This document shows positions 1 through 64,000 of a stretch of 64,000 nucleotides of DNA, in pieces. Within the stretch, counting starts at the first letter, position 1. Each line of letters starts with the position of its first letter. The notes below the pieces were generated by a model that saw nothing but the letters and a program-made list of their open reading frames with translations, was not told the origin of the DNA and did not search any database. Source of the stretch: Thiosulfatihalobacter marinus (GTDB lineage Bacteria > Pseudomonadota > Alphaproteobacteria > Rhodobacterales > Rhodobacteraceae). The position numbers and the translations under genes were made by a program. The stretch is taken from NCBI RefSeq assembly GCF_016019955.1, contig NZ_JAECRZ010000001.1, forward strand, positions 496,001 to 560,000, written 5' to 3'.

Positions 1-1538
1 CGATAGCTTTCCAGATCACCCTGATACGGCGTGACGGTGCCGTCCGCGACCAGCCACAGGCGATCTGCGGTCATGCTGAGCAGGTGCATGTCGTGGCTGA
101 CTAGGATCACGGCGCCGGAATAGGCGGTGAGCGCCTCGACCAGGGCTTCGCGGCTTTCGATATCGAGGTGGTTGGTGGGTTCATCGAGGATCAGCAGATG
201 CGGCGCGTCCAGCGTGGCCAGCAGCAGCGACAGCCGCGCCTTTTGGCCACCGGACAGCTTGGCCACAAGGGTATCGGCCTGTTCCGCACCCATGCCAAAG
301 CCCGCGAGGATCGCACGCAGCTGAGCCGGGGTTTTGGCGGGGCGTTCGCGGCGCAGGTGATCGAGTGGCGTTTCATCGACATGCAGCTCGTCCACCTGAT
401 GCTGGGCGAAATAGCCGATGCGCAGCTTGCCCGAGCGGGTCATGCGCCCTTCGATCAGATCAAGACGGTTCGACAAGAGTTTGGAAAGTGTGGATTTTCC
501 CTGCCCGTTCTTGCCCAGAAGCGCAATCCTGTCATCCTGATCGATGCGCAGGTTCATGCGTTTGAGCACCGGTGTGCCGTCATAGCCGGTGGAAGCGGCT
601 TCGAGATTGATGATCGGGGGCGAAAGCTCTTCGGGGGAGGGAAAGGCAAAGGCGCGCAGCGCGGCCTCTTGCGGGGAGGTGATGGGCTGCATCCTGGCCA
701 GCGCCTTGAGGCGGGACTGGGCCTGTTTGGCCTTGTCGGCCTTGTAGCGGAAGCGGTCCACGTAGGATTGCAGATGGGCGCGGCGGGCGTCCTGTTTGCG
801 GGCCATTGCCTCGGCCTGGGCCAGTTTTTCGGCGCGCTGGCGGGCGAACTGGTCGTAGGGGCCCTGGTAGAAGGTGAGCTTCTTGTCTTCGAGGTGCAGG
901 ATGGCGCCGACGGCACGGTTCAGCAGGCCGCGGTCGTGGCTGATGATCAGGACGGTATGAGGATATCTGGCCAGGTAGTTTTCCAGCCAGAGCGCGCCTT
1001 CGAGATCGAGATAGTTGGTGGGTTCGTCCAGAAGCAGCAGATCGGGCTGGGAGAACAGCACGGCCGCCAGGGCGACACGCATCCGCCAGCCCCCCGAAAA
1101 ATCCGAGCAGGGGCGGGATTGATCGGCAAAGTCAAAGCCCAGCCCCCTGAGGATCGACGAGGCGCGGGCCTCGGCCGACCAGGCATCGATATCGGCAAGC
1201 CGGGTCTGGATATCGGCGATGCGCGCCGGATCGGTGGCGGTGTCGGCCTCTCGCAGAAGGGTGGCGCGTTCGGTATCGGCGGCCAGCACCGTATCAAGCA
1301 GGGAGACGTTCGAGGAGGGCACTTCCTGGGCGACGCCGCCGATACGGGCCCTTTGGGGCAGGGTGATGGTGCCGGTTTCCAGCGCCAGCTCGCCCCGGAT
1401 CAGGCGGAACAAGGTGGTCTTGCCGGTACCATTACGCCCGACGAGGCCAACCTTGTGCCCGGTGGGCACGGTCGCGGAGGCGTTCACGATCAGCGGGCGG
1501 CCCGCGACGGAATAGGAGATGTCTTCAATGCGCAACAT
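1..1538 (-). CDS. ABC-F family ATP-binding protein (partial, 3' end outside window)
   Basis: This is a soluble duplicated ATPase of the ABC-F class (Uup/YheS/YbiT type), whose members act on the ribosome or translation factors rather than in membrane transport. The reading frame starts at the ATG at 1538 and runs off the left edge with about 512 codons visible. Two ABC domains can be read. The first has Walker A GRNGTGKTTL, signature FSGGWRMRVALA and Walker B LLLLDEPTNYLD. The second has Walker A GKNGQGKSTL, signature LSGGQKARLSLLL and Walker B LLILDEPTNHLD. A charged, Lys/Arg/Gln-rich linker with PYDQFARQR lies between them, as in the family's P-site tRNA interaction motif. No transmembrane segment is seen. 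It is divergent from ndk. The specific paralogue cannot be assigned because the C terminus is missing. Confidence 0.93.
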   Translation of the reverse strand, partial: MLRIEDISYSVAGRPLIVNASATVPTGHKVGLVGRNGTGKTTLFRLIRGELALETGTITLPQRARIGGVAQEVPSSNVSLLDTVLAADTERATLLREADTATDPARIADIQTRLADIDAWSAEARASSILRGLGFDFADQSRPCSDFSGGWRMRVALAAVLFSQPDLLLLDEPTNYLDLEGALWLENYLARYPHTVLIISHDRGLLNRAVGAILHLEDKKLTFYQGPYDQFARQRAEKLAQAEAMARKQDARRAHLQSYVDRFRYKADKAKQAQSRLKALARMQPITSPQEAALRAFAFPSPEELSPPIINLEAASTGYDGTPVLKRMNLRIDQDDRIALLGKNGQGKSTLSKLLSNRLDLIEGRMTRSGKLRIGYFAQHQVDELHVDETPLDHLRRERPAKTPAQLRAILAGFGMGAEQADTLVAKLSGGQKARLSLLLATLDAPHLLILDEPTNHLDIESREALVEALTAYSGAVILVSHDMHLLSMTADRLWLVADGTVTPYQGDLESY

Positions 1539-1668
1539 GAGGGGCGGTGTCGCCGATCCGGGCGCGCGCGTCAATCACCGCTTTTCATGGCGCACGCACC
1601 ATGCTATCGGAGCGCCAATTCGAACACAGGCCGCCGCGAAGGGCGTCCGATTTTCAGGAGAATGACTC

Positions 1669-2091
1669 ATGGCGCTGGAACGCACCTTTTCGATCATCAA
1701 ACCCGATGCAACCCGCCGCAACCTGACGGGCAAGATCAATGCCAAGTTCGAGGATGCGGGCCTGCGTATCGTCGCGCAGAAGCGGATCCACCTGACCAAG
1801 GAACAGGCGGGTGTGTTCTATGCGGTGCACAAGGACCGTCCCTTCTATGACGAGCTGTGCGAGTTCATGGCGTCTGCCCCGATCGTGGCGCAGGTTCTGG
1901 AAGGCGAGAACGCCATTTCCAAGAACCGCGAAGTGATGGGCGCGACCAACCCGGCCGATGCCGCCCCCGGCACCATCCGCGCGGAATTCGCGGAATCGGT
2001 TGGCGAGAACTCGGTGCACGGGTCGGATGCGCCGGAAACGGCCGCGGTGGAAATCGGGTATTTCTTCTCGGGCCTGGAACTGGTCGGCTAA
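1669..2091 (+). CDS. ndk: Nucleoside diphosphate kinase
   Basis: Ndk transfers the gamma phosphate of ATP to NDPs through a phospho-histidine and so balances the cytosolic NTP pools. The 140-residue length is typical of the bacterial family. The start [14 protein letters not shown] is the canonical N terminus, and the active-site motif NSVHGSDA carries the catalytic histidine. AGGAGA lies just upstream of the ATG. It is a single gene with its own promoter region, divergent from the ABC-F gene and convergent with the TfoX-C gene. A GC hairpin followed by a dispersed repeat lies after its stop. Confidence 0.98.
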
Positions 2092-2125
2092 ACGGTTTCG
2101 GATCGCCTGATGCGATCCGGTCCGG

Positions 2126-2174
2126 GCGGGGGCCAGCCCCCGCACCCCCGGGATATTTGGGGCCAAAAGAAAAT
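2126..2174 (+). repeat. Dispersed hairpin + AT-core intergenic element, copy 1
   Basis: A perfect 8-bp stem (GCGGGGGC, loop CA, GCCCCCGC, 2126-2143) is followed by the core GGGATATTTGGGGCCAAAAG. The same hairpin-plus-core design recurs at about 25423, 59081 and, inverted, 60657, with a weaker copy at 35172. Here it lies between the 3' ends of convergent ndk and the TfoX-C gene and may serve as a shared transcription end. Confidence 0.6.
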
Positions 2175-2506
2175 CAGGGGCGTTTTTCGATGACGCCGAT
2201 CCTGTCGAGGGCCGCTTCGAGATCGGAGCGGCCTTTGTCGTGGGCGCGGGCCTTGATGGCGTCGAAGCGTTTGCGAAGCGCGGTTTTTTCGGTGCCCTTG
2301 CAGTCGTTCCAGGGGCGGCCCTGAAGCCCCATCACAAGAACGTAATAGCCGATGAAGTGCGGTTTCATGCCGGTTTTCAGCAGGCGGGCATAGGTTTCGT
2401 CGGCCCCGAGATCGCGCAATTGCCGTGCCGTGTGTATTCCGGCGCGCGCGCAGGCGGCTTCGTAGGCGGGGCCAAGATTGCGGATCGAGGAAACGGGATC
2501 GGACAT
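2174..2506 (-). CDS. TfoX/Sxy C-terminal domain protein
   Basis: A 110-residue protein that consists essentially of the TfoX C-terminal domain. The tell-tale pattern is IRNLGPAYEAACARAGI at residues 7-23, followed by LRDLGADETYARLL, and later the LVMGLQGRPWNDC segment. In gammaproteobacteria full-length TfoX/Sxy co-activates competence genes. Stand-alone TfoX-C proteins are widespread in Rhodobacterales and have no established role, so no competence function should be assumed. The N-terminal TfoX domain is absent. The gene is convergent with ndk; its stop codon abuts repeat copy 1. Confidence 0.85.
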   Translation of the reverse strand: MSDPVSSIRNLGPAYEAACARAGIHTARQLRDLGADETYARLLKTGMKPHFIGYYVLVMGLQGRPWNDCKGTEKTALRKRFDAIKARAHDKGRSDLEAALDRIGVIEKRP

Positions 2507-2549
2507 GGCCCCGAGGGTAGCGTGCTGAGCGATCCGGGCAAGGGGATTG

Positions 2550-2672
2550 TCAGATCATCGCCCAGTCGGAAAAGATCGGCTTGGACGGGGGAGGCTGATT
2601 GTTGCCTTGCGGGTCTTTTTGCGCCTGGGGCCTGGGCGTGGGGCGCGGTTGGGATGGGGTGACATACGGCAT
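2550..2672 (-). CDS. Small proline/glutamine-rich hypothetical protein (40 aa)
   Basis: An ATG at 2672 preceded by a strong ribosome-binding site (GGAAAGGAG, 7 nt spacing) opens a 40-codon frame ending with TGA at 2550. The peptide is rich in Pro and Gln (PSQPRPTPRPQAQKDPQG) with an end IFSDWAMI, and has no signal peptide or membrane segment. I recognise no family. The good ribosome-binding site and placement 43 nt upstream of the TfoX-C gene on the same strand argue that it is translated. It could be a leader peptide for that gene. Confidence 0.5.
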   Translation of the reverse strand: MPYVTPSQPRPTPRPQAQKDPQGNNQPPPSKPIFSDWAMI

Positions 2673-2900
2673 GGGACGGCTCCTTTCCTGGCAAGTCCTG
2701 ATTGGTTTGCGGCGACCATCATGGCGGATGGTTACGGCGGCAGGATGCCGGGAGCGGGGTGATTTTCTGCCGGGAATGTGCCGGATCCAAGTGGCGGACA
2801 GGGATTTGAGGCCAGACCCGGCCATGGCGCGCGCGCCCGCAGTGACGGGGCAAGGGGCGGGTTTGCGATGTCTTTTGGTTCGCTGGGTTGCGGGCGCCCC

Positions 2901-3659
2901 CTAGGAGAACCGGCGGCGCAGCGCGACGTTGAGGGTTTCGATCGCGATCACCATGACGATCACCGCAATCGTGACGCTGGCCGCCTTGTCGTACTGGAAT
3001 GATCGCACATATGTTTGAATGTAGAACCCGATCCCGCCGGCGCCGACGATGCCCAGTATCAGTGACTCGCGCAGGTTGAGTTCGAAGCGAAAGATCGTGT
3101 CCCGCGCAATGACCGGGGCCACCTGTGGCCAGATCGCGTGGCGCAGTCGCAGCAGGGGGCCAGCGCCGGCGCTTTCAAGTGCGGCGATGGGCGCGCGCGA
3201 CACGCCGTCTACCGCCTCGGCATAGAATTTCGCCAGCATTCCGGTGGCATGAAAGGCGATCGCGATGATGCCGGGCAGCGGGCCAAGCCCGACGGCGCCG
3301 ACCATCAACATGGCGACAAGAATGAGCGGAATCGCGCGGATCAGGGCCAGGACCATTCGGACCGGACGGTGCACGGCCGCCGGGACCATGGTTTCAGAGG
3401 CCAGAATGGCCAGCGGAAGCGACAGGATCACCGCACCCAGCGTGCCCAGAATGGCGATGCGCAATGTTTCGGCGCTGCCCTGGATGATTTCCTTCATCAC
3501 CGATGGGTCAGGGGGCAGCATGCGTCCCAGGAAATCGGCAATTCGGGGACCGGCCGACAAGAGGCGCGACGGGTCCATATCGCTTGTGACCAGTGACCAG
3601 AGCACGGCACCGGCAACAAGAGCGCCGGCCGCGTAGCCGCCATATCCGCGCCGGCCCAT
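2901..3659 (-). CDS. phnE: PhnE-type ABC transporter permease
   Basis: A 252-residue inner-membrane permease of the phosphonate/phosphate/phosphite uptake class (BPD_transp_1). It has about six hydrophobic segments (for example residues 11-28, 75-95, 105-130 and the C-terminal ASVTIAVIVMVIAIETLNVAL). The EAA-type cytoplasmic loop reads ALESAGAGPLLRLRHAIWPQVAP, and the family signature LRESLILGIVGAGGIGFYI follows. The ATG at 3659 shares its A with the stop codon of the ATPase gene, indicating translational coupling. It is the last gene of a four-gene operon headed by a di-heme cytochrome gene near mntR. No phosphonate-degradation gene is nearby, so the substrate is not established by homology. 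Confidence 0.88.
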   Translation of the reverse strand: MGRRGYGGYAAGALVAGAVLWSLVTSDMDPSRLLSAGPRIADFLGRMLPPDPSVMKEIIQGSAETLRIAILGTLGAVILSLPLAILASETMVPAAVHRPVRMVLALIRAIPLILVAMLMVGAVGLGPLPGIIAIAFHATGMLAKFYAEAVDGVSRAPIAALESAGAGPLLRLRHAIWPQVAPVIARDTIFRFELNLRESLILGIVGAGGIGFYIQTYVRSFQYDKAASVTIAVIVMVIAIETLNVALRRRFS

Positions 3660-4441
3660 CAACTGATCACCTGGAGCTGAGGCGCGCGCGCCGCGTCGTT
3701 CAGCTCGTATAGCGCTGCGGTCGCGTCTTCTGTGAGGTCCGCCGTCGCGGCGGCGACAACGATGCGTCCGTTGCGTAGCCCCACGATCCGGTCGGCAAAG
3801 CGGCGGGCCAGGTCCGGCTGGTGCGAGGTGAAGATGGTGGTTGCGCCGCGTTTGCGCGCGGCGTGTGTCAAAAGCGTCAGGATCTCGGTTGCGCGGGCCG
3901 GGTCCAGATTGCTGATCGGTTCGTCGGCGAGGATCAGGCGCGGCTCTTGCGCAAGGCAGCGCGCAATGGCGACCCGCTGGCGTTGCCCGCCGCTGAGGCT
4001 GTCCACCCGGCGATTGGCCAGATCCGCGATGCCGCAATCGGTCATCGCGGCCCGTGCCACGGACAGATCATGCGCCGAGGGACGCCCCAGCAGGGCGCGC
4101 AAGACGCCCATGCGCCCAAGACGCCCGTTCAGCACGTTGCGCAGCACGGTCGAGCGTTCGACAAGCGCGAATTCCTGGAAGATGAACCCGCTGTCGGCGC
4201 GGCGGGAAAGTGGCGGCGGCGCATCGGGATCAAGGGCAAGGCCCAGAATTGAAACCCGGCCCTGCCAGCGGCGCAGCCGTCCGTCAAGCAGCGTCAGAAG
4301 GGTTGTCTTGCCCGCGCCCGAAGGCCCCAGGATCGCGACCGACTCGCCTGTGGGAATCGTCAGTGACAACCCGTCAATGGTTGGTGTGGTGTCGCCGGGG
4401 TGCGAGAAGGCAAGATCGTCGATCTGGACAGCCGGTATCAT
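3659..4441 (-). CDS. phnC: PhnC-type ABC transporter ATP-binding protein
   Basis: A 260-residue transport ATPase of the PhnC class that would energise the adjacent permease. Walker A is GPSGAGKTTLL (about residue 40), the signature is LSGGQRQRVAIARCLAQ, Walker B is LILADEPISNLDPA, and the switch histidine lies in IFTSHQPD. The start overlaps the stop of the binding-protein gene by 4 nt (ATGA) and its own stop overlaps the permease start by 1 nt. The whole set is therefore a coupled operon. The binding-protein, ATPase, permease order is that of phnD-phnC-phnE systems. Substrate unknown. Confidence 0.9.
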   Translation of the reverse strand: MIPAVQIDDLAFSHPGDTTPTIDGLSLTIPTGESVAILGPSGAGKTTLLTLLDGRLRRWQGRVSILGLALDPDAPPPLSRRADSGFIFQEFALVERSTVLRNVLNGRLGRMGVLRALLGRPSAHDLSVARAAMTDCGIADLANRRVDSLSGGQRQRVAIARCLAQEPRLILADEPISNLDPARATEILTLLTHAARKRGATTIFTSHQPDLARRFADRIVGLRNGRIVVAAATADLTEDATAALYELNDAARAPQLQVIS

Positions 4442-5313
4442 TTCATCAACCCGTAGCGCCGGGCCATGGCGCGTACGCCGTCATAGGCGGCCGGATCGGC
4501 GGCGACATAACCGTCCGGCCCATAGAGATATTGCAGCCGGTGGCGGTTTTCCTGTTCATTGAGGCGCAGCATCGCGGCGACGAACCGCGCTTGCAGGGCG
4601 GGGTCGAGACCGGGGCGGGCGATCACCACGTGGCTTGGGATCGTGTCGCTTTCCGCAATCCAGGTCACTTCCGCCTGTTGGGCGGGCGACAGCAGCAGGT
4701 CCGCGTATTGGCTGGCGCCGGCTGCATCCACCAGCCCTTCGGCCATGGCCTGCATCGCCTGTTGGTAGCCGCCGGCAAAGAACATGCGGCCAAAGAAGGC
4801 CCGCGCGTTGCCCGGTCCGTCGATCAGCCCGGCTTTTTCGAATTCCGCCAACGGGTACAGGTAGCCGGATTCCGAGATCGGATCGGCAAACGCGATGTCG
4901 CGCCCGCGCAGATCGGCCAATGTCTTGATGCCGCTGTCGCGGCGGACAAATATGCGCCCGGTATAGTTTGGGGCACCACGGTAGACTTCGGACAAGAGGG
5001 GTACGGCGCCGATTTCGGCCTCGGCCAGGGCAAAGGGCAGCGCGCCCATGAACGAAATATCCGCGTCGCCGTTGCGCAGGGCTTCGACCGCGGCGGCATG
5101 GTCGATCGTTACGAAACCTTTGACCGTCACGCCGGTTGCCCGGGACAGCCAGCCGGTGATCTCTCCGATATCTCCCAGAAGTTTTTGCGGGTTTTCCTGT
5201 GGGATGAAGGCCAGGCGCAGGATGTCGCCTTGCGCGCGAACGGGAAGGGCAAGCAGCGCGGTGGCGGCGGCGGACAGGGCCAGAAAACGGCGGCGGGTCG
5301 GATTGGTGTTCAT
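4438..5313 (-). CDS. phnD: PhnD-type periplasmic substrate-binding protein
   Basis: A 291-residue secreted solute-binding protein of the PhnD-like type-II fold. The ATG at 5313 gives an N terminus with arginines (NPTRRRFLALSAA), an Ala/Leu hydrophobic core and a cleavage-like PVRAQ, compatible with Tat or Sec export. Family landmarks are LAFIPQENPQKLLGD at the mature start, a VEALRNGDADISFMGALP segment and the ligand-loop LADLRGRDIAFADPISESGYLYP. The gene begins 1 nt after the stop of the di-heme cytochrome gene. PhnD homologues bind phosphonate, phosphite, phosphate or other oxyanions. The mntR neighbourhood suggests a metal-responsive role, but that is inference. Confidence 0.88.
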   Translation of the reverse strand: MNTNPTRRRFLALSAAATALLALPVRAQGDILRLAFIPQENPQKLLGDIGEITGWLSRATGVTVKGFVTIDHAAAVEALRNGDADISFMGALPFALAEAEIGAVPLLSEVYRGAPNYTGRIFVRRDSGIKTLADLRGRDIAFADPISESGYLYPLAEFEKAGLIDGPGNARAFFGRMFFAGGYQQAMQAMAEGLVDAAGASQYADLLLSPAQQAEVTWIAESDTIPSHVVIARPGLDPALQARFVAAMLRLNEQENRHRLQYLYGPDGYVAADPAAYDGVRAMARRYGLMK

Positions 5314-5314
5314 C

Positions 5315-7201
5315 TCAGAATGCCTTTGCTTGAATGGCGTCAGCGTCGCTTTTGAAAGTGGCCCAATGTGCATTGGCGGCTGTCCAGTCCCCCATGCGCA
5401 CGGCTGTCCCGACCTGGGCCAGCCGGTCGGCCAGCGCATAGATTTCGGGCCGGACTGCAAGGTTGCCCATGGTGCTGGCATCCGCGGCCAGATCGCTGGC
5501 CACGGTATCGGTCAGCAGCAGGATGTGGCGGGTGTCCTTACGGGGCAACAGCGTATCCAGGGTGGAGGCAAATGTGGTCAGTTCCGAAAATGCCAGTCGG
5601 AAAGGCGTATTTTCGTCGTCAAACACTTCGTAAGGCGCATCCGCGGCCCCGACGGTTTCGAGATAGGCGGTAAGGTCAGCCCGTTCCGTCGCGGTCAGGC
5701 CCAGTGCCTTTGTGTCGTCGAACCATGCCACTACGGCAGCCAGGGTCGGCAGGGAACCGTCGTGAAAATAGGGGGCGGTATAGACCGTGCCAAGCAGTGT
5801 CGGGGTGTCCAGCGCCCCGGCGCGCGCGCCGTCATAGGCTGGTTGCACCGAGCCGATGTCATGCGCCTTGCGGTCAAGGAAATTGGCGCCGGGAACATGG
5901 CAGCTGGCGCAGGAGGCGCCGCCCAGCCCCGCAAGGGGGCGGTTGAAGATGGCCGCGCCGCGCCGGGCCGCATCGGGTGCGGCGGCGGTCAGTTGCCCGT
6001 CGCCTGTCAGCATCGCGTTCGGCAGGAAATCGAATTCGGTCATGTAGGCGACAATGGCATCAAGCATGAATGGTGTCGGCTCGTCCCCGGCGAATTCATT
6101 GACGATCACGTTGCGGGTAAAGTCGCGCAGGCTGGCAAAGCGCCCGTCACGGCCATAGGGCCCGGTAAAGCGCAGCCCGCGCAAGGACGGGATGTCGATG
6201 GGATCATTGCGCCGGTCGTTGAACATCGGGTTGAAGAACGCGCCGTCAACATCCACCGCGCCGGGCTGGTGGCTGGCGCCGGGGATGAAGAACCGCTGGT
6301 TGATGTCGGACCGGTTGTGACAGGTGGAGCAGGAGATTCCGAGTTCCCGCGCCGGGCCGCTGAAAATCTCGGGGCTGTCAAACAGCATGTCGCCATAGGC
6401 GATCAGCGGCAGATCGGCCTCGTCGATGCCCTGTTCCTCGAAGTTCAGCACCAGTTTCGGCAGCGGATCCTGATCGAAGATATCCGAACCGGGGGGCAGC
6501 GTGTTGGGGATGTCAACATCGGCGCCGCTACGGGCAACGGATTCCGGGATGGCGCTCAGCCGGGCGCGCGGTGCGAAGCTGTCGACAAGATAATTGGCGC
6601 CAAGATAGTCCGAGATGACCGCGCGTGCCGTTTCCATCGTATCGCGGTCGGGCGCGACAGCGCCTGCGCCAAGCACTCCGGTTGACCCGGTTGCGCTGGC
6701 CAGTTCCAGCCAGGCGCGTCCGAGCGCGCGCGCGCCGTCGGGGTCGGCGGCGGAGATGTGATCGGCAAAAGCGCGATAAAGCTGGCGCGCCATGGCGACC
6801 GCCCGCTGTGCGTCGGCGGGGGTTTCGGACGACAGGGCGCGGTCCAGGGTTTCCTCGATGCGTCGCGCGACCAGGCGGGTCGCTTCGGCGAAAACCGCCT
6901 GGCGGTCCTTGCGCCCGATCGCGGCTGTCAGGGGGGCTGTTGCCAGTTCGCTTTGCGAGTCCAGCCAGGTCAGCGCGCCTTGTGTGAATTCGGAGCCGCG
7001 ATAAGGCTCGGACCAGGCGGTTTCGATGTCTTCCCAAGGTGGCGGCGCAAGGTTGCCCAGAAACAGGGTCAGCCGGTAGCTGGCCGCTTCGGGCAGCCAG
7101 GGGGCTTCTTTTGCGGGGGTCGCAAGCGCGGTGCCGGACCCGCCGGCGAGACCGGCTCCTAGCAGCAGGGTTGCCACCAGGGCAAGGAAAGAGCGGCGCA
7201 C
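5315..7201 (-). CDS. Periplasmic di-heme c-type protein, MauG/cytochrome c peroxidase-like, with a long N-terminal extension
   Basis: A 628-residue exported protein with signal peptide (about residues 1-27). Two c-type heme sites are visible: C291-S-T-C-H295 and C431-A-S-C-H435. They sit in the order and spacing of the di-heme peroxidase/MauG family, with the conserved segments SLRGLRFTGPYGRDGRF and TPTLLGTVYTAPYFHDGS. The roughly 250 residues before the first heme and about 80 after the second are extra compared with the usual 330-400 residue enzymes. The N-terminal part is helical and I do not recognise it. It is the first gene of an operon with a PhnDCE-type transporter, and a DtxR/MntR-type dyad lies 21 bp upstream of its ATG. 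Peroxidase, substrate-oxidase or redox-modifying activity are all possible. Confidence 0.82.
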   Translation of the reverse strand: MRRSFLALVATLLLGAGLAGGSGTALATPAKEAPWLPEAASYRLTLFLGNLAPPPWEDIETAWSEPYRGSEFTQGALTWLDSQSELATAPLTAAIGRKDRQAVFAEATRLVARRIEETLDRALSSETPADAQRAVAMARQLYRAFADHISAADPDGARALGRAWLELASATGSTGVLGAGAVAPDRDTMETARAVISDYLGANYLVDSFAPRARLSAIPESVARSGADVDIPNTLPPGSDIFDQDPLPKLVLNFEEQGIDEADLPLIAYGDMLFDSPEIFSGPARELGISCSTCHNRSDINQRFFIPGASHQPGAVDVDGAFFNPMFNDRRNDPIDIPSLRGLRFTGPYGRDGRFASLRDFTRNVIVNEFAGDEPTPFMLDAIVAYMTEFDFLPNAMLTGDGQLTAAAPDAARRGAAIFNRPLAGLGGASCASCHVPGANFLDRKAHDIGSVQPAYDGARAGALDTPTLLGTVYTAPYFHDGSLPTLAAVVAWFDDTKALGLTATERADLTAYLETVGAADAPYEVFDDENTPFRLAFSELTTFASTLDTLLPRKDTRHILLLTDTVASDLAADASTMGNLAVRPEIYALADRLAQVGTAVRMGDWTAANAHWATFKSDADAIQAKAF

Positions 7202-7221
7202 GATAGCCTCCTGACAGAAAG

Positions 7222-7235
7222 TTAGACGTGGCTAA
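7222..7235. promoter_or_regulatory. Candidate MntR/DtxR-family operator
   Basis: The sequence TTAGACGTGGCTAA is a near-palindrome (TTAG-N6-CTAA) with the same half-sites and spacing as the core of DtxR/IdeR-type operators. It lies 21 bp upstream of the di-heme cytochrome ATG and 59 bp upstream of mntR, so a bound MntR could block the operon and possibly autoregulate. Only one copy is visible in the 92-bp gap, and I have no validated consensus for this clade. Confidence 0.45.
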
Positions 7236-7293
7236 TATATCTGCCGGATGGGATCAAGTTGTCAATCGGTAAATCATCGGCCATTGTTGGGCC

Positions 7294-7761
7294 ATGTCGA
7301 GCCGAATTTCATCCTCGTCCGGCGCGCTTGCGCCTGACATCCGCGCCCCGGAAACCCAGGCAGACGGGTTTGCGACCGTACGTCAGGCACATGGAAGTGA
7401 AGTGGCGGAAGATTATGTCGAACTGATCGCGGAACTGATCGAGACGAGGGGAGAGGCGCGGCCGGTGGATATTGCCGAGCGTCTGGGCGTCAAGCCGCCG
7501 ACAGTGACCAAGAACATTTCCCGCCTGAAAGCCGCGGGGCTGGTCCGGCGCGAGCCGTATCGTGCGGTTTTCCTGACCGAAACCGGCCAGGCGCTGGCCA
7601 ACGCCTGTCGCCACCGGCACAGGATCGTGGTGACTTTCCTGATCAGTTTGGGGATCGATGCGGAAACGGCGGAACGGGACGCGGAAGGGATCGAGCATCA
7701 TGTCAGCGATGCGACCCTGGCGGCCTTTGAAGCGCAACTGGCCGGGGCCGCGCGCCGCTAG
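7294..7761 (+). CDS. mntR: Manganese-responsive regulator MntR (DtxR family)
   Basis: A 155-residue DNA-binding protein, the same length as E. coli MntR and similar to it throughout. A disordered N terminus is followed by FATVRQAHGSEVAEDYVELIAELIE. The winged helix is at about residues 55-90 (DIAERLGVKPPTVTKNISRLKAAGLV), then EPYRAVFLTETGQALA and the dimerisation/metal-site helix containing RDAEGIEHHVSD. It lacks the SH3-like domain of larger DtxR proteins, as expected for MntR. In the family, Mn(II) drives DNA binding and repression. It is divergent from the di-heme/PhnDCE operon, its most obvious target. No mntH or sitABCD gene is in the window. Confidence 0.92.
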   Translation: MSSRISSSSGALAPDIRAPETQADGFATVRQAHGSEVAEDYVELIAELIETRGEARPVDIAERLGVKPPTVTKNISRLKAAGLVRREPYRAVFLTETGQALANACRHRHRIVVTFLISLGIDAETAERDAEGIEHHVSDATLAAFEAQLAGAARR

Positions 7762-7881
7762 GGGCCGGGCCCCCGGGGCGCACAATTCCGGGCCATGCTT
7801 GGCGACGGGTCATGCGCGGTGGGTTGTCAGCCGACCTGGCTGGTGAAGGGCGAGATCGGCGGCGAGGGCCAACCCGATCTG

Positions 7882-9306
7882 TCACCCGGCGCAGCAGCTG
7901 AGAGTGGCCATGTCCTTGTCAAAGGTCTGGGCGGCGAGTTTCAACGCTTCGACCGTGGTGAGATAGGGAAAGATCATGGCGCCGAGATCCTCGTAGGTCA
8001 TGCCGGCCTTCAGGGCCATTGCGGCGGTTTGGATGCTGTCCGCGCCTTCGGGCGCAAGGATATGCGCCCCCAGCAGCCGTTTGCTGGATGCGTCGGCCAC
8101 AAGCTTGACCAGCCCGCGCGTGTCGCGTGCCGCCAGTGCCCTGGGCACCGCATCGAGCGGCAGCACCGAGCAGCGGGTCTGGTGGCCGGCAGCCCGCGCG
8201 CCCGCTTCTGTCAGCCCGACACTGGCCACTTGCGGATCGCTGAAAACCACCGCCGGCATTGTCGAATTGTCATAGATCAGGGTGTCGCCGTTCAGGGCAT
8301 TCGTCGCGGCAAGCCTGGCGCCGTAAGCCGCCATATAGACAAACTGATCGCGACCGGTGACATCGCCTGCGGCATAGACAGTGGCCCGGCTTGTCCGCAT
8401 CCTGTCGTCCACCACGATGCCGCCCCGCGCATCAGTGCGGATGCCCGCGTGCGCGAGGCCCAGCTGGTCGGTATTCGGGACGCGCCCGGCCGCGACCAGG
8501 ATGTGTTGGGCCTTGACGATGCGCGCCTGCCCGTCCGCAGTCACGCTGAGCGCCACACCATCCGGGCGTTGTGCGACACGGTCATAGCTTTGCACCGTTT
8601 CGACGGCGATGCCCTCTTGCCTGAAGGCCTGTGTCAGGGCCGTGGCGATCTCGGGCTCTGCTTCGGGGATCAGGCCCCGGCGGGTCAGGAGGGTCACTTT
8701 GGTGCCGGCCCGAGCGAAGACCTGCGCCAGTTCGACACCGATATATCCGCCACCGAGGACGATCAGCGAGTCCGGACGGCGCTGAAGCTGAAGGATCGAG
8801 CTGCTGTCGTGGCAGGCGGTTTCGGCCAGGCCGGGAATGGCCGGCATGTAGGGCCGCGACCCGGTGGCGATGATGATCCTGTTCGCGTCAAGGGGGGTGC
8901 CGTTGACACGCAAGGCGCCGGTCTTGGTGAAACGCGCCGCGCCTTCAATATAGGTGATGCCGCTATGCTGCGGCAGAACCTCGCTGTATTTCGCGGCTCT
9001 CAGGTCATCCACCAGCGCCTGTTTCTGGCGTATCAGGGCAGGCCAGTCGGTGATCTGCGCCGTGACCTTTATCCCGTCAAAGCGGTGAGCTGCGCGGGGG
9101 GCGTGCATGATGTCCATTGCCCGGATCATGGTCTTGGAGGGCACGCAGCCGACGTTGACGCATGTGCCGCCGATGGTGCCATGCCCGATCAGGGCCACGC
9201 GCGCGCCACCTTGTGCCGCCGTGATTGCGGCCGAAAACCCCGCCGAGCCTGCGCCAAGAACCGCAAGATCATAGCCCGCGGCGTTGTTTGGGGATCCATC
9301 TGGCAT
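7882..9306 (-). CDS. merA: Mercuric reductase
   Basis: A flavin-dependent cytosolic enzyme that reduces Hg(II) to volatile Hg(0) with NADPH. The start at 9306 has AGGAAAG upstream and gives 474 residues. It has an FAD-binding N terminus (DLAVLGAGSAGFSAAITAA), the redox-active pair in GGTCVNVGCVPSK, an NADPH-binding GGGYIGVELAQVFARAG and the C-terminal vicinal cysteines in LSCCAG. The last feature separates MerA from other pyridine-nucleotide disulfide oxidoreductases. The N-terminal MerP-like HMA domain present in Tn501-type MerA is missing, which is common in the shorter core-type enzymes. It is the last gene of merTPA. Confidence 0.96.
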   Translation of the reverse strand: MPDGSPNNAAGYDLAVLGAGSAGFSAAITAAQGGARVALIGHGTIGGTCVNVGCVPSKTMIRAMDIMHAPRAAHRFDGIKVTAQITDWPALIRQKQALVDDLRAAKYSEVLPQHSGITYIEGAARFTKTGALRVNGTPLDANRIIIATGSRPYMPAIPGLAETACHDSSSILQLQRRPDSLIVLGGGYIGVELAQVFARAGTKVTLLTRRGLIPEAEPEIATALTQAFRQEGIAVETVQSYDRVAQRPDGVALSVTADGQARIVKAQHILVAAGRVPNTDQLGLAHAGIRTDARGGIVVDDRMRTSRATVYAAGDVTGRDQFVYMAAYGARLAATNALNGDTLIYDNSTMPAVVFSDPQVASVGLTEAGARAAGHQTRCSVLPLDAVPRALAARDTRGLVKLVADASSKRLLGAHILAPEGADSIQTAAMALKAGMTYEDLGAMIFPYLTTVEALKLAAQTFDKDMATLSCCAG

Positions 9307-9452
9307 GGAGACTTCTTTCCTTGGGGGCAAGTGCCCGGTGGTGGCCGGTGGACGACAGGTCCAATCGCGACGCGAAGGTTCTGAACGGCCGCGCGGGGGC
9401 TGGATCGTTGGATGGTGGCGGATTCCGGGGGGCGAAAAGATCGCGGATGAGG

Positions 9453-9752
9453 TCAGGAATTGTCGTCGGTGACGATCGTGCCGCTGTATCCATAGCTGTC
9501 GGATGCGGTTGCCACCGCCTGGGCGGTTGTGACCGCGTCGTCGAACCGGACGGTATAGCGCGCGCTTTCGTCGCCGGAGTTGAAATCGACGTTCAGAATT
9601 TCCGCCGACTCCACCGCCTTGATGGCGTCGGCGGCAATATAGGGGCAGCTTGGACAAGTCAGTCCGCTCACTTCGACCGTGATAACCTGTTCTGCGGCCC
9701 AGCTTGTTGTCGCGGCCAGTCCGGCGGCGATGGTCAGGATCATTCGTTTCAT
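9453..9752 (-). CDS. merP: Periplasmic mercury-binding protein MerP
   Basis: A 99-residue heavy-metal-associated (HMA) domain protein with a Sec signal peptide (MKRMILTIAAGLAATTSWAA). The metal motif is GLTCPSC, where most MerP have GMTCxxC. The body follows the HMA pattern down to the GYSGTI end. It captures Hg(II) in the periplasm and hands it to MerT. It lies 14 nt downstream of merT and 146 nt upstream of merA. That last gap is longer than usual in mer operons and holds nothing I recognise. Confidence 0.94.
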   Translation of the reverse strand: MKRMILTIAAGLAATTSWAAEQVITVEVSGLTCPSCPYIAADAIKAVESAEILNVDFNSGDESARYTVRFDDAVTTAQAVATASDSYGYSGTIVTDDNS

Positions 9753-9766
9753 GGCGACACCTTTTT

Positions 9767-10171
9767 TCAGTAAGACAGGATGTATGGCGTGAGGTAGGGG
9801 AAGATCATGGCGATCGCGGTGACGATGCTGGCGCCCCAAAGCGATCCGCGCATCAGCTTGCGGTTCACCGGTCTGGCACATATCGCGCCCTCGCCACAGG
9901 AGGCTTTTTCGGCCTTGGCCACGCGGTAAAAGCCGTATCCGATGAACAGGACGGCCATCGAGAACGTGAACCATTTGTAGGCATAAAGCGCGGTAAGCTG
10001 AGCGATCCAGACGCCGCCGACGCCAAAGCTGACCAGAACGAGCGGCAGGATACAACAGGATGTCATGGCCAGCGCGCCCAGCAGTCCGCCGGCTGTCGCG
10101 GCTTTCGCGGCCATGTCGCCGTTCGGTTCGTGAGTGGTGGTCTCTTCCATCGACATGACCGTGTCCTGCAT
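9767..10171 (-). CDS. merT: Mercuric ion transporter MerT
   Basis: A 134-residue inner-membrane protein with three hydrophobic helices. The first helix carries the vicinal cysteines in MTSCCILPLVLV, and the cytoplasmic loop carries the second pair region (CGEGAICARP). Both are diagnostic for MerT. It moves Hg(II) from MerP to cytosolic MerA. It is the first gene of the operon, reading from the MerR-type promoter. An alternative ATG five codons downstream (MSMEE) is possible because no strong ribosome-binding site decides between them. Confidence 0.93.
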   Translation of the reverse strand: MQDTVMSMEETTTHEPNGDMAAKAATAGGLLGALAMTSCCILPLVLVSFGVGGVWIAQLTALYAYKWFTFSMAVLFIGYGFYRVAKAEKASCGEGAICARPVNRKLMRGSLWGASIVTAIAMIFPYLTPYILSY

Positions 10172-10189
10172 TGTTCACCCTTGCTACCC

Positions 10190-10220
10190 GGTGTACTGTC
10201 TGTAGTCGCTACAGGTGCAA
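10190..10220 (-). promoter_or_regulatory. MerR-type mer operator/promoter
   Basis: Read on the minus strand, a -35 element TTGCAC and a -10 element TACACC are separated by exactly 19 bp, the overlong spacer characteristic of MerR-family promoters. The spacer contains a perfect dyad, CTGTAG-N3-CTACAG (10200-10214). It drives merTPA. merR reads out in the other direction, and its ribosome-binding site overlaps the outer edge of the element, so bound MerR should also affect its own expression. Confidence 0.85.
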
Positions 10221-10232
10221 GGAGTTTCAGAA

Positions 10233-10649
10233 ATGGCCGGGATCACGAATGCGCGAGGCTATCCGATCGGCGCCATGTCGCGCGAAACCGGGGTGAACAT
10301 CGAAACAATCCGATATTACGAGCGGATCGGACTGATGCCGACCCCGGACCGGACCCCCGGTGGAAACCGGCAATACCGGCACGACCATCTGCTGCGGCTT
10401 GGGTTTATCAAGCGCTGCCGGGAGCTTGGGTTCAACATCCAGGAAATACGCGCCATGCTGGACATGGTGGATCAGAATGGCGTGAGTTGCAGCAAGGTGC
10501 ATGAAATGACCACCGGCCATCTGCGCTCGGTACAGCAGAAAATCCGGCACCTGAAGGAAATGGAACGGGTTCTGGCGGGAATGGCCGAGCAATGCGCAAA
10601 GGGCGACATGCCCCAATGTGCGATCATTGAAGCCTTGTTCGCGGCGTGA
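10233..10649 (+). CDS. merR: Mercury-responsive regulator MerR
   Basis: A 138-residue MerR-family activator-repressor. The ATG at 10233 has AAGGAG 8 nt upstream; a GTG five codons earlier is less likely. The winged helix-turn-helix reads IGAMSRETGVNIETIRYYERIGL, followed by RQYRHDHLLRLGFIKRCRELGF and the long dimerisation helix. Three cysteines (GVSCSKV, EQCAKG and MPQCAI) sit at the positions of the Hg(II)-binding triad of MerR. It underwinds the 19-bp-spacer promoter when Hg(II) is bound. Confidence 0.93.
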   Translation: MAGITNARGYPIGAMSRETGVNIETIRYYERIGLMPTPDRTPGGNRQYRHDHLLRLGFIKRCRELGFNIQEIRAMLDMVDQNGVSCSKVHEMTTGHLRSVQQKIRHLKEMERVLAGMAEQCAKGDMPQCAIIEALFAA

Positions 10650-10798
10650 GGCACCGTGTCCTGCCGGGGCATGTGGGTGCCGTCGGGAACGCGCGGAGCA
10701 TGGGATTGTCACCGAAAACGACAAGAACTGTCGGAAAGGCGCAGATTCGACGGCAGGATTGGGTTTTCCTGATCGGCAAAAGCGGACGGGAGAGCGAC

Positions 10799-12361
10799 AT
10801 GGCAGAAACGGCGACACGCAAACGGCGCGGTGGCGGACGGGCCGGAAACGCCGCGCGGCGCAAGAAGGCCGGGGCGATTGAACAGATGCCCTGGCGTTTG
10901 CCGGTCAATATCGACCGCCCGACCGAACCGCTGAGCGAAGAGGGTGTGGCCCGAATTCATGACGGGGCCATGCGCATCCTGGAGGAGATCGGCATAGAAT
11001 TCTTCAATGCCGAGGCGCGCGCCCTCCTCAAACAGGCCGGGTGCAACGTAGAGGGCGACCGCGTGCGCATGGGGCGCGATTTCGTGATGGAGATGGTCGG
11101 CAAGGCCCCGTCCAGCTGGACCCTGACGCCGCGCAACCCGGATCACCGCCTGGTCATGGGCGACAATCACATCTTGTTCGGCAATGTCTCTTCACCGCCG
11201 AACTATTGGGATCTGTCGCTGGGGCGCAAGGTGCCTGGCACGCGCGAGCAATGCGCAAACCTTCTCAGGCTGACGCAGTATTTCAACTGTATCCATTTTG
11301 CCGGCGGCTATCCGGTGGAACCACAGGACATCCATGCCTCGATCCGGCATCTGGACGTGTTGTATGACAAACTTACCCTGACCGACAAGGTGGCCCATAC
11401 CTATAGCCTGGGCGCCGAGCGGGTCGAGGATGCGATGGAGATGGTGCGGATTTCGGGTGGCTGGAGCCATGAGGAATTCGAGGCCAGCCCGAAGCTTTAT
11501 ACCAATATCAACTCGACATCGCCGCTCAAGCATGACGAGCCGATGATGGATGGCTGGATCCGCATGGCGCGGCGCAATCAGGGGCTGGTTGTCACCCCGT
11601 TCACGCTTGCCGGCGCGATGGCGCCGGTGACGATGGCGGGGGCGGTTGCCCAATCGCTGGCCGAAGGGCTTTGCGCCATTGCGCTGGCCCAGTACATCCG
11701 CCCCGGCGCGGCCTGTGCGATTGGCACGTTCACCAGCAATGTGGACATGAAAAGCGGCGCCCCGGCCTTTGGCACGCCAGAGTATATGCGAGCCACGCAG
11801 ATGACCGGGCAGATGGCGCGGTTTTACGGATTGCCGATGCGCGCCAGCGGTGTTTGCGCGGCCAATGTGCCGGACGGGCAGGCGATGTGGGAAACGTCGA
11901 ATTCACTTTGGTCGGCCGTACAGGCGGGCGCCAACATGGTGTATCACGCCGCGGGCTGGCTGGAGGGCGGGCTGATCGCCAGCCCGGAAAAATTCATCAT
12001 GGATTGCGAAATCCTTCAGATGATCCAGCGCTATATGGAGCCCGAGCTTTGCGCCACGGGGCCGGATGAAATTGCGCTGGATGCCATTCGCGAGGTTGGC
12101 GGCGCGGGGCATTTCTTTGGCATTCAACACACCCAGGACCGTTATACGACGGCCTTTTACCAGCCGTTTGTCAGTGACTGGCGCAATTACGAGGCCTGGG
12201 ATGCTGCGGGTGGCGTGTGGACCCCGGAGCGTGCGCATCACCTGTACCGGCAGATCCTGGACGATTACGAAGCACCGCCGATGGACGCGGCCATACGCGA
12301 GGAACTGGCGGCTTTCGTGGCGCGCCGCAAGCAGGAGGGCGGCGCCCCCACCGATTTCTGA
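10799..12361 (+). CDS. MttB-family (trimethylamine methyltransferase-like) protein, non-pyrrolysine
   Basis: A 520-residue protein of the COG5598/MttB superfamily with a TIM-barrel body and the family's C-terminal block GGAGHFFGIQHTQDRY. Archaeal MttB inserts pyrrolysine at an in-frame UAG, and no internal UAG interrupts this frame. It therefore belongs to the large non-Pyl group, some members of which demethylate glycine betaine or related quaternary amines to a corrinoid protein. No corrinoid protein, reactivase or methyltransferase-2 gene lies beside it, so substrate and acceptor are unknown. The start at 10799 follows GGGAGAG. The first 25 residues are Lys/Arg/Gly-rich and probably disordered. 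Confidence 0.85.
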   Translation: MAETATRKRRGGGRAGNAARRKKAGAIEQMPWRLPVNIDRPTEPLSEEGVARIHDGAMRILEEIGIEFFNAEARALLKQAGCNVEGDRVRMGRDFVMEMVGKAPSSWTLTPRNPDHRLVMGDNHILFGNVSSPPNYWDLSLGRKVPGTREQCANLLRLTQYFNCIHFAGGYPVEPQDIHASIRHLDVLYDKLTLTDKVAHTYSLGAERVEDAMEMVRISGGWSHEEFEASPKLYTNINSTSPLKHDEPMMDGWIRMARRNQGLVVTPFTLAGAMAPVTMAGAVAQSLAEGLCAIALAQYIRPGAACAIGTFTSNVDMKSGAPAFGTPEYMRATQMTGQMARFYGLPMRASGVCAANVPDGQAMWETSNSLWSAVQAGANMVYHAAGWLEGGLIASPEKFIMDCEILQMIQRYMEPELCATGPDEIALDAIREVGGAGHFFGIQHTQDRYTTAFYQPFVSDWRNYEAWDAAGGVWTPERAHHLYRQILDDYEAPPMDAAIREELAAFVARRKQEGGAPTDF

Positions 12362-12433
12362 AAAGGTCGGAGGGCATTGTTCTTTCAGGTGAAACGCGCC
12401 TAGACTGCCCGGCAACAGGTGCGGGAGAGTCAG

Positions 12434-14179
12434 ATGCGGGCAAAGGATCGCCAGACGCTGGTGGGACGGGCGGAAATGGCGCTGATTGGTGCTCTGGCCG
12501 GGCTTGCCATGTGGGTGCTGATCGAGAAGGCCCAGGATGTTCTGACAAACCCGCATGTGTTTGTAACGGTTGTCAGCGCCGTCGCGGGTTTTTTCAGCGT
12601 TCTTCTGGCCCTGTGCGGCCCGGCCAACCTGCGCCGCGGGGCGGCGATTGCGACGGTCCTGGCGCTGCCTGCGGCCGCATTGCTGGGCTGGGCCAGCCTG
12701 CGCTTTGACAGCTTGCAGGCTTTCGTCGGGGCGGGGCATCTGATCCTGGCCTGGGGCGTCCTGTTGTTTGTTGGAACGCCGTTTCTGGCCGTGGCGCTGG
12801 AGGATACCGGCAAGCTGCGCAGCTATTCCCGGCTGTTTGACGCGGCCTGGGGTATTGTCGTGCGCTACAGCACCGCCTGGCTGTTTGTCGCCGTGTTCTG
12901 GGGGGTGGTGTTCCTGTCGGACGCGCTTTTGCAGATCGTGGGTTTGACCCTGATTGAGGACCTGCTGAATTTCGACCCGGTTCCGTTCGGTCTGAGCGGG
13001 CTGATGCTGGGCCTGGGTCTGGCCGTGGTGCACGAAATGCGGGCCTATGTGTCACCCTTTCTGGTGTTGCGGCTGTTGCGCCTGTTGGTGCCGGTCATGC
13101 TGGGGGTCGTCGTGGTTTTCGTCGTCGCCTTTGTGCTTCGTGATCAGGGCGCGCTGTTTGGCGATCTCAGCCCCGCGGCGACGTTGCTGGCTGTCGCCCT
13201 GGGGATGATCTCTTTGGTCAGCGTGGCGTTGGACAAGCGCGATTCGGATGCGGTGCGGATCGGCTGGATGCGGGGCGCAACCGCGATGCTGGCCTTGCTG
13301 TTGCCGGTCATTGGGGGGCTGGCGGCCTATGCGATCTGGCTGCGCGTGGGCGATCACGGATGGACGCCGGCGCGGCTTTTGTCCGTGGCGGTTGCGGGTT
13401 TTGTCATGCTGTACGGGCTGTGCTACGGCGGCGCCGTGATCTTGCGCGGACCATGGATGGAACGCATCCGCCGGGCGAATGTGCGGATCGCGGGAGCCAT
13501 CCTGCTGGTCAGTGCGATCTGGATGACGCCCGTTCTGAATGTCGAGTCGATTTCGGCAAACTCGCAGGCGGCGCGCCTTCTGGACGGGCGGGTTGGCCCC
13601 GACAAGGCCGCGCTGTGGGAAATGGCGCATGACTGGGGCAAAGCGGGAGAAGCGGCGCTGCAAAGGCTTTCGCAGGTCGAAGGCGATCGCGGGGACGTGT
13701 TGCGTGCGGCCATTACCGCGGCACGAACCGCGCCGGAGCCGGCGGCGCCGGCCACCGAGGCGGCGGTGCTGGACGCCCGGGCCGGCGCGCTTCATGCGCT
13801 GATCAGGGTGGTGCCGCAGGGGGAGACCCTGCGCCTGGACATGCTGGCGAATTTGCCGGGATACCGGGTGGAAGAGTGGCTGGATCTGTGTCGGGCCCGT
13901 CCCGATCCGGGATGTGTTCTGGTGCTGGAGGATTTCGATCCCGCCCGTCCCGGCACCGAAGGCGTGCTGTTGCTGCCGGGACGCGACATCGGGTACGAAG
14001 CGGTTGGCGTGCGTGTCACCGCAGGGCGGCTGGTGGTTGGGCAATATATCGGAGATTATGGCGCGGGGGTTCTTGACCAGGCCCAGGTTGCCGCTGTTCT
14101 GCGAGGTGAATACCGCGTTGCGCCCTCCAGCCGCAAGTCCCTGTGGATCGGCGAGACCGAGATTTCTCCGCAGAACTGA
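12434..14179 (+). CDS. DUF4153 domain integral membrane protein
   Basis: A 581-residue protein with about ten hydrophobic segments over the first 370 residues and a soluble C-terminal domain of some 200 residues. The DUF4153 landmark is the RVGDHGWTPARLLSVAVAG region followed by the conserved TPVLNVESISANSQAARL, after which the chain leaves the membrane. The ATG at 12434 has GGGAGAG upstream. Function is unknown in the family. It lies 72 nt after the MttB-family gene and 62 nt before the H-NOX-like gene on the same strand, with no clear operon link. Confidence 0.75.
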   Translation: MRAKDRQTLVGRAEMALIGALAGLAMWVLIEKAQDVLTNPHVFVTVVSAVAGFFSVLLALCGPANLRRGAAIATVLALPAAALLGWASLRFDSLQAFVGAGHLILAWGVLLFVGTPFLAVALEDTGKLRSYSRLFDAAWGIVVRYSTAWLFVAVFWGVVFLSDALLQIVGLTLIEDLLNFDPVPFGLSGLMLGLGLAVVHEMRAYVSPFLVLRLLRLLVPVMLGVVVVFVVAFVLRDQGALFGDLSPAATLLAVALGMISLVSVALDKRDSDAVRIGWMRGATAMLALLLPVIGGLAAYAIWLRVGDHGWTPARLLSVAVAGFVMLYGLCYGGAVILRGPWMERIRRANVRIAGAILLVSAIWMTPVLNVESISANSQAARLLDGRVGPDKAALWEMAHDWGKAGEAALQRLSQVEGDRGDVLRAAITAARTAPEPAAPATEAAVLDARAGALHALIRVVPQGETLRLDMLANLPGYRVEEWLDLCRARPDPGCVLVLEDFDPARPGTEGVLLLPGRDIGYEAVGVRVTAGRLVVGQYIGDYGAGVLDQAQVAAVLRGEYRVAPSSRKSLWIGETEISPQN

Positions 14180-14241
14180 TTGCGTTGGTGTTTTCTTAAG
14201 CTCCCTCTGTTCATACTGCCTGAAACGTGAGGGAACCCGGC

Positions 14242-14829
14242 ATGCATGGGCTTATCAACAGGGCAATCCAGGTCTTTGTTCAAGACAGCTATGGGCACCC
14301 CCGCTGGGCCGAGGTCATCCGGCAGGCCGAGGTCGAGACCGTGGAATTCGAGGCGATGCTGCATTATGACGATGACGTGACCGACCGCCTTATCGCGTCG
14401 GCATCCAACGTGATCGGCGCGCCGCAGGAAACCGTTCTGGAGGATATCGGCACCTATCTGGTGTCCCACCCCAATGTCGAGGCGTTGCGCAGATTGCTGC
14501 GGTTCGGCGGTGTCACATTTGTGGAATTCCTGCATTCACTGGACGATCTCCCGGACCGCGCGCGCCTGGCGGTGGAGGATCTGCGCCTTCCCGAACTTGA
14601 CCTGCGCGAACACGCACCCAACAGGTTCAGCCTTAACTGTCGGCACGACCGACCCGGCTTTGGCCATGTGATGGTGGGTGTCTTGCGCGCATTGGCCGAC
14701 GATTATGGCGCGCTCGTGTTCCTGGAGCATCGTGGGGGCGGGCCGGGGCAGGAGGTGATAGACATTACCCTGATCGAAACCGCCTTTGCCAGCGGGCGCA
14801 GTTTCGATCTGGGTGCAAGGGTCGGGTAG
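14242..14829 (+). CDS. H-NOX (heme NO-binding) domain protein lacking the proximal histidine
   Basis: A 195-residue stand-alone H-NOX (HNOB) domain. The ATG at 14242 gives the canonical start MHGLINRAIQ, and the family's helical core can be followed through TFVEFLHSLDDL. In H-NOX proteins that helix continues with the heme-ligating histidine (DEVH in the Thermoanaerobacter protein, His102). Here the codon is CCG, giving Pro104 (DDLP). The YxSxR heme-propionate motif is also degenerate (C133-R-H-D-R137, only the arginine kept). Heme, and hence NO binding, may be lost unless another residue such as His98 substitutes. It is followed 3 nt later by an HNOBA-GGDEF gene, the usual partner. Confidence 0.88.
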   Translation: MHGLINRAIQVFVQDSYGHPRWAEVIRQAEVETVEFEAMLHYDDDVTDRLIASASNVIGAPQETVLEDIGTYLVSHPNVEALRRLLRFGGVTFVEFLHSLDDLPDRARLAVEDLRLPELDLREHAPNRFSLNCRHDRPGFGHVMVGVLRALADDYGALVFLEHRGGGPGQEVIDITLIETAFASGRSFDLGARVG

Positions 14830-14832
14830 CCC

Positions 14833-15843
14833 ATGGCCTGCATCGACGAATTGACCGGGCTGCTGGATACGCTGTGTCCGATGCATGTGGTTTTGGACGG
14901 TACGGGGCATATCATCCATGCCGGACCGACCGCCCGGAAACTGCATGGCGACAGGCCCCTGGAAGGCCAGCGGTTCCTGGAGTTGTTCGAGCTGTGCCGC
15001 CCGCGGGCGGTGTCTTCGATGCCGCAGTTGATGGCGGTGGCGGGGGTCAAGCTGCATCTGAAGACGCGGGGTGAACCGCAGACAGGGCTCAAGGGGGTTC
15101 TGTGCCCGTTGCCCGCCATCGACGGGGCCGTGGTGAACCTGAGTTTCGGGATATCGATCATAGATGCGGTGCGCGACTATGCGCTGACTTCGGCGGATTT
15201 CGCGGCCACGGACCTGACCGTGGAGATGTTGTATCTGGTCGAGGCGAAATCCGCCGCGATGGAGGCGTCGCGCAAGCTCAATCAACGTTTGCAGGGCGCC
15301 ATGATCGCGGCCGAGGAACAGGCCTTTACGGATACCCTGACCGGTTTGAAGAACCGGCGCGCGCTGGAACATATCCTGCCACGCCTGTTGCAGGAACGGC
15401 AGCCCTTTGGCCTGATGCAGATCGACCTGGATTTCTTCAAGGCGGTGAACGACACGATGGGCCACGCGGCGGGCGATCACGTTTTGCAATGTGTCGCGCG
15501 TGTATTGGTGGATTCAAGCCGCGATGACGATTGTGTGGCGCGCGTGGGCGGGGATGAATTCGTACTGGTGTTTCGCGGCATTACAAAGCCAGAGATCCTG
15601 GAACGTATCGCGGAACGCATCATTTCGGAGGTCGAGGCGCCGATGCCCTTTGGCGATGCGACCTGCAAGATTTCGGCCAGCGTTGGTATCTCGATCTACA
15701 ACGGCGAGGCCGCGCATGAGGTGAGCATCGAACAGTTGATGGCCGATGCGGATACGGCGCTTTACGCCTCAAAACACAAGGGGCGCGCGACCAGCACAAT
15801 TTTTTCGGCGGATCTGCGCAGCAAAGGCGAGCAGACAGGGTAA
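14833..15843 (+). CDS. Diguanylate cyclase with N-terminal HNOBA (H-NOX-associated) domain
   Basis: A 336-residue cytosolic protein. Residues about 12-125 match the HNOBA/PAS-like domain that follows H-NOX in guanylate cyclases (CPMHVVLDGTGHIIHAG, GQRFLELFELCRP, and a late LSFGISIIDAVRDYAL). A coiled helix about 135-160 leads to a GGDEF domain with an intact active-site motif G239-G-D-E-F243. The I-site RxxD (R230, D233) stands five residues before it, so catalysis and product inhibition both look possible. It should make c-di-GMP under control of the upstream H-NOX-like protein. It starts 3 nt after that gene's stop and clearly forms one operon with it. Confidence 0.92.
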   Translation: MACIDELTGLLDTLCPMHVVLDGTGHIIHAGPTARKLHGDRPLEGQRFLELFELCRPRAVSSMPQLMAVAGVKLHLKTRGEPQTGLKGVLCPLPAIDGAVVNLSFGISIIDAVRDYALTSADFAATDLTVEMLYLVEAKSAAMEASRKLNQRLQGAMIAAEEQAFTDTLTGLKNRRALEHILPRLLQERQPFGLMQIDLDFFKAVNDTMGHAAGDHVLQCVARVLVDSSRDDDCVARVGGDEFVLVFRGITKPEILERIAERIISEVEAPMPFGDATCKISASVGISIYNGEAAHEVSIEQLMADADTALYASKHKGRATSTIFSADLRSKGEQTG

Positions 15844-15869
15844 TCCTTTCGGCGTTGGCCCGGCGCGCG

Positions 15870-16784
15870 TCAGCCTTGCGCCAATGCCTCCATCCGCTTG
15901 CGCGCCTCGGCGGTCATGTGATCGACGAACAGACGGATCTTGGGATCCTGAAATTTCCGGTGCGGGTAAAGGCAGCCAAAGCTGGCCGGAACCGGCGGGG
16001 TATCCGGCAACACCTCCACCAATGCGCCGGTTGCCAGATGGCGCACCACGTCGAACCTGGGCTTGTTGGCGATGCCGGCGCCGTCCAGCGCCCATTCGGT
16101 CAAAACATCGCCATCATCCGCATCAAAGCGTCCCGCCGCCTCGATCTTGCGCGGGCCGGTCTCGGTTTGCAGAGTCCAGAAATATTCGGGTGAGCGGGGG
16201 AAGCGCAGCAGAAGACAGTTGTGCCCGCGCAGCAGATCTTCGGGACGCCGGGGGGTTCCGGCGTGCTCCAGGTAGGCGGGGGCGGCGACAAGCACCCGTC
16301 TGCAATCGGCGATCTTGCGCAGCTTGAGATTGGAATCCTTCAGTTCGCCCAGAACAAAGGCCACGTCCAACCCGTCCTCGAACAGGTCAACCTTGCGGTC
16401 CGACAGGCGCAGCCGGATGTCCACAAGCGGATAGGCGGCGGTAAATTGAGGAATCAGCGGCGCCACGATCCGCCGCCCGATCCCCAGCGGCGCCGTGACC
16501 CGAATCGTGCCGCGCGGTGTATCGGAAAACCCGGCAACCACGGCCTCGGCCTCTTCCAGCGCATCGATCACCTTGCGCGCGTGATCATAGAACACCTTGC
16601 CCACTTCCGTCGGGCTGAGATTGCGTGTGGTCCGGTTGAACAGGCGCACGCCCAAACGTTGCTCGAGTTCCTTGACCCGGTTGGAGGCGACGGCCGGAGT
16701 CAGCCGCAGATCCCGCCCACCGGATGTGATGGACCCAAGCTCGACCACGCGCACGAACACCCGGAGGCTTTCAAGATAAGGCAT
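15870..16784 (-). CDS. LysR-family transcriptional regulator
   Basis: A 304-residue LTTR. The N-terminal winged helix reads LRVFVRVVELGSITSGGRDLRLTPAVASNRVKELEQRLGVRLF and is followed by TRNLSPTEVG. The remainder is the substrate-binding-like effector domain (GTIRVTAPLGIGRRIVAPLI). It is divergent from xdhA with a 180-bp shared AT-richer gap, the normal LTTR-target arrangement. Control of the purine operon is a reasonable inference. The effector is unknown. Confidence 0.9.
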   Translation of the reverse strand: MPYLESLRVFVRVVELGSITSGGRDLRLTPAVASNRVKELEQRLGVRLFNRTTRNLSPTEVGKVFYDHARKVIDALEEAEAVVAGFSDTPRGTIRVTAPLGIGRRIVAPLIPQFTAAYPLVDIRLRLSDRKVDLFEDGLDVAFVLGELKDSNLKLRKIADCRRVLVAAPAYLEHAGTPRRPEDLLRGHNCLLLRFPRSPEYFWTLQTETGPRKIEAAGRFDADDGDVLTEWALDGAGIANKPRFDVVRHLATGALVEVLPDTPPVPASFGCLYPHRKFQDPKIRLFVDHMTAEARKRMEALAQG

Positions 16785-16964
16785 GTCGTCCTTTCCGCAT
16801 CACGCGCCAAAACGCCACTAAATGTATCATAAGCGCAGAATGCACCGGCGTTTTTCAAGGATTTGTTGAAATAGATTAGCGAAAACCCCCATTTCATTGA
16901 AGGCGGTCCCTGAACTACAGTGTCAGGACAGGCCATTGCGCCCGTGACAAGCAGTGAGGGTGAG

Positions 16965-18416
16965 ATGCAGACGCGCGACGAAATCCGGTTTCTTCTGAAT
17001 GGGCGTGACGTAGCGGTTCAGGCCGTCGGGGCCGGGGACACGCTGTTAGATTTTCTGCGCATCGACCGGCGTTTGACGGGCACCAAGGAAGGCTGTGCCG
17101 AAGGCGATTGCGGCGCCTGCACGGTGCTGGTGGGCCGTCTGACGCCGACCGGGCTGCGCTATGAGGCGGTGAATGCCTGTATTCGGTTCCTGGCCTCGCT
17201 GGATGGCTGTCACGTGGTGACGGTGGAGTATCTGCAAGGGCCGGACGGGCGGCTGAACCCGGTGCAACAGGCCATGGTCGAGCATCACGGCAGCCAGTGC
17301 GGATTTTGCACACCCGGTTTTGTGATGTCGCTTTATGCCTTGTGGATGGAGACCGCGCGCCCGACCGCGCAAGAGGTGGAAACCGCGATCCAGGGCAATC
17401 TGTGCCGATGTACGGGCTATGCCCCGATCATTCGCGCCGCCCTGGCGATCAATGATTATGGCAGCGCGGGCGCGGATCACCTTGCCCGGGAACGCGCATC
17501 GGTGACGGACCGGCTGATGGCCTTGCGGGATGGTCGTCGGGTGTCGGTGTCTGACGGAACGTCCAGGGCGATCCTGCCCGCCGATGTGGATGATCTGGCG
17601 GCGGTTCTGGCCGAAGCGCCGGGCGCCACCATTGTTGCGGGCGCAACCGATGTGGGCTTGTGGGTGACGAAACAGTTGCGCGATATCTCGCCGGCGGTTT
17701 TTATCGGACAGATTGACGGGTTGCGGAAAATTGACAGGCGGGATGACGGCGTGGTTCTTGGCGCCGGCGTGACCTATACGGATGCTCAGGATATCATTGC
17801 GGAGGATTATCCGCATCTGGCGGCCTATTGGGACCGGATCGCGGGCTGGCAGGTGCGCAACATGGGAACGATTGGCGGCAACATCGCCAACGGTTCGCCC
17901 ATTGGCGACACGCCGCCGGTTCTGATCGCTCTGGGGGCGACGATCACCCTGCGCAGGGGTGGTGAACGTCGGACCCTGCCCTTGGAGGCGTTTTTTGTCG
18001 ATTACGGCAAGCAGGACAGGTCCGCGGGCGAGTTTGTCGAGAGTGTCACGGTGCCGCGCCCGCGGGGCGGGCATCATGCGGCTTACAAGATTTCCAAGCG
18101 GCGGGACGAGGATATCTCGTCGGTGGCGGCGGGGTTCAATATTCAGGTAGAAAACGGGGTGATCGCATCCGCGCGGGTGGCATTTGGCGGCATGGCGGCC
18201 ACGCCAAAACGCGCGGCGGCGGCCGAAGTGGCGCTGGAGGGGCAGCCCTGGGGCGCGCCCGCATTCGAGGCGGCGGCGCGGGCGCTAACGTCAGATTTCA
18301 CACCGCTCAGCGATATGCGGGCAACATCGGAGTACCGGATGAAAGTGGCGCAAAACCTGTTCCGTCGCTTTTGGCTGGAACAATCGGGCGAGGACGCGCG
18401 CCTGAAAAGCGCGTGA
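16965..18416 (+). CDS. xdhA: Xanthine dehydrogenase small subunit (2Fe-2S and FAD domains)
   Basis: A 483-residue subunit that carries electrons from the molybdenum site to NAD+. The N-terminal plant-type [2Fe-2S] domain has CAEGDCGAC (about residues 44-52) and the second cluster domain has CGFCTPGF and CRCTGY. A CO-dehydrogenase-type FAD domain follows (IVAGATDVGLWVTKQLRD, WQVRNMGTIGGNIANGSPIGD). The ATG at 16965 with GAGGGTGAG before it is preferred to an upstream GTG. It is the first gene of xdhABC, 10 nt before xdhB. Confidence 0.96.
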   Translation: MQTRDEIRFLLNGRDVAVQAVGAGDTLLDFLRIDRRLTGTKEGCAEGDCGACTVLVGRLTPTGLRYEAVNACIRFLASLDGCHVVTVEYLQGPDGRLNPVQQAMVEHHGSQCGFCTPGFVMSLYALWMETARPTAQEVETAIQGNLCRCTGYAPIIRAALAINDYGSAGADHLARERASVTDRLMALRDGRRVSVSDGTSRAILPADVDDLAAVLAEAPGATIVAGATDVGLWVTKQLRDISPAVFIGQIDGLRKIDRRDDGVVLGAGVTYTDAQDIIAEDYPHLAAYWDRIAGWQVRNMGTIGGNIANGSPIGDTPPVLIALGATITLRRGGERRTLPLEAFFVDYGKQDRSAGEFVESVTVPRPRGGHHAAYKISKRRDEDISSVAAGFNIQVENGVIASARVAFGGMAATPKRAAAAEVALEGQPWGAPAFEAAARALTSDFTPLSDMRATSEYRMKVAQNLFRRFWLEQSGEDARLKSA

Positions 18417-18426
18417 GGGGGCAGAG

Positions 18427-20733
18427 ATGAAACAGACCGTGAGCATCCAGGGCGGCGTGCATACCGATCTGCACCATGACAGCGCGATCAAGCACGTGAC
18501 CGGCGCGGCCGAGTATTGCGACGATATTGCCGAACCGGTGGATACATTGCACGCCTATCTTGGCACGTCGAAAATTGCCCATGCGCGGATCAAATCGATT
18601 GACCTGGGCGCGGTGCGCGCCGCGCCGGGGGTTGTTGGCGTATTGACGGCCCGGGACATTCCCGGCGTGAACGATGTCAGCCCGACGGGCCGGCATGACG
18701 AACCGGTATTTGCCACCGACACGATTGAATTCTGGGGACAGCCGCTTTTTGCCGTGGTGGCCGAAAGCCGGGACATTGCGCGCCGTGCGGCCGAACTGGC
18801 GGTGGTGGAAACCGAGGCATTGGCGCATGAAACCGATGTGGCAAGCGCCATGGACGCGGGCTATCCGCATGTCACGGATCCACTCAAGCTGGAGCGGGGT
18901 GACGTGCGCGAAGGGCAAAAAGCCCCGCGCCGGATCAAGGGACAAATGCGCGTTGGCGGGCAGGATCACATGTATCTGGAAGGGCACATTGCCTTTGCGA
19001 TGCCGGGCGAGGACGAGGATGTGATCGTGCATTCCTCGACCCAGCACCCAAGCGAGGCGCAGCATATGGTGGCGCATGTTCTGGGGGTGCCGTCCAATGC
19101 GGTGGTGGTGAATGTGCGCCGCATGGGCGGCGGTTTTGGCGGCAAGGAAAGCCAGATGAACCTGTTTTGCGCCGTGGCGGCGCTGGCGGCCAAGACATGG
19201 AACCGGGCGGTGAAAATCCGCCCCGACCGCGACCAGGACATGGAAAGCACCGGAAAACGGCATGATTTCCTGGTGGATTATGACGTTGCCTTTGACGAAA
19301 CGGGGCGCATTCAAGCGGTCGAAGGGCAATTTGCGGCGCGCTGCGGCTGGACATCGGATCTGAGCGGGCCAGTCACGGACCGCGCCCTGTTTCACGCCGA
19401 CAATGCCTATTATTACCCGCATGTGCGCCTGACCAGCCGCCCGATGAAAACCAACACCGTTTCCAACACCGCGTTTCGCGGCTTTGGCGGCCCTCAGGGG
19501 GTGATCGCCGCCGAACGCATGATCGAGGAAATCGCCTATGATCTGGGCCGCGATCCGCTGGAGATACGCAAGGCGAATTTCTATGGGATTCATGGGGATG
19601 TGACGCCGTATCACCAGACGGTCGAGGACAATATCCTGCCCCGCCTCGTTGAAGATCTGGAGCAGGATTGTGATTATCAGGCCCGGCGCGCGGCGGTTCT
19701 GGCACAGAATGCAAAAGGCGGGATCATCCGCAAGGGACTCGCGCTGACTCCGGTGAAGTTCGGGATCAGCTTTACGGCGACCTGGTACAATCAGGCCGGA
19801 TCGCTGGTGCATATCTACAATGACGGGTCGATCATGCTGAACCATGGCGGCACCGAAATGGGCCAGGGGCTGAACACCAAGGTCGCACAGGTGGTTGCCG
19901 ATGCGTTTCAGGTGGATTTCGACCGGATCAAGATCACCAGAACCACCACGGAAAAGGTGCCCAACACCTCGGCGACGGCGGCGTCCAGCGGGACGGACCT
20001 GAACGGGATGGCGGCGCTGAACGCCTGTGATCAGATCAAGGCGCGGCTGGTTGACTGGGCAGTGGGCCGATGGAACGTGACGCCCGATGAGGTGCAGTTT
20101 CATCCAAACCAAGTGAACATTGGCGGGGAAGTTATTGCATTCAATGACTTTATCAAGATGGCCTATATGGCGCGCGTTCAGCTTTGGGCGGCGGGATTCT
20201 ACAAGACGCCAAAGATTCACTGGGACCGGGAAAAAGGCATGGGCCGCCCGTTCTATTATTTCGCCTATGGCGCGGCGGCGGCCGAGGTCAGCGTGGACAC
20301 GCTGACGGGCGAATACAGCGTGGATCGTGTGGATGTGTTGCACGATGTCGGCAAGTCGCTGAACCCGGTGCTGGACAAGGGGCAGGTGGAAGGCGCGTTC
20401 GTGCAGGGCATGGGCTGGCTGACCACGGAAGAGCTTTGGTGGGACGATGCCGGGCGGCTGCGCACCCACGCGCCCAGCACCTACAAGATCCCGCTGGCCA
20501 GCGATGTGCCGCGAGAGTTCAATGTCAACCTGGCGGATTGGTCGGAAAACCGGGAACTGACCATCAAGCGATCCAAGGCGGTGGGGGAACCGCCCTTCAT
20601 GCTGCCGATCTGCGTGTTCGAGGCGTTGGGCATGGCGGTGGCGTCGGTGAAGGATTACGCCGAATGCCCCCGGCTGGACGCACCCGCCACCCCGGAACGG
20701 GTGCTGATGGCGATTGAAAGGTTGCGCGGGTAA
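18427..20733 (+). CDS. xdhB: Xanthine dehydrogenase large (molybdopterin-binding) subunit
   Basis: A 768-residue molybdopterin-cytosine-dinucleotide subunit that hydroxylates hypoxanthine and xanthine to urate. It shows the N-terminal a/b hammerhead (HDSAIKHVTGAAEYCDDI), the Mo-site loops GGGFGGKESQ and FRGFGGPQG, and the C-terminal glutamate region (KAVGEPPFMLPICVFEAL) whose Glu is the catalytic base. The stop TAA overlaps the xdhC start (TAATG), so the genes are coupled. Length and motifs are complete. Confidence 0.96.
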   Translation: MKQTVSIQGGVHTDLHHDSAIKHVTGAAEYCDDIAEPVDTLHAYLGTSKIAHARIKSIDLGAVRAAPGVVGVLTARDIPGVNDVSPTGRHDEPVFATDTIEFWGQPLFAVVAESRDIARRAAELAVVETEALAHETDVASAMDAGYPHVTDPLKLERGDVREGQKAPRRIKGQMRVGGQDHMYLEGHIAFAMPGEDEDVIVHSSTQHPSEAQHMVAHVLGVPSNAVVVNVRRMGGGFGGKESQMNLFCAVAALAAKTWNRAVKIRPDRDQDMESTGKRHDFLVDYDVAFDETGRIQAVEGQFAARCGWTSDLSGPVTDRALFHADNAYYYPHVRLTSRPMKTNTVSNTAFRGFGGPQGVIAAERMIEEIAYDLGRDPLEIRKANFYGIHGDVTPYHQTVEDNILPRLVEDLEQDCDYQARRAAVLAQNAKGGIIRKGLALTPVKFGISFTATWYNQAGSLVHIYNDGSIMLNHGGTEMGQGLNTKVAQVVADAFQVDFDRIKITRTTTEKVPNTSATAASSGTDLNGMAALNACDQIKARLVDWAVGRWNVTPDEVQFHPNQVNIGGEVIAFNDFIKMAYMARVQLWAAGFYKTPKIHWDREKGMGRPFYYFAYGAAAAEVSVDTLTGEYSVDRVDVLHDVGKSLNPVLDKGQVEGAFVQGMGWLTTEELWWDDAGRLRTHAPSTYKIPLASDVPREFNVNLADWSENRELTIKRSKAVGEPPFMLPICVFEALGMAVASVKDYAECPRLDAPATPERVLMAIERLRG

Positions 20734-21563
20734 TGCAGGCGGCGCGTCTGATATCCTTTCTGCGGGCGCATCGGTCCGTGATCCGGGTGGAAATCACCCG
20801 GGTGCGCGGCTCGTCCCCGCGCGAGGTGGGGGCGGACATGTATGTTTCCGCCAGTGGCATCGAGGGGACGATCGGCGGTGGGCAATTGGAGTACATGGCG
20901 CTGGATGAAGCGCGCAAGCTGTTGAAAAATGGTGGGAAATACGCGCGAATGGATGTGCCGTTGGGGCCTGAGATTGGCCAGTGTTGTGGCGGTCGGGTCG
21001 AGATTTCTCTCACCCTGCTGGATGCGGCCACACGCGCGGATGCGACGGCCCGTGCACGGGCGGAAAACCGGGCTCGGCCGCATGTCTATATCTTTGGCGC
21101 GGGCCATGTGGGCCGGGCGCTGGCGGATCTGTTCCAGCATTTGCCGGTACGTTGCGTGCTGGTGGACAGTCGCGCACAGGAATTGGGCCTGAGCCAGGCG
21201 CAGGTGGAAAAGCGCCTCACGCCGCTGCCCGAGGCGGAACTGCGCGCAGCCCCCGGGGGCAGCGCGTTTGTCGTGCTGACCCATGATCATGCGCTGGATT
21301 TCCTGCTGAGCGCAGAGGCGTTGCAGCGTGGGGATGCGGCCTGGGTCGGGATGATCGGCTCGGCCACGAAACGTGCGAAATTTACAAGTTTCGCGCGCAG
21401 GAATTGCGACGGGTTAACCACCGACGCACTGATTTGCCCCATCGGGGCAAGCGGTAGCCGCGACAAGCGGCCTGCTGTGATCGCGGCGGCTGTGGTGGCC
21501 GAAGTGATCGCGGCACTGACCTCTGAAACTACCGCACAATCGCCCGAAAGGGCCATGCCCTGA
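20733..21563 (+). CDS. xdhC: Xanthine dehydrogenase accessory protein XdhC
   Basis: A 276-residue Moco chaperone that inserts sulfurated molybdenum cofactor into XdhB. The XdhC N-terminal domain (ITRVRGSSPREVGADMYVSASGIEGTIGGG, with the later GQCCGGRVE) is followed by a Rossmann C-terminal domain (HVYIFGAGHVGRALADLF and WVGMIGSATKRAKF). It overlaps xdhB by 1 nt. This dedicated factor supports assignment of the operon as a true xanthine dehydrogenase. Confidence 0.95.
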   Translation: MQAARLISFLRAHRSVIRVEITRVRGSSPREVGADMYVSASGIEGTIGGGQLEYMALDEARKLLKNGGKYARMDVPLGPEIGQCCGGRVEISLTLLDAATRADATARARAENRARPHVYIFGAGHVGRALADLFQHLPVRCVLVDSRAQELGLSQAQVEKRLTPLPEAELRAAPGGSAFVVLTHDHALDFLLSAEALQRGDAAWVGMIGSATKRAKFTSFARRNCDGLTTDALICPIGASGSRDKRPAVIAAAVVAEVIAALTSETTAQSPERAMP

Positions 21564-21652
21564 CCTGAGTTCAGGGAGATTGGAACCGGCCGCCCCGCGC
21601 TTTCCCGAGGAGGAGCGGGAGGGGTGTGCCCCATGCAGAGGAGGGCCCGTCG

Positions 21653-23230
21653 ATGGACGGTGCAAGCTATACCTACAAGCTGTTTTCCCGCAGCGATTTC
21701 AGTGCCTTCTGGGCGCTTTTTACAGATAACCTGATCAACCTGATGGTGTTGGCGGGGGTTTGCCAGTTTGTCTTTGGCATGCCCGCCGAGATTGTTTTCG
21801 GGCGGATCGTACCCGGCGCGGCGGTGGCCATCCTGGCCGGGATCGCGGTGTATACATGGCTGGCCAAACGCACCGCCGAGCGCACCGGGCGCGATGTGAC
21901 CGCGCTGCCTTATGGCATTTCAACGCCGGTGATGTTTGTCTACCTGTTTGGCGTGATCGGGCCGATCTACTGGTCTACGAATGATCCGCTGCTGGCCTGG
22001 CAGGTGGGGATCGGTGCCGGCTTCATGGGGGGCATCGTTGCCGCGTTTGGCGCGCTGATCGGGCCGTTCCTGAAACGTGTGACGCCGCGCGCCGGGATGC
22101 TGGGCACGCTGTGCGGCATCGCGCTGGTGTTCATCGGCACAGTGCCGCTGACCACGATCTTTGAGGATCCCTATATCGGGTTTGCCTCTTTGATCATCAT
22201 CCTTTGGGGGCTGGTGGGGCGGTTCAGGCTGCCGTTCAACATGCCTGCCGGTTTGCTGGCGCTGATCGTCGGCACGGTGGTGGCGCTGATCTCGGGCAAG
22301 GCGTCGGTCAGTGTTGAGGGGGTGGCGCTGTATCTGCCGCTGCCCTATGTCGGCGATCTGGTTGCGGGAATTCAGCATCTGTTTGCCAACCCCGAGCTGT
22401 TCCTGGTGCTGGTGCCGGTGCAGATCTACAATTTCATCGAAACCATGAACAACGTGGAAAGCGCCGAGGCGGCGGGGGATCATTACCCTGTGGGTCTGTG
22501 CCAGGTGACGGATGGTGTGGGGACGATGATCGGCGCGGTGTTTGGCTCGCCGTTTCCGACAACGGCCTATATCGGCCATCCCGCCTACAAGCGCATGGGG
22601 GCCCATGCCGGGTATCTGATCGCTGTGGGGGTGGTAATCCCGGGCGCAGCCTTTTTGGGATTATTGGCGTTTCTCAATAACTTGATCCCCGTTGCTGCGG
22701 CGGCGCCCGTGCTGGTATTCGTGGCGCTGAGCCTGATCAGCAATACCGCGCATTCGGTCAAGACCGAGCATATGGCCGCCGTGACAATTGCGATGATGCC
22801 GCATGTGTCGGCCTTTCTGATGGTCAAGTGGGGCTCGATGATGAATGCGCTTGCCGCGACCGGGGTCGAGGGGCTGCCGCGCCTTGGCGATCCGGCGCTG
22901 ACGGCCGCGCTGTTGCAGCAGGGTGCGCATTTCAAAGGGCATCTGGCGTTGTCGCAAGGCGCGATCATCACCGGGCTTGTCTGGGGAGCGATTGTTGCCA
23001 GCGTGATTGACGGGCGGTTCCGCAATGCGGGCGGGTTTGCGCTTGCCGGGGCGGGCATGTCGGCGGTCGGGATCGTGCATTCGCCCGGCCTGCACCTGCC
23101 GGATCTGTCCGGGGTGACGATGGGTTATCTGATCGCCGCCGGGTTCCTGTTGATCTATCCGATCTTTCACAAGGCGGAAGAGAACGACCGGCTGGTGGTG
23201 GATGAACCGGGCGCAAGCCCTGCACAGTGA
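21653..23230 (+). CDS. NCS2/AzgA-like purine permease
   Basis: A 525-residue integral membrane protein with roughly twelve hydrophobic segments and the nucleobase-transporter pattern ALPYGISTPVMFVYLFGVIGPIY near residue 80. QIYNFIETMNNVESAEAAGDHYP occupies the substrate-site helix region, and CQVTDGVGTMIGAVFGSPFPTTAYIGHPAYK follows. The ATG at 21653 with AGAGGAGGG upstream is preferred. Its position between xdhC and guaD points to uptake of xanthine, guanine or hypoxanthine. The exact base is not readable from sequence. Confidence 0.85.
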   Translation: MDGASYTYKLFSRSDFSAFWALFTDNLINLMVLAGVCQFVFGMPAEIVFGRIVPGAAVAILAGIAVYTWLAKRTAERTGRDVTALPYGISTPVMFVYLFGVIGPIYWSTNDPLLAWQVGIGAGFMGGIVAAFGALIGPFLKRVTPRAGMLGTLCGIALVFIGTVPLTTIFEDPYIGFASLIIILWGLVGRFRLPFNMPAGLLALIVGTVVALISGKASVSVEGVALYLPLPYVGDLVAGIQHLFANPELFLVLVPVQIYNFIETMNNVESAEAAGDHYPVGLCQVTDGVGTMIGAVFGSPFPTTAYIGHPAYKRMGAHAGYLIAVGVVIPGAAFLGLLAFLNNLIPVAAAAPVLVFVALSLISNTAHSVKTEHMAAVTIAMMPHVSAFLMVKWGSMMNALAATGVEGLPRLGDPALTAALLQQGAHFKGHLALSQGAIITGLVWGAIVASVIDGRFRNAGGFALAGAGMSAVGIVHSPGLHLPDLSGVTMGYLIAAGFLLIYPIFHKAEENDRLVVDEPGASPAQ

Positions 23231-23285
23231 CACGTGGCGCGGGCTGCAACGTGTGGCCCGCGCCCCCAAAGAGTAAGAGGCAGAG

Positions 23286-24590
23286 ATGGAAAAGACGCTG
23301 CTGCGCGGTCGGGTTCTGAACTTCAGGAGAGAGCCGCAAGGCCCTGAAGACACGCAATCATTCGACTATTTCGAGGATGGCGCGCTGGTGATGGCCGGCG
23401 GGGTGATTGAGGCGGTCGGCCCATTCGAAACGGTGTCGGCGCAGGCTGCCGGGGCCACGGTTATCGACCATCGTCCCAACTTGCTGATGGCCGGGTTTAT
23501 CGACCTGCACCTGCATTTCCCGCAGGTGCAGGTGATTGCCAGCTGGGGCGCGCAGCTGCTGGACTGGCTGAACAATTACACTTTCCCGGAGGAAATGCGC
23601 TATGGAGATGCGGGTCATGCCGACGCGATGGCGGGCGCGTTCCTGGACCAGCTGATCGGGCATGGCACAACCTCGGCCGTGGGTTTTTGCAGCGTACATC
23701 GCGGCTCGGTCGACGCCTATTTTTCCCAGGCAGCGCAAAGGGATATGCGCATGATCGGTGGCAAGGTGATGATGGATCGCAATGCGCCCGAGGGGCTGTG
23801 CGACACGCCGCAGGCGAGCTATGACGACAGCAAGGCGCTGATCGGGAAGTGGCATGGCCGGGGGCGGGCGAGCTATGCGGTGACGCCGCGTTTTGCGATC
23901 ACGTCGACACCGGAACAGCTGGAAATGGCGGGGGCATTGGCGCGCGAGCATCCCGGCTGTTACGTGCAGACGCATCTGAGCGAGAACCGGGACGAGATTG
24001 CCCATACGCTGGAGCTGTACCCGAAGGCGCGGGATTATCTTGATGTTTATCAACAGGTTGGCCTTTTGAGTGGGCGCAGCCTGCTGGGCCATTCGATTCA
24101 TCTGGAGCCGCGCGAGATTGATGCGCTGGCCGAGAGCGGGGCGCATCCGGTATTCTGTCCCACCTCGAACCTGTTTCTTGGATCGGGGCTGTTTGACGAG
24201 GGCGGTTTGCGGGCGCGCGGGATTGTCAGCGGGATTGCCACCGATATCGGGGCGGGGACCAGCTATTCCATGCTGCAAACCCTTAATGAGGGGTATAAAA
24301 TCCTGCAATTACAAGGGCAAGCGTTGCATCCTTATCGCGCCTTTCACTGGATCACGCGCGGCAATGCGGTGGCGTTGGGGTTGGAGGACCGGATCGGCAC
24401 GCTGGCGGCGGGCAGCGAGGCGGATGTGGTGGTGCTGGATGCGCGGGCGACCCCGGCCATGGCACTGCGGATGGGGCGGGTGGAGACGCTGGCGCAGGAG
24501 TTGTTCGTGCTGATGATGATGGGCGATGACCGGGCGGTGGCGCAGACCTATGTGGCGGGCCGGGCGATGAAGCCGGCGAATCGGGGTTAA
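23286..24590 (+). CDS. guaD: Guanine deaminase
   Basis: A 434-residue amidohydrolase that deaminates guanine to xanthine and so feeds XdhAB. The zinc site is built from HLHFPQ (H-x-H, about residue 77), a downstream histidine in TSAVGFCSVHRGS, and the LLGHSIHL and ATDIGAGTSYSML segments typical of GuaD. An AGAGGCAGAG Shine-Dalgarno region precedes the ATG. It is the last gene of the purine cluster. A four-unit 11-bp tandem repeat lies just after its stop. Confidence 0.95.
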   Translation: MEKTLLRGRVLNFRREPQGPEDTQSFDYFEDGALVMAGGVIEAVGPFETVSAQAAGATVIDHRPNLLMAGFIDLHLHFPQVQVIASWGAQLLDWLNNYTFPEEMRYGDAGHADAMAGAFLDQLIGHGTTSAVGFCSVHRGSVDAYFSQAAQRDMRMIGGKVMMDRNAPEGLCDTPQASYDDSKALIGKWHGRGRASYAVTPRFAITSTPEQLEMAGALAREHPGCYVQTHLSENRDEIAHTLELYPKARDYLDVYQQVGLLSGRSLLGHSIHLEPREIDALAESGAHPVFCPTSNLFLGSGLFDEGGLRARGIVSGIATDIGAGTSYSMLQTLNEGYKILQLQGQALHPYRAFHWITRGNAVALGLEDRIGTLAAGSEADVVVLDARATPAMALRMGRVETLAQELFVLMMMGDDRAVAQTYVAGRAMKPANRG

Positions 24591-24616
24591 TGTGCTGAAA
24601 AAGCGGAAAAACCCCG

Positions 24617-24660
24617 TATCGGCAGCGCGTCGGTATCACGTCGGTATTGCGTCGGCATGA
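24617..24660. repeat. Tandem 11-bp repeat (4 units), copy A
   Basis: Four consecutive 11-bp units share a TCGG core: TATCGGCAGCG, CGTCGGTATCA, CGTCGGTATTG and CGTCGGCATGA. The period is close to one helical turn, so the cores would lie on one face of the DNA. A second array with the same unit order is at 63392-63435. It sits between convergent guaD and the tag gene. Confidence 0.7.
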
Positions 24661-24725
24661 TCGGCGCAAATCGCGCGGTTAAGGCAGCGGGCGTTGCCCT
24701 GTCGGGGGTGGCGCGCCCGGTCGGA

Positions 24726-25388
24726 TTATACGGTCATTGCCAGCACGCGCGAGATCTGGGTGAGGCCGCGCCCGGATTGGTCCATCCAGGTGGCGAAGGC
24801 GGCCTGAACCGCCGTCATCGCGCCCTTGGAGGTGGGGGGCTTGTCGATCACGCCTTCGGCGATCAGCCGGGCGACCACATCGCGGCTGAGGATGAAGCTG
24901 TCGCGGCCCATGAAGCGCATGGCGTATTGCCCGGTATTGCCGCCGATGCGGGAGCCGCCGGATTTCATGAAGGCGAGCAGGCCGATATAATCGGTCGAGG
25001 GCCAGCCGCCCAGCACCGCGCCCGCGCCGCCCCGGTCGCGCAGGGATTGCAGGAAATGGGCATTGTCGATCACGGTGCGGATCTTGGGGCCGTTGCGCAC
25101 GATGGCGGTGTTGGACATCAGGCTGTCGAGGTCTTCGTCATGCAGGAAGGCGCAGCGATCCACGTCAAAGCCATGGAAGGCGGTTTCGAACCCGTCCCAT
25201 TTGGTTTCGATGACCTGCCAGTTGAACCCGGCCTGAAACACGCATTTGGTGAGCTGGGCGAGCCAGCGGTCTTCGGGGATCCGGGCCAGCGCGTCCGGTG
25301 GCGTGGGCGCGGGCAGGAGGGTTTCCAGCGCGTCCGGGCCGCCTTTGCGTTCGGCGGCGAGGGCGAAGAGATCGTTGAAATGGCGCAT
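24726..25388 (-). CDS. tag: DNA-3-methyladenine glycosylase I family protein
   Basis: A 220-residue base-excision repair enzyme of the Tag/HhH-GPD-like superfamily (COG2818). The family landmarks are WLAQLTKCVFQAGFNWQVIETKWDGF (the FxAGL/FNW region), IVRNGPKIRTVIDNA and a G/P-rich helix PPTSKGAMTAVQAAF. It would remove 3-methyladenine from alkylated DNA. Roseobacter homologues are divergent from E. coli Tag in the C terminus, so substrate range is an inference. It is convergent with guaD. Repeat copy 2 lies upstream of its start. Confidence 0.8.
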   Translation of the reverse strand: MRHFNDLFALAAERKGGPDALETLLPAPTPPDALARIPEDRWLAQLTKCVFQAGFNWQVIETKWDGFETAFHGFDVDRCAFLHDEDLDSLMSNTAIVRNGPKIRTVIDNAHFLQSLRDRGGAGAVLGGWPSTDYIGLLAFMKSGGSRIGGNTGQYAMRFMGRDSFILSRDVVARLIAEGVIDKPPTSKGAMTAVQAAFATWMDQSGRGLTQISRVLAMTV

Positions 25389-25422
25389 GATGTGTCCTTG
25401 CGGGCGGTTTGGCTTGGCGTGG

Positions 25423-25462
25423 GCCGGATGCCTCCGGCGGGAGTATTTGTGGCAAAATGAAG
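25423..25462 (+). repeat. Dispersed hairpin + AT-core intergenic element, copy 2
   Basis: A stem GCCGGA-tgcc-TCCGGC (25423-25438) abuts the core GGGAGTATTTGTGGCAAAAT ending in GAAGA. It fills the gap between the stop of soxT and the start of the tag gene, both on the minus strand. The design matches copies at 2126, 59081 and 60657. Confidence 0.6.
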
Positions 25463-25490
25463 AGCCTGGGCCGGTGTTGGCGCCGTGGAT

Positions 25491-26558
25491 CTATTCCGCG
25501 ACCTGGAAGCCTTCGATCAGTTGGCGCAGGCCGAGGGCGGCACCCGCGAAGATGGCGAGGAGCGTGACCGGGGCGGAGATGGCCAGCAGCGAGAAGGCGG
25601 TGATGCCCTGGCCGACCGTGCAGCCCAGCGCGACGACGGCGCCGATGCCCATGATCACCGCGCCCAGGATCTGGCGGCGCAGTTCACGCGGGTCTTCGCA
25701 GGCTTCCCAGCGGAAATGGCCCTTGATCATCGAGCCGATAAAGGCGCCGAGCCAGACTCCGGCGACGGAGCCGATACCGAAGGAGAGCGGGCGCACGGAG
25801 CCGTTCATGGCAAAGAGGATGGTTTCGCCCACCGGTTCGGAATAGCTGTGGGAGACGATCGGCAGGGCTTCGAAACCGTGGCTGTAGATCCAGTAGGTGC
25901 CGAGCCAGCCGGAGATCACCGCCAGGGCGACGCAGAGCGACCAGAAGATGGCGGCGCGGTCACGCAGGAAATCGCGGGATGCCAGGGCGGCGAGGCTGAT
26001 CGTGGCGCCGATGGCCAGCCCGATCGGGATCGGGGACAGGCCGGCATAGGCGCCGATCCGGTGGGCGATGCCCGGCGGCGTTCCGGTGGCGGCCACCTGG
26101 GGAAAGAGCAGGTTGCGCAGCGGGGCCAGCGGCCCGGCCAGCACCATATAGGCGGACACGCCCATCACCAGCACGATCACGAAGGAGCGCAGATCGCCCC
26201 CCCCCAGCCGCGCAATGGCGCCGTATCCGCAATTGCCCGCCAGCGCCATGCCATAGCCGAAGGCGAGACCGCCCAGGGCCGAGGCAACGGGCATCCAGCG
26301 GATCGAGTAGTAGAACGAGCTTTCCGGTTCCAGCCAGCCCAGCGCCATGGCCGAGAAACTGCCCAGGATCGCGGCGCCGATGGCCAGCACATACATTCGC
26401 ATTCGCAGGGCGGATCCGCCATAGAGCAGGTCTTCGATGGCGCCCAGGGTGCAGAACCGGCCCAGCCGGGCAGCCAGCCCGAGCAGCACCCCGCCAAGCA
26501 GGCCCACCAGCGCCCCCAGATTGTGGTCGCCCACGGTGTCGAGCAAGGATTCGAACAT
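25491..26558 (-). CDS. soxT: YeeE/YedE-family membrane protein, probable thiosulfate/sulfur transporter SoxT
   Basis: A 355-residue integral membrane protein with about nine to ten hydrophobic helices and the repeated YeeE/YedE signatures. These are GRFCTLGAIEDLLYG, GYGMALAGNCGYGAIARLGGGD and GIGAVVALGCTVGQGITAFS, with conserved cysteines thought to relay thiosulfate sulfur. It lies 53 nt downstream of soxR. The soxS-soxR-soxT order is known from other alphaproteobacterial sox clusters, where soxT is a YeeE/YedE homologue. Import of thiosulfate or export of a sulfur intermediate is inferred from that context. Confidence 0.85.
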   Translation of the reverse strand: MFESLLDTVGDHNLGALVGLLGGVLLGLAARLGRFCTLGAIEDLLYGGSALRMRMYVLAIGAAILGSFSAMALGWLEPESSFYYSIRWMPVASALGGLAFGYGMALAGNCGYGAIARLGGGDLRSFVIVLVMGVSAYMVLAGPLAPLRNLLFPQVAATGTPPGIAHRIGAYAGLSPIPIGLAIGATISLAALASRDFLRDRAAIFWSLCVALAVISGWLGTYWIYSHGFEALPIVSHSYSEPVGETILFAMNGSVRPLSFGIGSVAGVWLGAFIGSMIKGHFRWEACEDPRELRRQILGAVIMGIGAVVALGCTVGQGITAFSLLAISAPVTLLAIFAGAALGLRQLIEGFQVAE

Positions 26559-26611
26559 GGCCGGTGCCTCCCCACACGCAACCGATCAGGGGTGCCGACG
26601 GGCCTGCGGGA

Positions 26612-26947
26612 TCAGTTTTCGTTGCAGAACAGGTCGTACACGACTTCGAGTATACGGCGGGGGCGGTGGTCTGCCAAACGGTAATAGATCGTCTTGCCGT
26701 CGCGGCGCGGGATCACCAGACCTTCGAGGCGCAGGCGTGACAGTTGTTGAGACACGGCCGCCTGGCGGGCCGAGAGCAGTTCTTCGAGTTCGGTGACGGA
26801 TTTTTCACCCGAGACCAGGTGACACAGGATCATCAGCCGTCCTTCGTGGCTGATGGCCTTGAGGAAGTTGGACGCCGTGGTGGCATTGTCCACCATGCGG
26901 TCCATTTCCTCGGTGCTGATGTCTTCGGAGAAGACCGGTAGTGCCAT
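26612..26947 (-). CDS. soxR: ArsR-family sulfur-responsive repressor SoxR
   Basis: A 111-residue ArsR/SmtB winged-helix repressor of the SoxR/SqrR/BigR group. The recognition helix region is LEELLSARQAAVSQQLSRLRLEGLV, and the wing is RRDGKTIYYRLAD. Two cysteines, Cys42 (RLMILCHLV) and Cys108 (DLFCNEN), match the pair (Cys41/Cys107) that forms a persulfide-dependent link in SqrR. This makes it a likely persulfide/thiosulfate sensor. The ATG at 26947 follows AAGGGGAAAG. Candidate operators (ATTC-N8-GAAT) occur before soxX and soxB, with weaker versions before soxV/soxS and its own gene. Confidence 0.9.
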   Translation of the reverse strand: MALPVFSEDISTEEMDRMVDNATTASNFLKAISHEGRLMILCHLVSGEKSVTELEELLSARQAAVSQQLSRLRLEGLVIPRRDGKTIYYRLADHRPRRILEVVYDLFCNEN

Positions 26948-27063
26948 TTTTCTTTCCCCTTGCTGCTGCGCCCGGACCGGTGGACCCACGGGGACGGGCC
27001 CGGTTGGCCCGGCGGTTTGCGGCCCGGTGTGGTGGCGGGCCTTTTGGGAGCTGTCATTATTGT

Positions 27064-27079
27064 ATTCGCATACGTATGG
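27064..27079. promoter_or_regulatory. Candidate SoxR operator (degenerate) upstream of soxR
   Basis: ATTCGCATACGTATGG has one perfect ATTC half-site and a degenerate partner at the 8-nt spacing. It lies 117 bp upstream of the soxR start in an AT-rich patch within the soxS-soxR gap. A weak autoregulatory site is possible; the evidence is limited to one half-site and location. Confidence 0.3.
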
Positions 27080-27142
27080 CCAGTGGGGGGCGGTCAATTC
27101 CTGGTGAGGCGCTGCGATTGGGCAACGTTTTGCCGGGGTGGT

Positions 27143-27511
27143 TTACCGGGTGGCTCCCTCGAACCCGGCGAATTCGGTGATCATGCGTTCGATTTGCCAC
27201 CAGAAGAAATCCTGGCCGGGATAGCCTTCGAGCCGGGCGAGTTCGGCGCCGTCCCGGATCAGGAGGAAGGTGGGTGTGAAATTGACCGGGCGCGAATAGG
27301 TCACGTCGTCGGGCGGGGCGTTGAGTTGTTCGCGGCGCAGGGGCGCGAACTGGCCAACCTCTGTCTTGGGGTAGATCGGCGCGATTTCCGCGTTCCATTG
27401 CTTGCAGGCATAGCAGCCGGGCTGTTCGACGATGATCAATTCGAGGGCCCGGGCGGGAAGCGCCGCAAGAAGCATGACGACCAGAGCGGCGATGGTTTGT
27501 CGCAAAAACAT
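27143..27511 (-). CDS. soxS: Periplasmic thioredoxin-fold protein SoxS
   Basis: A 122-residue exported thioredoxin-like protein. The start at 27511 gives a signal peptide (MFLRQTIAALVVMLLAALPARA). The redox motif is C-Y-A-C in VEQPGCYACKQWN, and the cis-proline segment is PVNFTPTFLLI. In Paracoccus SoxS keeps the SoxYZ carrier reduced and is needed for full sox expression. It is divergent from soxV, the membrane electron donor of the CcdA type, with a 69-bp shared promoter region. Confidence 0.87.
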   Translation of the reverse strand: MFLRQTIAALVVMLLAALPARALELIIVEQPGCYACKQWNAEIAPIYPKTEVGQFAPLRREQLNAPPDDVTYSRPVNFTPTFLLIRDGAELARLEGYPGQDFFWWQIERMITEFAGFEGATR

Positions 27512-27548
27512 GATTGTCCTGATCCTTTGTCGCGTTACACTCACCTTA

Positions 27549-27564
27549 ATATGAATATGTGAAT
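27549..27564. promoter_or_regulatory. Candidate SoxR operator in the soxS-soxV divergent promoter
   Basis: ATATGAATATGTGAAT shows a GAAT half-site plus a degenerate left half at the 8-nt spacing, in an AT-rich island. A possible soxV promoter (TTGTCG, 17 bp, TATGAA; 27527-27555) ends inside it, so a bound repressor would cover the -10 region. Confidence 0.4.
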
Positions 27565-27580
27565 TTAACAAGGTGGCACC

Positions 27581-28318
27581 ATGATCGAGATTTCCTTTGC
27601 GGGGGCCGCGCTGGCGGGGCTGTTGTCGTTCTTTTCGCCCTGTGTGCTGCCGATGGTGCCGTTCTACCTGTGTTACATGGCCGGATTGTCGATGTCCGAG
27701 TTGCGCGGCGGCGGGGGCATTGCGCCCGGGGCGCGGCGGCGCCTGGTGCTGTCGTCGGTGTTCTTTGCGCTGGGGGTGACGACGATTTTCATGCTGTTGG
27801 GCATGGGAGCGACGGCGCTGGGGCAGGCATTTGCGCAGTGGCGCGAGCCGCTGAGCTTTGTCGCGGCAGCGGTTCTGGCGCTGTTCGGGCTGCACTTTCT
27901 GGGCGTGATCCGGGTGCCGGTGCTGTATCGCGAGGCGCGGCTGGAGAGCCGGCGCGCGCCGGCCTCGGTGGTGGGGGCCTATGTCATGGGGCTGGCTTTT
28001 GGGTTTGGCTGGACGCCCTGTGTGGGGCCTGCGCTGGCATCGATCCTGATGGTCGCGAGCGCGATGGGCGACATGTCGCGGGGGGCGGCGTTGCTGGTGG
28101 TGTACGGGCTGGCGATGACGGTGCCGTTTGTGATCGCGGCGCTGTTTGCCGGGCCGTTCCTGGGCTGGATGCAGCGCAACCGCAAGTATCTGGCGCATGT
28201 GGAAAAGGCGATGGGGGTGATGTTGATCCTGTTCGCGGTGCTGATCGCGACAAACACGGTCAACCGGGTTGCGCAGATGATGATCGAATGGATGCCGGCA
28301 TTTGGTGCATTCGGATAG
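27581..28318 (+). CDS. soxV: CcdA-family thiol-disulfide transporter SoxV
   Basis: A 245-residue inner-membrane protein with six hydrophobic helices and the two DsbD-b/CcdA cysteine motifs, FFSPCVLPMVPFYLC (about residues 17-31) and GWTPCVGPALAS (about residue 145). It passes electrons from cytosolic thioredoxin to periplasmic thioredoxin-like partners. In Paracoccus the partner encoded next is SoxW. No soxW is present here, so SoxS or an unlinked protein probably takes that role. Confidence 0.9.
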   Translation: MIEISFAGAALAGLLSFFSPCVLPMVPFYLCYMAGLSMSELRGGGGIAPGARRRLVLSSVFFALGVTTIFMLLGMGATALGQAFAQWREPLSFVAAAVLALFGLHFLGVIRVPVLYREARLESRRAPASVVGAYVMGLAFGFGWTPCVGPALASILMVASAMGDMSRGAALLVVYGLAMTVPFVIAALFAGPFLGWMQRNRKYLAHVEKAMGVMLILFAVLIATNTVNRVAQMMIEWMPAFGAFG

Positions 28319-28683
28319 GTGACGGGATCACGGCATGGATCGGGGCCGCGGGGACGCTGGGGCCGGGGACGGCCTGTGGTCTGATGACCCGGGGAAGGAA
28401 GAGCGGTATCCGGACAGGTCCGAAGAGGATTTCGCGCGCCATCACGCGCGGATGATTCGAGCGCGGTCAAGTGGCGCGACGGGCGGACAGGAGATCCGGC
28501 GGACAGGATTCGGCATGTCTGAACGCGGGCAGGCGCAACGCAACACCATGCAATCCATCCGCAAAGCAAGAAAATTGCTTTCAAAAATTCATGAACATGA
28601 ATTTGTTGTTGCGTTCCGCCCGATCCGTCGACTACGGTATGCCGAGCTACCCAGGGAACGAACGGGAGGCCAAGGGAGGAAAC
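28319..28683. other. 365-bp soxV-soxX intergenic region
   Basis: In related clusters soxW lies here. None of the frames shows a CxxC thioredoxin motif or signal peptide, so I see no soxW remnant. What can be seen is an AT-rich island (28570-28615) containing a perfect SoxR-type dyad and possible promoter, and the soxX ribosome-binding site (AAGGGAGG). The first 240 bp hold nothing I recognise. Confidence 0.6.
28587..28602. promoter_or_regulatory. SoxR-type operator upstream of soxX
   Basis: ATTCATGAACATGAAT is a perfect palindrome (7-2-7) and an exact ATTC-N8-GAAT match. A possible -35 (TTGCTT, 28575-28580) and -10 (TGAATT, 28598-28603) flank and overlap it at 17-bp spacing, so repressor binding would block the promoter. 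It lies 82 bp upstream of the soxX ATG. Confidence 0.6.
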
Positions 28684-29157
28684 ATGAAGTTCACAACACT
28701 GACAGTGACAGCCATATGGGCCGCGGGCGCGGCCTTTGCGGGCGTGGTGGAGCCGGGCGATGTCGTCTTTACCGAGGATGGCGCCGTCGAAGCCTCTCTG
28801 ACCGGAAAGCCGGGCAATGCCGAGCGGGGGGCCGAGGTTTACGGCTCAAAGAAGCTGGGCAATTGCGTGGCCTGCCACCAGATCACCAGCCAGGACGTGG
28901 CCTTTCCCGGCAATGTCGGCCCGGTGCTGGACGGTGCGGCCGACCGCTGGAGCGAGGCGGAGCTGCGCGGCATCCTGACCAACTCGAAGATGACTTTCGA
29001 GGGCACGATCATGCCCGCCTATTACAAGGTCGACGGGTTCGTTCGTCCGGGCAAGGCCTATACCGGCAAGGCCGCGGATGACACGTTCGCGCCGCTGTTG
29101 AACCCCGAGCAAATCGAAGACGTTGTCGCCTTCCTCATGACGCTGAAGGAAGAGTGA
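28684..29157 (+). CDS. soxX: Sulfur oxidation c-type cytochrome SoxX
   Basis: A 157-residue periplasmic monoheme cytochrome. It has a signal peptide (MKFTTLTVTAIWAAGAAFA), a heme site C61-V-A-C-H65 and a distal methionine region (EGTIMPAYY). It partners with SoxA to attach thiosulfate oxidatively to the SoxY cysteine. It is the first gene of the soxXYZA unit, with AAGGGAGG before the ATG. Confidence 0.95.
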   Translation: MKFTTLTVTAIWAAGAAFAGVVEPGDVVFTEDGAVEASLTGKPGNAERGAEVYGSKKLGNCVACHQITSQDVAFPGNVGPVLDGAADRWSEAELRGILTNSKMTFEGTIMPAYYKVDGFVRPGKAYTGKAADDTFAPLLNPEQIEDVVAFLMTLKEE

Positions 29158-29182
29158 CGGGTATCTGATCAAGGAGACAGAG

Positions 29183-29605
29183 ATGGAATTCACAAGACGT
29201 GAGACCCTGGCCATTGGCGCGGGTGCGGCTGTCGCCGCGTCGCTGCCGATCGGGGCCATGGCGGCCACCCCGGCGGACGAAGCCATCGCGGCCTTTACCG
29301 GTGGCGCGCAGATGGGCGAGGGCGGGCTGACGCTGACCGCGCCGGAAATCGCGGAAAACGGCAACACGGTGCCGATCGAGGTCAGCGCCCCGGGCGCCGA
29401 GGCGATCATGGTGCTGGCCCTGGGCAATCCGACGCCGGGCGTGGCCCGGTTCCGGTTCGGTCCCAACGCCGCCGCCCAGGCCGCGTCGACGCGGATCCGT
29501 CTGGCGGGCACGCAGGATGTGCTGGCGGTGGCCAGGATGGGCGACGGCAGTTTCGTCAAGGCATCCGCGACCGTGAAAGTCACCATTGGCGGCTGTGGCG
29601 GCTAA
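29183..29605 (+). CDS. soxY: Thiosulfate carrier protein SoxY
   Basis: A 140-residue exported carrier. The N terminus carries a Tat-type motif (TRRETLAIGAG). The protein ends with the swinging-arm sequence GGCGG (residues 136-140), whose cysteine (Cys138) holds the sulfur intermediates. It forms a heterodimer with SoxZ, encoded 18 nt downstream. All hallmark residues are present. Confidence 0.97.
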   Translation: MEFTRRETLAIGAGAAVAASLPIGAMAATPADEAIAAFTGGAQMGEGGLTLTAPEIAENGNTVPIEVSAPGAEAIMVLALGNPTPGVARFRFGPNAAAQAASTRIRLAGTQDVLAVARMGDGSFVKASATVKVTIGGCGG

Positions 29606-29623
29606 GGTAAAGGAGTTAGAGAC

Positions 29624-29953
29624 ATGGCAATTGGTGTAAAACCCCGCGTGAAAGTGCCCAAGACAGCGGCCGCCGGCGACGCGATCACGATCAAGACCCT
29701 GATCAGCCACAAGATGGAATCGGGTCAGCGCAAGGACAAGGAAGGCAACGTCATTCCGCGTTCGATCATCAACCGCTTCACCTGTGAGTTCAACGGCGAC
29801 ATGGTTCTGGATGTAGAGATGTTCCCCGCGATCTCGACCAACCCGTATTTCCAGTTCGAGGCGGTGGTGCCGGAAGCGGGCGAGTTCAGGTTCACCTGGT
29901 ATGACGATGATGGCGATGTCTACGACGCCGCCAAGAAGATCGCCATCGCCTGA
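29624..29953 (+). CDS. soxZ: Thiosulfate carrier partner SoxZ
   Basis: A 109-residue immunoglobulin-like protein with no signal peptide of its own; in the family it is exported by hitch-hiking with Tat-exported SoxY. The pattern VKVPKTAAAGDAITIKTLISHKMESG and RFTWYDDDGDVYDA is typical. It is followed by a strong GC hairpin and then soxA. Confidence 0.96.
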   Translation: MAIGVKPRVKVPKTAAAGDAITIKTLISHKMESGQRKDKEGNVIPRSIINRFTCEFNGDMVLDVEMFPAISTNPYFQFEAVVPEAGEFRFTWYDDDGDVYDAAKKIAIA

Positions 29954-29981
29954 ACGGCCCGTGGGGCCTGAAGTGACAAGT

Positions 29982-30002
29982 CCCGCCCCGGCAGGGGGCG
30001 GG
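29982..30002 (+). other. soxZ-soxA intergenic hairpin
   Basis: An 8-bp perfect stem, CCCGCCCC / GGGGCGGG with loop GGCAG, lies 29 nt after soxZ and 24 nt before soxA. There is no U-tract, so it is more likely a processing or stability element that changes soxYZ versus soxA yield than a terminator. Confidence 0.5.
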
Positions 30003-30025
30003 GTGGACCCAAGGGAGGAAATGCG

Positions 30026-30877
30026 ATGAAATTCAAGGCAATGGCAACGGTTGCCGCGCTGGTATTGGCGGCACCGATGGGCGCGATGGCCGATCCGGAC
30101 GACGATACGCTGGTGCTGAACGACGAGACCACGATGGTGACGAAAACCGCCGCTCCGGCGCATCTGGAGGGCGCGTTGGATACGATCATGTCGGGCTGGC
30201 ACTTTCGGTCGGATGAAACGCAGGTGATGCAGGCCGACGATTTCGACAATCCCGGCATGGTGTTCGTGGAAAACGCTCTGGCCGCGTGGGAAACCGCCGA
30301 TGGATCGGAGGGCAAGAGCTGTGCCAGTTGCCATGGTGCCGTAGAGACCATGGCCGGCGTGAAGGCGACCTATCCCAAGTGGAACGAGGATGCAGGCAAG
30401 GTGTATACGCTGCAAAATCAGGTGAACGCCTGCCGCACCGAGCGCATGGGCGCCAAGGCCTGGGGTTATGACAAGCAACCGGCGATCGAGATGGAGGCGC
30501 TGTTGAGTTCCTATTCGCGGGGAATGCCGGTGAATGTGGCTATTGACGGTCCGGCCAGGGCGACCTGGGAAAAGGGCAAGGAGCTGTATTACACCCGTAC
30601 CGGGCAGCTGGAGATGAGCTGTGCCAATTGTCACGAGGACAATTACGGCAACATGATCCGCGCCGACCACCTGAGCCAGGGGCAGATCAACGGGTTTCCG
30701 ACCTATCGTCTGAAAAACGCCAAGCTGAACGGGGTGCAAAGCCGGTTCAAGGGCTGTGTGCGTGACACCCGTGCCGAGACTTACAGCCCCGGTTCGGAGG
30801 AGTTCATCGCGCTGGAACTGTATGTGATGTCGCGCGGCAACGGCCTGTCGGTCGAAGGTCCGTCGGTTCGCAACTGA
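30026..30877 (+). CDS. soxA: Sulfur oxidation di-heme cytochrome SoxA
   Basis: A 283-residue periplasmic protein with signal peptide and two c-heme sites, C99-A-S-C-H103 and C199-A-N-C-H203. The later SRFKGCVRDTRAE contains the conserved cysteine that ligates the active-site heme as a persulfide. With SoxX it conjugates thiosulfate to SoxY. The ribosome-binding site is AAGGGAGG. A terminator-like hairpin lies directly after the stop. Confidence 0.96.
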   Translation: MKFKAMATVAALVLAAPMGAMADPDDDTLVLNDETTMVTKTAAPAHLEGALDTIMSGWHFRSDETQVMQADDFDNPGMVFVENALAAWETADGSEGKSCASCHGAVETMAGVKATYPKWNEDAGKVYTLQNQVNACRTERMGAKAWGYDKQPAIEMEALLSSYSRGMPVNVAIDGPARATWEKGKELYYTRTGQLEMSCANCHEDNYGNMIRADHLSQGQINGFPTYRLKNAKLNGVQSRFKGCVRDTRAETYSPGSEEFIALELYVMSRGNGLSVEGPSVRN

Positions 30878-30885
30878 TCCCAATG

Positions 30886-30915
30886 CCCGCGCCGGGACAC
30901 TGGCGCGGGTTTGTT
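30886..30915 (+). terminator. Rho-independent terminator after soxA
   Basis: The stem CCCGCGCC / GGCGCGGG with an 8-nt loop is followed at once by a T-rich tail (TTTGTT). It ends the soxXYZA transcript before a new SoxR-type operator ahead of soxB. Confidence 0.7.
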
Positions 30916-30927
30916 CTGTTCAAATAA

Positions 30928-30955
30928 ATTCAAGTATGCGAATATGAATCGCATA
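30928..30955. promoter_or_regulatory. SoxR-type operator(s) upstream of soxB
   Basis: An exact ATTC-N8-GAAT dyad (30928-30943) overlaps a second perfect inverted repeat, TATGCGA-N7-TCGCATA (30935-30955). Both lie in an AT-rich island just after the soxA terminator and 38-65 bp upstream of the soxB ATG. The overlapping repeats suggest two repressor dimers or an additional regulator. Confidence 0.6.
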
Positions 30956-30992
30956 TGAGACCCACCACTGACCTTGGAAAGGCGTGTACCAG

Positions 30993-32690
30993 ATGATTTC
31001 CCGTCGTGATTTCCTTCAGGTGTCGATGGCCGCGTCGGCCATGCTGGGCACCAGCGGTTTCGGCAACTGGGCGCGGCTGGCCGCGCAGCAGAGCCTGACG
31101 CAGGACCAGCTTTTGCAGTTCGACACGTTCGGCAATATCTCGTTGATCCACGTCACCGACATTCACGGCCAGCTCAAGCCGGTCTATTTCCGCGAGCCGT
31201 CGGTCAATCTGGGGGTTGGCGCCAACAAGGGGCAGGTGCCCCATATCACGGGGGCGGATTTCCGCCGGGCCTATGGCATCGCCGATGGCAGCCCGTCGGC
31301 CTATGCGCTGACCTATGATGATTTCTCGGCGCTGGCGCAGGGCTATGGCCGGGTTGGCGGGCTGGACCGGGTGTCGACCGTGATCAATGCGATCCGGGCC
31401 GAGCGGCCGGACGCGCTGTTGCTGGATGGTGGCGACACGTGGCATGGCTCTTACACGTGTTATCACACCGAGGGCCAGGACATGGTCAATGTGATGAACG
31501 CGCTGAAGCCGGATGCGATGACGTTCCATTGGGAATTCACGCTGGGATCGGAGCGGGTGAACGAGATCGTCCAGGGGCTGCCCTTTGCGGCGCTGGGGCA
31601 GAATATCTTTGACGCCGAGTGGGACGAACCGGCCGAGCTGTTCAAGCCCTACAGGTTCTTTGAGCGCGGCGGCGCCAGGGTGGCGGTGATCGGGCAGGCT
31701 TTTCCGTATATGCCGATCGCCAATCCGGGCTGGATGTTCCCGGAGTATTCATTCGGCATTCGCGACGAGAACATGCAGGCGATGGTGGACGAGGTGCGCG
31801 GCATGGGCGCCGACGTGGTTGTGGTGCTGAGCCATAACGGGTTTGACGTGGACAAGAAGATGGCCGGGATCGTATCGGGCATCGATGTGATCCTGTCGGG
31901 CCACACCCATGATGCGCTGCCCGAGCCGGTGCTGGTGGGGCAGACCCATATCATTGCGTCCGGGTCGAACGGGAAATTTGTCAGCCGCGTGGATCTGGAT
32001 GTGCGCGACGGGCGGATGATGGGGCTGCGCCACAAGCTGATCCCGATCTTCAGCGACGTGATTGCACCCGATCCGGCTGTGTCGGCGCTGATCGATGCGC
32101 AGCGCGCGCCCTATGCGGCGCAGCTGTCCGAAGTGATCGGGCAGGCGGACGGGCTGTTGTACCGGCGCGGCAATTTCAACGGCACCTGGGACGATCTGAT
32201 CTGCGATGCGCTGCTGAGCGAACGCGAGGCCGATATCGCCATGAGCCCCGGCGTGCGCTGGGGGCCAAGCATCGTGCCCGGGCAGGACATCACCCGCGAG
32301 GATATCTGGAACGTCACGTCGATGAGCTATGGCGCGGCCTATCGCACGGACATGACCGGCGAATTCATCAAGGTGATTCTGGAAGACGTGGCCGACAACA
32401 TCTTCAACCCCGATCCCTATTACCAGCAGGGCGGCGACATGGTGCGCATCGGTGGCATGGGCTATCGCATCGACATCACCAAACCGCAGGGCGCGCGGAT
32501 CAGCGACATGACCCTGCTGCGCACGGGTGAGGCGATCGATCCGGCGAAGACCTATGTTGTCGCGGGCTGGGCCTCGGTCAACGAGGGCACCGAGGGGCCA
32601 CAGATCTGGGACGTGGTGGAAACCCATATCCGCAAGCAGGGCACGGTGGCCGTGACCCCGCGCGACACGGTCAACGTGGTGGGCGCGTGA
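30993..32690 (+). CDS. soxB: Thiosulfohydrolase SoxB
   Basis: A 565-residue periplasmic di-manganese hydrolase that releases sulfate from SoxY-bound thiosulfonate. The ATG at 30993 with GGAAAGG upstream gives a Tat-type signal (ISRRDFLQVSMAASAML). The calcineurin-like metal site shows HVTDIHGQ, LLLDGGDTWHGS, LSHNGFD and LSGHTHDALPEP. A 5'-nucleotidase-type C-terminal domain follows. It is the first gene of the soxBCD unit. Confidence 0.97.
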   Translation: MISRRDFLQVSMAASAMLGTSGFGNWARLAAQQSLTQDQLLQFDTFGNISLIHVTDIHGQLKPVYFREPSVNLGVGANKGQVPHITGADFRRAYGIADGSPSAYALTYDDFSALAQGYGRVGGLDRVSTVINAIRAERPDALLLDGGDTWHGSYTCYHTEGQDMVNVMNALKPDAMTFHWEFTLGSERVNEIVQGLPFAALGQNIFDAEWDEPAELFKPYRFFERGGARVAVIGQAFPYMPIANPGWMFPEYSFGIRDENMQAMVDEVRGMGADVVVVLSHNGFDVDKKMAGIVSGIDVILSGHTHDALPEPVLVGQTHIIASGSNGKFVSRVDLDVRDGRMMGLRHKLIPIFSDVIAPDPAVSALIDAQRAPYAAQLSEVIGQADGLLYRRGNFNGTWDDLICDALLSEREADIAMSPGVRWGPSIVPGQDITREDIWNVTSMSYGAAYRTDMTGEFIKVILEDVADNIFNPDPYYQQGGDMVRIGGMGYRIDITKPQGARISDMTLLRTGEAIDPAKTYVVAGWASVNEGTEGPQIWDVVETHIRKQGTVAVTPRDTVNVVGA

Positions 32691-32739
32691 TGCCGCGCCC
32701 CGCGCCAGACAAACCGACATATCGAGGAGGCATAGCCAG

Positions 32740-34023
32740 ATGACAGAAAGCTTGAAGGGCGCAAAGCCCTCGCGCCGCCAGTTCCTGACGGGAGCGGCGG
32801 CCGCCGGGGCGGGGGCCGTGGCCGCGGGCGCGACCGCCGCGGCGGGTGGTGATCCGATGATCGAGCAGGTGCAGGACTGGGCGCAGGCCACGGGCGAAGG
32901 TGTGGATGCCACCCCCTATGGTCTGCCCATCGAGTTCGAAGGCGACGTGGTGCGGCGCAACGTGGAGTGGCTGACGGCGGACACGATCAGTTCGATCAAC
33001 TTCACGCCGATCCATGCGCTGGACGGGACGATCACGCCGCAGGGCTGTGCGTTCGAGCGCCACCATTCGGGTGCGATCGAGCTGAAGAAAGAAGATTACC
33101 GGTTGATGATCAATGGGCTTGTGGACACGCCCTTGGTGTTTACCTATGCCGATCTGGAGCGCTTTCCGCGCGAAAATCACGTGTATTTCTGTGAATGCGC
33201 GGCCAATACCGGCATGGAATGGGCCGGAGCCCAGCTGAACGGGGCGCAGTTCACCCATGGCATGATCCACAACATGGAGTATTCCGGCGTGCCGCTGCGC
33301 ACCCTGCTGGAGGAAGCGGGCCTGGGGGCGGCGGGTGATCTGAAGGACAAGTGGATCTATGTCGAGGGCGCCGATGCGTCCGGCAATGGCCGCTCGATCC
33401 CGATGGAAAAGGCGCTGGACGATGTGTTCGTGGCGTTCAAGGCCAATGGCGAGGCGTTGCGCAAGGAGCATGGCTATCCGGTGCGCCTGGTGGTGCCGGG
33501 CTGGGAAGGCAATTTGTGGATCAAGTGGCTGCGCCGTATTGAAGTGACGAGCCAGCCCGTGCAATCGCGCGAGGAGACCAGCAAATACACTGATACGCTG
33601 GCCGACGGGACCAGCCGCAAGTGGACCTGGGTGATGGATGCCAAATCGGTTGTGACCTCGCCCAGCCCGCAGGCGCCGATTACCCATGGCACGGGGCCGC
33701 TGGTGATCACCGGTCTGGCCTGGTCGGGGCGCGGGGCGATCACCGGGGTGGACGTGTCGGTTGATGGCGGCAAGACCTGGCAGGAGGCGCGTCTGGGCGC
33801 GCCGGGGACCGACAAGGCGCTGACCCGATTCTATCTGGATACCGAGTGGCGGGGCGAGGAGATGTTCCTGCAAAGCCGCGCGCGCGACAGTTCGGGCTAT
33901 GTCCAGCCCTCCAAGGCAGAGCTGCGCGAAGTGCGCGGGTTGAATTCGATCTATCACAACAATTGCATCCAGACATGGTGGGTGCGCCCGAACGGGGAGG
34001 CCGAAAATGTCGAAGTTTCTTAA
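32740..34023 (+). CDS. soxC: Sulfane dehydrogenase molybdenum subunit SoxC
   Basis: A 427-residue Tat-exported (SRRQFLTGAAAAGAG) molybdopterin protein of the sulfite oxidase fold. The Mo-ligating cysteine lies in YFCECAANTG (Cys153). A C-terminal Mo-co dimerisation domain includes GLAWSGRGAITGVDVSVDGGKTW. With SoxD it removes six electrons from the sulfane sulfur on SoxY, so thiosulfate can go fully to sulfate without sulfur globules. GAGGAGG precedes the start. The 3' end overlaps soxD by 17 nt. Confidence 0.96.
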   Translation: MTESLKGAKPSRRQFLTGAAAAGAGAVAAGATAAAGGDPMIEQVQDWAQATGEGVDATPYGLPIEFEGDVVRRNVEWLTADTISSINFTPIHALDGTITPQGCAFERHHSGAIELKKEDYRLMINGLVDTPLVFTYADLERFPRENHVYFCECAANTGMEWAGAQLNGAQFTHGMIHNMEYSGVPLRTLLEEAGLGAAGDLKDKWIYVEGADASGNGRSIPMEKALDDVFVAFKANGEALRKEHGYPVRLVVPGWEGNLWIKWLRRIEVTSQPVQSREETSKYTDTLADGTSRKWTWVMDAKSVVTSPSPQAPITHGTGPLVITGLAWSGRGAITGVDVSVDGGKTWQEARLGAPGTDKALTRFYLDTEWRGEEMFLQSRARDSSGYVQPSKAELREVRGLNSIYHNNCIQTWWVRPNGEAENVEVS

Positions 34024-35041
34024 GCTTGCCGCGGGGGTTGCGCTGGTTTCGACGTTGATCGCCGCGCCGGTCCGGGCGGAAAAATACGGGCTGGGCCGCG
34101 CCGCCACGCCCGAAGAGATCGCGGCCTGGGATCTGGATGTGTCGCCGGACGGCACCGGGCTGCCAGAGGGGCGGGGTGACGTGTTTACCGGCGAGGAGCT
34201 GTTTGCCGACACGTGCGCCGTCTGCCATGGCGATTTTGCCGAAGGGGTGGGCAACTGGCCCAAGCTGGCGGGCGGGCAGGATACGCTGGATCATGAGGAT
34301 CCGGTGAAGACGGTTGGGTCGTACTGGCCCTATCTGTCGACGGTGTGGGATTATGTGAACCGGTCGATGCCGTTTGGCAATGCCCAGTCGCTGACCCCGG
34401 ACGAGGTGTATGCGATCGTGGCCTATATCCTGTATTCCAACGATCTGGTGGATGACTCGTTTGAATTGTCGAACGAGAATTTCCTGGATGTGGAGATGCC
34501 CAATGCGGACGGGTTCATCATTGATGATCGCGAAACCGCCGAGGCGCATTTCTGGAAGGCCGCGCCGTGCATGAGCGGGTGCAAGGACAGTGTGGAAATC
34601 ACCATGCGCGCCGCCGTGCTGGACGTGACCCCGGAGGAATCGGCCGCGGCCGCCCCGGCGGTGGCCACGCAGGGCGACATGGAGGCCGCCGGGGTCGAGG
34701 AGGCGGCGGTCGGGGTGCCGGACCCCGAGATGGTTGCCAAGGGCGAAAAGGTCTTCAAGAAGTGCAAGGCCTGTCATCAGGTTGGCGACGGGGCCATGAA
34801 CAGGACCGGCCCGGTGCTGACCGGGATTGTCGGGGCCTCGGTTGGTGCGGTTGACGGGTTCAGATATTCCAAACCGATGCAGGCGCTGGCGGAGTCGGGT
34901 GCGGTTTGGAGCGACGAGGAATTGGCGGCCTTTCTGGCAAGGCCCAAGACCTATCTCAAGGGCACCAGGATGTCCTTTGCCGGCCTGAAGAAGGACGCCG
35001 ATATCGCCGCCGTTCTGGAATACCTCAGGAGCCAGCAATAG
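34007..35041 (+). CDS. soxD: Sulfane dehydrogenase cytochrome subunit SoxD
   Basis: A 344-residue periplasmic di-heme cytochrome with signal peptide (MSKFLKLAAGVALVSTLIAA). The first heme site is C70-A-V-C-H74 in a SoxD-specific domain. The second is C253-K-A-C-H257 in a class-I cytochrome c domain with the distal-methionine loop TRMSFAGLKK. A Pro/Ala/Glu-rich linker (about residues 205-235) joins them. It is the last sox gene in the window. soxE, soxF, soxG and soxH do not follow. Confidence 0.95.
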   Translation: MSKFLKLAAGVALVSTLIAAPVRAEKYGLGRAATPEEIAAWDLDVSPDGTGLPEGRGDVFTGEELFADTCAVCHGDFAEGVGNWPKLAGGQDTLDHEDPVKTVGSYWPYLSTVWDYVNRSMPFGNAQSLTPDEVYAIVAYILYSNDLVDDSFELSNENFLDVEMPNADGFIIDDRETAEAHFWKAAPCMSGCKDSVEITMRAAVLDVTPEESAAAAPAVATQGDMEAAGVEEAAVGVPDPEMVAKGEKVFKKCKACHQVGDGAMNRTGPVLTGIVGASVGAVDGFRYSKPMQALAESGAVWSDEELAAFLARPKTYLKGTRMSFAGLKKDADIAAVLEYLRSQQ

Positions 35042-35171
35042 CCCTGTGTGACCGGCCGCGGGAATCGGGGGCGCGTGGCGGCGGGCGAAAACCGGACATG
35101 ACCGGATGATCGCGGTCGTGTCGGGATGGTGGCGCGCCGCCCTGGGCCGACCGTTTTTGTCGTGTGCGGTG

Positions 35172-35198
35172 CATTTGAGTATTTTTGGAACAATGAAA
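35172..35198 (+). repeat. Dispersed AT-core element, copy 3 (weak)
   Basis: TTGAGTATTTTTGGAACAAT followed by GAAAG matches the core of the dispersed element but lacks the upstream GC hairpin; a hairpin follows instead. It lies downstream of soxD. Confidence 0.45.
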
Positions 35199-35224
35199 GC
35201 CCCGGGATTCGCCGGTTCCGGGGC
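35199..35224 (+). terminator. Probable terminator of the sox cluster
   Basis: A perfect 7-bp stem GCCCCGG / CCGGGGC with a 12-nt loop is followed by GGTTTC. It is 158 nt after the soxD stop. The U-tract is short, so efficiency is uncertain. Confidence 0.4.
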
Positions 35225-35306
35225 GGTTTCGCGGAAAATCGACCGGGCGCGTGCCGCTGGGTGCCGCTGACTTTACCGGCTGTTAACCTTAAAATCGTCT
35301 GCTGGC

Positions 35307-35332
35307 CTTGCAGCCCCCAAAGTCCCCTACTA
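35307..35332 (+). promoter_or_regulatory. Possible RpoH-type promoter of clpP
   Basis: CTTG at 35307-35310 and CTACTA at 35327-35332 are spaced by 16 nt, resembling alphaproteobacterial heat-shock (RpoH) promoters. The start codon is about 57 bp downstream. The match is partial and rests on the gene's known heat-shock control. Confidence 0.3.
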
Positions 35333-35388
35333 AGACTCTGGGGGAGAGGGCCGGATTTCGGCCCGGGGCGCAGAACAGGCAGGCGGAT

Positions 35389-36021
35389 ATGAAAGACCCA
35401 TTCGAGACATATATGAACACTTTGGTTCCCATGGTGGTCGAGCAGACCAGCCGGGGCGAACGGGCCTATGACATTTTTTCACGGCTGCTCAAGGAGCGGA
35501 TCATTTTTGTGAACGGTCCGGTGCATGACGGCATGTCGAGCCTGATCGTGGCGCAATTGCTGCATCTGGAGGCGGAGAACCCGTCCAAGGAAATCTCGAT
35601 GTATATCAACAGCCCCGGCGGCGTGGTGACATCGGGTTTGTCGATCTATGACACGATGCAATATATCAAGCCCAAGGTTTCGACCCTGGTGATCGGGCAG
35701 GCGGCCTCGATGGGGTCGCTTTTGCTGACCGCGGGGGAGAACGGGATGCGGTTTTCGCTGCCCAACAGCCGGATCATGGTGCACCAGCCTTCGGGCGGGT
35801 ATCAGGGGCAGGCCACGGATATCATGATCCACGCCGAGGAGACGCTGAAGCTGAAGCGGCGGCTGAACGAGATCTATGTCCGGCATACCGGCCAGAAGCT
35901 GGAGGCCGTCGAGGCGGCGCTGGAGCGCGACAATTTCATGGATGCCCAAGCCGCCAGGGCCTGGGGCCTGATTGACGAGATCGTGGAAAGCCGCGCCAAG
36001 GGCGACGAGGACGAGAAGTGA
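35389..36021 (+). CDS. clpP: ATP-dependent Clp protease proteolytic subunit ClpP
   Basis: A 210-residue serine protease that forms the double-heptameric chamber used by ClpX and ClpA. The catalytic Ser107 ([11 protein letters not shown]) and His132 (IMVHQPSGG) are intact, as are [12 protein letters not shown] and [16 protein letters not shown] with the acidic residue. The ATG at 35389 is chosen over upstream starts because [29 protein letters not shown] is the conserved N terminus. It lies 132 nt ahead of clpX. Confidence 0.97.
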
Positions 36022-36028
36022 TCACGGT

Positions 36029-36052
36029 GTCGTGCCCGGCACCGGGCGCGAC
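36029..36052 (+). terminator. clpP-clpX intergenic hairpin
   Basis: An 11-bp stem with one G-U pair, GTCGTGCCCGG / CCGGGCGCGAC, has a 2-nt loop and lies 8 nt after the clpP stop. The following CCAATTTG is only weakly U-rich, so it may attenuate rather than terminate. Confidence 0.45.
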
Positions 36053-36153
36053 CCAATTTGACATTGTACGCGGCAAACGGCTGGCCTAAGCTGGCCCAAA
36101 CGCGGCGGTCGACCCCGGTTCGGGGCGGCGGAACAGGGCCTGAAAGGTAGGAC

Positions 36154-37419
<1,266 letters not shown>

Positions 37420-37539
37420 TCCGGGCCGCAAGACCGACGTTGGCGGGGCGGGCAATTTGTCCGCCCTTTTCCGTGGCCGCGCCCACTGGACCTTTGGTGT
37501 GGAATGGTCCATATGGAAAGGGAATTTGCGGAGGCATTC

Positions 37540-37923
37540 ATGGGCATTCTGAGCACGATCAACAGCGCACTGACCTGGTGGACCGGCGCCACCCTGAACA
37601 CCCGTCTTTACACGCGCCGCAAGGGCATCAAGGTGGGCGAGGACGATCAGGGCAACGTCTATTACCGCAACGCCGACGATTCGAAGCGTTGGGTGATGTA
37701 TAATGGCGAGATCGAGGCGAGCCGGATCTGCGCCGACTGGCATGGCTGGCTGCACCGCACCTTTGATATGGCACCGACGGACAAGCCGCTGCCGCACAAG
37801 CCTTGGGAAAAGCCGCACCAGGAAAACCTGTCGGGAACCGCAATGGCCTATGCGCCGGCGGGCTCGATCCGTGCCGGAACCCCGGTGGAGCGGCGCGACT
37901 ACGAGGCCTGGAGCCCCGAGTAA
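37540..37923 (+). CDS. NADH:ubiquinone oxidoreductase 17.2 kDa (NDUFA12-like) subunit
   Basis: A 127-residue accessory subunit of complex I found in alphaproteobacteria and mitochondria. The ATG at 37540 follows GCGGAGG. Key segments are [48 protein letters not shown], the NDUFA12 signature, with later [20 protein letters not shown]. It heads a run with mlaD and a DUF2155 gene, an order conserved in Rhodobacterales. Confidence 0.93.
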
Positions 37924-37927
37924 GGCG

Positions 37928-38380
37928 ATGTCGGCCGTTCGCACAGAGGCCGCCGTGGGCGCCGCCGTTGTTGCGGTGGCGATCGGATTCCTGGTCTATG
38001 CCATTCAGTTCACCGATTTTCGTTCGGACAGTGCCGGATACCGGCTGACCGCGTCGTTCCGCTCGATCGAGGGGGTGAGCGTTGGCACGGATGTGCGCCT
38101 GGCCGGGGTCAAGATCGGTACGGTGACGGATATCGACCTGAACCCGCAGACATTTCGTGCCGACGCGGAATTCACGTTGAACCCGGATGTCGAATTGCCC
38201 GATGACAGCGCGGTGGTGATTTCCTCGGAGGGGTTGCTGGGCGGCAATTTCGTGGAAATCCTTCCGGGCGGATCGTCGTTCAACCTGGCCGAAGGCGACG
38301 AGATCGAAGATACACAAGGCTCGGTCAGCCTGATTTCGTTGTTGCTGAAATTTGTGACCGGTGGGGATTCGAGCGAATGA
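37928..38380 (+). CDS. mlaD: MlaD/MCE domain outer-membrane lipid-asymmetry protein
   Basis: A 150-residue membrane-anchored periplasmic protein with one N-terminal helix (AAVGAAVVAVAIGFLVYAI). The single MCE domain has YRLTASFRSIEGVSVGTDVRLAGVKIGTV and SSEGLLGGNFVEILPGG. It is the substrate-binding hexamer of the Mla phospholipid ABC system. The ATPase and permease genes are not here, as is usual in this clade. It starts 4 nt after the previous gene and overlaps the next by 4 nt. Confidence 0.9.
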   Translation: MSAVRTEAAVGAAVVAVAIGFLVYAIQFTDFRSDSAGYRLTASFRSIEGVSVGTDVRLAGVKIGTVTDIDLNPQTFRADAEFTLNPDVELPDDSAVVISSEGLLGGNFVEILPGGSSFNLAEGDEIEDTQGSVSLISLLLKFVTGGDSSE

Positions 38381-38844
38381 AGCGGGTTCTGGCAGCGGTT
38401 TTGCTTGCGGCTCCGGGCTTTGTTTCGGCGCAGGATATCATCGTGGAAACGCTGGAGATCGAGCCGCAAACGTTTGAATCTCTGCCTGATTCCCTGGGAG
38501 AGGCGACGCGCGAAGTTGTCACCGAGGCGAAGGTGGCCAAGGGCGCCACGCTGCGTGGGCTGGACAAGTTGACCGGAGAATTGGTCGATTTCGAACTGGC
38601 CAATGGCTATAGCGTGAATTTCGGCGGTTTGCGGGTGGACATGGCCCAGTGCCGTTATCCCGAGGACAATGCCACGGGCGAGGCGTATGCCTATCTGACC
38701 ATCCTGGAGGACAATGGCGCGGGGGCGGCCATTTTCGAAGGCTGGATGATCGCCTCGTCCCCGGCGCTGAACGCGCTGGATCACGCGCGTTACGATGTCT
38801 GGGTTCTGCGCTGCAAAACCTCCGAGGCGGTCGGCAGCGAGTGA
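38377..38844 (+). CDS. DUF2155 domain secreted protein
   Basis: A 155-residue exported protein with signal peptide MKRVLAAVLLAAPGFVSA. The DUF2155 core (LRGLDKLTGELVDFELANG, VNFGGLRVDMAQCRYP and YLTILEDNG ... FEGWMIASSPALNALDH) holds two cysteines. The function is unknown; it is conserved beside mlaD and complex I NDUFA12 in alphaproteobacteria. It overlaps mlaD by 4 nt at the 5' end and the convergent aat gene by 55 bp at the 3' end. Confidence 0.85.
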   Translation: MKRVLAAVLLAAPGFVSAQDIIVETLEIEPQTFESLPDSLGEATREVVTEAKVAKGATLRGLDKLTGELVDFELANGYSVNFGGLRVDMAQCRYPEDNATGEAYAYLTILEDNGAGAAIFEGWMIASSPALNALDHARYDVWVLRCKTSEAVGSE

Positions 38845-39425
38845 GCCGTGATATCGGCCCTCTGCCCGAGCGCCCATGTAAGCATCTTGTGATAATCGGC
38901 GCGCGGTACCTCGATCGCACCCAGGCTGGCCAGGTGATCGGTCAGGAATTGGGTGTCGAACAGGGTAAAGCCACAGCGGCGCAGATGTTCGATCAGATAG
39001 GCAAGGGCAATTTTGGAAGCGTTCGGGCGGCGTGAAAACATGCTTTCCCCAAAAAAGGCCCCGCCCAGCGTGACGCCGTAAACGCCGCCGATCAGCCCGT
39101 CTTCTTGCCAGATTTCCAGGGAATGCGCCTGACCGTCTGCGTGCAGCGCGAGATACAGCCGATGGATTTCGCCGCTGATCCATGTCTCGGCCCGGTCGGC
39201 GCACCCGTCCAGCACTCCGGCGAAATCCCGGTTCAGGGACATGGCATATGAGTCACGCCGGATGGCGCGCGCCAGCGAGCGGGAGATATGGAAACGGTCC
39301 AGCGGGATGATCCCGCGGCGGATCGGATCGACCCAGAAGATTTCCGGATCGTCCCGGTATTCCGCCATGGGAAAGACCCCCATGGCATAGGCGCGCATCA
39401 GGATGTCGGGGGTGAGTTCACCCAT
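38790..39425 (-). CDS. aat: Leucyl/phenylalanyl-tRNA--protein transferase
   Basis: A 211-residue cytosolic enzyme that adds Leu or Phe to N-terminal Arg/Lys of proteins and marks them for ClpAPS degradation. The signatures are AYAMGVFPMAEYRDDPEIFWVDPIRRGIIPLD, HSLEIWQEDGLIGGVYGVTLGGAFFGESMF and FTLFDTQFLTDHLASLGAIEVPR, complete for the family. It lies 22 nt downstream of accC and probably shares its transcript. The last 55 bp overlap the DUF2155 gene on the other strand. Confidence 0.96.
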   Translation of the reverse strand: MGELTPDILMRAYAMGVFPMAEYRDDPEIFWVDPIRRGIIPLDRFHISRSLARAIRRDSYAMSLNRDFAGVLDGCADRAETWISGEIHRLYLALHADGQAHSLEIWQEDGLIGGVYGVTLGGAFFGESMFSRRPNASKIALAYLIEHLRRCGFTLFDTQFLTDHLASLGAIEVPRADYHKMLTWALGQRADITAHSLPTASEVLQRRTQTS

Positions 39426-39447
39426 GAGGACGCGCGCCCATGGCCAT

Positions 39448-40800
39448 TCAGCCCTGTGACAGGTTTTCCGCCAGCCAATGTTCCAGCCAGTGGATATTGT
39501 AATCGCCGGTCTGAACCGCCTCTTCCGCCAGCAGCGCGTGAAACAGCGGCACGGTGGTGTCGATCCCGTCCACGATCAGTTCGCCAAGCGCGCGGTGCAG
39601 GCGGGCGAGCGCCTCGGGGCGGTCGCGGCCATGCACGATCAGCTTGCCGATCAGGGAATCGTAATAAGGCGGGATGGCATAGCCGTCATACAGCGCGGAA
39701 TCCATGCGCACGCCCAGCCCGCCGGGGGCGTGATAGGCCGTGATCCTGCCGGGACAGGGCGAGAAGTTTGGCAGTTTCTCGGCGTTGATGCGCACCTCGA
39801 TGGCGTGGCCGTTGATTTCCAGTTCGTCCTGGGTAAAGGACATGGGCAGTCCTTCGGCGACGCGAATCTGTTCGCGCACCAGATCGACACCGAAAATCGA
39901 CTCGGTCACGGGATGTTCAACCTGAAGACGGGTGTTCATCTCGATGAAGTAGAATTCGCCGTTCTCATAGAGGAATTCGATCGTGCCGGCGCCGATGTAG
40001 TTGATCCGGGCCACGGCATCGGCGCAAATCCTGCCGATGCGCGCGCGTTCCTCGGGGCTGATCGCGGGGCCGGGGGCCTCTTCGAACACTTTCTGGTGGC
40101 GGCGTTGCAACGAACAGTCGCGTTCGCCCAGATGTACGGCGTTGCCCTTGCCGTCGCCAAAAACCTGAATCTCGATATGGCGCGGCGTGGTGAGGTATTT
40201 CTCGATATAGACCTCGTCATTGCCAAAGGCGGCCTTGCCCTCGGCGCGGGCGGTCATGAACGCCTTTTCCATTTCCCGGGCATTGGCCGCGACCTTCATG
40301 CCGCGCCCGCCACCACCGGCGGTGGCCTTGATGATCACCGGATAGCCGAATTCCTCGCCGATCTTCAGGGCCGCGGCCAGATCGGGCACGCCGCCATCCG
40401 AACCGGGGACACACGGCACGCCCAGCGCCTTCATCGTGTCCTTGGCGGTGATCTTGTCGCCCATCACGCGGATATGTTCGGCGGTGGGGCCGATGAAGGT
40501 GATGCCGTGATCCTCGACGATCTGCACGAAATTGGCATTTTCGGAAAGGAAGCCATAGCCCGGGTGAATGGCCTGTGCGCCGGTGACTTCGCAGGCGGCA
40601 ATGATGGAGGCCATGTTGAGATAGCTGTCCGTGCCGGGGGGCGGGCCGATGCAGATGGCCTCGTCCGCCATGCGCACATGCATCGCGTCGGCATCCGCCG
40701 TGGAATGGACCGCGACCGACTGGATGCCCATCTCGCGGCAGGCGCGGATCACGCGCAGGGCAATCTCTCCGCGGTTGGCGATCAGGATTTTGTCAAACAT
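39448..40800 (-). CDS. accC: Acetyl-CoA carboxylase biotin carboxylase subunit
   Basis: A 450-residue ATP-grasp enzyme that carboxylates biotin on AccB, the first step of fatty-acid synthesis. The family segments are complete: [20 protein letters not shown], the ATP-binding [50 protein letters not shown] and the C-terminal EVRINAE. It starts 9 nt after the accB stop, in the standard accB-accC order. Confidence 0.98.
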
Positions 40801-40809
40801 GTCAGCGCC

Positions 40810-41301
40810 TTACTCGATAATAACCAGGGGGGCGCCGAATTCAACGGTATCGCCGTCACCCACGAGAATGCGTTTCACGGTGCCCGATCTGGGGGCCGGA
40901 ATGTGATTCATGGTTTTCATCGCCTCGACGATCAGGATCGTATCGCCCTCGTTGACCTGCGCGCCGACCGACACAAAGGCGGGGGCGCCCGGTTCGGCCT
41001 GAAGATAGACCGTGCCGACCATCGGCGAGGTGACGGCGCCGGGGTGGCTGGCAGGGTCGTCGAGGGCGGCTGCCGGCGCCGGAGCGGGCGCGGCGGCAGG
41101 GGCGGCGGCGGGCGCTGACGGAACGGCGGCGGCCATGGCCACGGGGGCCGCGGCGATGGTCTGGCGGCTGACACGCACGTTCAGGCTGTCATCCTCGCCA
41201 TAGTCGCGCTTGACCTGGAGTTCGGTCAGATCGTTCTCGCGCAGAAGCTCTGCCAGAGCCTTGATGAAGGCGACATCGGATTCGTGCTTGTTGGTGCTCA
41301 T
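40810..41301 (-). CDS. accB: Acetyl-CoA carboxylase biotin carboxyl carrier protein
   Basis: A 163-residue carrier. The ATG at 41301 gives the conserved start [20 protein letters not shown]. An Ala/Pro-rich flexible linker (about residues 50-85) leads to the biotinyl domain, with the acceptor Lys129 in VEAMKTMN (Thr rather than the commoner Met after Lys). A protruding thumb region ([17 protein letters not shown]) is present. First gene of accB-accC-aat. Confidence 0.97.
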
Positions 41302-41468
41302 TGTGGTTCCTACCCTATGCGGCGCTTGGCGCGATTCAGTCGTTGATTGGTTTCCCCTGCGGCGCCTTATAAGAGAAAAGGACAGCGGTGGAAAGCTGAT
41401 CTGAGGCATGAAACTAGGGGTGAGCGCGTGATTTATCGAGGGGAAGGCGGCAAAAATCTCCCCGTTGC

Positions 41469-42017
41469 TCAAAGTGGCATCCCGGACAGTTTGGCGACAA
41501 GTTCAGCCAGCTTGCGGGCGCCGAACTTGCGCAGCAGCCGGGCGCGGTATTCCTCGACCGTGCGGTAGGACAGAGATAGCTCCAGCCCGATCTCCTTGGA
41601 GGTAAGGCCCCGGCAGGTCAGGATGGCCACTTCGCGTTCCCGCTGGGTGAGGGCCACGATGGGGCGGTCGTCGGACAGATCGGCAAAGGACCAGATCCCG
41701 CGCTGAAACGGGTTTTCCGGGGTCAGCGACTGACCGCGCACGCGGCACCAGAACAGCCCGCCCCCGCGTCGCCGCATGATCCGTTCGTCTTGATAGCGCC
41801 CCGACTGACGCATGACCGCAAGACCGCGTTCTCCGATCGTCTGGAAATCCTCTTCGGATGCGTAGAATTCGCCAAGCGACACGTTTTCGCAATTGTCCGG
41901 AGACTCCCGGAACATCTCGGCGAAATGACGATTGCAGCGCCGGATGATCCTGTTTTCGAGGATCGCAAGCCCGACGGGCGCATGTTCAAAGGCAAGAGCA
42001 TCCAGTTCCATGGACAT
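41469..42017 (-). CDS. PAS-LuxR family transcriptional regulator
   Basis: A protein of about 182 residues with a PAS domain (residues about 5-115: [27 protein letters not shown] and [17 protein letters not shown]). The C-terminal LuxR/FixJ helix-turn-helix is [40 protein letters not shown]. It has no receiver domain. Starts are ambiguous: GTG at 42029 or ATGs at 42017 and 42011, none with a clear ribosome-binding site. It is divergent from the acyl-CoA ligase operon, which is its most obvious target. The signal is unknown. Confidence 0.87.
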
Positions 42018-42125
42018 CAGAAATGGCACAAGCCGCCGCCAAGGCCAAGAGACAGCGTATTTCTACGTCATTGTCTGCGGCAAGGGGCTGGAGCATGGTA
42101 AGGCCGGACGAATGGGGAGGCAGAC

Positions 42126-43634
42126 ATGAACATCGCGGCTTGGCTGGAGCGGACGGCGCGTATGTCGCCCGATGCGGGGGCGATATTCCTGGGGCGGGCG
42201 CAGGACGCCACCTATGGTCAGTTTCACGAACGGGCGCTGGCGGTTGCCGGGGGGTTGCGGGCCAGGGGTGTGGCGCCGGGCGATCGGGTGGGGCTGTTCA
42301 TGAAGAACGTGCCGCAATACCTGATCGCGCAGTATGGCGCGTGGTATGCGGGCGCGGTGGTGGTGCCGATCAATGCCAAGCTGCACGGGCGCGAGGCGGC
42401 CTGGATCCTTGGGGATGCCGATGCGGCGCTGTGTTTCACCTCGCCCGGATTGCATGAGGCGCTGAGCGCGCATGCCGATGTGGCGTGTGTGAATGTCGCC
42501 GATGACGCCTGGCGGACGATCCAGGAGGCGCCACCGCTGGCGGCGGTGACGCCGCGCGCGCCCGACGATCTGAGCTGGCTGTTTTATACGTCGGGCACCA
42601 CGGGGCGGCCCAAGGGGGTGATGATCACCAACCGGATGCTGAGCGCCATGGCGCTGAGCTATCTTGCGGATGTGGACGAGGTGACGCGCGACGATGCCGC
42701 GCTTTATGCCGCGCCGCTGAGCCACGGGGCGGGGATCTACAACCTGATGCATGTGCTGAAGGGCGCGCGCCACGTGCTGCCGCAGGGCGGCGGGTTTGAC
42801 GAGGATGAGATTTTCGATCTGGCGCGCCATTTCGGACGGGTGCACATGTTTGCCGCGCCGACCATGGTCAAGCGTCTGACCATTGCCGCAAAGGCCGCGG
42901 GGACGCGCGGAGAGGGGTTGCGCAGCATCGTTTACGGTGGCGGGCCGATGTATGTGGCCGACATCATCGAGGCGGTCGATCATTTCGGACCGATCTTCGT
43001 GCAGATTTACGGACAGGGCGAATGCCCGATGTGCATCACCGCGCTGAACCGCGACGCGGTGGCGGATCGTGCCGATCCGCGCTGGCGAGAGCGGCTGGCC
43101 TCGGTCGGGCGGGCGCAATCGGTAGTGGAGGTGGCGATCTGCGATGAGGCGGGCGCGCCGTTGCCAGCCGGGCAGGTGGGCGAGATCGTGGTGCGTGGCG
43201 ATGCGGTGATGCCGGGCTATTGGAACAACCCCGAGGCCAGCGCCAGGACAATCGTGGATGGCTGGCTGCGCACGGGCGATATGGGCTGTCTGGACGCGGA
43301 TGGGTTTCTGACACTGAAGGACCGCTCCAAGGATATGATCATTTCGGGTGGCACGAATATTTATCCGCGCGAGGTGGAAGAAGCGCTGTTGTTGCATCCA
43401 ATGGTGCGCGAAGTGTCGGTTGTGGGCCGCCCGCACCCGGACTGGGGCGAGGACGTGGTGGCCTTTGTGGTGGCGGATGCAGAGATGGACAGTGCGGCGC
43501 TGGACGCGCATTGTCTGGACCACATCGCCCGGTTCAAACGGCCCAAAGCCTATTTCGCGCTGCGCGAACTGCCCAAGAACAACTATGGCAAGGTTTTGAA
43601 AACCGAGTTGAGGAAGATGTTGGAGGATATGTAA
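42126..43634 (+). CDS. Acyl-CoA synthetase (AMP-forming ligase family)
   Basis: A 502-residue ANL-superfamily adenylating enzyme. The phosphate-binding loop is LFYTSGTTGRPKGVM, the A5 motif region is VQIYGQGECPM, the A7 motif is LRTGDMGCLDADGFL, the A8 hinge is KDRSKDMIISGGTNIYPREVEE, and the catalytic lysine is in KNNYGKVLKTEL. The substrate is probably a short or medium acyl or 3-oxo acid, because bdhA and scoAB follow. GGGAGGC precedes the ATG. bdhA starts right after its stop codon. Confidence 0.87.
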   Translation: MNIAAWLERTARMSPDAGAIFLGRAQDATYGQFHERALAVAGGLRARGVAPGDRVGLFMKNVPQYLIAQYGAWYAGAVVVPINAKLHGREAAWILGDADAALCFTSPGLHEALSAHADVACVNVADDAWRTIQEAPPLAAVTPRAPDDLSWLFYTSGTTGRPKGVMITNRMLSAMALSYLADVDEVTRDDAALYAAPLSHGAGIYNLMHVLKGARHVLPQGGGFDEDEIFDLARHFGRVHMFAAPTMVKRLTIAAKAAGTRGEGLRSIVYGGGPMYVADIIEAVDHFGPIFVQIYGQGECPMCITALNRDAVADRADPRWRERLASVGRAQSVVEVAICDEAGAPLPAGQVGEIVVRGDAVMPGYWNNPEASARTIVDGWLRTGDMGCLDADGFLTLKDRSKDMIISGGTNIYPREVEEALLLHPMVREVSVVGRPHPDWGEDVVAFVVADAEMDSAALDAHCLDHIARFKRPKAYFALRELPKNNYGKVLKTELRKMLEDM

Positions 43635-44441
43635 ATGACGGATTTGACAGGGAAAACGGCGCTGGTCACGGGATCGGTGCAGGGGATCGGGCTGGCCATT
43701 GCCGAGGAACTGGCCAAGGCGGGTGCGCGTATCGCGGTGCACGGGCTGGCCGGGGATGCGCAGATCGAGGAGGCCTGTCAGCATCTGCGCGACAAGGGCG
43801 CGCCGCAGGCCGAGTTTTTTCGCGGGGACATGCGCCACCCGGATCAGATTGCCGAACTGATGCAGGCGGTAGAGGCCTGGGGCGGGGCGGACATTCTGGT
43901 CAACAATGCCGGTATCCAGCACACGGCGCCGATTGCCGAAATGCCGGTGGAAAAATGGGATGCGATCCTGTCGATCAACCTGTCGGCGGCGTTTCACACG
44001 ATGCGCCACGCGATGCCGAAAATGGCCGAACGCGGTTATGGCCGGGTCATCAATATCTCCAGCGTGCACGGGTTGATCGCCAGCCCCGACAAGGGGCCGT
44101 ATACGGCGGCAAAATTCGGGCTGGTCGGGCTGAGCAAGGTGGCGGCGCTGGAATATGCGGCAGCCGGGAGCCGGGCAACGGGCGGGGTGACGGTGAATTG
44201 CATCTGTCCGGGATGGACCGAAACCGCGATTATCGAGCCGCAGATCGAAGCGCGCGCCAATGCCCTGGGCGGCGTGGATCGTGACACGGCGATTGCCGAT
44301 CTGCTGAAGGAAAAACAGCCCTCGCAGCGCACCAATACACCGGCAGAGATCGGTGCGCTGGCGGTGTGGCTGTGCAACCCGGTGGCCCATAATATCACCG
44401 GAACAGCGATCCCGATGGACGGCGGCTGGACCTCTCAGTAA
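43635..44441 (+). CDS. bdhA: 3-hydroxybutyrate dehydrogenase
   Basis: A 268-residue short-chain dehydrogenase that oxidises (R)-3-hydroxybutyrate to acetoacetate with NAD+. The NAD-binding motif is TGSVQGIGLAIAEEL, then NNAGIQ, catalytic Ser in INISSVHGLIASP, YTAAK for Tyr and Lys, and the BDH-type ending with ICPGWTETAIIEPQIE. It pairs with scoA/scoB to return polyhydroxybutyrate-derived carbon to acetyl-CoA. It is convergent with scoB; a terminator lies between. Confidence 0.92.
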   Translation: MTDLTGKTALVTGSVQGIGLAIAEELAKAGARIAVHGLAGDAQIEEACQHLRDKGAPQAEFFRGDMRHPDQIAELMQAVEAWGGADILVNNAGIQHTAPIAEMPVEKWDAILSINLSAAFHTMRHAMPKMAERGYGRVINISSVHGLIASPDKGPYTAAKFGLVGLSKVAALEYAAAGSRATGGVTVNCICPGWTETAIIEPQIEARANALGGVDRDTAIADLLKEKQPSQRTNTPAEIGALAVWLCNPVAHNITGTAIPMDGGWTSQ

Positions 44442-44443
44442 AC

Positions 44444-44470
44444 AAAAAAAGCCCGGCCATCAGGCCGGGC
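44444..44470 (-). terminator. Rho-independent terminator of scoAB
   Basis: An 8-bp GC stem, GCCCGGCC / GGCCGGGC with a 4-nt loop, is followed on the minus strand by a run of seven T. It lies between convergent bdhA and scoB. It is strong for scoAB and weaker for bdhA, where the tail is GTTTCGGTTT. Confidence 0.85.
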
Positions 44471-44493
44471 GTTTCGGTTTCTGGATTGGCGGA

Positions 44494-45123
44494 TCAGTTG
44501 ACGATCGTGGCCTGTGTTGCGGCGCGCAGTTCGTCCTCGGTGACGCCATCGGCCATTTCCACGATCCGCAAACCGCCCTCGACCACGTCCAGCACGCCGA
44601 GATTGGTGATGATCCGGTCCACCACGGCCCGGCCTGTCAGCGGCAGGGTGCATTCCCTGAGCACCTTGCTGTCGCCGTGTTTGTTGGTGTGATCCATGAC
44701 CACGACCACACGGCCCACACCGGCCACGAGATCCATCGCGCCGCCCATGCCCTTGACCAGCTTGCCCGGAATCATCCAGTTGGCAAGATCGCCGTTTTCG
44801 GCCACTTCCATCGCGCCCAGGATCGCCATGGCAATCTTGCCGCCCCGGATCATGGCAAAGGATGTGGCGCTGTCGAAATAGGCGGTCTGGGGCAGTTCGG
44901 TGATGGTTTGCTTGCCGGCATTGATCAGGTCGGGGTCTTCCTCGCCCTCGTAGGGGAAGGGGCCCATGCCCAACATGCCGTTTTCCGACTGGAGCGTCAC
45001 CTCGACCCCGTCGGGGATGTAGTTGGACACCAGCGTCGGGATGCCGATCCCGAGATTCACATACCAGCCGTTCTGAAGTTCCTGGGCCGCGCGGGCGGCC
45101 ATCTGGTTACGATCCCAAGGCAT
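44494..45123 (-). CDS. scoB: 3-oxoacid CoA-transferase subunit B
   Basis: A 209-residue beta subunit of succinyl-CoA:acetoacetate CoA-transferase. The catalytic glutamate is in [11 protein letters not shown], preceded by the N-terminal [21 protein letters not shown] and followed by [14 protein letters not shown]. It overlaps scoA by 1 nt (TAATG). It activates acetoacetate made by BdhA. Confidence 0.95.
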
Positions 45124-45845
45124 TAGGCTTCCTCCCGCTTGCGCACGGTGCGCTGTTCGATGCGTTTTTCGTGACTTCCCTGGATGATGCGATGCACATA
45201 GATGCCAGGCAGGTGGATGCTGTCGGGGTCCAGCGAACCGGTTTGCACGATCTCTTCCACCTCGACAATGCAGGTCTTGCCGCAGGTGGCGGCGGGGTGG
45301 TTGAAATTGCGCGCGGTCTTGCGGAACACGAGATTGCCTGTCGGGTCGGCCTTCCAGGCCTTGACGATGGCCAGATCGGCAAAGATGCCCTGTTCCATGA
45401 TGTAGGTTTCGGGCGCGCCGTCCGCGCCTGTGGGGAAGTCCTTGTGTTCCTTGCCCTCGGCGATCACCGTGCCGACACCGGTTTTGGTGAAAAACCCGGG
45501 AATGCCCGCGCCGCCGGCGCGCATCCGTTCGGCCAGCGTGCCCTGGGGCGTGAATTCCAGTTCCAGTTCGCCCGACAGATACTGGCGCATGAATTCGGCA
45601 TTCTCGCCCACATAGGAGGAGATCATCTTTTTCACCTGGCGGGTTTCCAGCAGGATGCCGATGCCCGCGCCGTCAACGCCGGCGTTGTTGGAGGCAAATG
45701 TCAGATCCTTGACGCCCGACGCCCTGATGGCATCGAGCAGACCTTCGGGAATGCCGCACAGCCCGAAGCCGCCCGAGGCGATCAGCATCCCGTCGTGCAG
45801 GATGCCGTCAAGCGCCGCGGCCGCGTTTTCATAAACCTTGTTCAT
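45123..45845 (-). CDS. scoA: 3-oxoacid CoA-transferase subunit A
   Basis: A 240-residue alpha subunit. The family segments are [23 protein letters not shown], the CoA-binding [15 protein letters not shown] and [17 protein letters not shown]. It is the first gene of scoAB. The gap upstream (45846-45998) separates it from topA. Confidence 0.95.
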
Positions 45846-45967
45846 GGAACTCTCCCTGTGATCCGGAATTGGAGAGGTTTTGACCGTGAGTCAGGGGGAA
45901 GTCAATGTGGCGTGTTGCGGAGCCGTATTACTACGGACCGACAGCGTTTTCCTGCAAGGATAACGCA

Positions 45968-45990
45968 CCGGAAATTTTGCAAATTTCCGG
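45968..45990 (-). terminator. Hairpin after topA
   Basis: A perfect 10-bp stem, CCGGAAATTT / AAATTTCCGG with a 3-nt loop, lies 9 nt after the topA stop. No U-tract follows, so termination is inferred from position and stem strength only. Confidence 0.5.
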
Positions 45991-45998
45991 CCTCCTCC

Positions 45999-48530
45999 CT
46001 ATTTCGCAGCGGATTTCTTGGGCCGCGCCTTGCGTTTGGTGCCTTTCCTGGCCGCTTTTTCCGCGATCAGCGCCACTGCCATCTCCATGGTGACATCGGC
46101 GGGTTCGGTGCCCTTGGGCAGGGTTGCATTGACCTTGTCCCATTTCACATAGGGCCCGTAGCGCCCCTCCATCACGTTGATCGCTCCGCCGTCTTGGGGA
46201 TGTTCGCCCAGCTCGCGCAGCGGTTTGGCCGATGTTCCACCGCCCCGCCGACCGGGATTGGCGCGCTTTTCGGCCAGCAATTCGACCGCACGGTTCATGC
46301 CGATCTCGAACACGTCGTTCGGATCCTTGAGGTTGGCATAGACCGGTTTGGCCTCGTCGGGCAGCTGGTGCATGACATAGGGGCCAAAGCGCCCGAAATT
46401 GCTGCTGATCATGCCGCCCTCGGGGTGTTCGCCGATCTCGCGCGGCAGGCTGAGCAGGGTCAGGGCCTTTTCAAGGTCCATCTCGTCCTTGTTCCAGCCG
46501 CGCGGCAGGCTGGCGCGCGGGGGTTTCTTGTTGTCCGGTGTCGGTTCGCCGCGCTGCACATAGGGGCCGAACCGGCCCGATTTCAGCCAGATCTCGTCGT
46601 CGCCGTCCATGCCCAGCACCCGCTCGTCGCCATCGGCGCCTTCGCCCGCGATGGGGCGGGTATAGGTGCATTCCGGGTAGTTGCCGCAGCCGACAAACCC
46701 GCCGGTCCGCGAGGTTTTCAGGTGCAGCTTGCCCTGACCGCATTTGGGACAGATGCGCGGGTCCGAGCCGTCTTCGCGCGGCGGATACAATTGGGGCGCA
46801 AGCGCGTCATCCAGCACATCCAGCACTTCGGTGATGCGCAGTTCCGAGGTTTCGGCGATGGCGACGGAAAAATCTTTCCAGAAACGCGCCAGAACGTTCT
46901 TGTAATCGCGGTTGCCGGCCGAGACATCATCCAGCTCTTCCTCGAGATTGGCGGTGAATTCATAGCCGACATACTGGCGGAAGAAATTCAGCAGGAAGAT
47001 GGTGACGATGCGGCCCTTGTCCTCGGGGATGAGGCGGTTCTTGTCCTTGCGGACATATTCGCGGTCCTGAATCGTGGTGATCACGCTGGCATAGGTTGAC
47101 GGGCGCCCGATGCCCAGCTCTTCCATTTTCTTGACCAGAGTCGCCTCGGTATAGCGGGGCGGGGGCTGGGTGAAATGCTGTTCGGGGGTGATGGTTTTCT
47201 TGGTGGCGGCTTCGCCTTCGGCGATCTGGGGCAGGCGTTTGTCGTCGTCATCCACGACATCGTCGCGGCCCTCTTCATAGACGCGCAGAAATCCGTCAAA
47301 CAGCACCACCTGACCGGTGGCGCGCAGTTCGACCTGGCCGTCGTCGCTGGCGATATCGACGGTCGTGCGCTCCATCCGCGCGCCTTCCATCTGGCAGGCG
47401 AGCGTGCGTTTCCAGATCAGATCGTAGAGCTTGCGCTGATCGTCATCCGACAGTTTCAGCGAGGCGGCATCGCGCGTCATGTCGGTGGGCCGGATACATT
47501 CGTGGGCTTCCTGCGCGTTCTTGGCCTTGTTCTTGTACATGCGCGGGCTGTCGGGAACGTATTGGGCGCCGTAACGATCCTTGATCGCGTCGCGCGCGGC
47601 GGTCACGGCTTCGGGCGCCATGTCGATGCCGTCGGTCCGCATATAGGTGATGTGCCCGGCCTCGTAGAGGCGTTGCGCGGTGGACATGCACTGGCGCGCG
47701 CCCATGCCGAACTTGCGGCTGGCTTCCTGTTGCAGGGTCGAGGTCATGAAGGGCGCCGAGGGGTTGCGGGAGGCGGGCCTGGCCTCGACCCGGGCGATGG
47801 ACAGGTCGCGCGAGGTGATCGCCTGAACGGCCAGTTCCGCGGCGGTGTCATTGGCGAGGTCGAACTTGTCCAGTTTCCTGCCGCCCAGCACGGTCAGCCG
47901 GGCCTCGTATTCCTGCCCGCGCGGGGTGCCGAGCAGCGCCTTGACCGACCAGTATTCGCGCGCGTTGAATGCCTCGATCTCCATCTCGCGTTCCACGATC
48001 AGGCGCAGGCACACCGATTGCACGCGCCCCGCCGAGCGTGCGCCGGGCAGTTTGCGCCACAGGACCGGGGAAAGATTGAAGCCCACGAGATAATCGAGGG
48101 CGCGGCGCGCCAGATAGGCGTCGACCAGCGGCTGGTCGATGGTGCGGGGATTCTGCATCGCCTCGGTCACGGCGGATTTGGTGATCGCGTTGAACACAAC
48201 GCGGCTGACGGGTGTGTCCTTTTTCACCGCGCGCCGCTTGCGCAGCGCCTCTTCCAGATGCCAGCTGATCGCCTCGCCCTCGCGGTCCGGGTCGGTGGCG
48301 AGAATCAGTTCGTTGTCGTCTTTAAGAGCGTCGGCTATCGCTTTGACATGTTTGCGGGAATCGTTCCCGATCTCCCATGTCATGGCAAAGTCGTGCTCGG
48401 TGTCGACAGAGCCGTCCTTGGGCGGCAGGTCACGGACGTGACCATAGGACGCCAGGACGGTGTAGTTCTTCCCCAGATACTTGTTGATGGTCTTGGCTTT
48501 CGCCGGGGATTCGACAACGACAACTGGCAT
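45999..48530 (-). CDS. topA: DNA topoisomerase I
   Basis: An 843-residue type IA topoisomerase that relaxes negative supercoils. It has the Toprim domain (VVESPAKAKTINKYLG; LATDPDREGEAISWHL), the catalytic Tyr296 in HITYMRTDG, and a four-cysteine zinc finger (CPKCGQGKLHL ... GCGNYPECTY). The C terminus carries several Phe/Gly-containing repeats (SGRFGPYVQRG, NFGRFGPYVMH, MEGRYGPYVKW) and a Lys/Arg-rich tail. dprA lies directly upstream in the genome, a common bacterial pairing. Confidence 0.97.
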   Translation of the reverse strand: MPVVVVESPAKAKTINKYLGKNYTVLASYGHVRDLPPKDGSVDTEHDFAMTWEIGNDSRKHVKAIADALKDDNELILATDPDREGEAISWHLEEALRKRRAVKKDTPVSRVVFNAITKSAVTEAMQNPRTIDQPLVDAYLARRALDYLVGFNLSPVLWRKLPGARSAGRVQSVCLRLIVEREMEIEAFNAREYWSVKALLGTPRGQEYEARLTVLGGRKLDKFDLANDTAAELAVQAITSRDLSIARVEARPASRNPSAPFMTSTLQQEASRKFGMGARQCMSTAQRLYEAGHITYMRTDGIDMAPEAVTAARDAIKDRYGAQYVPDSPRMYKNKAKNAQEAHECIRPTDMTRDAASLKLSDDDQRKLYDLIWKRTLACQMEGARMERTTVDIASDDGQVELRATGQVVLFDGFLRVYEEGRDDVVDDDDKRLPQIAEGEAATKKTITPEQHFTQPPPRYTEATLVKKMEELGIGRPSTYASVITTIQDREYVRKDKNRLIPEDKGRIVTIFLLNFFRQYVGYEFTANLEEELDDVSAGNRDYKNVLARFWKDFSVAIAETSELRITEVLDVLDDALAPQLYPPREDGSDPRICPKCGQGKLHLKTSRTGGFVGCGNYPECTYTRPIAGEGADGDERVLGMDGDDEIWLKSGRFGPYVQRGEPTPDNKKPPRASLPRGWNKDEMDLEKALTLLSLPREIGEHPEGGMISSNFGRFGPYVMHQLPDEAKPVYANLKDPNDVFEIGMNRAVELLAEKRANPGRRGGGTSAKPLRELGEHPQDGGAINVMEGRYGPYVKWDKVNATLPKGTEPADVTMEMAVALIAEKAARKGTKRKARPKKSAAK

Positions 48531-48743
48531 GAAATCTCCTCTCGACTCTGGACGAGCGTTATGGCGGCGAAAAATGTGGGGCGAAAGGGGGAATTGTCAA
48601 TGCGCCGGAAATACCTTGGTGGCGGGGTGGGGCGAAATGGGATCATCTTTGCGCGGATTTGGGGGGCGGTCGGCCGTGGCACGCAGGAGCAGGGCGATGC
48701 CCGGCGGCGCCGTGGCGCGCAGGTTCCGGAAAAGGATGCGGGT

Positions 48744-49892
48744 TCAGGCGCGGCTGAGCAGGCCGCCGGATTGCCGTCTGATCCGACCGTCCAGTTCCAG
48801 ATCGACAAGCGCCGGGGCCACCTGGGCGCTGTTGGCGCGCAGATCGCGGATCAGCTGATCCTCGGCCACCGGGGACGGGCCAAGCCGGTCGAGTATCTGC
48901 ATGTGCAGGTTCGATATGTCGCGCAGGCTGCGCGCCGGCGGCTTGGGTGCGGGGGGGAGATTGGGCAGTTCGGGTTCGGCGCCGGGCAGGGTGGCGCCCA
49001 GATCGGGCAGCGCCTCGATCACGTCCTCGGCAGAGCGGACCAGCGTGGCGCCGTCGCGGAGCAGCATGTTGCACCCGGCGGCGCGCGCATCGAAGGGATG
49101 GCCGGGCACCGCAAGCACCTCGCGCCCCTGGTCCAGCGCGTTGCGGGCGGTGATGATGCTGCCGGATTTGGCGGCGGCCTCGACCACGATCACGGCGCGG
49201 GCCAGCCCCGAGATGATCCGGTTGCGGGCCGGGAAATGGCGCGCCTGCGGCATGAGGCCGGGGGGCTGTTCGCTGAGCGTCAGCCCGTCGCGGGCGATAT
49301 CGTCGGCCAGGCGGGTGTTTTCCGCCGGGTAGATCACATCCACGCCGGCGGCAAAGACAGCCACGGTGCCAGAGGGCAAGGCGGCAAGATGGGCCGCCGT
49401 ATCCACGCCGCGCGCCAGCCCGGACACGACCACGATCCCCTTTTGACCCAGATCGCGCGCCATTGCGCGCGCCATGCGGGTGCCCAGCGACGAGGCATTG
49501 CGCGCGCCGACGAGCGAGATCATCGGCTGGTGCAGCAATTCAACCCGGCCCCGCGTCCATAGGATGGGCGGTGCGTCGGCAATCTGGCGCAAAGCGTCCG
49601 GGTAGTCGCGATCCGCGCAGGTGATCAGGCGCGCCCCGGCAGCCCGGCCTGCGTTGAGTTCCTTGTGAATGACGGCCTCGGGGCAGATTTCGTACCCCTC
49701 GACCCCGGCGGCGCGCGCCACTTCGGGCAAAACCGCGAGCGCGGCCTGCGCGCTGCCATGTTCGGCCAGCAATCTGTGAAAGGTCGTCGCGCCCACCCGA
49801 CGTGAGCGCAAGAGACGAAGCCACGCAAAACGTTCTTCTTCCGTGGTGGGTGGGAGTTGGGGGTGAGTGGAAGAATAATAGTCTTCAGTCAT
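48744..49892 (-). CDS. dprA: DNA processing protein DprA
   Basis: A 382-residue protein that loads RecA on incoming single-stranded DNA during transformation. In Rhodobacter it is also needed for uptake of gene-transfer-agent DNA. The Rossmann-like core is seen in PMISLVGARNASSLGTRMARAMARDL, VVVSGLARGVDTAAHLAAL, EQPPGLMPQARHFPARNRIISGLA and SGSIITARNALDQGREVLAVPGHPFD. A C-terminal winged-helix domain (SPVAEDQLIRDL) closes it. A CtrA-like box lies upstream of its start. Confidence 0.94.
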   Translation of the reverse strand: MTEDYYSSTHPQLPPTTEEERFAWLRLLRSRRVGATTFHRLLAEHGSAQAALAVLPEVARAAGVEGYEICPEAVIHKELNAGRAAGARLITCADRDYPDALRQIADAPPILWTRGRVELLHQPMISLVGARNASSLGTRMARAMARDLGQKGIVVVSGLARGVDTAAHLAALPSGTVAVFAAGVDVIYPAENTRLADDIARDGLTLSEQPPGLMPQARHFPARNRIISGLARAVIVVEAAAKSGSIITARNALDQGREVLAVPGHPFDARAAGCNMLLRDGATLVRSAEDVIEALPDLGATLPGAEPELPNLPPAPKPPARSLRDISNLHMQILDRLGPSPVAEDQLIRDLRANSAQVAPALVDLELDGRIRRQSGGLLSRA

Positions 49893-49937
49893 CCGTGGCT
49901 CCGCCTGCTTGCAGAATCAGGTGTAGACCATGGGTGG

Positions 49938-49952
49938 TTAATGACGCGTAAA
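49938..49952 (-). promoter_or_regulatory. CtrA-like binding site upstream of dprA
   Basis: Read on the minus strand, TTTACGCGTCATTAACCAC is TTTA-N7-TTAA, one mismatch from the CtrA consensus TTAA-N7-TTAA, with the TTAACC extension of the half-site. It lies 46-60 bp upstream of the dprA ATG. Confidence 0.5.
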
Positions 49953-50006
49953 CCACGGCGACATTTCCAGCGGCGGTGCTTTGACCCGGGAACGCGGGGC
50001 GGGCCG

Positions 50007-51428
50007 TCAGGCCGCCGAACCGCCCACGGTCAGCCCATCCATCAGGACGGTCGGCTGGCCTACGCCCACCGGCACCCATTGCCCGGCCTTGCCGCAGTTC
50101 CCCATGCCGGGATCTAGCGCCATGTCGTTGCCCAGCCCCCGGATCTGCATCATGGCCGTGGCGCCATCGCCGATCAGGGTTGCGCCCTTGACCGGTGCGC
50201 CGACCTTGCCGTTTTCGACGCGATAAGCCTCGGTACAGGAAAACACGAACTTGCCATTGGTGATGTCAACCTGGCCGCCGCCGAATCCGACGGCATAGAT
50301 CCCGTCCTTCACCGAAGCCACCAGATCCGCCGGGTTGCTGTCGCCGCCCTGCATGTAGGTGTTGGTCATGCGCGGCATCGGCGCGTGGGCATAGCTTTCG
50401 CGCCGCCCGTTGCCGGTGGGCGCCACACCCATCAGGCGGGCATTCTGGCGATCCTGCATATAGCCGACAAGAATGCCGTCCTCGATCAACGTGGTGCGCC
50501 CGGAGGCGGTGCCCTCGTCATCCACCGTGATCGAGCCGCGCCGGTCTGGGATGGTTCCGTCATCCACCACCGTGACACCGCGCGCGGCAACCTGCCGGCC
50601 GATCATGCCGGTGAATTTGGAACTGCCCTTGCGGTTGAAATCGCCTTCCAGCCCGTGGCCCACCGCCTCGTGCAGCAGGATGCCGGGCCAGCCGGGGCCA
50701 AGCACCACCTCCATCGGGCCGGCGGGGGCCGCGACCGCTTCGAGATTGACAAGGGCGATGCGCAGCGCCTCGTGTACCTTGGCCTGCCAATCAGCCGGGT
50801 CCAGCAGGCCATCCAGCCCGATCCGCCCGCCGCCGCCGGCGCTGCCGCTTTCGCGCCGCCCGTCCTTTTCGACGATGACCGAGACATTCACGCGGGTCAT
50901 CGGGCGTATGTCGGATACATGCGTGCCGTCGGGGCGCAGGATCACCACCTCCTGGTGGCTGGCCGCCAAAGTGGCCGAGACCTGCACCACGCGGGGATCA
51001 AGATCGCGGGCAAAGCTGTCGATCGCGCGCAGGGTTTCGATCTTGACCGGAAAGGACACGCCGCCGATCGGATCGGCATCGGTATAAAGGCGACGATTGG
51101 TCGGCTGGGGGCTGTCGGCCAGAACGGCGCCGCCTTCGCCGACGGCAAGCCGGGCGGTTTTCACCGCCCGCCGGATCGCGGGTTCGGAAATGTCGGTGGC
51201 ATGGGCATAGCCCGCCACCTCGCCGCGCACGGCGCGCAGGCCGAATCCCTCGCCGGCGTCATAGCTCGCGGTCTTCAGCCGCCCGTCATCAAATACCAGT
51301 GCCTCGGAACTGCGCCGTTCCAGGAACAGTTCGCCATCATCGGCGCCGTCGGTGGCCTGACGCAAGAGGGTCAGGGCCGCATCCCGGTCAAGGGCGGTGT
51401 CAAAGGGGCGAAACTTGTCATTTGTCAT
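50007..51428 (-). CDS. tldD: Metalloprotease TldD
   Basis: A 473-residue subunit of the TldD/TldE (PmbA) heterodimeric metalloprotease. The zinc site is H253-E-A-V-G-H258 followed by GLEGD, the HExxxH motif of the family. Other landmarks are the N-terminal ELFLERRSSEALVFDDGRLK and the C-terminal RIGDGATAMM-like LIGDGATAMMQIRGLGNDM. It degrades unfolded or small peptides and matures some peptide products. The ATG at 51428 has AGGAAAA upstream. A perfect FNR box lies 20 bp upstream. Confidence 0.95.
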   Translation of the reverse strand: MTNDKFRPFDTALDRDAALTLLRQATDGADDGELFLERRSSEALVFDDGRLKTASYDAGEGFGLRAVRGEVAGYAHATDISEPAIRRAVKTARLAVGEGGAVLADSPQPTNRRLYTDADPIGGVSFPVKIETLRAIDSFARDLDPRVVQVSATLAASHQEVVILRPDGTHVSDIRPMTRVNVSVIVEKDGRRESGSAGGGGRIGLDGLLDPADWQAKVHEALRIALVNLEAVAAPAGPMEVVLGPGWPGILLHEAVGHGLEGDFNRKGSSKFTGMIGRQVAARGVTVVDDGTIPDRRGSITVDDEGTASGRTTLIEDGILVGYMQDRQNARLMGVAPTGNGRRESYAHAPMPRMTNTYMQGGDSNPADLVASVKDGIYAVGFGGGQVDITNGKFVFSCTEAYRVENGKVGAPVKGATLIGDGATAMMQIRGLGNDMALDPGMGNCGKAGQWVPVGVGQPTVLMDGLTVGGSAA

Positions 51429-51447
51429 GTGATTTTTTTCCTGCTTT

Positions 51448-51461
51448 TTGATCTGAATCAA
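51448..51461. promoter_or_regulatory. Perfect FNR/FnrL box
   Basis: TTGATCTGAATCAA is an exact match to the FNR consensus TTGAT-N4-ATCAA, inside a longer dyad (TTTTTGAT / ATCAAAAA, 51445-51464). It lies in the tldD-ctaC divergent gap, 20 bp before tldD and about 148 bp before ctaC. Confidence 0.75.
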
Positions 51462-51609
51462 AAAAAGCGTCTGTTTGCCGCAAGCTTGTGACTTTATCTG
51501 TGGCATAGAATATGGTTTCTAGGCGCGAAACAACAGCAGGATTCCGCCGACTGGGCGACCGGTTCTGCAACATATCAAAGAACAACACTGAAACCGATCA
51601 GGGTGAAAC

Positions 51610-52458
51610 ATGCGACTTCTCTCGACAATCCTGGGCCTTCTGGCAGCATTTACCGCCGTTCCGGCCCTCGCACAGAGCGTTGAAACCGTGGGCAAACCCA
51701 CACCTCGCGGTGTGGGCTTTCAGCCAGCCGCCACCGAACTGGCCCGCCAGCTGCAATCGCTGGACCAGATGCTCCTGATCATCATCACGGCGATCGTGGC
51801 GTTTGTGGTTCTGCTGATTCTTATCGTCATCGTGCGCTACAACCGGCGCGCCAACCCCAACCCGGCCTCGTTCACACATAACACGCCGGTGGAAATCGCC
51901 TGGACGCTGGGACCGATCGTGATCCTGGTGTTTATCGGCGCGTTCTCGTTGCCGGTGCTGTTCAACCAGCAGGAAATCCCCGAAGGCGAAATTCACATCA
52001 AGGTGACGGGCTATCAGTGGTACTGGGGCTATGAATACACGGATCACGATTTCGCCTTTGACAGCTTCATGCTGCCCCGCGAAGAACTGGCCGAAAACGG
52101 GTATAATCCCGATGAATATCTGCTGGCGACGGACACCAGGGTTGTCGTGCCGGTTGGCAAGACCGTCGTGATGGACGTGACCGGTGCCGATGTGATCCAT
52201 TCCTGGACCATTCCCGCTTTTGGCGTGAAGCAGGATGGGGTGCCGGGCCGGATCGCCCAACTCTGGTTCAAGCCCGAGCGGGAAGGCATCTATTTCGGCC
52301 AGTGTTCCGAGCTGTGCGGCAAGGATCACGCCTATATGCCGATCACCGTGCAGGTGGTTTCCGAAGAAGCTTATGCTCAGTGGCTGGAAGGCGCGATCGA
52401 GGAATATGCCGGCGACCGCAATACGCTGCCTTCGACGAAAGTGGCCCTGGCCGATTGA
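51610..52458 (+). CDS. ctaC: Cytochrome c oxidase subunit II
   Basis: A 282-residue subunit of aa3 oxidase. It has a signal peptide ([22 protein letters not shown]), two transmembrane helices (about residues 55-80 and 100-120) and a periplasmic CuA domain. The copper site is read in [12 protein letters not shown] and [16 protein letters not shown]. It receives electrons from cytochrome c. First gene of the ctaC-ctaB-ctaG-ctaE operon; subunit I is not here. Confidence 0.97.
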
Positions 52459-52534
52459 GGACATGGTGGCCGGGCGCACTCCCGGCCAGCCTCCCGACAG
52501 GCGGTTTTGCCTGTAAGCCGAACAGGACGCAAAG

Positions 52535-53479
52535 ATGAGCGACGCAAGCATCAACACACGCGCCGACACGCAAGAAGCCGGATTCGGCGACTATTTCGCC
52601 CTGCTCAAGCCGCGGGTGATGTCGCTTGTCGTGTTCACCGCGGCGGTGGGCCTTCTGGCGGCACCGGGTGGCGAGCATCCGTTTGTTGCGTTCAGCGCGA
52701 TCCTGTTCATCGCCGTGGGCGGCGGGGCGTCGGGCGCTTTGAACATGTGGTGGGATGCCGATATCGACCGGGTGATGAAGCGCACACAAGGCCGGCCGAT
52801 CCCATCCGGCAAGGTGACGCCGGACGAGGCGCTGGCGATCGGTGTTGCGCTGTCTGGTTTCGCGGTTGTGATGCTGGGGCTGGCCGCCAATTGGGTGGCG
52901 GCGGGATTGCTGGCCTTTACCATCTTTTTCTACGTGGTGATCTATACCATGTGGCTGAAACGCTGGACGCCGCAGAACATCGTGATCGGTGGCGCCGCCG
53001 GGGCGTTTCCGCCGATGATCGGCTGGGCGGTGGTGACGGGCGGTATTTCGGTGGAAAGCGTGTTGATGTTCACGCTGATCTTCATGTGGACGCCGCCGCA
53101 TTTCTGGGCGCTGTGCCTGTTCATGAAATCCGACTACAAGGATGCCGGTGTGCCGATGCTGCACGTGACCCATGGGCGGCGCGCGACCCGCACACATATC
53201 CTTGTCTACACGATCCTGCTGGCGATCATTGCCGTGGGCATGGCCTTTACCGGTGTCGGGGGGCCGATTTACCTGGTGACGGCTGTTGTGCTGAACACAT
53301 TGTTCCTGGCGGGCGCCGTGGCGATCTGGCGGCGCGACGAAGCGCAGGCCGAGGCGGACAAGTACAAGCGTGAAAAGGCGTTTTTCGGCCTGTCGCTGCT
53401 GTACCTGTTCCTGCATTTTGGCGCGATCCTGGCCGAGGCCGCGCTGCAACCCTATGGATTCGGAGGATGGCCGGTATGA
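52535..53479 (+). CDS. ctaB: Heme o synthase (protoheme IX farnesyltransferase)
   Basis: A 314-residue UbiA-type prenyltransferase with about eight to nine helices. It converts heme b to heme o for aa3 oxidase. The two aspartate-rich regions are [21 protein letters not shown] and DYKDAG, with [13 protein letters not shown] at the N terminus. Its stop overlaps the start of the following small gene (ATGA). Confidence 0.97.
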
Positions 53480-53637
53480 GCTTTCGTGAAGAGCATGAAC
53501 TGCACAGGCGCCGTTTTGGCCGCAATCTGGGCGTGGCGCTGGTGTTGGTCAGTTTCATCGTCATCGTGTTCGGCCTGACCGTGGTCAAGGTGACGCGCGG
53601 CGATTACGAGCCGGCCAATGCCGTGAGAACCAACTGA
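53476..53637 (+). CDS. Small single-span membrane protein in the cytochrome oxidase operon (53 aa)
   Basis: A 53-codon gene that overlaps ctaB by 4 nt and ctaG by 1 nt. The peptide starts [19 protein letters not shown], a charged cytosolic end, followed by one transmembrane helix ([20 protein letters not shown]) and a short tail. Small proteins at this position (CoxF-like) occur in other alphaproteobacterial cox operons. Coupling on both sides strongly supports a real gene. A role in oxidase assembly is inferred from context only. Confidence 0.85.
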
Positions 53638-54212
53638 TGGCGGTGATCGGGCCCAAGAAAACCCTGCTGCAAACCGTCGGCGTGGTCGTGGTGATGGGCG
53701 CGCTGGCCTGGGCATCGGTGCCATTTTACAACTGGTTCTGCCGGGTCACGGGATTTGGTGGCACGACAAATGTGGCCGAAACCGGATCGGACGTGATTCT
53801 GGACCAGACCATCAAGGTGCGGTTCGATGCCAGCAAGGAACGCGGCATGCCATGGGAGTTCAAGCCCATGCAGCGCGAGATGGAAATCCGCATTGGCGAG
53901 ACCGGGCTGGCGTTTTACGAGGCCTACAATCCGACCGACCGGGTGATCGCGGGATCGGCAAGTTATAATGTCGCGCCGTTTGATGCGGGCGGATATTTCA
54001 CCAAGATCGATTGTTTCTGCTTTACCGAGCAGGTGCTGCAACCGGGCGAGCGGGTTTCGATGCCCGTGACGTTCTACGTGGACCCCGGGATCGTGGACGA
54101 CCGCGACGCGAAATTCGTGAAGTCGATCACGCTGAGCTACACATTCTATGAAATTGACCTGCCCGAAGACAGCGCGTCCTTGACGCCGACGGGTGGTGTG
54201 GACGTAAACTAA
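53637..54212 (+). CDS. ctaG: Cytochrome c oxidase assembly protein CtaG (Cox11)
   Basis: A 191-residue copper chaperone for the CuB site of subunit I. It has one N-terminal membrane helix (LLQTVGVVVVMGALAWASVPFYNWFCRVTGFGG) and a periplasmic Ig-like domain. The copper-binding motif is KIDCFCFTEQ, and the membrane-proximal conserved cysteine is also present. The ATG shares a base with the stop of the 53-aa gene. Confidence 0.96.
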   Translation: MAVIGPKKTLLQTVGVVVVMGALAWASVPFYNWFCRVTGFGGTTNVAETGSDVILDQTIKVRFDASKERGMPWEFKPMQREMEIRIGETGLAFYEAYNPTDRVIAGSASYNVAPFDAGGYFTKIDCFCFTEQVLQPGERVSMPVTFYVDPGIVDDRDAKFVKSITLSYTFYEIDLPEDSASLTPTGGVDVN

Positions 54213-54245
54213 GAGCAAGCCTTCCAACGAGGGAAAAAAGAGAAA

Positions 54246-55046
54246 ATGGCGCACGCGAAAAATCACGATTATCACATTCTGGCCCCGTCCTGGTGGCCGT
54301 TCCTTGGCGCGGTGGGCGGCTTTGTCATGCTGTTCGGCGCGGTTCTGTGGTTCCACGACAGTGGCCCGTGGATGTTCCTGATCGGCCTGGTCGCCGTTCT
54401 TTATGTCATGTTCGGCTGGTGGGCCGAGGTGATTGCCGAAAGCAAGGCGGGCGACCACACCCCGGTTGTGCAGATCGGCCTGCGCTATGGCTTTATCCTG
54501 TTCATCATGTCCGAGGTGATGTTCTTTTCGGCCTGGTTCTGGACCTTCTTCAAACACGCGCTGTATCCGATGGGGCCGCAAAGCCCGGCGGTGGACGGTG
54601 TCTGGCCGCCGGCAGGTATCGAAACCTTCGATCCCTGGCACCTGCCGCTGATCAATACGCTGATCCTGTTGTGTTCGGGCGCGGCGGCGACATGGGCGCA
54701 CCATGCGCTTGTCCACGAAAACAACCGCCAGGACGTGAAATGGGGCCTGAGCATCGCCATCGCCCTTGGGCTGCTGTTCACTTTTTTCCAGGGCTATGAG
54801 TATTACCATGCGTCCTTTGGCTTTGCCGGAAACATCTATGGCGCGTCGTTCTTCATGGCGACGGGGTTCCATGGCGCGCATGTGATCATCGGCACGATCT
54901 TTCTGTTCGTCTGCCTGATGCGCGTGTTGAAGGGGCATTTCACCCCGACCCAGCATGTCGGGTTCGAGGCGGCGGCCTGGTACTGGCACTTCGTGGATGT
55001 TGTGTGGCTGTTCCTGTTTGCCTCGATCTATATCTGGGGCCAGTAA
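54246..55046 (+). CDS. ctaE: Cytochrome c oxidase subunit III
   Basis: A 266-residue seven-helix subunit. Characteristic segments are [46 protein letters not shown], and [15 protein letters not shown] with the late [19 protein letters not shown]. It stabilises the proton pathways of subunit I. It follows ctaG by 33 nt with a purine-rich ribosome-binding region. Confidence 0.97.
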
Positions 55047-55134
55047 ACCGTTGCGCTGCGGTTGAAATCCGGCGCCGTTCGGAGAATAACACGTCGCGGG
55101 CGGTTTCAGGCTGCCCGCGATTTTCTTTGAGACG

Positions 55135-55824
55135 ATGGAGTCCCGTTTGCCGCGTTACGTCCTTCCGCTTTTCTTTGGCATTCTTGGCACGGTGGTGCTG
55201 GTAAGTCTTGGCACCTGGCAGTTGCAGCGTCTGGTCTGGAAAGAGGGTGTGCTGGACGAGATCGCGGCGCGGATCGAGGCCGCCCCGGTGGCCGTGCCCG
55301 CCAATCCCGATCCGCAGCGCGACCGTTATCTTTCGGTCTCGGCCAGCGGAGCGTTCACCGGCGAGGAATTGCATATTCTGGCCTCGACCCGCCATGTGGG
55401 GGCGGTGTATCGCGTGATCTCCCCTTTCGAAACCACGGACGGGCGGCGGATCATGGTGGATCGGGGCTGGATCAAGCCGCCGCAAAAGGACGCGGAGCGC
55501 CCGGCCGGGCCGGCGACGATCACCGGCAATTTGCACTGGCCGGACGAGATTGACGGCTTTACCCCCGAATCCGACGCGGAAAAGAACATCTGGTTTGCGC
55601 GCGATGTTCCCACCCTGGCCGACGTTCTGGGGACCGAGCCGGTGCTGATCATCTTGCGCGAAACCTCGGAAACCGACCCGCCGGTGACACCGCTGCCGAT
55701 CGATGGCGCGGCGATTCCGAACGATCACCTTGAATATGTCGTCACGTGGTATGGACTTGCGATTGTCTGGGTGCTCATGACGGTCTATTACCTGCGCCGA
55801 CTGCGCAAAACCAGGAAGGCGTGA
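55135..55824 (+). CDS. SURF1 family oxidase biogenesis protein
   Basis: A 229-residue protein with two transmembrane helices at the ends (LPLFFGILGTVVLVSLGTWQLQRL; VVTWYGLAIVWVLMTVYYLRRLRK) and a periplasmic loop with GRRIMVDRGWIKP, the SURF1 pattern. In Paracoccus Surf1 proteins bind heme a and help insert it into subunit I. It lies 88 nt after ctaE and just ahead of thrC. Confidence 0.93.
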   Translation: MESRLPRYVLPLFFGILGTVVLVSLGTWQLQRLVWKEGVLDEIAARIEAAPVAVPANPDPQRDRYLSVSASGAFTGEELHILASTRHVGAVYRVISPFETTDGRRIMVDRGWIKPPQKDAERPAGPATITGNLHWPDEIDGFTPESDAEKNIWFARDVPTLADVLGTEPVLIILRETSETDPPVTPLPIDGAAIPNDHLEYVVTWYGLAIVWVLMTVYYLRRLRKTRKA

Positions 55825-55829
55825 CACCC

Positions 55830-57218
55830 GTGAAATACATCTCTACCCGCGGCAATGCGCCGGTTCTGAATTTCGAGGACACCATGCTGACCGGGCTGGC
55901 GCGCGATGGCGGGCTGTATGTGCCCGAGACCATCCCCACAATGAGCGCGGCAGAGATCGCGGCGCTGGCCGGGGTGAGCTATGAAGAGGCGGCGTTCCGG
56001 GTGATGCGCCCGTTCGTGGGCGATGCATTCACCGACGCGGAGTTCCGGGGGATCATCGCGCGGGCCTATGCGGGGTTCCGTCACGACGCGCGCGCGCCGC
56101 TGGTGCAGCTGGGGCCGAACCACTTTCTGCTGGAGCTGTTCCACGGCCCCACGCTGGCCTTCAAGGACTTCGCGATGCAGCTGATTGGCCAGCTGTTCCA
56201 GTTTTCGCTGGCGCGGCGCGGTGAGCGTGTGACCATCGTGGGGGCGACTTCGGGCGATACCGGGTCGGCCGCGATCGAGGCGTTCCGGGGGTTGGACAAC
56301 GTGGATGTGTTCATCCTGTTCCCGCATGGGCGCGTCAGCGAGATCCAGCGCAGGCAGATGACCACGCCCGGTGATTCCAATGTGCACGCGCTGGCGCTGG
56401 ATGGTGATTTCGATGACTGTCAGGCCAGGCTCAAGGACATGTTCAACGATTTCGAATTCCGCGACGGGGTGCGTCTGGCCGGGGTGAATTCGATCAACTG
56501 GGCGCGGGTTCTGGCGCAGGTGGTGTATTATTTCACCTCGGCCGTGTCGCTGGGCGCGCCGAATCGCGAGGTGTCGTTTACGGTGCCAACGGGCAATTTC
56601 GGGGACATTTTCGCAGGTTACATCGCCAGGAAGATGGGGCTGCCGATCAGGGATCTGGTGATTGCCACCAACCAGAACGACATTCTGCACCGCACCCTGG
56701 AAACCGGCGCCTATATCAAGCAGGGGGTGACGCCCTCAATCAGCCCGTCGATGGACATTCAGGTAAGTTCGAATTTCGAGCGCGCGCTGTTTGACGCCTA
56801 TGGGCGCGACGGCAATGCGGTGGCGCAGCTTATGGACGAGCTGAAGGGGGGATCGTTTCGTGTGAGCCAGGGCGCGATGCAGGCGCTGCGCGAGAGTTTC
56901 GGCTCGGGGCGGGCGTCGGAAGACGAGACCATGGCCTCCATCAGGAACGCATTTGCGGCCTGTGGAGAAGTTCTTTGCCCGCATTCCGCCGTTGGGGTAA
57001 AGGTGGGCCATGAACATTTATCCGAGACCCCGATGATCTCTTTGGCCACGGCCCATCCCGCCAAGTTTCCCGATGCCGTCGAGGCCGCGACAGGGCAGCG
57101 CCCGTCGCTGCCGCCGCATATGGCGGACATGATGGATCGGGATGAGCAAGTGGCACGTGTTCCCAACGACCTGGCCCATCTTCAGGCGCTCATCAAGCAA
57201 CGGATTGTCCAGCGTTGA
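55830..57218 (+). CDS. thrC: Threonine synthase
   Basis: A 462-residue PLP enzyme that turns O-phosphohomoserine into threonine. The GTG at 55830 with AGGAAGG upstream gives the conserved start KYISTRGNAPVLNFEDTMLTGLARDGGLYVPE. The PLP lysine is in GPTLAFKDFAMQ, and the phosphate loop region is ATSGDTGSAAIEAFRG. It begins 5 nt after surf1 and overlaps the M16 peptidase start by 4 nt. The surf1-thrC-M16 order is conserved in this clade. Confidence 0.97.
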   Translation: MKYISTRGNAPVLNFEDTMLTGLARDGGLYVPETIPTMSAAEIAALAGVSYEEAAFRVMRPFVGDAFTDAEFRGIIARAYAGFRHDARAPLVQLGPNHFLLELFHGPTLAFKDFAMQLIGQLFQFSLARRGERVTIVGATSGDTGSAAIEAFRGLDNVDVFILFPHGRVSEIQRRQMTTPGDSNVHALALDGDFDDCQARLKDMFNDFEFRDGVRLAGVNSINWARVLAQVVYYFTSAVSLGAPNREVSFTVPTGNFGDIFAGYIARKMGLPIRDLVIATNQNDILHRTLETGAYIKQGVTPSISPSMDIQVSSNFERALFDAYGRDGNAVAQLMDELKGGSFRVSQGAMQALRESFGSGRASEDETMASIRNAFAACGEVLCPHSAVGVKVGHEHLSETPMISLATAHPAKFPDAVEAATGQRPSLPPHMADMMDRDEQVARVPNDLAHLQALIKQRIVQR

Positions 57219-58477
57219 CAGTAGAACTGCATACACTTTCCAACGGGTTTCGCATTGTCACCGAACACATGCCGGGCCTGGAATCCGCCGCGATCGGCAT
57301 CTGGGTGAATGTGGGCGGGCGCCATGAGCGGCCCGAACAGAACGGCATTGCGCATTTTCTGGAACACATGGCGTTCAAGGGCACGAAACGGCGCAATGCA
57401 CTGGAGATCGCCGAGGCGATCGAAGATGTGGGCGGATATATCAACGCCTATACCAGCCGTGAGGTAACGGCCTATTACGCACGTGTGCTGAAGGACGATG
57501 TGCGTCTTGCACTGGATGTGGTGGGCGATATCGTGCTGAATCCGGTTTTCGACCCGGTTGAGATCGAGATCGAGCGTGGGGTCATCCTTCAGGAGATCGG
57601 ACAGGCGCTGGATACGCCGGATGACGTGATCTTTGACTGGTTGCAGGAACGGGCCTATCCCGATCAGCCGCTGGGGCGTACGATCCTGGGGGACGGTGCG
57701 CATGTGCGCCGGTTCGGGCGTGTGGATCTGTCGGCCTTTGTGAGCGAACATTATCGCCCCGAACACATGATCCTGTCGGCGGCGGGCGGCATTGACCATG
57801 GCGAGATCGTGCGGCTGGCAGAGGATCAGTTCGGCCATCTGCAACGTGGGCCGGTCCTGCCGATAACACCGGCGCGATTCGGCGGGGGTGAGTTCCGGAC
57901 CGAAAAGGCCCTGGAACAGGCGCATTTCGCGCTGGGGCTGGAAAGCCCGGATTATTGCAGTCCTGATATCTACACCGCGCAGATATATACCACGGCCCTG
58001 GGCGGTGGCATGTCAAGCCGCCTGTTCCAGGAAGTTCGCGAGAAGCGCGGTCTGTGTTATTCGATCTTTGCGCAAACGGGGGCCTATTCGGACACCGGTA
58101 TGACCACGATTTACGCGGGCACGTCGGGCAGCCAGATTTGCGACCTGGCGCAGATCACCATCGACGAGTTGAAACGCGCAGCCGAGGATATGAACCCGGT
58201 CGAGATCGCGCGGGCGCGTACGCAGATGAAGGCGGGTTTGCTGATGGGGCTGGAAAGCCCGTCGAGCCGGGCCGAGCGGCTGGCGCGGATGCTGGCGATC
58301 TGGGACCGTGTCCCCTCGCTGAGCGAGACGGTGGAGCGAATCGATGCGGTGACGGATGCAGATGTGCGCCGTATTGCCGAGGATATGGCGGTTAACGCCC
58401 GCCCGGCCATGGCGTTGTATGGCCCGGTGTCCGACGCACCCGATCTTGAGGCGCTCCAGCGGAGGCGCGCTGCCTGA
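57215..58477 (+). CDS. M16 family zinc peptidase (mitochondrial processing peptidase-like)
   Basis: A 420-residue pitrilysin-type peptidase. The inverted zinc motif HFLEH (H-x-x-E-H) is in NGIAHFLEHMAFKGTKRR, with the distal glutamate region in the following IEIERGVILQEIGQA. The C-terminal inactive half contains the glycine-rich loop ALGGGMSSRLFQEVREKRGLCY. The start is a TTG that overlaps the thrC stop. It is a bacterial relative of MPP-beta; the natural substrates are unknown. Confidence 0.92.
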   Translation: MTVELHTLSNGFRIVTEHMPGLESAAIGIWVNVGGRHERPEQNGIAHFLEHMAFKGTKRRNALEIAEAIEDVGGYINAYTSREVTAYYARVLKDDVRLALDVVGDIVLNPVFDPVEIEIERGVILQEIGQALDTPDDVIFDWLQERAYPDQPLGRTILGDGAHVRRFGRVDLSAFVSEHYRPEHMILSAAGGIDHGEIVRLAEDQFGHLQRGPVLPITPARFGGGEFRTEKALEQAHFALGLESPDYCSPDIYTAQIYTTALGGGMSSRLFQEVREKRGLCYSIFAQTGAYSDTGMTTIYAGTSGSQICDLAQITIDELKRAAEDMNPVEIARARTQMKAGLLMGLESPSSRAERLARMLAIWDRVPSLSETVERIDAVTDADVRRIAEDMAVNARPAMALYGPVSDAPDLEALQRRRAA

Positions 58478-59067
58478 TGCTGTTGAACCGGCGGAAGGTT
58501 CGGATCGACACCGAGCGGATGATCATGCGCCCGCCGGTGCATTCCGACTTTCGAAACTGGGCAGAGCTGCGCAGTGCCAGCGCCGAATTCCTGGTGCCCT
58601 GGGAGCCGGCCTGGGCCCCGACGCATCTGAGCCGCAAGAGCTTTACCAATCGCGTGTACTGGGCGCAGCGATCCATTGGTACGGACAATGCGCTGCCGCT
58701 GTTCCTGTTCCGGCGCAACGATGACGTGCTGCTGGGGGCGATCACGCTGGACAATATCCGACGAGGGCCGGCGCAGGCGGGAACGCTGGGCTATTGGATT
58801 GGCGAGACCTTTGCCCGGCAGGGTTTCATGCGAGAAGCCATCGAAGCGGTGGTTCATCACGCGTTTCACCGCATGGAACTGAGCCGGGTCGAAGCGGCCT
58901 GTCTGCCCGAGAACATCGCTTCGCGCGGGGTTCTGGAGAAGTCCGGGTTCAAGTACGAAGGGGTGGCGCAAAGCTATTTGCAGATCAACGGGCGCTGGCG
59001 CACGCATGTGTTGTATGCCGCGTTGCGCAATGATCGTCGTGGACGCACCCTGGCAGGCCAGGCCTGA
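58477..59067 (+). CDS. GNAT N-acetyltransferase, RimJ-type
   Basis: A 196-residue acetyltransferase of the RimJ/RimL branch. Landmarks are DTERMIMRPPVHSDFRNWAELR at the N terminus, LLGAITLDNIRRG, LGYWIGETFARQGFMREAIEAVVHHAF for acetyl-CoA binding, and ENIASRGVLEKSGFKYEG. It would acetylate an N-terminal alanine/serine of a ribosomal or other protein. It shares a TGATG overlap with the M16 peptidase. Confidence 0.9.
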   Translation: MLLNRRKVRIDTERMIMRPPVHSDFRNWAELRSASAEFLVPWEPAWAPTHLSRKSFTNRVYWAQRSIGTDNALPLFLFRRNDDVLLGAITLDNIRRGPAQAGTLGYWIGETFARQGFMREAIEAVVHHAFHRMELSRVEAACLPENIASRGVLEKSGFKYEGVAQSYLQINGRWRTHVLYAALRNDRRGRTLAGQA

Positions 59068-59080
59068 GCCAGCGGTGGGT

Positions 59081-59144
59081 GGGGGCGTTGCCCCCTCTGG
59101 GCCTGCGGCCCATTCACCCCCAGAGTATTTTCGGCAAAATGAAG
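59081..59144 (+). repeat. Dispersed hairpin + AT-core intergenic element, copy 4
   Basis: A hairpin GGGGGC-gtt-GCCCCC (59081-59095) is followed, after a GC-rich spacer, by CAGAGTATTTTCGGCAAAAT and GAAGG. It lies 14 nt after the GNAT stop and in the gap before the FAD-linked dehydrogenase. Confidence 0.6.
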
Positions 59145-59232
59145 GGGGGGGGTGTCGGGCCGGTCATCCCGTCCTTGGAATGGTGCGTTGCGGGAAATGC
59201 TGTGCTGCTGGACCGCGAGGGCTGTGCGGATT

Positions 59233-60654
59233 ATGTCTGGTTGCATGACACTTAACCCGGTTTCCGAAACGTTTCGCGATCACCTTGCAGGGCAACTGCC
59301 GTCAGATACATTGCGCCCGCCCGAGCCGCGCTATCTGGAAGAGCCGCGCGGGCGGTTTGTGGGGCGCGCGGGCCTGTTGGCGTTGCCGCGATCGGCAGCG
59401 GAGGTTGCCACAATCGTGACCGCGTGCAACGCGGCGCGGGTGGGGGTGGTGCCCTATGGCGGCGGGACTGGCCTTGTGGGCGGGCAGGTGCAGGACGCGG
59501 GGCCGGCGCCGGTGATCCTGTCGTTGGAGCGCATGAACCGGGTGCGGGCGGTGCTGCCGCTGGAAAACGTGATGGTGGCGGAGGCCGGCGTGATCCTGAC
59601 CGATGTTCAACAGGCCGCGCTTGCGGTCGACCGGTTGTTTCCTCTGTCATTGGGGGCAGAAGGTTCGGCCCGGATCGGGGGCAACCTGTCAACCAATGCG
59701 GGCGGCGTGACTGTGTTGCGCTACGGCAATGCGCGTGATTTGTGCCTGGGGTTGGAGGCCGTACTTCCCACTGGTGAGATCTGGCATGGGCTGACGCGGC
59801 TGCGCAAGGACAATACCGGCTATGACCTTAGGAATCTGCTGATCGGGGCCGAGGGCACTTTGGGCGTGATCACCGCTGCCGCGCTCAAGCTGTTCGCGCG
59901 GCCCGTCTCGGTGGGTACGGCGGTGATGGTGGTGGATGGGCCCGGGGCTGCGCTGGACCTTCTGACATTGGCGCGCCAGGAGGCGGGTGAAGGCGTGAGC
60001 GCGTTCGAGTTGATCCACCGCCAGGGGCTGGACTTTGTCGCCGAACACCTGCCGGAAACGCGCCAACCCTTCGCGCCCGCGCCGCAATGGATGGTGCTGA
60101 TCGAGCTTGGTCTGTCGTATGGGGCGGATGAGGCGTTGGAGCGGATCTACATCTCTGGCATTGAGGCCGGGCTGGTGAGCGATGGCGCGATCGCACAAAA
60201 CGGTATCCAGCGTGCCGCGTTCTGGCGGGTTCGTGAGGCCATTCCCGAGGCAAACAAGATCGTTGGCTCCGTCGCCAGCCATGATATTTCTCTGCCATTG
60301 GGGGCGGTTACCGATTTCATCGCCCAGGCGGAGGCGCTGGTGGCGGCGGTTGGTCCGTTCCGTATCAATTGTTTCGGACATCTGGGCGATGGCAATTTGC
60401 ACTACAACCTGTTCCCGCCCAGGGGCCATCACAGATCGGAATATGACGCGCACCGGGGCCGACTGTCTGAACGAATACATGGCCTGGTTCAGGAGATGGG
60501 CGGCTCATTCAGTGCCGAGCACGGGGTCGGGCGCCTGAAGATGGGCGATCTGGAGCGGTATGGCGATCCCGCGCGGCTGTCGGCCATGCGCGCGATCAAG
60601 CAAGCGCTTGATCCTAACGGCATCATGAATCCGGGGGCAGTATTGCGCGGCTAG
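59233..60654 (+). CDS. FAD-linked 2-hydroxyacid dehydrogenase (D-lactate/D-2-hydroxyglutarate type)
   Basis: A 473-residue flavoprotein with a PCMH-type FAD domain (VVPYGGGTGLVGGQVQ; LSLGAEGSARIGGNLSTNAGGVTVLRYGNARDLCLGLE) and an FAD-oxidase C-terminal domain. The latter ends with FGHLGDGNLHYNLF, a metal-binding histidine region, and SFSAEHGVGRLKMGDL. It oxidises a D-2-hydroxyacid; D-2-hydroxyglutarate or D-lactate are the likeliest. The start could be ATG 59233 or 59245; the first is chosen for a GAGGG at suitable distance. Convergent with apt. Confidence 0.9.
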   Translation: MSGCMTLNPVSETFRDHLAGQLPSDTLRPPEPRYLEEPRGRFVGRAGLLALPRSAAEVATIVTACNAARVGVVPYGGGTGLVGGQVQDAGPAPVILSLERMNRVRAVLPLENVMVAEAGVILTDVQQAALAVDRLFPLSLGAEGSARIGGNLSTNAGGVTVLRYGNARDLCLGLEAVLPTGEIWHGLTRLRKDNTGYDLRNLLIGAEGTLGVITAAALKLFARPVSVGTAVMVVDGPGAALDLLTLARQEAGEGVSAFELIHRQGLDFVAEHLPETRQPFAPAPQWMVLIELGLSYGADEALERIYISGIEAGLVSDGAIAQNGIQRAAFWRVREAIPEANKIVGSVASHDISLPLGAVTDFIAQAEALVAAVGPFRINCFGHLGDGNLHYNLFPPRGHHRSEYDAHRGRLSERIHGLVQEMGGSFSAEHGVGRLKMGDLERYGDPARLSAMRAIKQALDPNGIMNPGAVLRG

Positions 60655-60656
60655 GT

Positions 60657-60717
60657 CTTCTTTTGGCCGGAAATATCCCGGGGAGTCCCGAGCTTGCTCG
60701 GGGCGGGGCAGAGCCCC
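60657..60717 (-). repeat. Dispersed hairpin + AT-core intergenic element, copy 5 (inverted)
   Basis: On the minus strand, GGGGC-tct-GCCCC, then a second hairpin CCCGAGC / GCTCGGG (60687-60702), precedes the core GGGATATTTCCGGCCAAAAG. It fills the gap between convergent FAD dehydrogenase and apt and may act as their transcription end. Confidence 0.6.
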
Positions 60718-61256
60718 TACATGCCGTCGAATTCACACAGGACAGTGACATCCATGCCCATCTCTTCAAGACGCTTGCGACCACCAAGTTCGGGAAGATC
60801 GATGATGAAGACACAGCCGATGATCTCTCCCCCCAGCCGTTCAACCAGCTTGATCCCCGCCTCGGCGGTGCCGCCGGTGGCCAGCAGGTCATCGACCAGC
60901 AGGATCTTTTCGCCGGGCTGGATGGCATCATCGTGAATCTCGACGATCGCTTCGCCATATTCCAGCTTGTACTCCTGCGAAATCGTGGTGCCGGGCAGCT
61001 TGCCTTTCTTGCGCACCGGCACAAAGCCGACGCTAAGCTGGTGGGCGATGGCGCCGCCCAGAATGAAACCGCGCGCCTCAAGCCCGATCACCTTGTCGAT
61101 ACGTTCACCCGCATAGGGGTGCAACATCTGGTCGATGGCCATGCGAAAACCGCGCGGATCGGCAAACAGAGTGGTCACGTCGCGGAACATGATTCCTTCA
61201 TGCGGAAAATCGACGATGGTGCGAATATAATCTTTGATGTCCTTGCGCTTGGCCAC
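60717..61256 (-). CDS. apt: Adenine phosphoribosyltransferase
   Basis: A 179-residue purine salvage enzyme that makes AMP from adenine and PRPP. The GTG at 61256 with AGGGAG 8 nt upstream gives the conserved [21 protein letters not shown] start. The PRPP motif is [17 protein letters not shown], and the flexible loop is [20 protein letters not shown]. It recycles the adenine released by MtnP, encoded 2 kb away. Confidence 0.97.
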
Positions 61257-61575
61257 GGGCAGGCTCCCTGATGGAATGTTGTGGTCTTGGTTTCGCCCAA
61301 TGTGTCCGCAAGCGCAAGGGACCGGTGGTCGCGGGGACAGCCCTGGAGATCGGGTAACGGGCAGATGGCCGGGCCATGATCGCCAGTATTGCCATGGTGT
61401 CAGTTCCATACCATTATGAGACTGAAAGGTTTTTTGGGCAGGGGCGGCCATTTTGGGCATTTATTTCCCGCTTGGCCTTGGGTATGGTTTTGTGTAGCGG
61501 TTGTATATGTATTGTATATACATGTTTTATCGCGCTCAAGGTCGGATCGGACCTATCCGGGATAGTGGGGCAGGC
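61257..61575. other. 319-bp apt-RHH intergenic region
   Basis: No gene is visible. It serves as the promoter region of apt and of the small downstream gene. The right half is unusually AT-rich for this genome (61395-61530) and contains the repeated TGTATAT motif described separately. Confidence 0.55.
61501..61522. promoter_or_regulatory. Tandem TTGTATATNNA sites, possible operator
   Basis: TTGTATATGTA and TTGTATATACA are adjacent 11-bp direct repeats. The second contains the perfect palindrome TGTATATACA. They lie 54 bp upstream of a small ribbon-helix-helix gene and could be its autoregulatory operator as well as a -10 region. Confidence 0.4.
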
Positions 61576-61749
61576 GTGGGCAAGAAAGACGGCAAATCCA
61601 AGTCCAGGAAGGACAGTCAACTGGTGCTGCGGCTTGACAAGGAAGAGCGCGATGCGTTTGTCGACCTGTGCAAGGAATTGGATACCAGTGCCGCGCGGGA
61701 GATACGCGGGTTCATCCGGCGTTTCATGAAAAAGAACCAGAGCGACTAG
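61576..61749 (+). CDS. Small ribbon-helix-helix-like protein (57 aa)
   Basis: A basic peptide with the ribbon-helix-helix layout: an N-terminal Lys/Ser tail, a beta strand QLVLRLDKEE, then helices RDAFVDLCKELD and SAAREIRGFIRRFMK. Such proteins (Arc/CopG type) bind DNA as dimers and often autoregulate. The GTG at 61576 is chosen because the upstream extension in the same frame is AT-rich and low in coding character. The 3' end overlaps the convergent LysE-family gene by 4 nt. No toxin partner is adjacent. Confidence 0.6.
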   Translation: MGKKDGKSKSRKDSQLVLRLDKEERDAFVDLCKELDTSAAREIRGFIRRFMKKNQSD

Positions 61750-62375
61750 GCCGCCCGGCGAAGCGTGGCGGTGAGAAGACCCATCCCGATGAGCGTGAGC
61801 CCGCCGATGCGGGTGAGCCAGCGAATAACGCCCGGTCGTTCGATGCGGGCGCGCAGGTGATCGGCCAGCAGGGCGTAGGCGAGCGCATTGAATGCCGCCA
61901 ATGTGACAAAGGTGGTGGTCAGGATGGCGAATTGCGCCGGCAACGGGTGCGCCGGATCGATGAATTGCGGCACGAAGGCAATGAAGAACCCGATGCTTTT
62001 CGGATTCAGCGCCGTGACCGCCGCTGCATGGCCGAATACGCCGCGCGCCGGAAGCGCTCGCGCTTTCATCACGGCACCGATTTCGGCATGGCGCGCGCTT
62101 GTGAGCATCCTGACACCAAGCCAGATCAGATAGATAGCGCCGACCCATTTCAAAATGGTAAACGCGGTGGCCGATGCCAGGACAAGTGCGCCCAATCCCA
62201 GCAGGGAGGCGGTCATGGCGATAAAGTCGCCAAGCGCCACGCCGAGGGCTGTTGCCGCGGCCGCCTGCCGCCCCTGGCTGAGCGCGTAGGACAATACCAG
62301 AAGCACGGTCGGGCCGGGGATCAGCAGCAACGCCGTGGAGGCGACAACAAATCCGAACCAGAGGTCGATAGCCAT
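61746..62375 (-). CDS. LysE/RhtB family amino-acid exporter
   Basis: A 209-residue membrane protein with five to six helices. The LysE/RhtB signature is LIPGPTVLLVLSYALSQGRQAAAATALGVALGDF at residues about 17-50, followed by WVGAIYLIWLGVRML and GFFIAFVPQFIDP. It exports an amino acid such as homoserine, threonine or lysine; the substrate is not predictable. It is 16 nt downstream of mtnP on the same strand. Confidence 0.92.
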   Translation of the reverse strand: MAIDLWFGFVVASTALLLIPGPTVLLVLSYALSQGRQAAAATALGVALGDFIAMTASLLGLGALVLASATAFTILKWVGAIYLIWLGVRMLTSARHAEIGAVMKARALPARGVFGHAAAVTALNPKSIGFFIAFVPQFIDPAHPLPAQFAILTTTFVTLAAFNALAYALLADHLRARIERPGVIRWLTRIGGLTLIGMGLLTATLRRAA

Positions 62376-62391
62376 AAGAAACCCTTGTGCA

Positions 62392-63270
62392 TCAAATGGT
62401 TAGAACGCGCCCTGCAATGGCATCCAGCCTGGCGGCCATGGCCGGATCACGGGCTTCGGGAGCGGTGAGAATGGCGTGGTCCAGCGCCCTGTCGCAGCCA
62501 TGCGGGCAGGGCGCGCGGGCGGGGCCGAGGAGGGCGGGCAAGCGTCCGACGAGGTCTCGTGCATTCCGGGCGTTTCCGGTCAGGGTTGCGATGATTTCGG
62601 ACACGTCGACCTCGCCATGGTCCGGATGCCAGCTGTCATAATCGGTGACCATGGCGACGGAGGCATAGCAAAGTTCGGCTTCGCGAGCGAGCTTGGCTTC
62701 GGGCATGTTGGTCATGCCGATCACATCCGCGCCCCAGCTTTCGCGATACATCCGGGATTCGGCCAGCGTGGAAAATTGAGGGCCTTCCATGGCAAGGTAG
62801 GTGCCGCCGTCATGCACGGTGATCCCGGCATCCAGCCCGGCGTTCAGACAGGCGGCGGACAGGCGCTGGCAAGTGGGGTGCGCGACGCTGACATGGGCCA
62901 CGAGGCCGGGGCCGAAAAAGGATTTCTCGCGCGCGAAAGTGCGGTCAATGAATTGATCCACAACGACAAAATCGCCCGGCGCCATGTCCTCGCGAAACGA
63001 GCCGACCGCCGAGACCGAAAGCACGTCGGTCGCGCCCAGCCGTTTGAGCGCGTCGATATTGGCGCGATAGGGCACCGAGGAGGGGCTGTGCACATGGCCG
63101 CGCCCGTGGCGAGGCAGGAAGGCCATTTTCACACCCGACAGCACGCCGGTGAGGATATTGTCGGACGGGGCACCCCACGGGGTTTGGATTTCCTGCCACC
63201 TTGCGTCTTCAAGGCCGTCGATCTCGTAGAGGCCCGAGCCGCCGATCACGGCGATCATGGTTTCGGTCAT
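62392..63270 (-). CDS. mtnP: S-methyl-5'-thioadenosine phosphorylase
   Basis: A 292-residue PNP-family enzyme that splits methylthioadenosine to adenine and methylthioribose-1-phosphate. Segments are IAVIGGSGLYEIDGL, LPRHGRGHVHSPSSVPYRANIDALKRLG, TYLAMEGPQFSTLAESRMYR, and MTNMPEAKLAREAELCYA. The ATG at 63270 has AAAGGA upstream. The freed adenine can be salvaged by Apt. Confidence 0.95.
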   Translation of the reverse strand: MTETMIAVIGGSGLYEIDGLEDARWQEIQTPWGAPSDNILTGVLSGVKMAFLPRHGRGHVHSPSSVPYRANIDALKRLGATDVLSVSAVGSFREDMAPGDFVVVDQFIDRTFAREKSFFGPGLVAHVSVAHPTCQRLSAACLNAGLDAGITVHDGGTYLAMEGPQFSTLAESRMYRESWGADVIGMTNMPEAKLAREAELCYASVAMVTDYDSWHPDHGEVDVSEIIATLTGNARNARDLVGRLPALLGPARAPCPHGCDRALDHAILTAPEARDPAMAARLDAIAGRVLTI

Positions 63271-63619
63271 GGCGTGTCCTTTCGTGCCGCGAATCCCCGG
63301 CATTGTTGGGCGCGGGGGCCGTGAAATGCAACCGCTTGGCGCCATACCGGGCGAATCGGGAGTTAACGCCTGAATTTGCGGGGGTTTTCGGGATCGGCGG
63401 CACGTCGGCATCACGTCGGTATTGTGTCGGTTCCGAAGGTGGGCGCGGGCAGGGTTATGTCCGCGCCCGCCCTGACAGGGATTTGTCAGGATCCGGCGCC
63501 CAAAATTCGGGCAGACGGCGCGCGCCCTGCCGGGCTGGCGGCGCTGCTATTGTGCAATTCCGGCGCGTGCTTTAGGGACGGGGCCAGCGAACCGAAACCC
63601 CAAGACAGACAGGATGCCC
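63271..63619. other. 349-bp mtnP-sulP intergenic region
   Basis: No gene is visible. It contains the second 11-bp tandem repeat array (63392-63435), a GC hairpin (GGGCGCGG / CCGCGCCC, 63441-63468) and a perfect hairpin (CCTGACA / TGTCAGG, 63471-63490). These structures precede the SulP-family gene and could form a structured 5' leader. Confidence 0.55.
63392..63435. repeat. Tandem 11-bp repeat (4 units), copy B
   Basis: Units GATCGGCGGCA, CGTCGGCATCA, CGTCGGTATTG and TGTCGGTTCCG align one-to-one with the array at 24617-24660. Unit three is identical in both, and TCGG is kept in all eight units. It lies between divergent mtnP and the SulP gene. Confidence 0.7.
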
Positions 63620-64000
63620 ATGAAACGCGCGGCTCTGGCCATGCTGGCCAACAATATTTCCCCGCCCAATCTTTCGATCATGCAGGACGAAGGGTTCACC
63701 CTTGGGCGGGTGCGGATCGAGATCCTTGCGGGGCTGACCGTGGCGCTGGCGCTGGTGCCCGAGGCGGTGGCGTTTGCCTTTGTTGCCGGGGTGCATCCGT
63801 TGGTGGGGCTGTATGCGGCGTTTCTGGTGGGGCTGATCACCGCGTTGATCGGCGGGCGCCCTGGGATGATTTCGGGGGCGACCGGCGCGCTGGCGGTGGT
63901 GATGGTGGCGCTGGTGGCGCAACATGGGGTGGAGTATCTTTTCGCAACCGTGGTGTTGATGGGTCTGTTGCAGGTGCTGGCCGGGGTGATGCATTGGGGC
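63620..64000 (+). CDS. SulP family transporter, N-terminal part (runs off window)
   Basis: 127 codons are visible. After a 30-residue cytosolic start, the SulP transmembrane pattern appears: [63 protein letters not shown]. This is the sulfate-permease-family core start with the proline-containing first helix. Alternative ATGs exist at 63614, 63641 and 63680. Substrates of bacterial SulP proteins include sulfate and bicarbonate; the STAS domain would lie beyond the window. Confidence 0.9.

Follow-up and report, generated by a model that had tools for sequence, protein, structure and literature searches.

The hnoX-like gene and its neighbourhood

The window, that is the whole 64,000-nucleotide stretch of Thiosulfatihalobacter marinus DNA analysed here, carries at positions 14242..14829 of the forward strand an hnoX-like gene encoding a 195-amino-acid protein of H-NOX fold and Group 5 type that lacks the proximal histidine. 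The protein matches the Pfam family PF07700 (HNOB) at 95.1 bits against a cut-off of 25.5 and is the only PF07700 match in this genome. The phmmer alignment to the Nostoc H-NOX (Alr2278, 4iah; E 5.2e-21) is gap-free around column 104, where Pro104 of the window segment SLDDLPDRA (codon CCG, 14551..14553, forward strand) pairs with the histidine of Nostoc NLDNLHARV. In the same alignment C133-R-H135-D-R137 (14638..14652, forward strand) pairs with Nostoc YQSTR, replacing the Y-x-S-x-R motif; two of the three residues of the propionate clamp are gone, and the arginine is the only one retained. Both substitutions had been proposed in a first-pass annotation of this DNA and are borne out by the alignment, and when the family itself was aligned no histidine moved into column 104.

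An H-NOX fold was also predicted for the protein (mean pLDDT 85.9), and Foldseek placed the model closest to Nostoc H-NOX entries of the PDB (query TM 0.80-0.83, best E 1.8e-14), followed by the beta subunit of soluble guanylate cyclase (sGC). In the model, the helix of residues 93-110 runs unbroken across Pro104. The gene dgc (14833..15843, forward strand) begins 3 nt downstream and encodes a diguanylate cyclase with an HNOBA domain (26.3 bits, cut-off 23.4) and a GGDEF domain (140.2 bits), in which the GGDEF and RxxD motifs are present. The annotated view that fold and partner gene are intact agrees with these results, and judged from its sequence the window protein is an H-NOX scaffold in which the canonical haem-ligating set has been lost while the fold and the cyclase partner have been retained.

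The upstream neighbours on the same strand are a gene for a DUF4153 membrane protein (12419..14179; PF13687 29.4 bits, cut-off 27) and one for an MttB-family methyltransferase (10646..12361), whose match to PF06253 (726.5 bits) starts at residue 61 and whose real start is probably further inside the open reading frame. The order mttB, DUF4153, hnox, dgc is the same in Dinoroseobacter shibae, where the H-NOX gene (Dshi_2815) lies on the reverse strand and Dgc1 is encoded by the adjoining gene; the identities to the window proteins are 77% for MttB, 36% for DUF4153, 46% for H-NOX and 50% for the cyclase. The D. shibae DFL12 assembly used here is G416, whose C2 is identical over 3 kb to NC_009955. 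Directly upstream of mttB, at 7882-10649, the window holds open reading frames resembling a mer operon (a reductase, small periplasmic and membrane proteins and a MerR-like regulator). The region 15870-20733 has a LysR regulator encoded on the other strand, ahead of open reading frames resembling xanthine dehydrogenase subunits (16920-20733). The mer-like and the xanthine dehydrogenase-like frames were named from reading the sequence only.

Distribution and conservation of the divergent group

PF07700 was found by profile search in 319 of 390 genomes of the order, and the collected sequences fall into two groups, a canonical one carrying histidine and the Y-S-R residues and a divergent one that includes the window gene and forms a single clade with a support of 99. 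A profile of the divergent group matched 288 of 394 genomes of the family, sampled at about one per genus, and 287 of 393 genera; not all of these matches are strong, and those in G003 and G045, for example, are of the canonical or a third type. A search at the level of the class gave matches in 11 of 387 genomes, six of them in the window's own family (G000-G005) and five in other families. At least four of these five matches, among the 381 genomes beyond G000-G005, are canonical-like (L333, L335, L336 and L337, all with histidine in the column), and the fifth (L338) is marginal. The near absence of outside matches and their largely canonical character indicate that, in this sample, the divergent group is confined to the window's family. 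A third H-NOX type was encountered in L066 and L068; it has a GGDEF neighbour and a shifted histidine motif, which in L066 reads ENHIHVEVKKLYP.

Among 256 unique relatives of the divergent group, all from the same bacterial family, column 104 is proline in 183, histidine in 27 and another residue (Q, N, A, R, S, E, G, T or Y) in 46. The collection of loci is unevenly sampled, being enriched in relatives of the window and in high scorers, and in a less biased subset with mainly one genome per genus, though still our own choice from the top and the bottom of the score lists, the figures were 126 of 173 for proline and 14 of 173 for histidine. All four proline codons are used by the 183 relatives (CCG 89, CCC 58, CCA 18, CCT 18), and a sequencing slip at Pro104 is therefore not the explanation. 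Excluded from the counts were 22 duplicate proteins, two fragments below 150 amino acids, L320 and L323 (below 170 amino acids) and L327, while L066 was assigned to the canonical set by hand. L320, L323 and also L335 are H-NOX genes with one internal stop, possibly broken copies or assembly errors.

The rest of the haem-ligating set has diverged with column 104. The complete combination of Y133, S135 and R137 occurs in none of the 259 family members checked, and two of the three residues in six, whereas all 32 canonical H-NOX proteins carry the column-104 histidine and each of the three clamp residues. Nine columns conserved in canonical H-NOX are strongly diverged in the family, and the four haem-ligating columns are among them. 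Other positions are fixed, namely G70 (255/255), G146 (256/256) and P117 (256/256); the two glycines are probably the hinge glycines, and P117 probably the proximal proline, described in PMC7108781. W22, E37, E67, R87, D153 and Y155 are variable in canonical H-NOX and almost fixed in the divergent family, which together with the putative hinge suggests a regulatory domain that moves.

The association with the cyclase is constant. A GGDEF cyclase adjoins the H-NOX gene on the same strand in all 251 family members with enough downstream sequence (five members with too little were left out), and in these cyclases the GGDEF motif is present in 251 and the RxxD motif in 249, as compared with a GGDEF-type neighbour beside 7 of 32 canonical H-NOX genes. 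In one genome (G184; L092, 131-1714, reverse strand) H-NOX and GGDEF cyclase form a single open reading frame of 528 amino acids, a natural fusion. The genes are under purifying selection, as the median dN/dS was 0.057 and the maximum 0.244 for the 60 usable dS values among 89 close Pro-Pro pairs. Many of these pairs are drawn from Tateyamaria relatives, with dS values close to 1 or exceeding it.

These properties agree with the description of a fifth, very large H-NOX cluster, Group 5, which Lee-Lopez and Yukl (2022; PMC8738867) found from the Paracoccus denitrificans sequence. According to that paper, fewer than 10% of the members have the proximal histidine, most have proline, there is no conserved cysteine, and the authors ask how the members sense anything; GGDEF and MTTB appear in the legend of one figure among the families of neighbouring genes, where they are not tied to a group. 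The share of histidine in our material (14/173 in the subset, 27/256 in the full set) agrees with that figure, and compared by description nothing tested separates the window gene from Group 5, with which it shares proline at the proximal position and the lack of a conserved cysteine. Since these traits are already in print, the window gene is an additional, real and conserved member of a known group.

Changes between histidine and proline at residue 104

The changes at residue 104 are numerous. Between histidine and any other residue, at least 20 changes were required on a tree of H-NOX plus cyclase and at least 19 and at least 21 on two trees of H-NOX only, many inner branches of all three trees having low support. 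A single loss of histidine was rejected on these numbers. Whether histidine would have been regained repeatedly or lost many times in parallel depends on the cost set for a regain: with equal costs, the H-NOX plus cyclase tree gives 18 changes from proline to histidine, and with a costly regain mainly repeated losses of histidine. Exits from proline to one-nucleotide neighbours led to histidine in 18 of 40 cases, where 5-7% would be expected (p below 1e-10), a figure that shares the doubt of the equal-cost count from which it is derived.

Close relatives differ accordingly. Of the seven members of the clade to which the window gene belongs (support 100), six have proline and one (L004) has histidine. 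L110 and L109 are nested among proline members; the next levels are supported at 97-99 and 91-99, respectively, and the nearest join of L109 at 20. The H-NOX of D. shibae, unlike that of the window, retains the histidine in LDDLHDRARLAV while its clamp reads C-W-R, without tyrosine and serine. Inhibition of Dgc1 by the NO-bound form of this protein is reported in PMC7232146 and PMC8846402, which cite Bedrunka 2018. Loss of the clamp alone is thus no proof of haem loss, and if these reports are right, H-NOX can do without the full clamp and the histidine may be what decides.

One may speculate that position 104 is an evolutionary switch, flipping repeatedly by a single nucleotide (CAY to CCY) between a haem-bound, NO-responsive histidine form and a haem-free proline form while the cyclase stays unchanged. 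Proline may then lock helix F in the conformation reached when NO breaks the iron-histidine bond, so that the cyclase would be held as if signalled by NO or would answer another cue. We regard this as a tentative idea with a low probability. A literature search of partial coverage turned up no report of repeated changes between histidine and proline or of the contrast to D. shibae, and no haem measurement on a proline member. What is possibly new is the finding of at least 19-21 changes between histidine and other residues on three trees, which yields natural sister pairs for experiment. A direct swap test is permitted by close relatives that differ at residue 104, such as those in the window's clade, and these contrasts make the mechanism of the group testable.

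A probable regulatory role without haem

The haem-ligating set is lost, this loss is spread through the family, the link to the GGDEF cyclase is constant, purifying selection acts on the genes, and no clear substitute ligand is present. The explanation we favour, and hold to be probable with moderate confidence, is that the window protein, as a Group 5 H-NOX, descends from a haem-binding, cyclase-linked H-NOX whose haem-coordinating set was subsequently lost, and that it now works without haem as a dedicated regulatory subunit of the diguanylate cyclase encoded 3 nt downstream, with a probably inhibitory effect. The subunit would probably restrain the cyclase through the putative hinge glycines, helix F and the HNOBA domain. 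The absence of haem and the physical contact with the cyclase are inferred.

The inhibitory sign is likewise suggested by analogy to published mutants of P. denitrificans. In this species hnoX (Pden_3719) overlaps the GGDEF gene dgcA (Pden_3720), and its H-NOX (L339, from a plasmid record) has proline at column 104 as in the window; it matches the divergent-family profile at 174.3 bits and is more distant from the window protein (34.7% identity). Kumar and Spiro (PMC5588039) state that this protein lacks the axial histidine, and cite an earlier notice of the missing histidine in Rhodobacter sphaeroides. There the hnoX mutant is described as partly deficient in attached growth and biofilm, the dgcAB double mutant as overproducing biofilm, and c-di-GMP as thought to repress biofilm formation; the authors suggest that H-NOX inhibits DgcA and that NO acts via H-NOX. 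In a later hnoX deletion study c-di-GMP could not be measured (PMC12582929). The mutant phenotypes show that a member without the histidine is active in the living cell and that its effect is the opposite of losing both cyclases. Against the favoured explanation stand the interpretation of the authors, who see NO at work via H-NOX despite the missing histidine, and the fact that the cyclase phenotype was that of a double mutant.

The alpha subunit of soluble guanylate cyclase has the H-NOX fold without haem, beside a PAS domain and a cyclase domain. The likeness to the window protein is one of analogy only, as sGC is eukaryotic, fused and a heterodimer with a haem-bearing partner. Canonical H-NOX proteins linked to cyclases or kinases (Nostoc, Shewanella, Legionella and the paralogues in Rhodobacterales) have the fold, the putative hinge glycines, Pro117 and the link to a signalling enzyme in common with the window protein, but they retain histidine and YxSxR (32/32 collected).

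The haem-free H-NOX of Vibrio cholerae, which according to PMC7108781 answers oxidants at a cysteine-zinc site, is a precedent for a further reading, in which a redox or other small-molecule signal is read in the empty pocket. The shift of columns 69, 119 and 140 in the divergent family is in line with it. A conserved set of cysteines is lacking: no cysteine is found among the family columns with an entropy below 0.45, C133, the column examined most closely, is cysteine in 149 of 256 members, and PMC8738867 likewise describes Group 5 as lacking one. We give this reading a small but real chance.

Haem could still be bound and NO sensed via another residue (His98, Cys133 or His142), or haem could be held without a strong protein ligand. 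The reported function of the D. shibae H-NOX without an intact YxSxR, and the interpretation of the P. denitrificans data in PMC5588039 are in line with this, and H98, C133, H76 and H142 are all common in the family. The first-pass annotation had named His98 and Cys133 as possible substitutes, a suggestion that found little support here, while its broader reading of a scaffold that has kept fold and cyclase without the canonical set was supported. Columns 1-181 were scanned for differences in histidine, cysteine, methionine, tyrosine and lysine between 229 members without and 27 with histidine at column 104, and no clear compensating residue emerged. None of the four residues is fixed or clearly different between these groups, with H98 in 145/229 and 14/27 (Fisher p 0.30), C133 in 138/229 and 11/27 (Fisher p 0.06), H142 in 105/229 and 9/27 (p 0.23, by Fisher test only) and H76 with p 0.66. 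H2 differs at p 0.048 uncorrected but is common in both groups (208/229 and 21/27); columns 57 and 108 show the reverse trend, with more histidine or lysine in the histidine members; columns 8 and 82 and a few others differ in ways that may follow the tree. H98 leaned weakly in the compensating direction, on average 2.6 of the six usable independent pairs being opposite and 0.4 the same, which is too few to test and without significance. The residue precedes 104 by six positions in the same helix and probably does not face the haem. Retained haem is accordingly unlikely in our judgement.

Similarly improbable is a purely structural role, in which the H-NOX senses nothing and the cyclase needs it only to be stable or correctly located. 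The lack of a conserved ligand set, the adjacency in 251 of 251 members and the natural fusion are what such a subunit would lead one to expect. The near fixation of W22, E37, E67, R87, D153 and Y155 with the putative hinge kept suggests instead a moving regulatory domain, and the opposite biofilm phenotypes of the P. denitrificans hnoX and dgcAB mutants (PMC5588039) argue in the same direction. That the gene is a decaying NO sensor heading for loss is very improbable, since internal stops were found in 2 of 80 genomes (G251 and G513) while 78 had none, dN/dS is about 0.06, GGDEF is kept in 251 of 251 cyclases, and a deletion phenotype exists in the proline species P. denitrificans (PMC5588039).

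NosP as a replacement NO sensor was considered and rejected, as FIST proteins showed no association with residue 104 in 76 genomes hand-picked from those collected (present in 10 of the 24 genomes of the His type and in 30 of the 52 of the Pro type, p 0.22). The window genome itself carries elsewhere (G000:C22, around 54099-54686; L329) a NosP-like protein of the FIST type, next to which a NahK-like PAS protein and a response regulator of the LuxR type are encoded. The NCBIfam scores are 389 bits for NosP, below the cut-off of 450, and 135 bits for NahK, far below 1500 and cut by the end of the locus; a separate NO-sensing system at this locus is possible.

Proteins of the divergent family are annotated as haem-NO-binding, the Phaeobacter plasmid copy being an example. 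If most members hold no haem, as the favoured reading of a haem-free regulatory subunit would have it, annotations overstate NO sensing in a major group of marine bacteria, in which 287 of 393 genera match the profile, some weakly, and control of c-di-GMP in this group needs another input. The Phaeobacter copy (Phaeobacter sp. G2, L340) belongs to an mttB-hnox-dgc set on a 120-kb plasmid, where it lies beside a glycine cleavage T gene.
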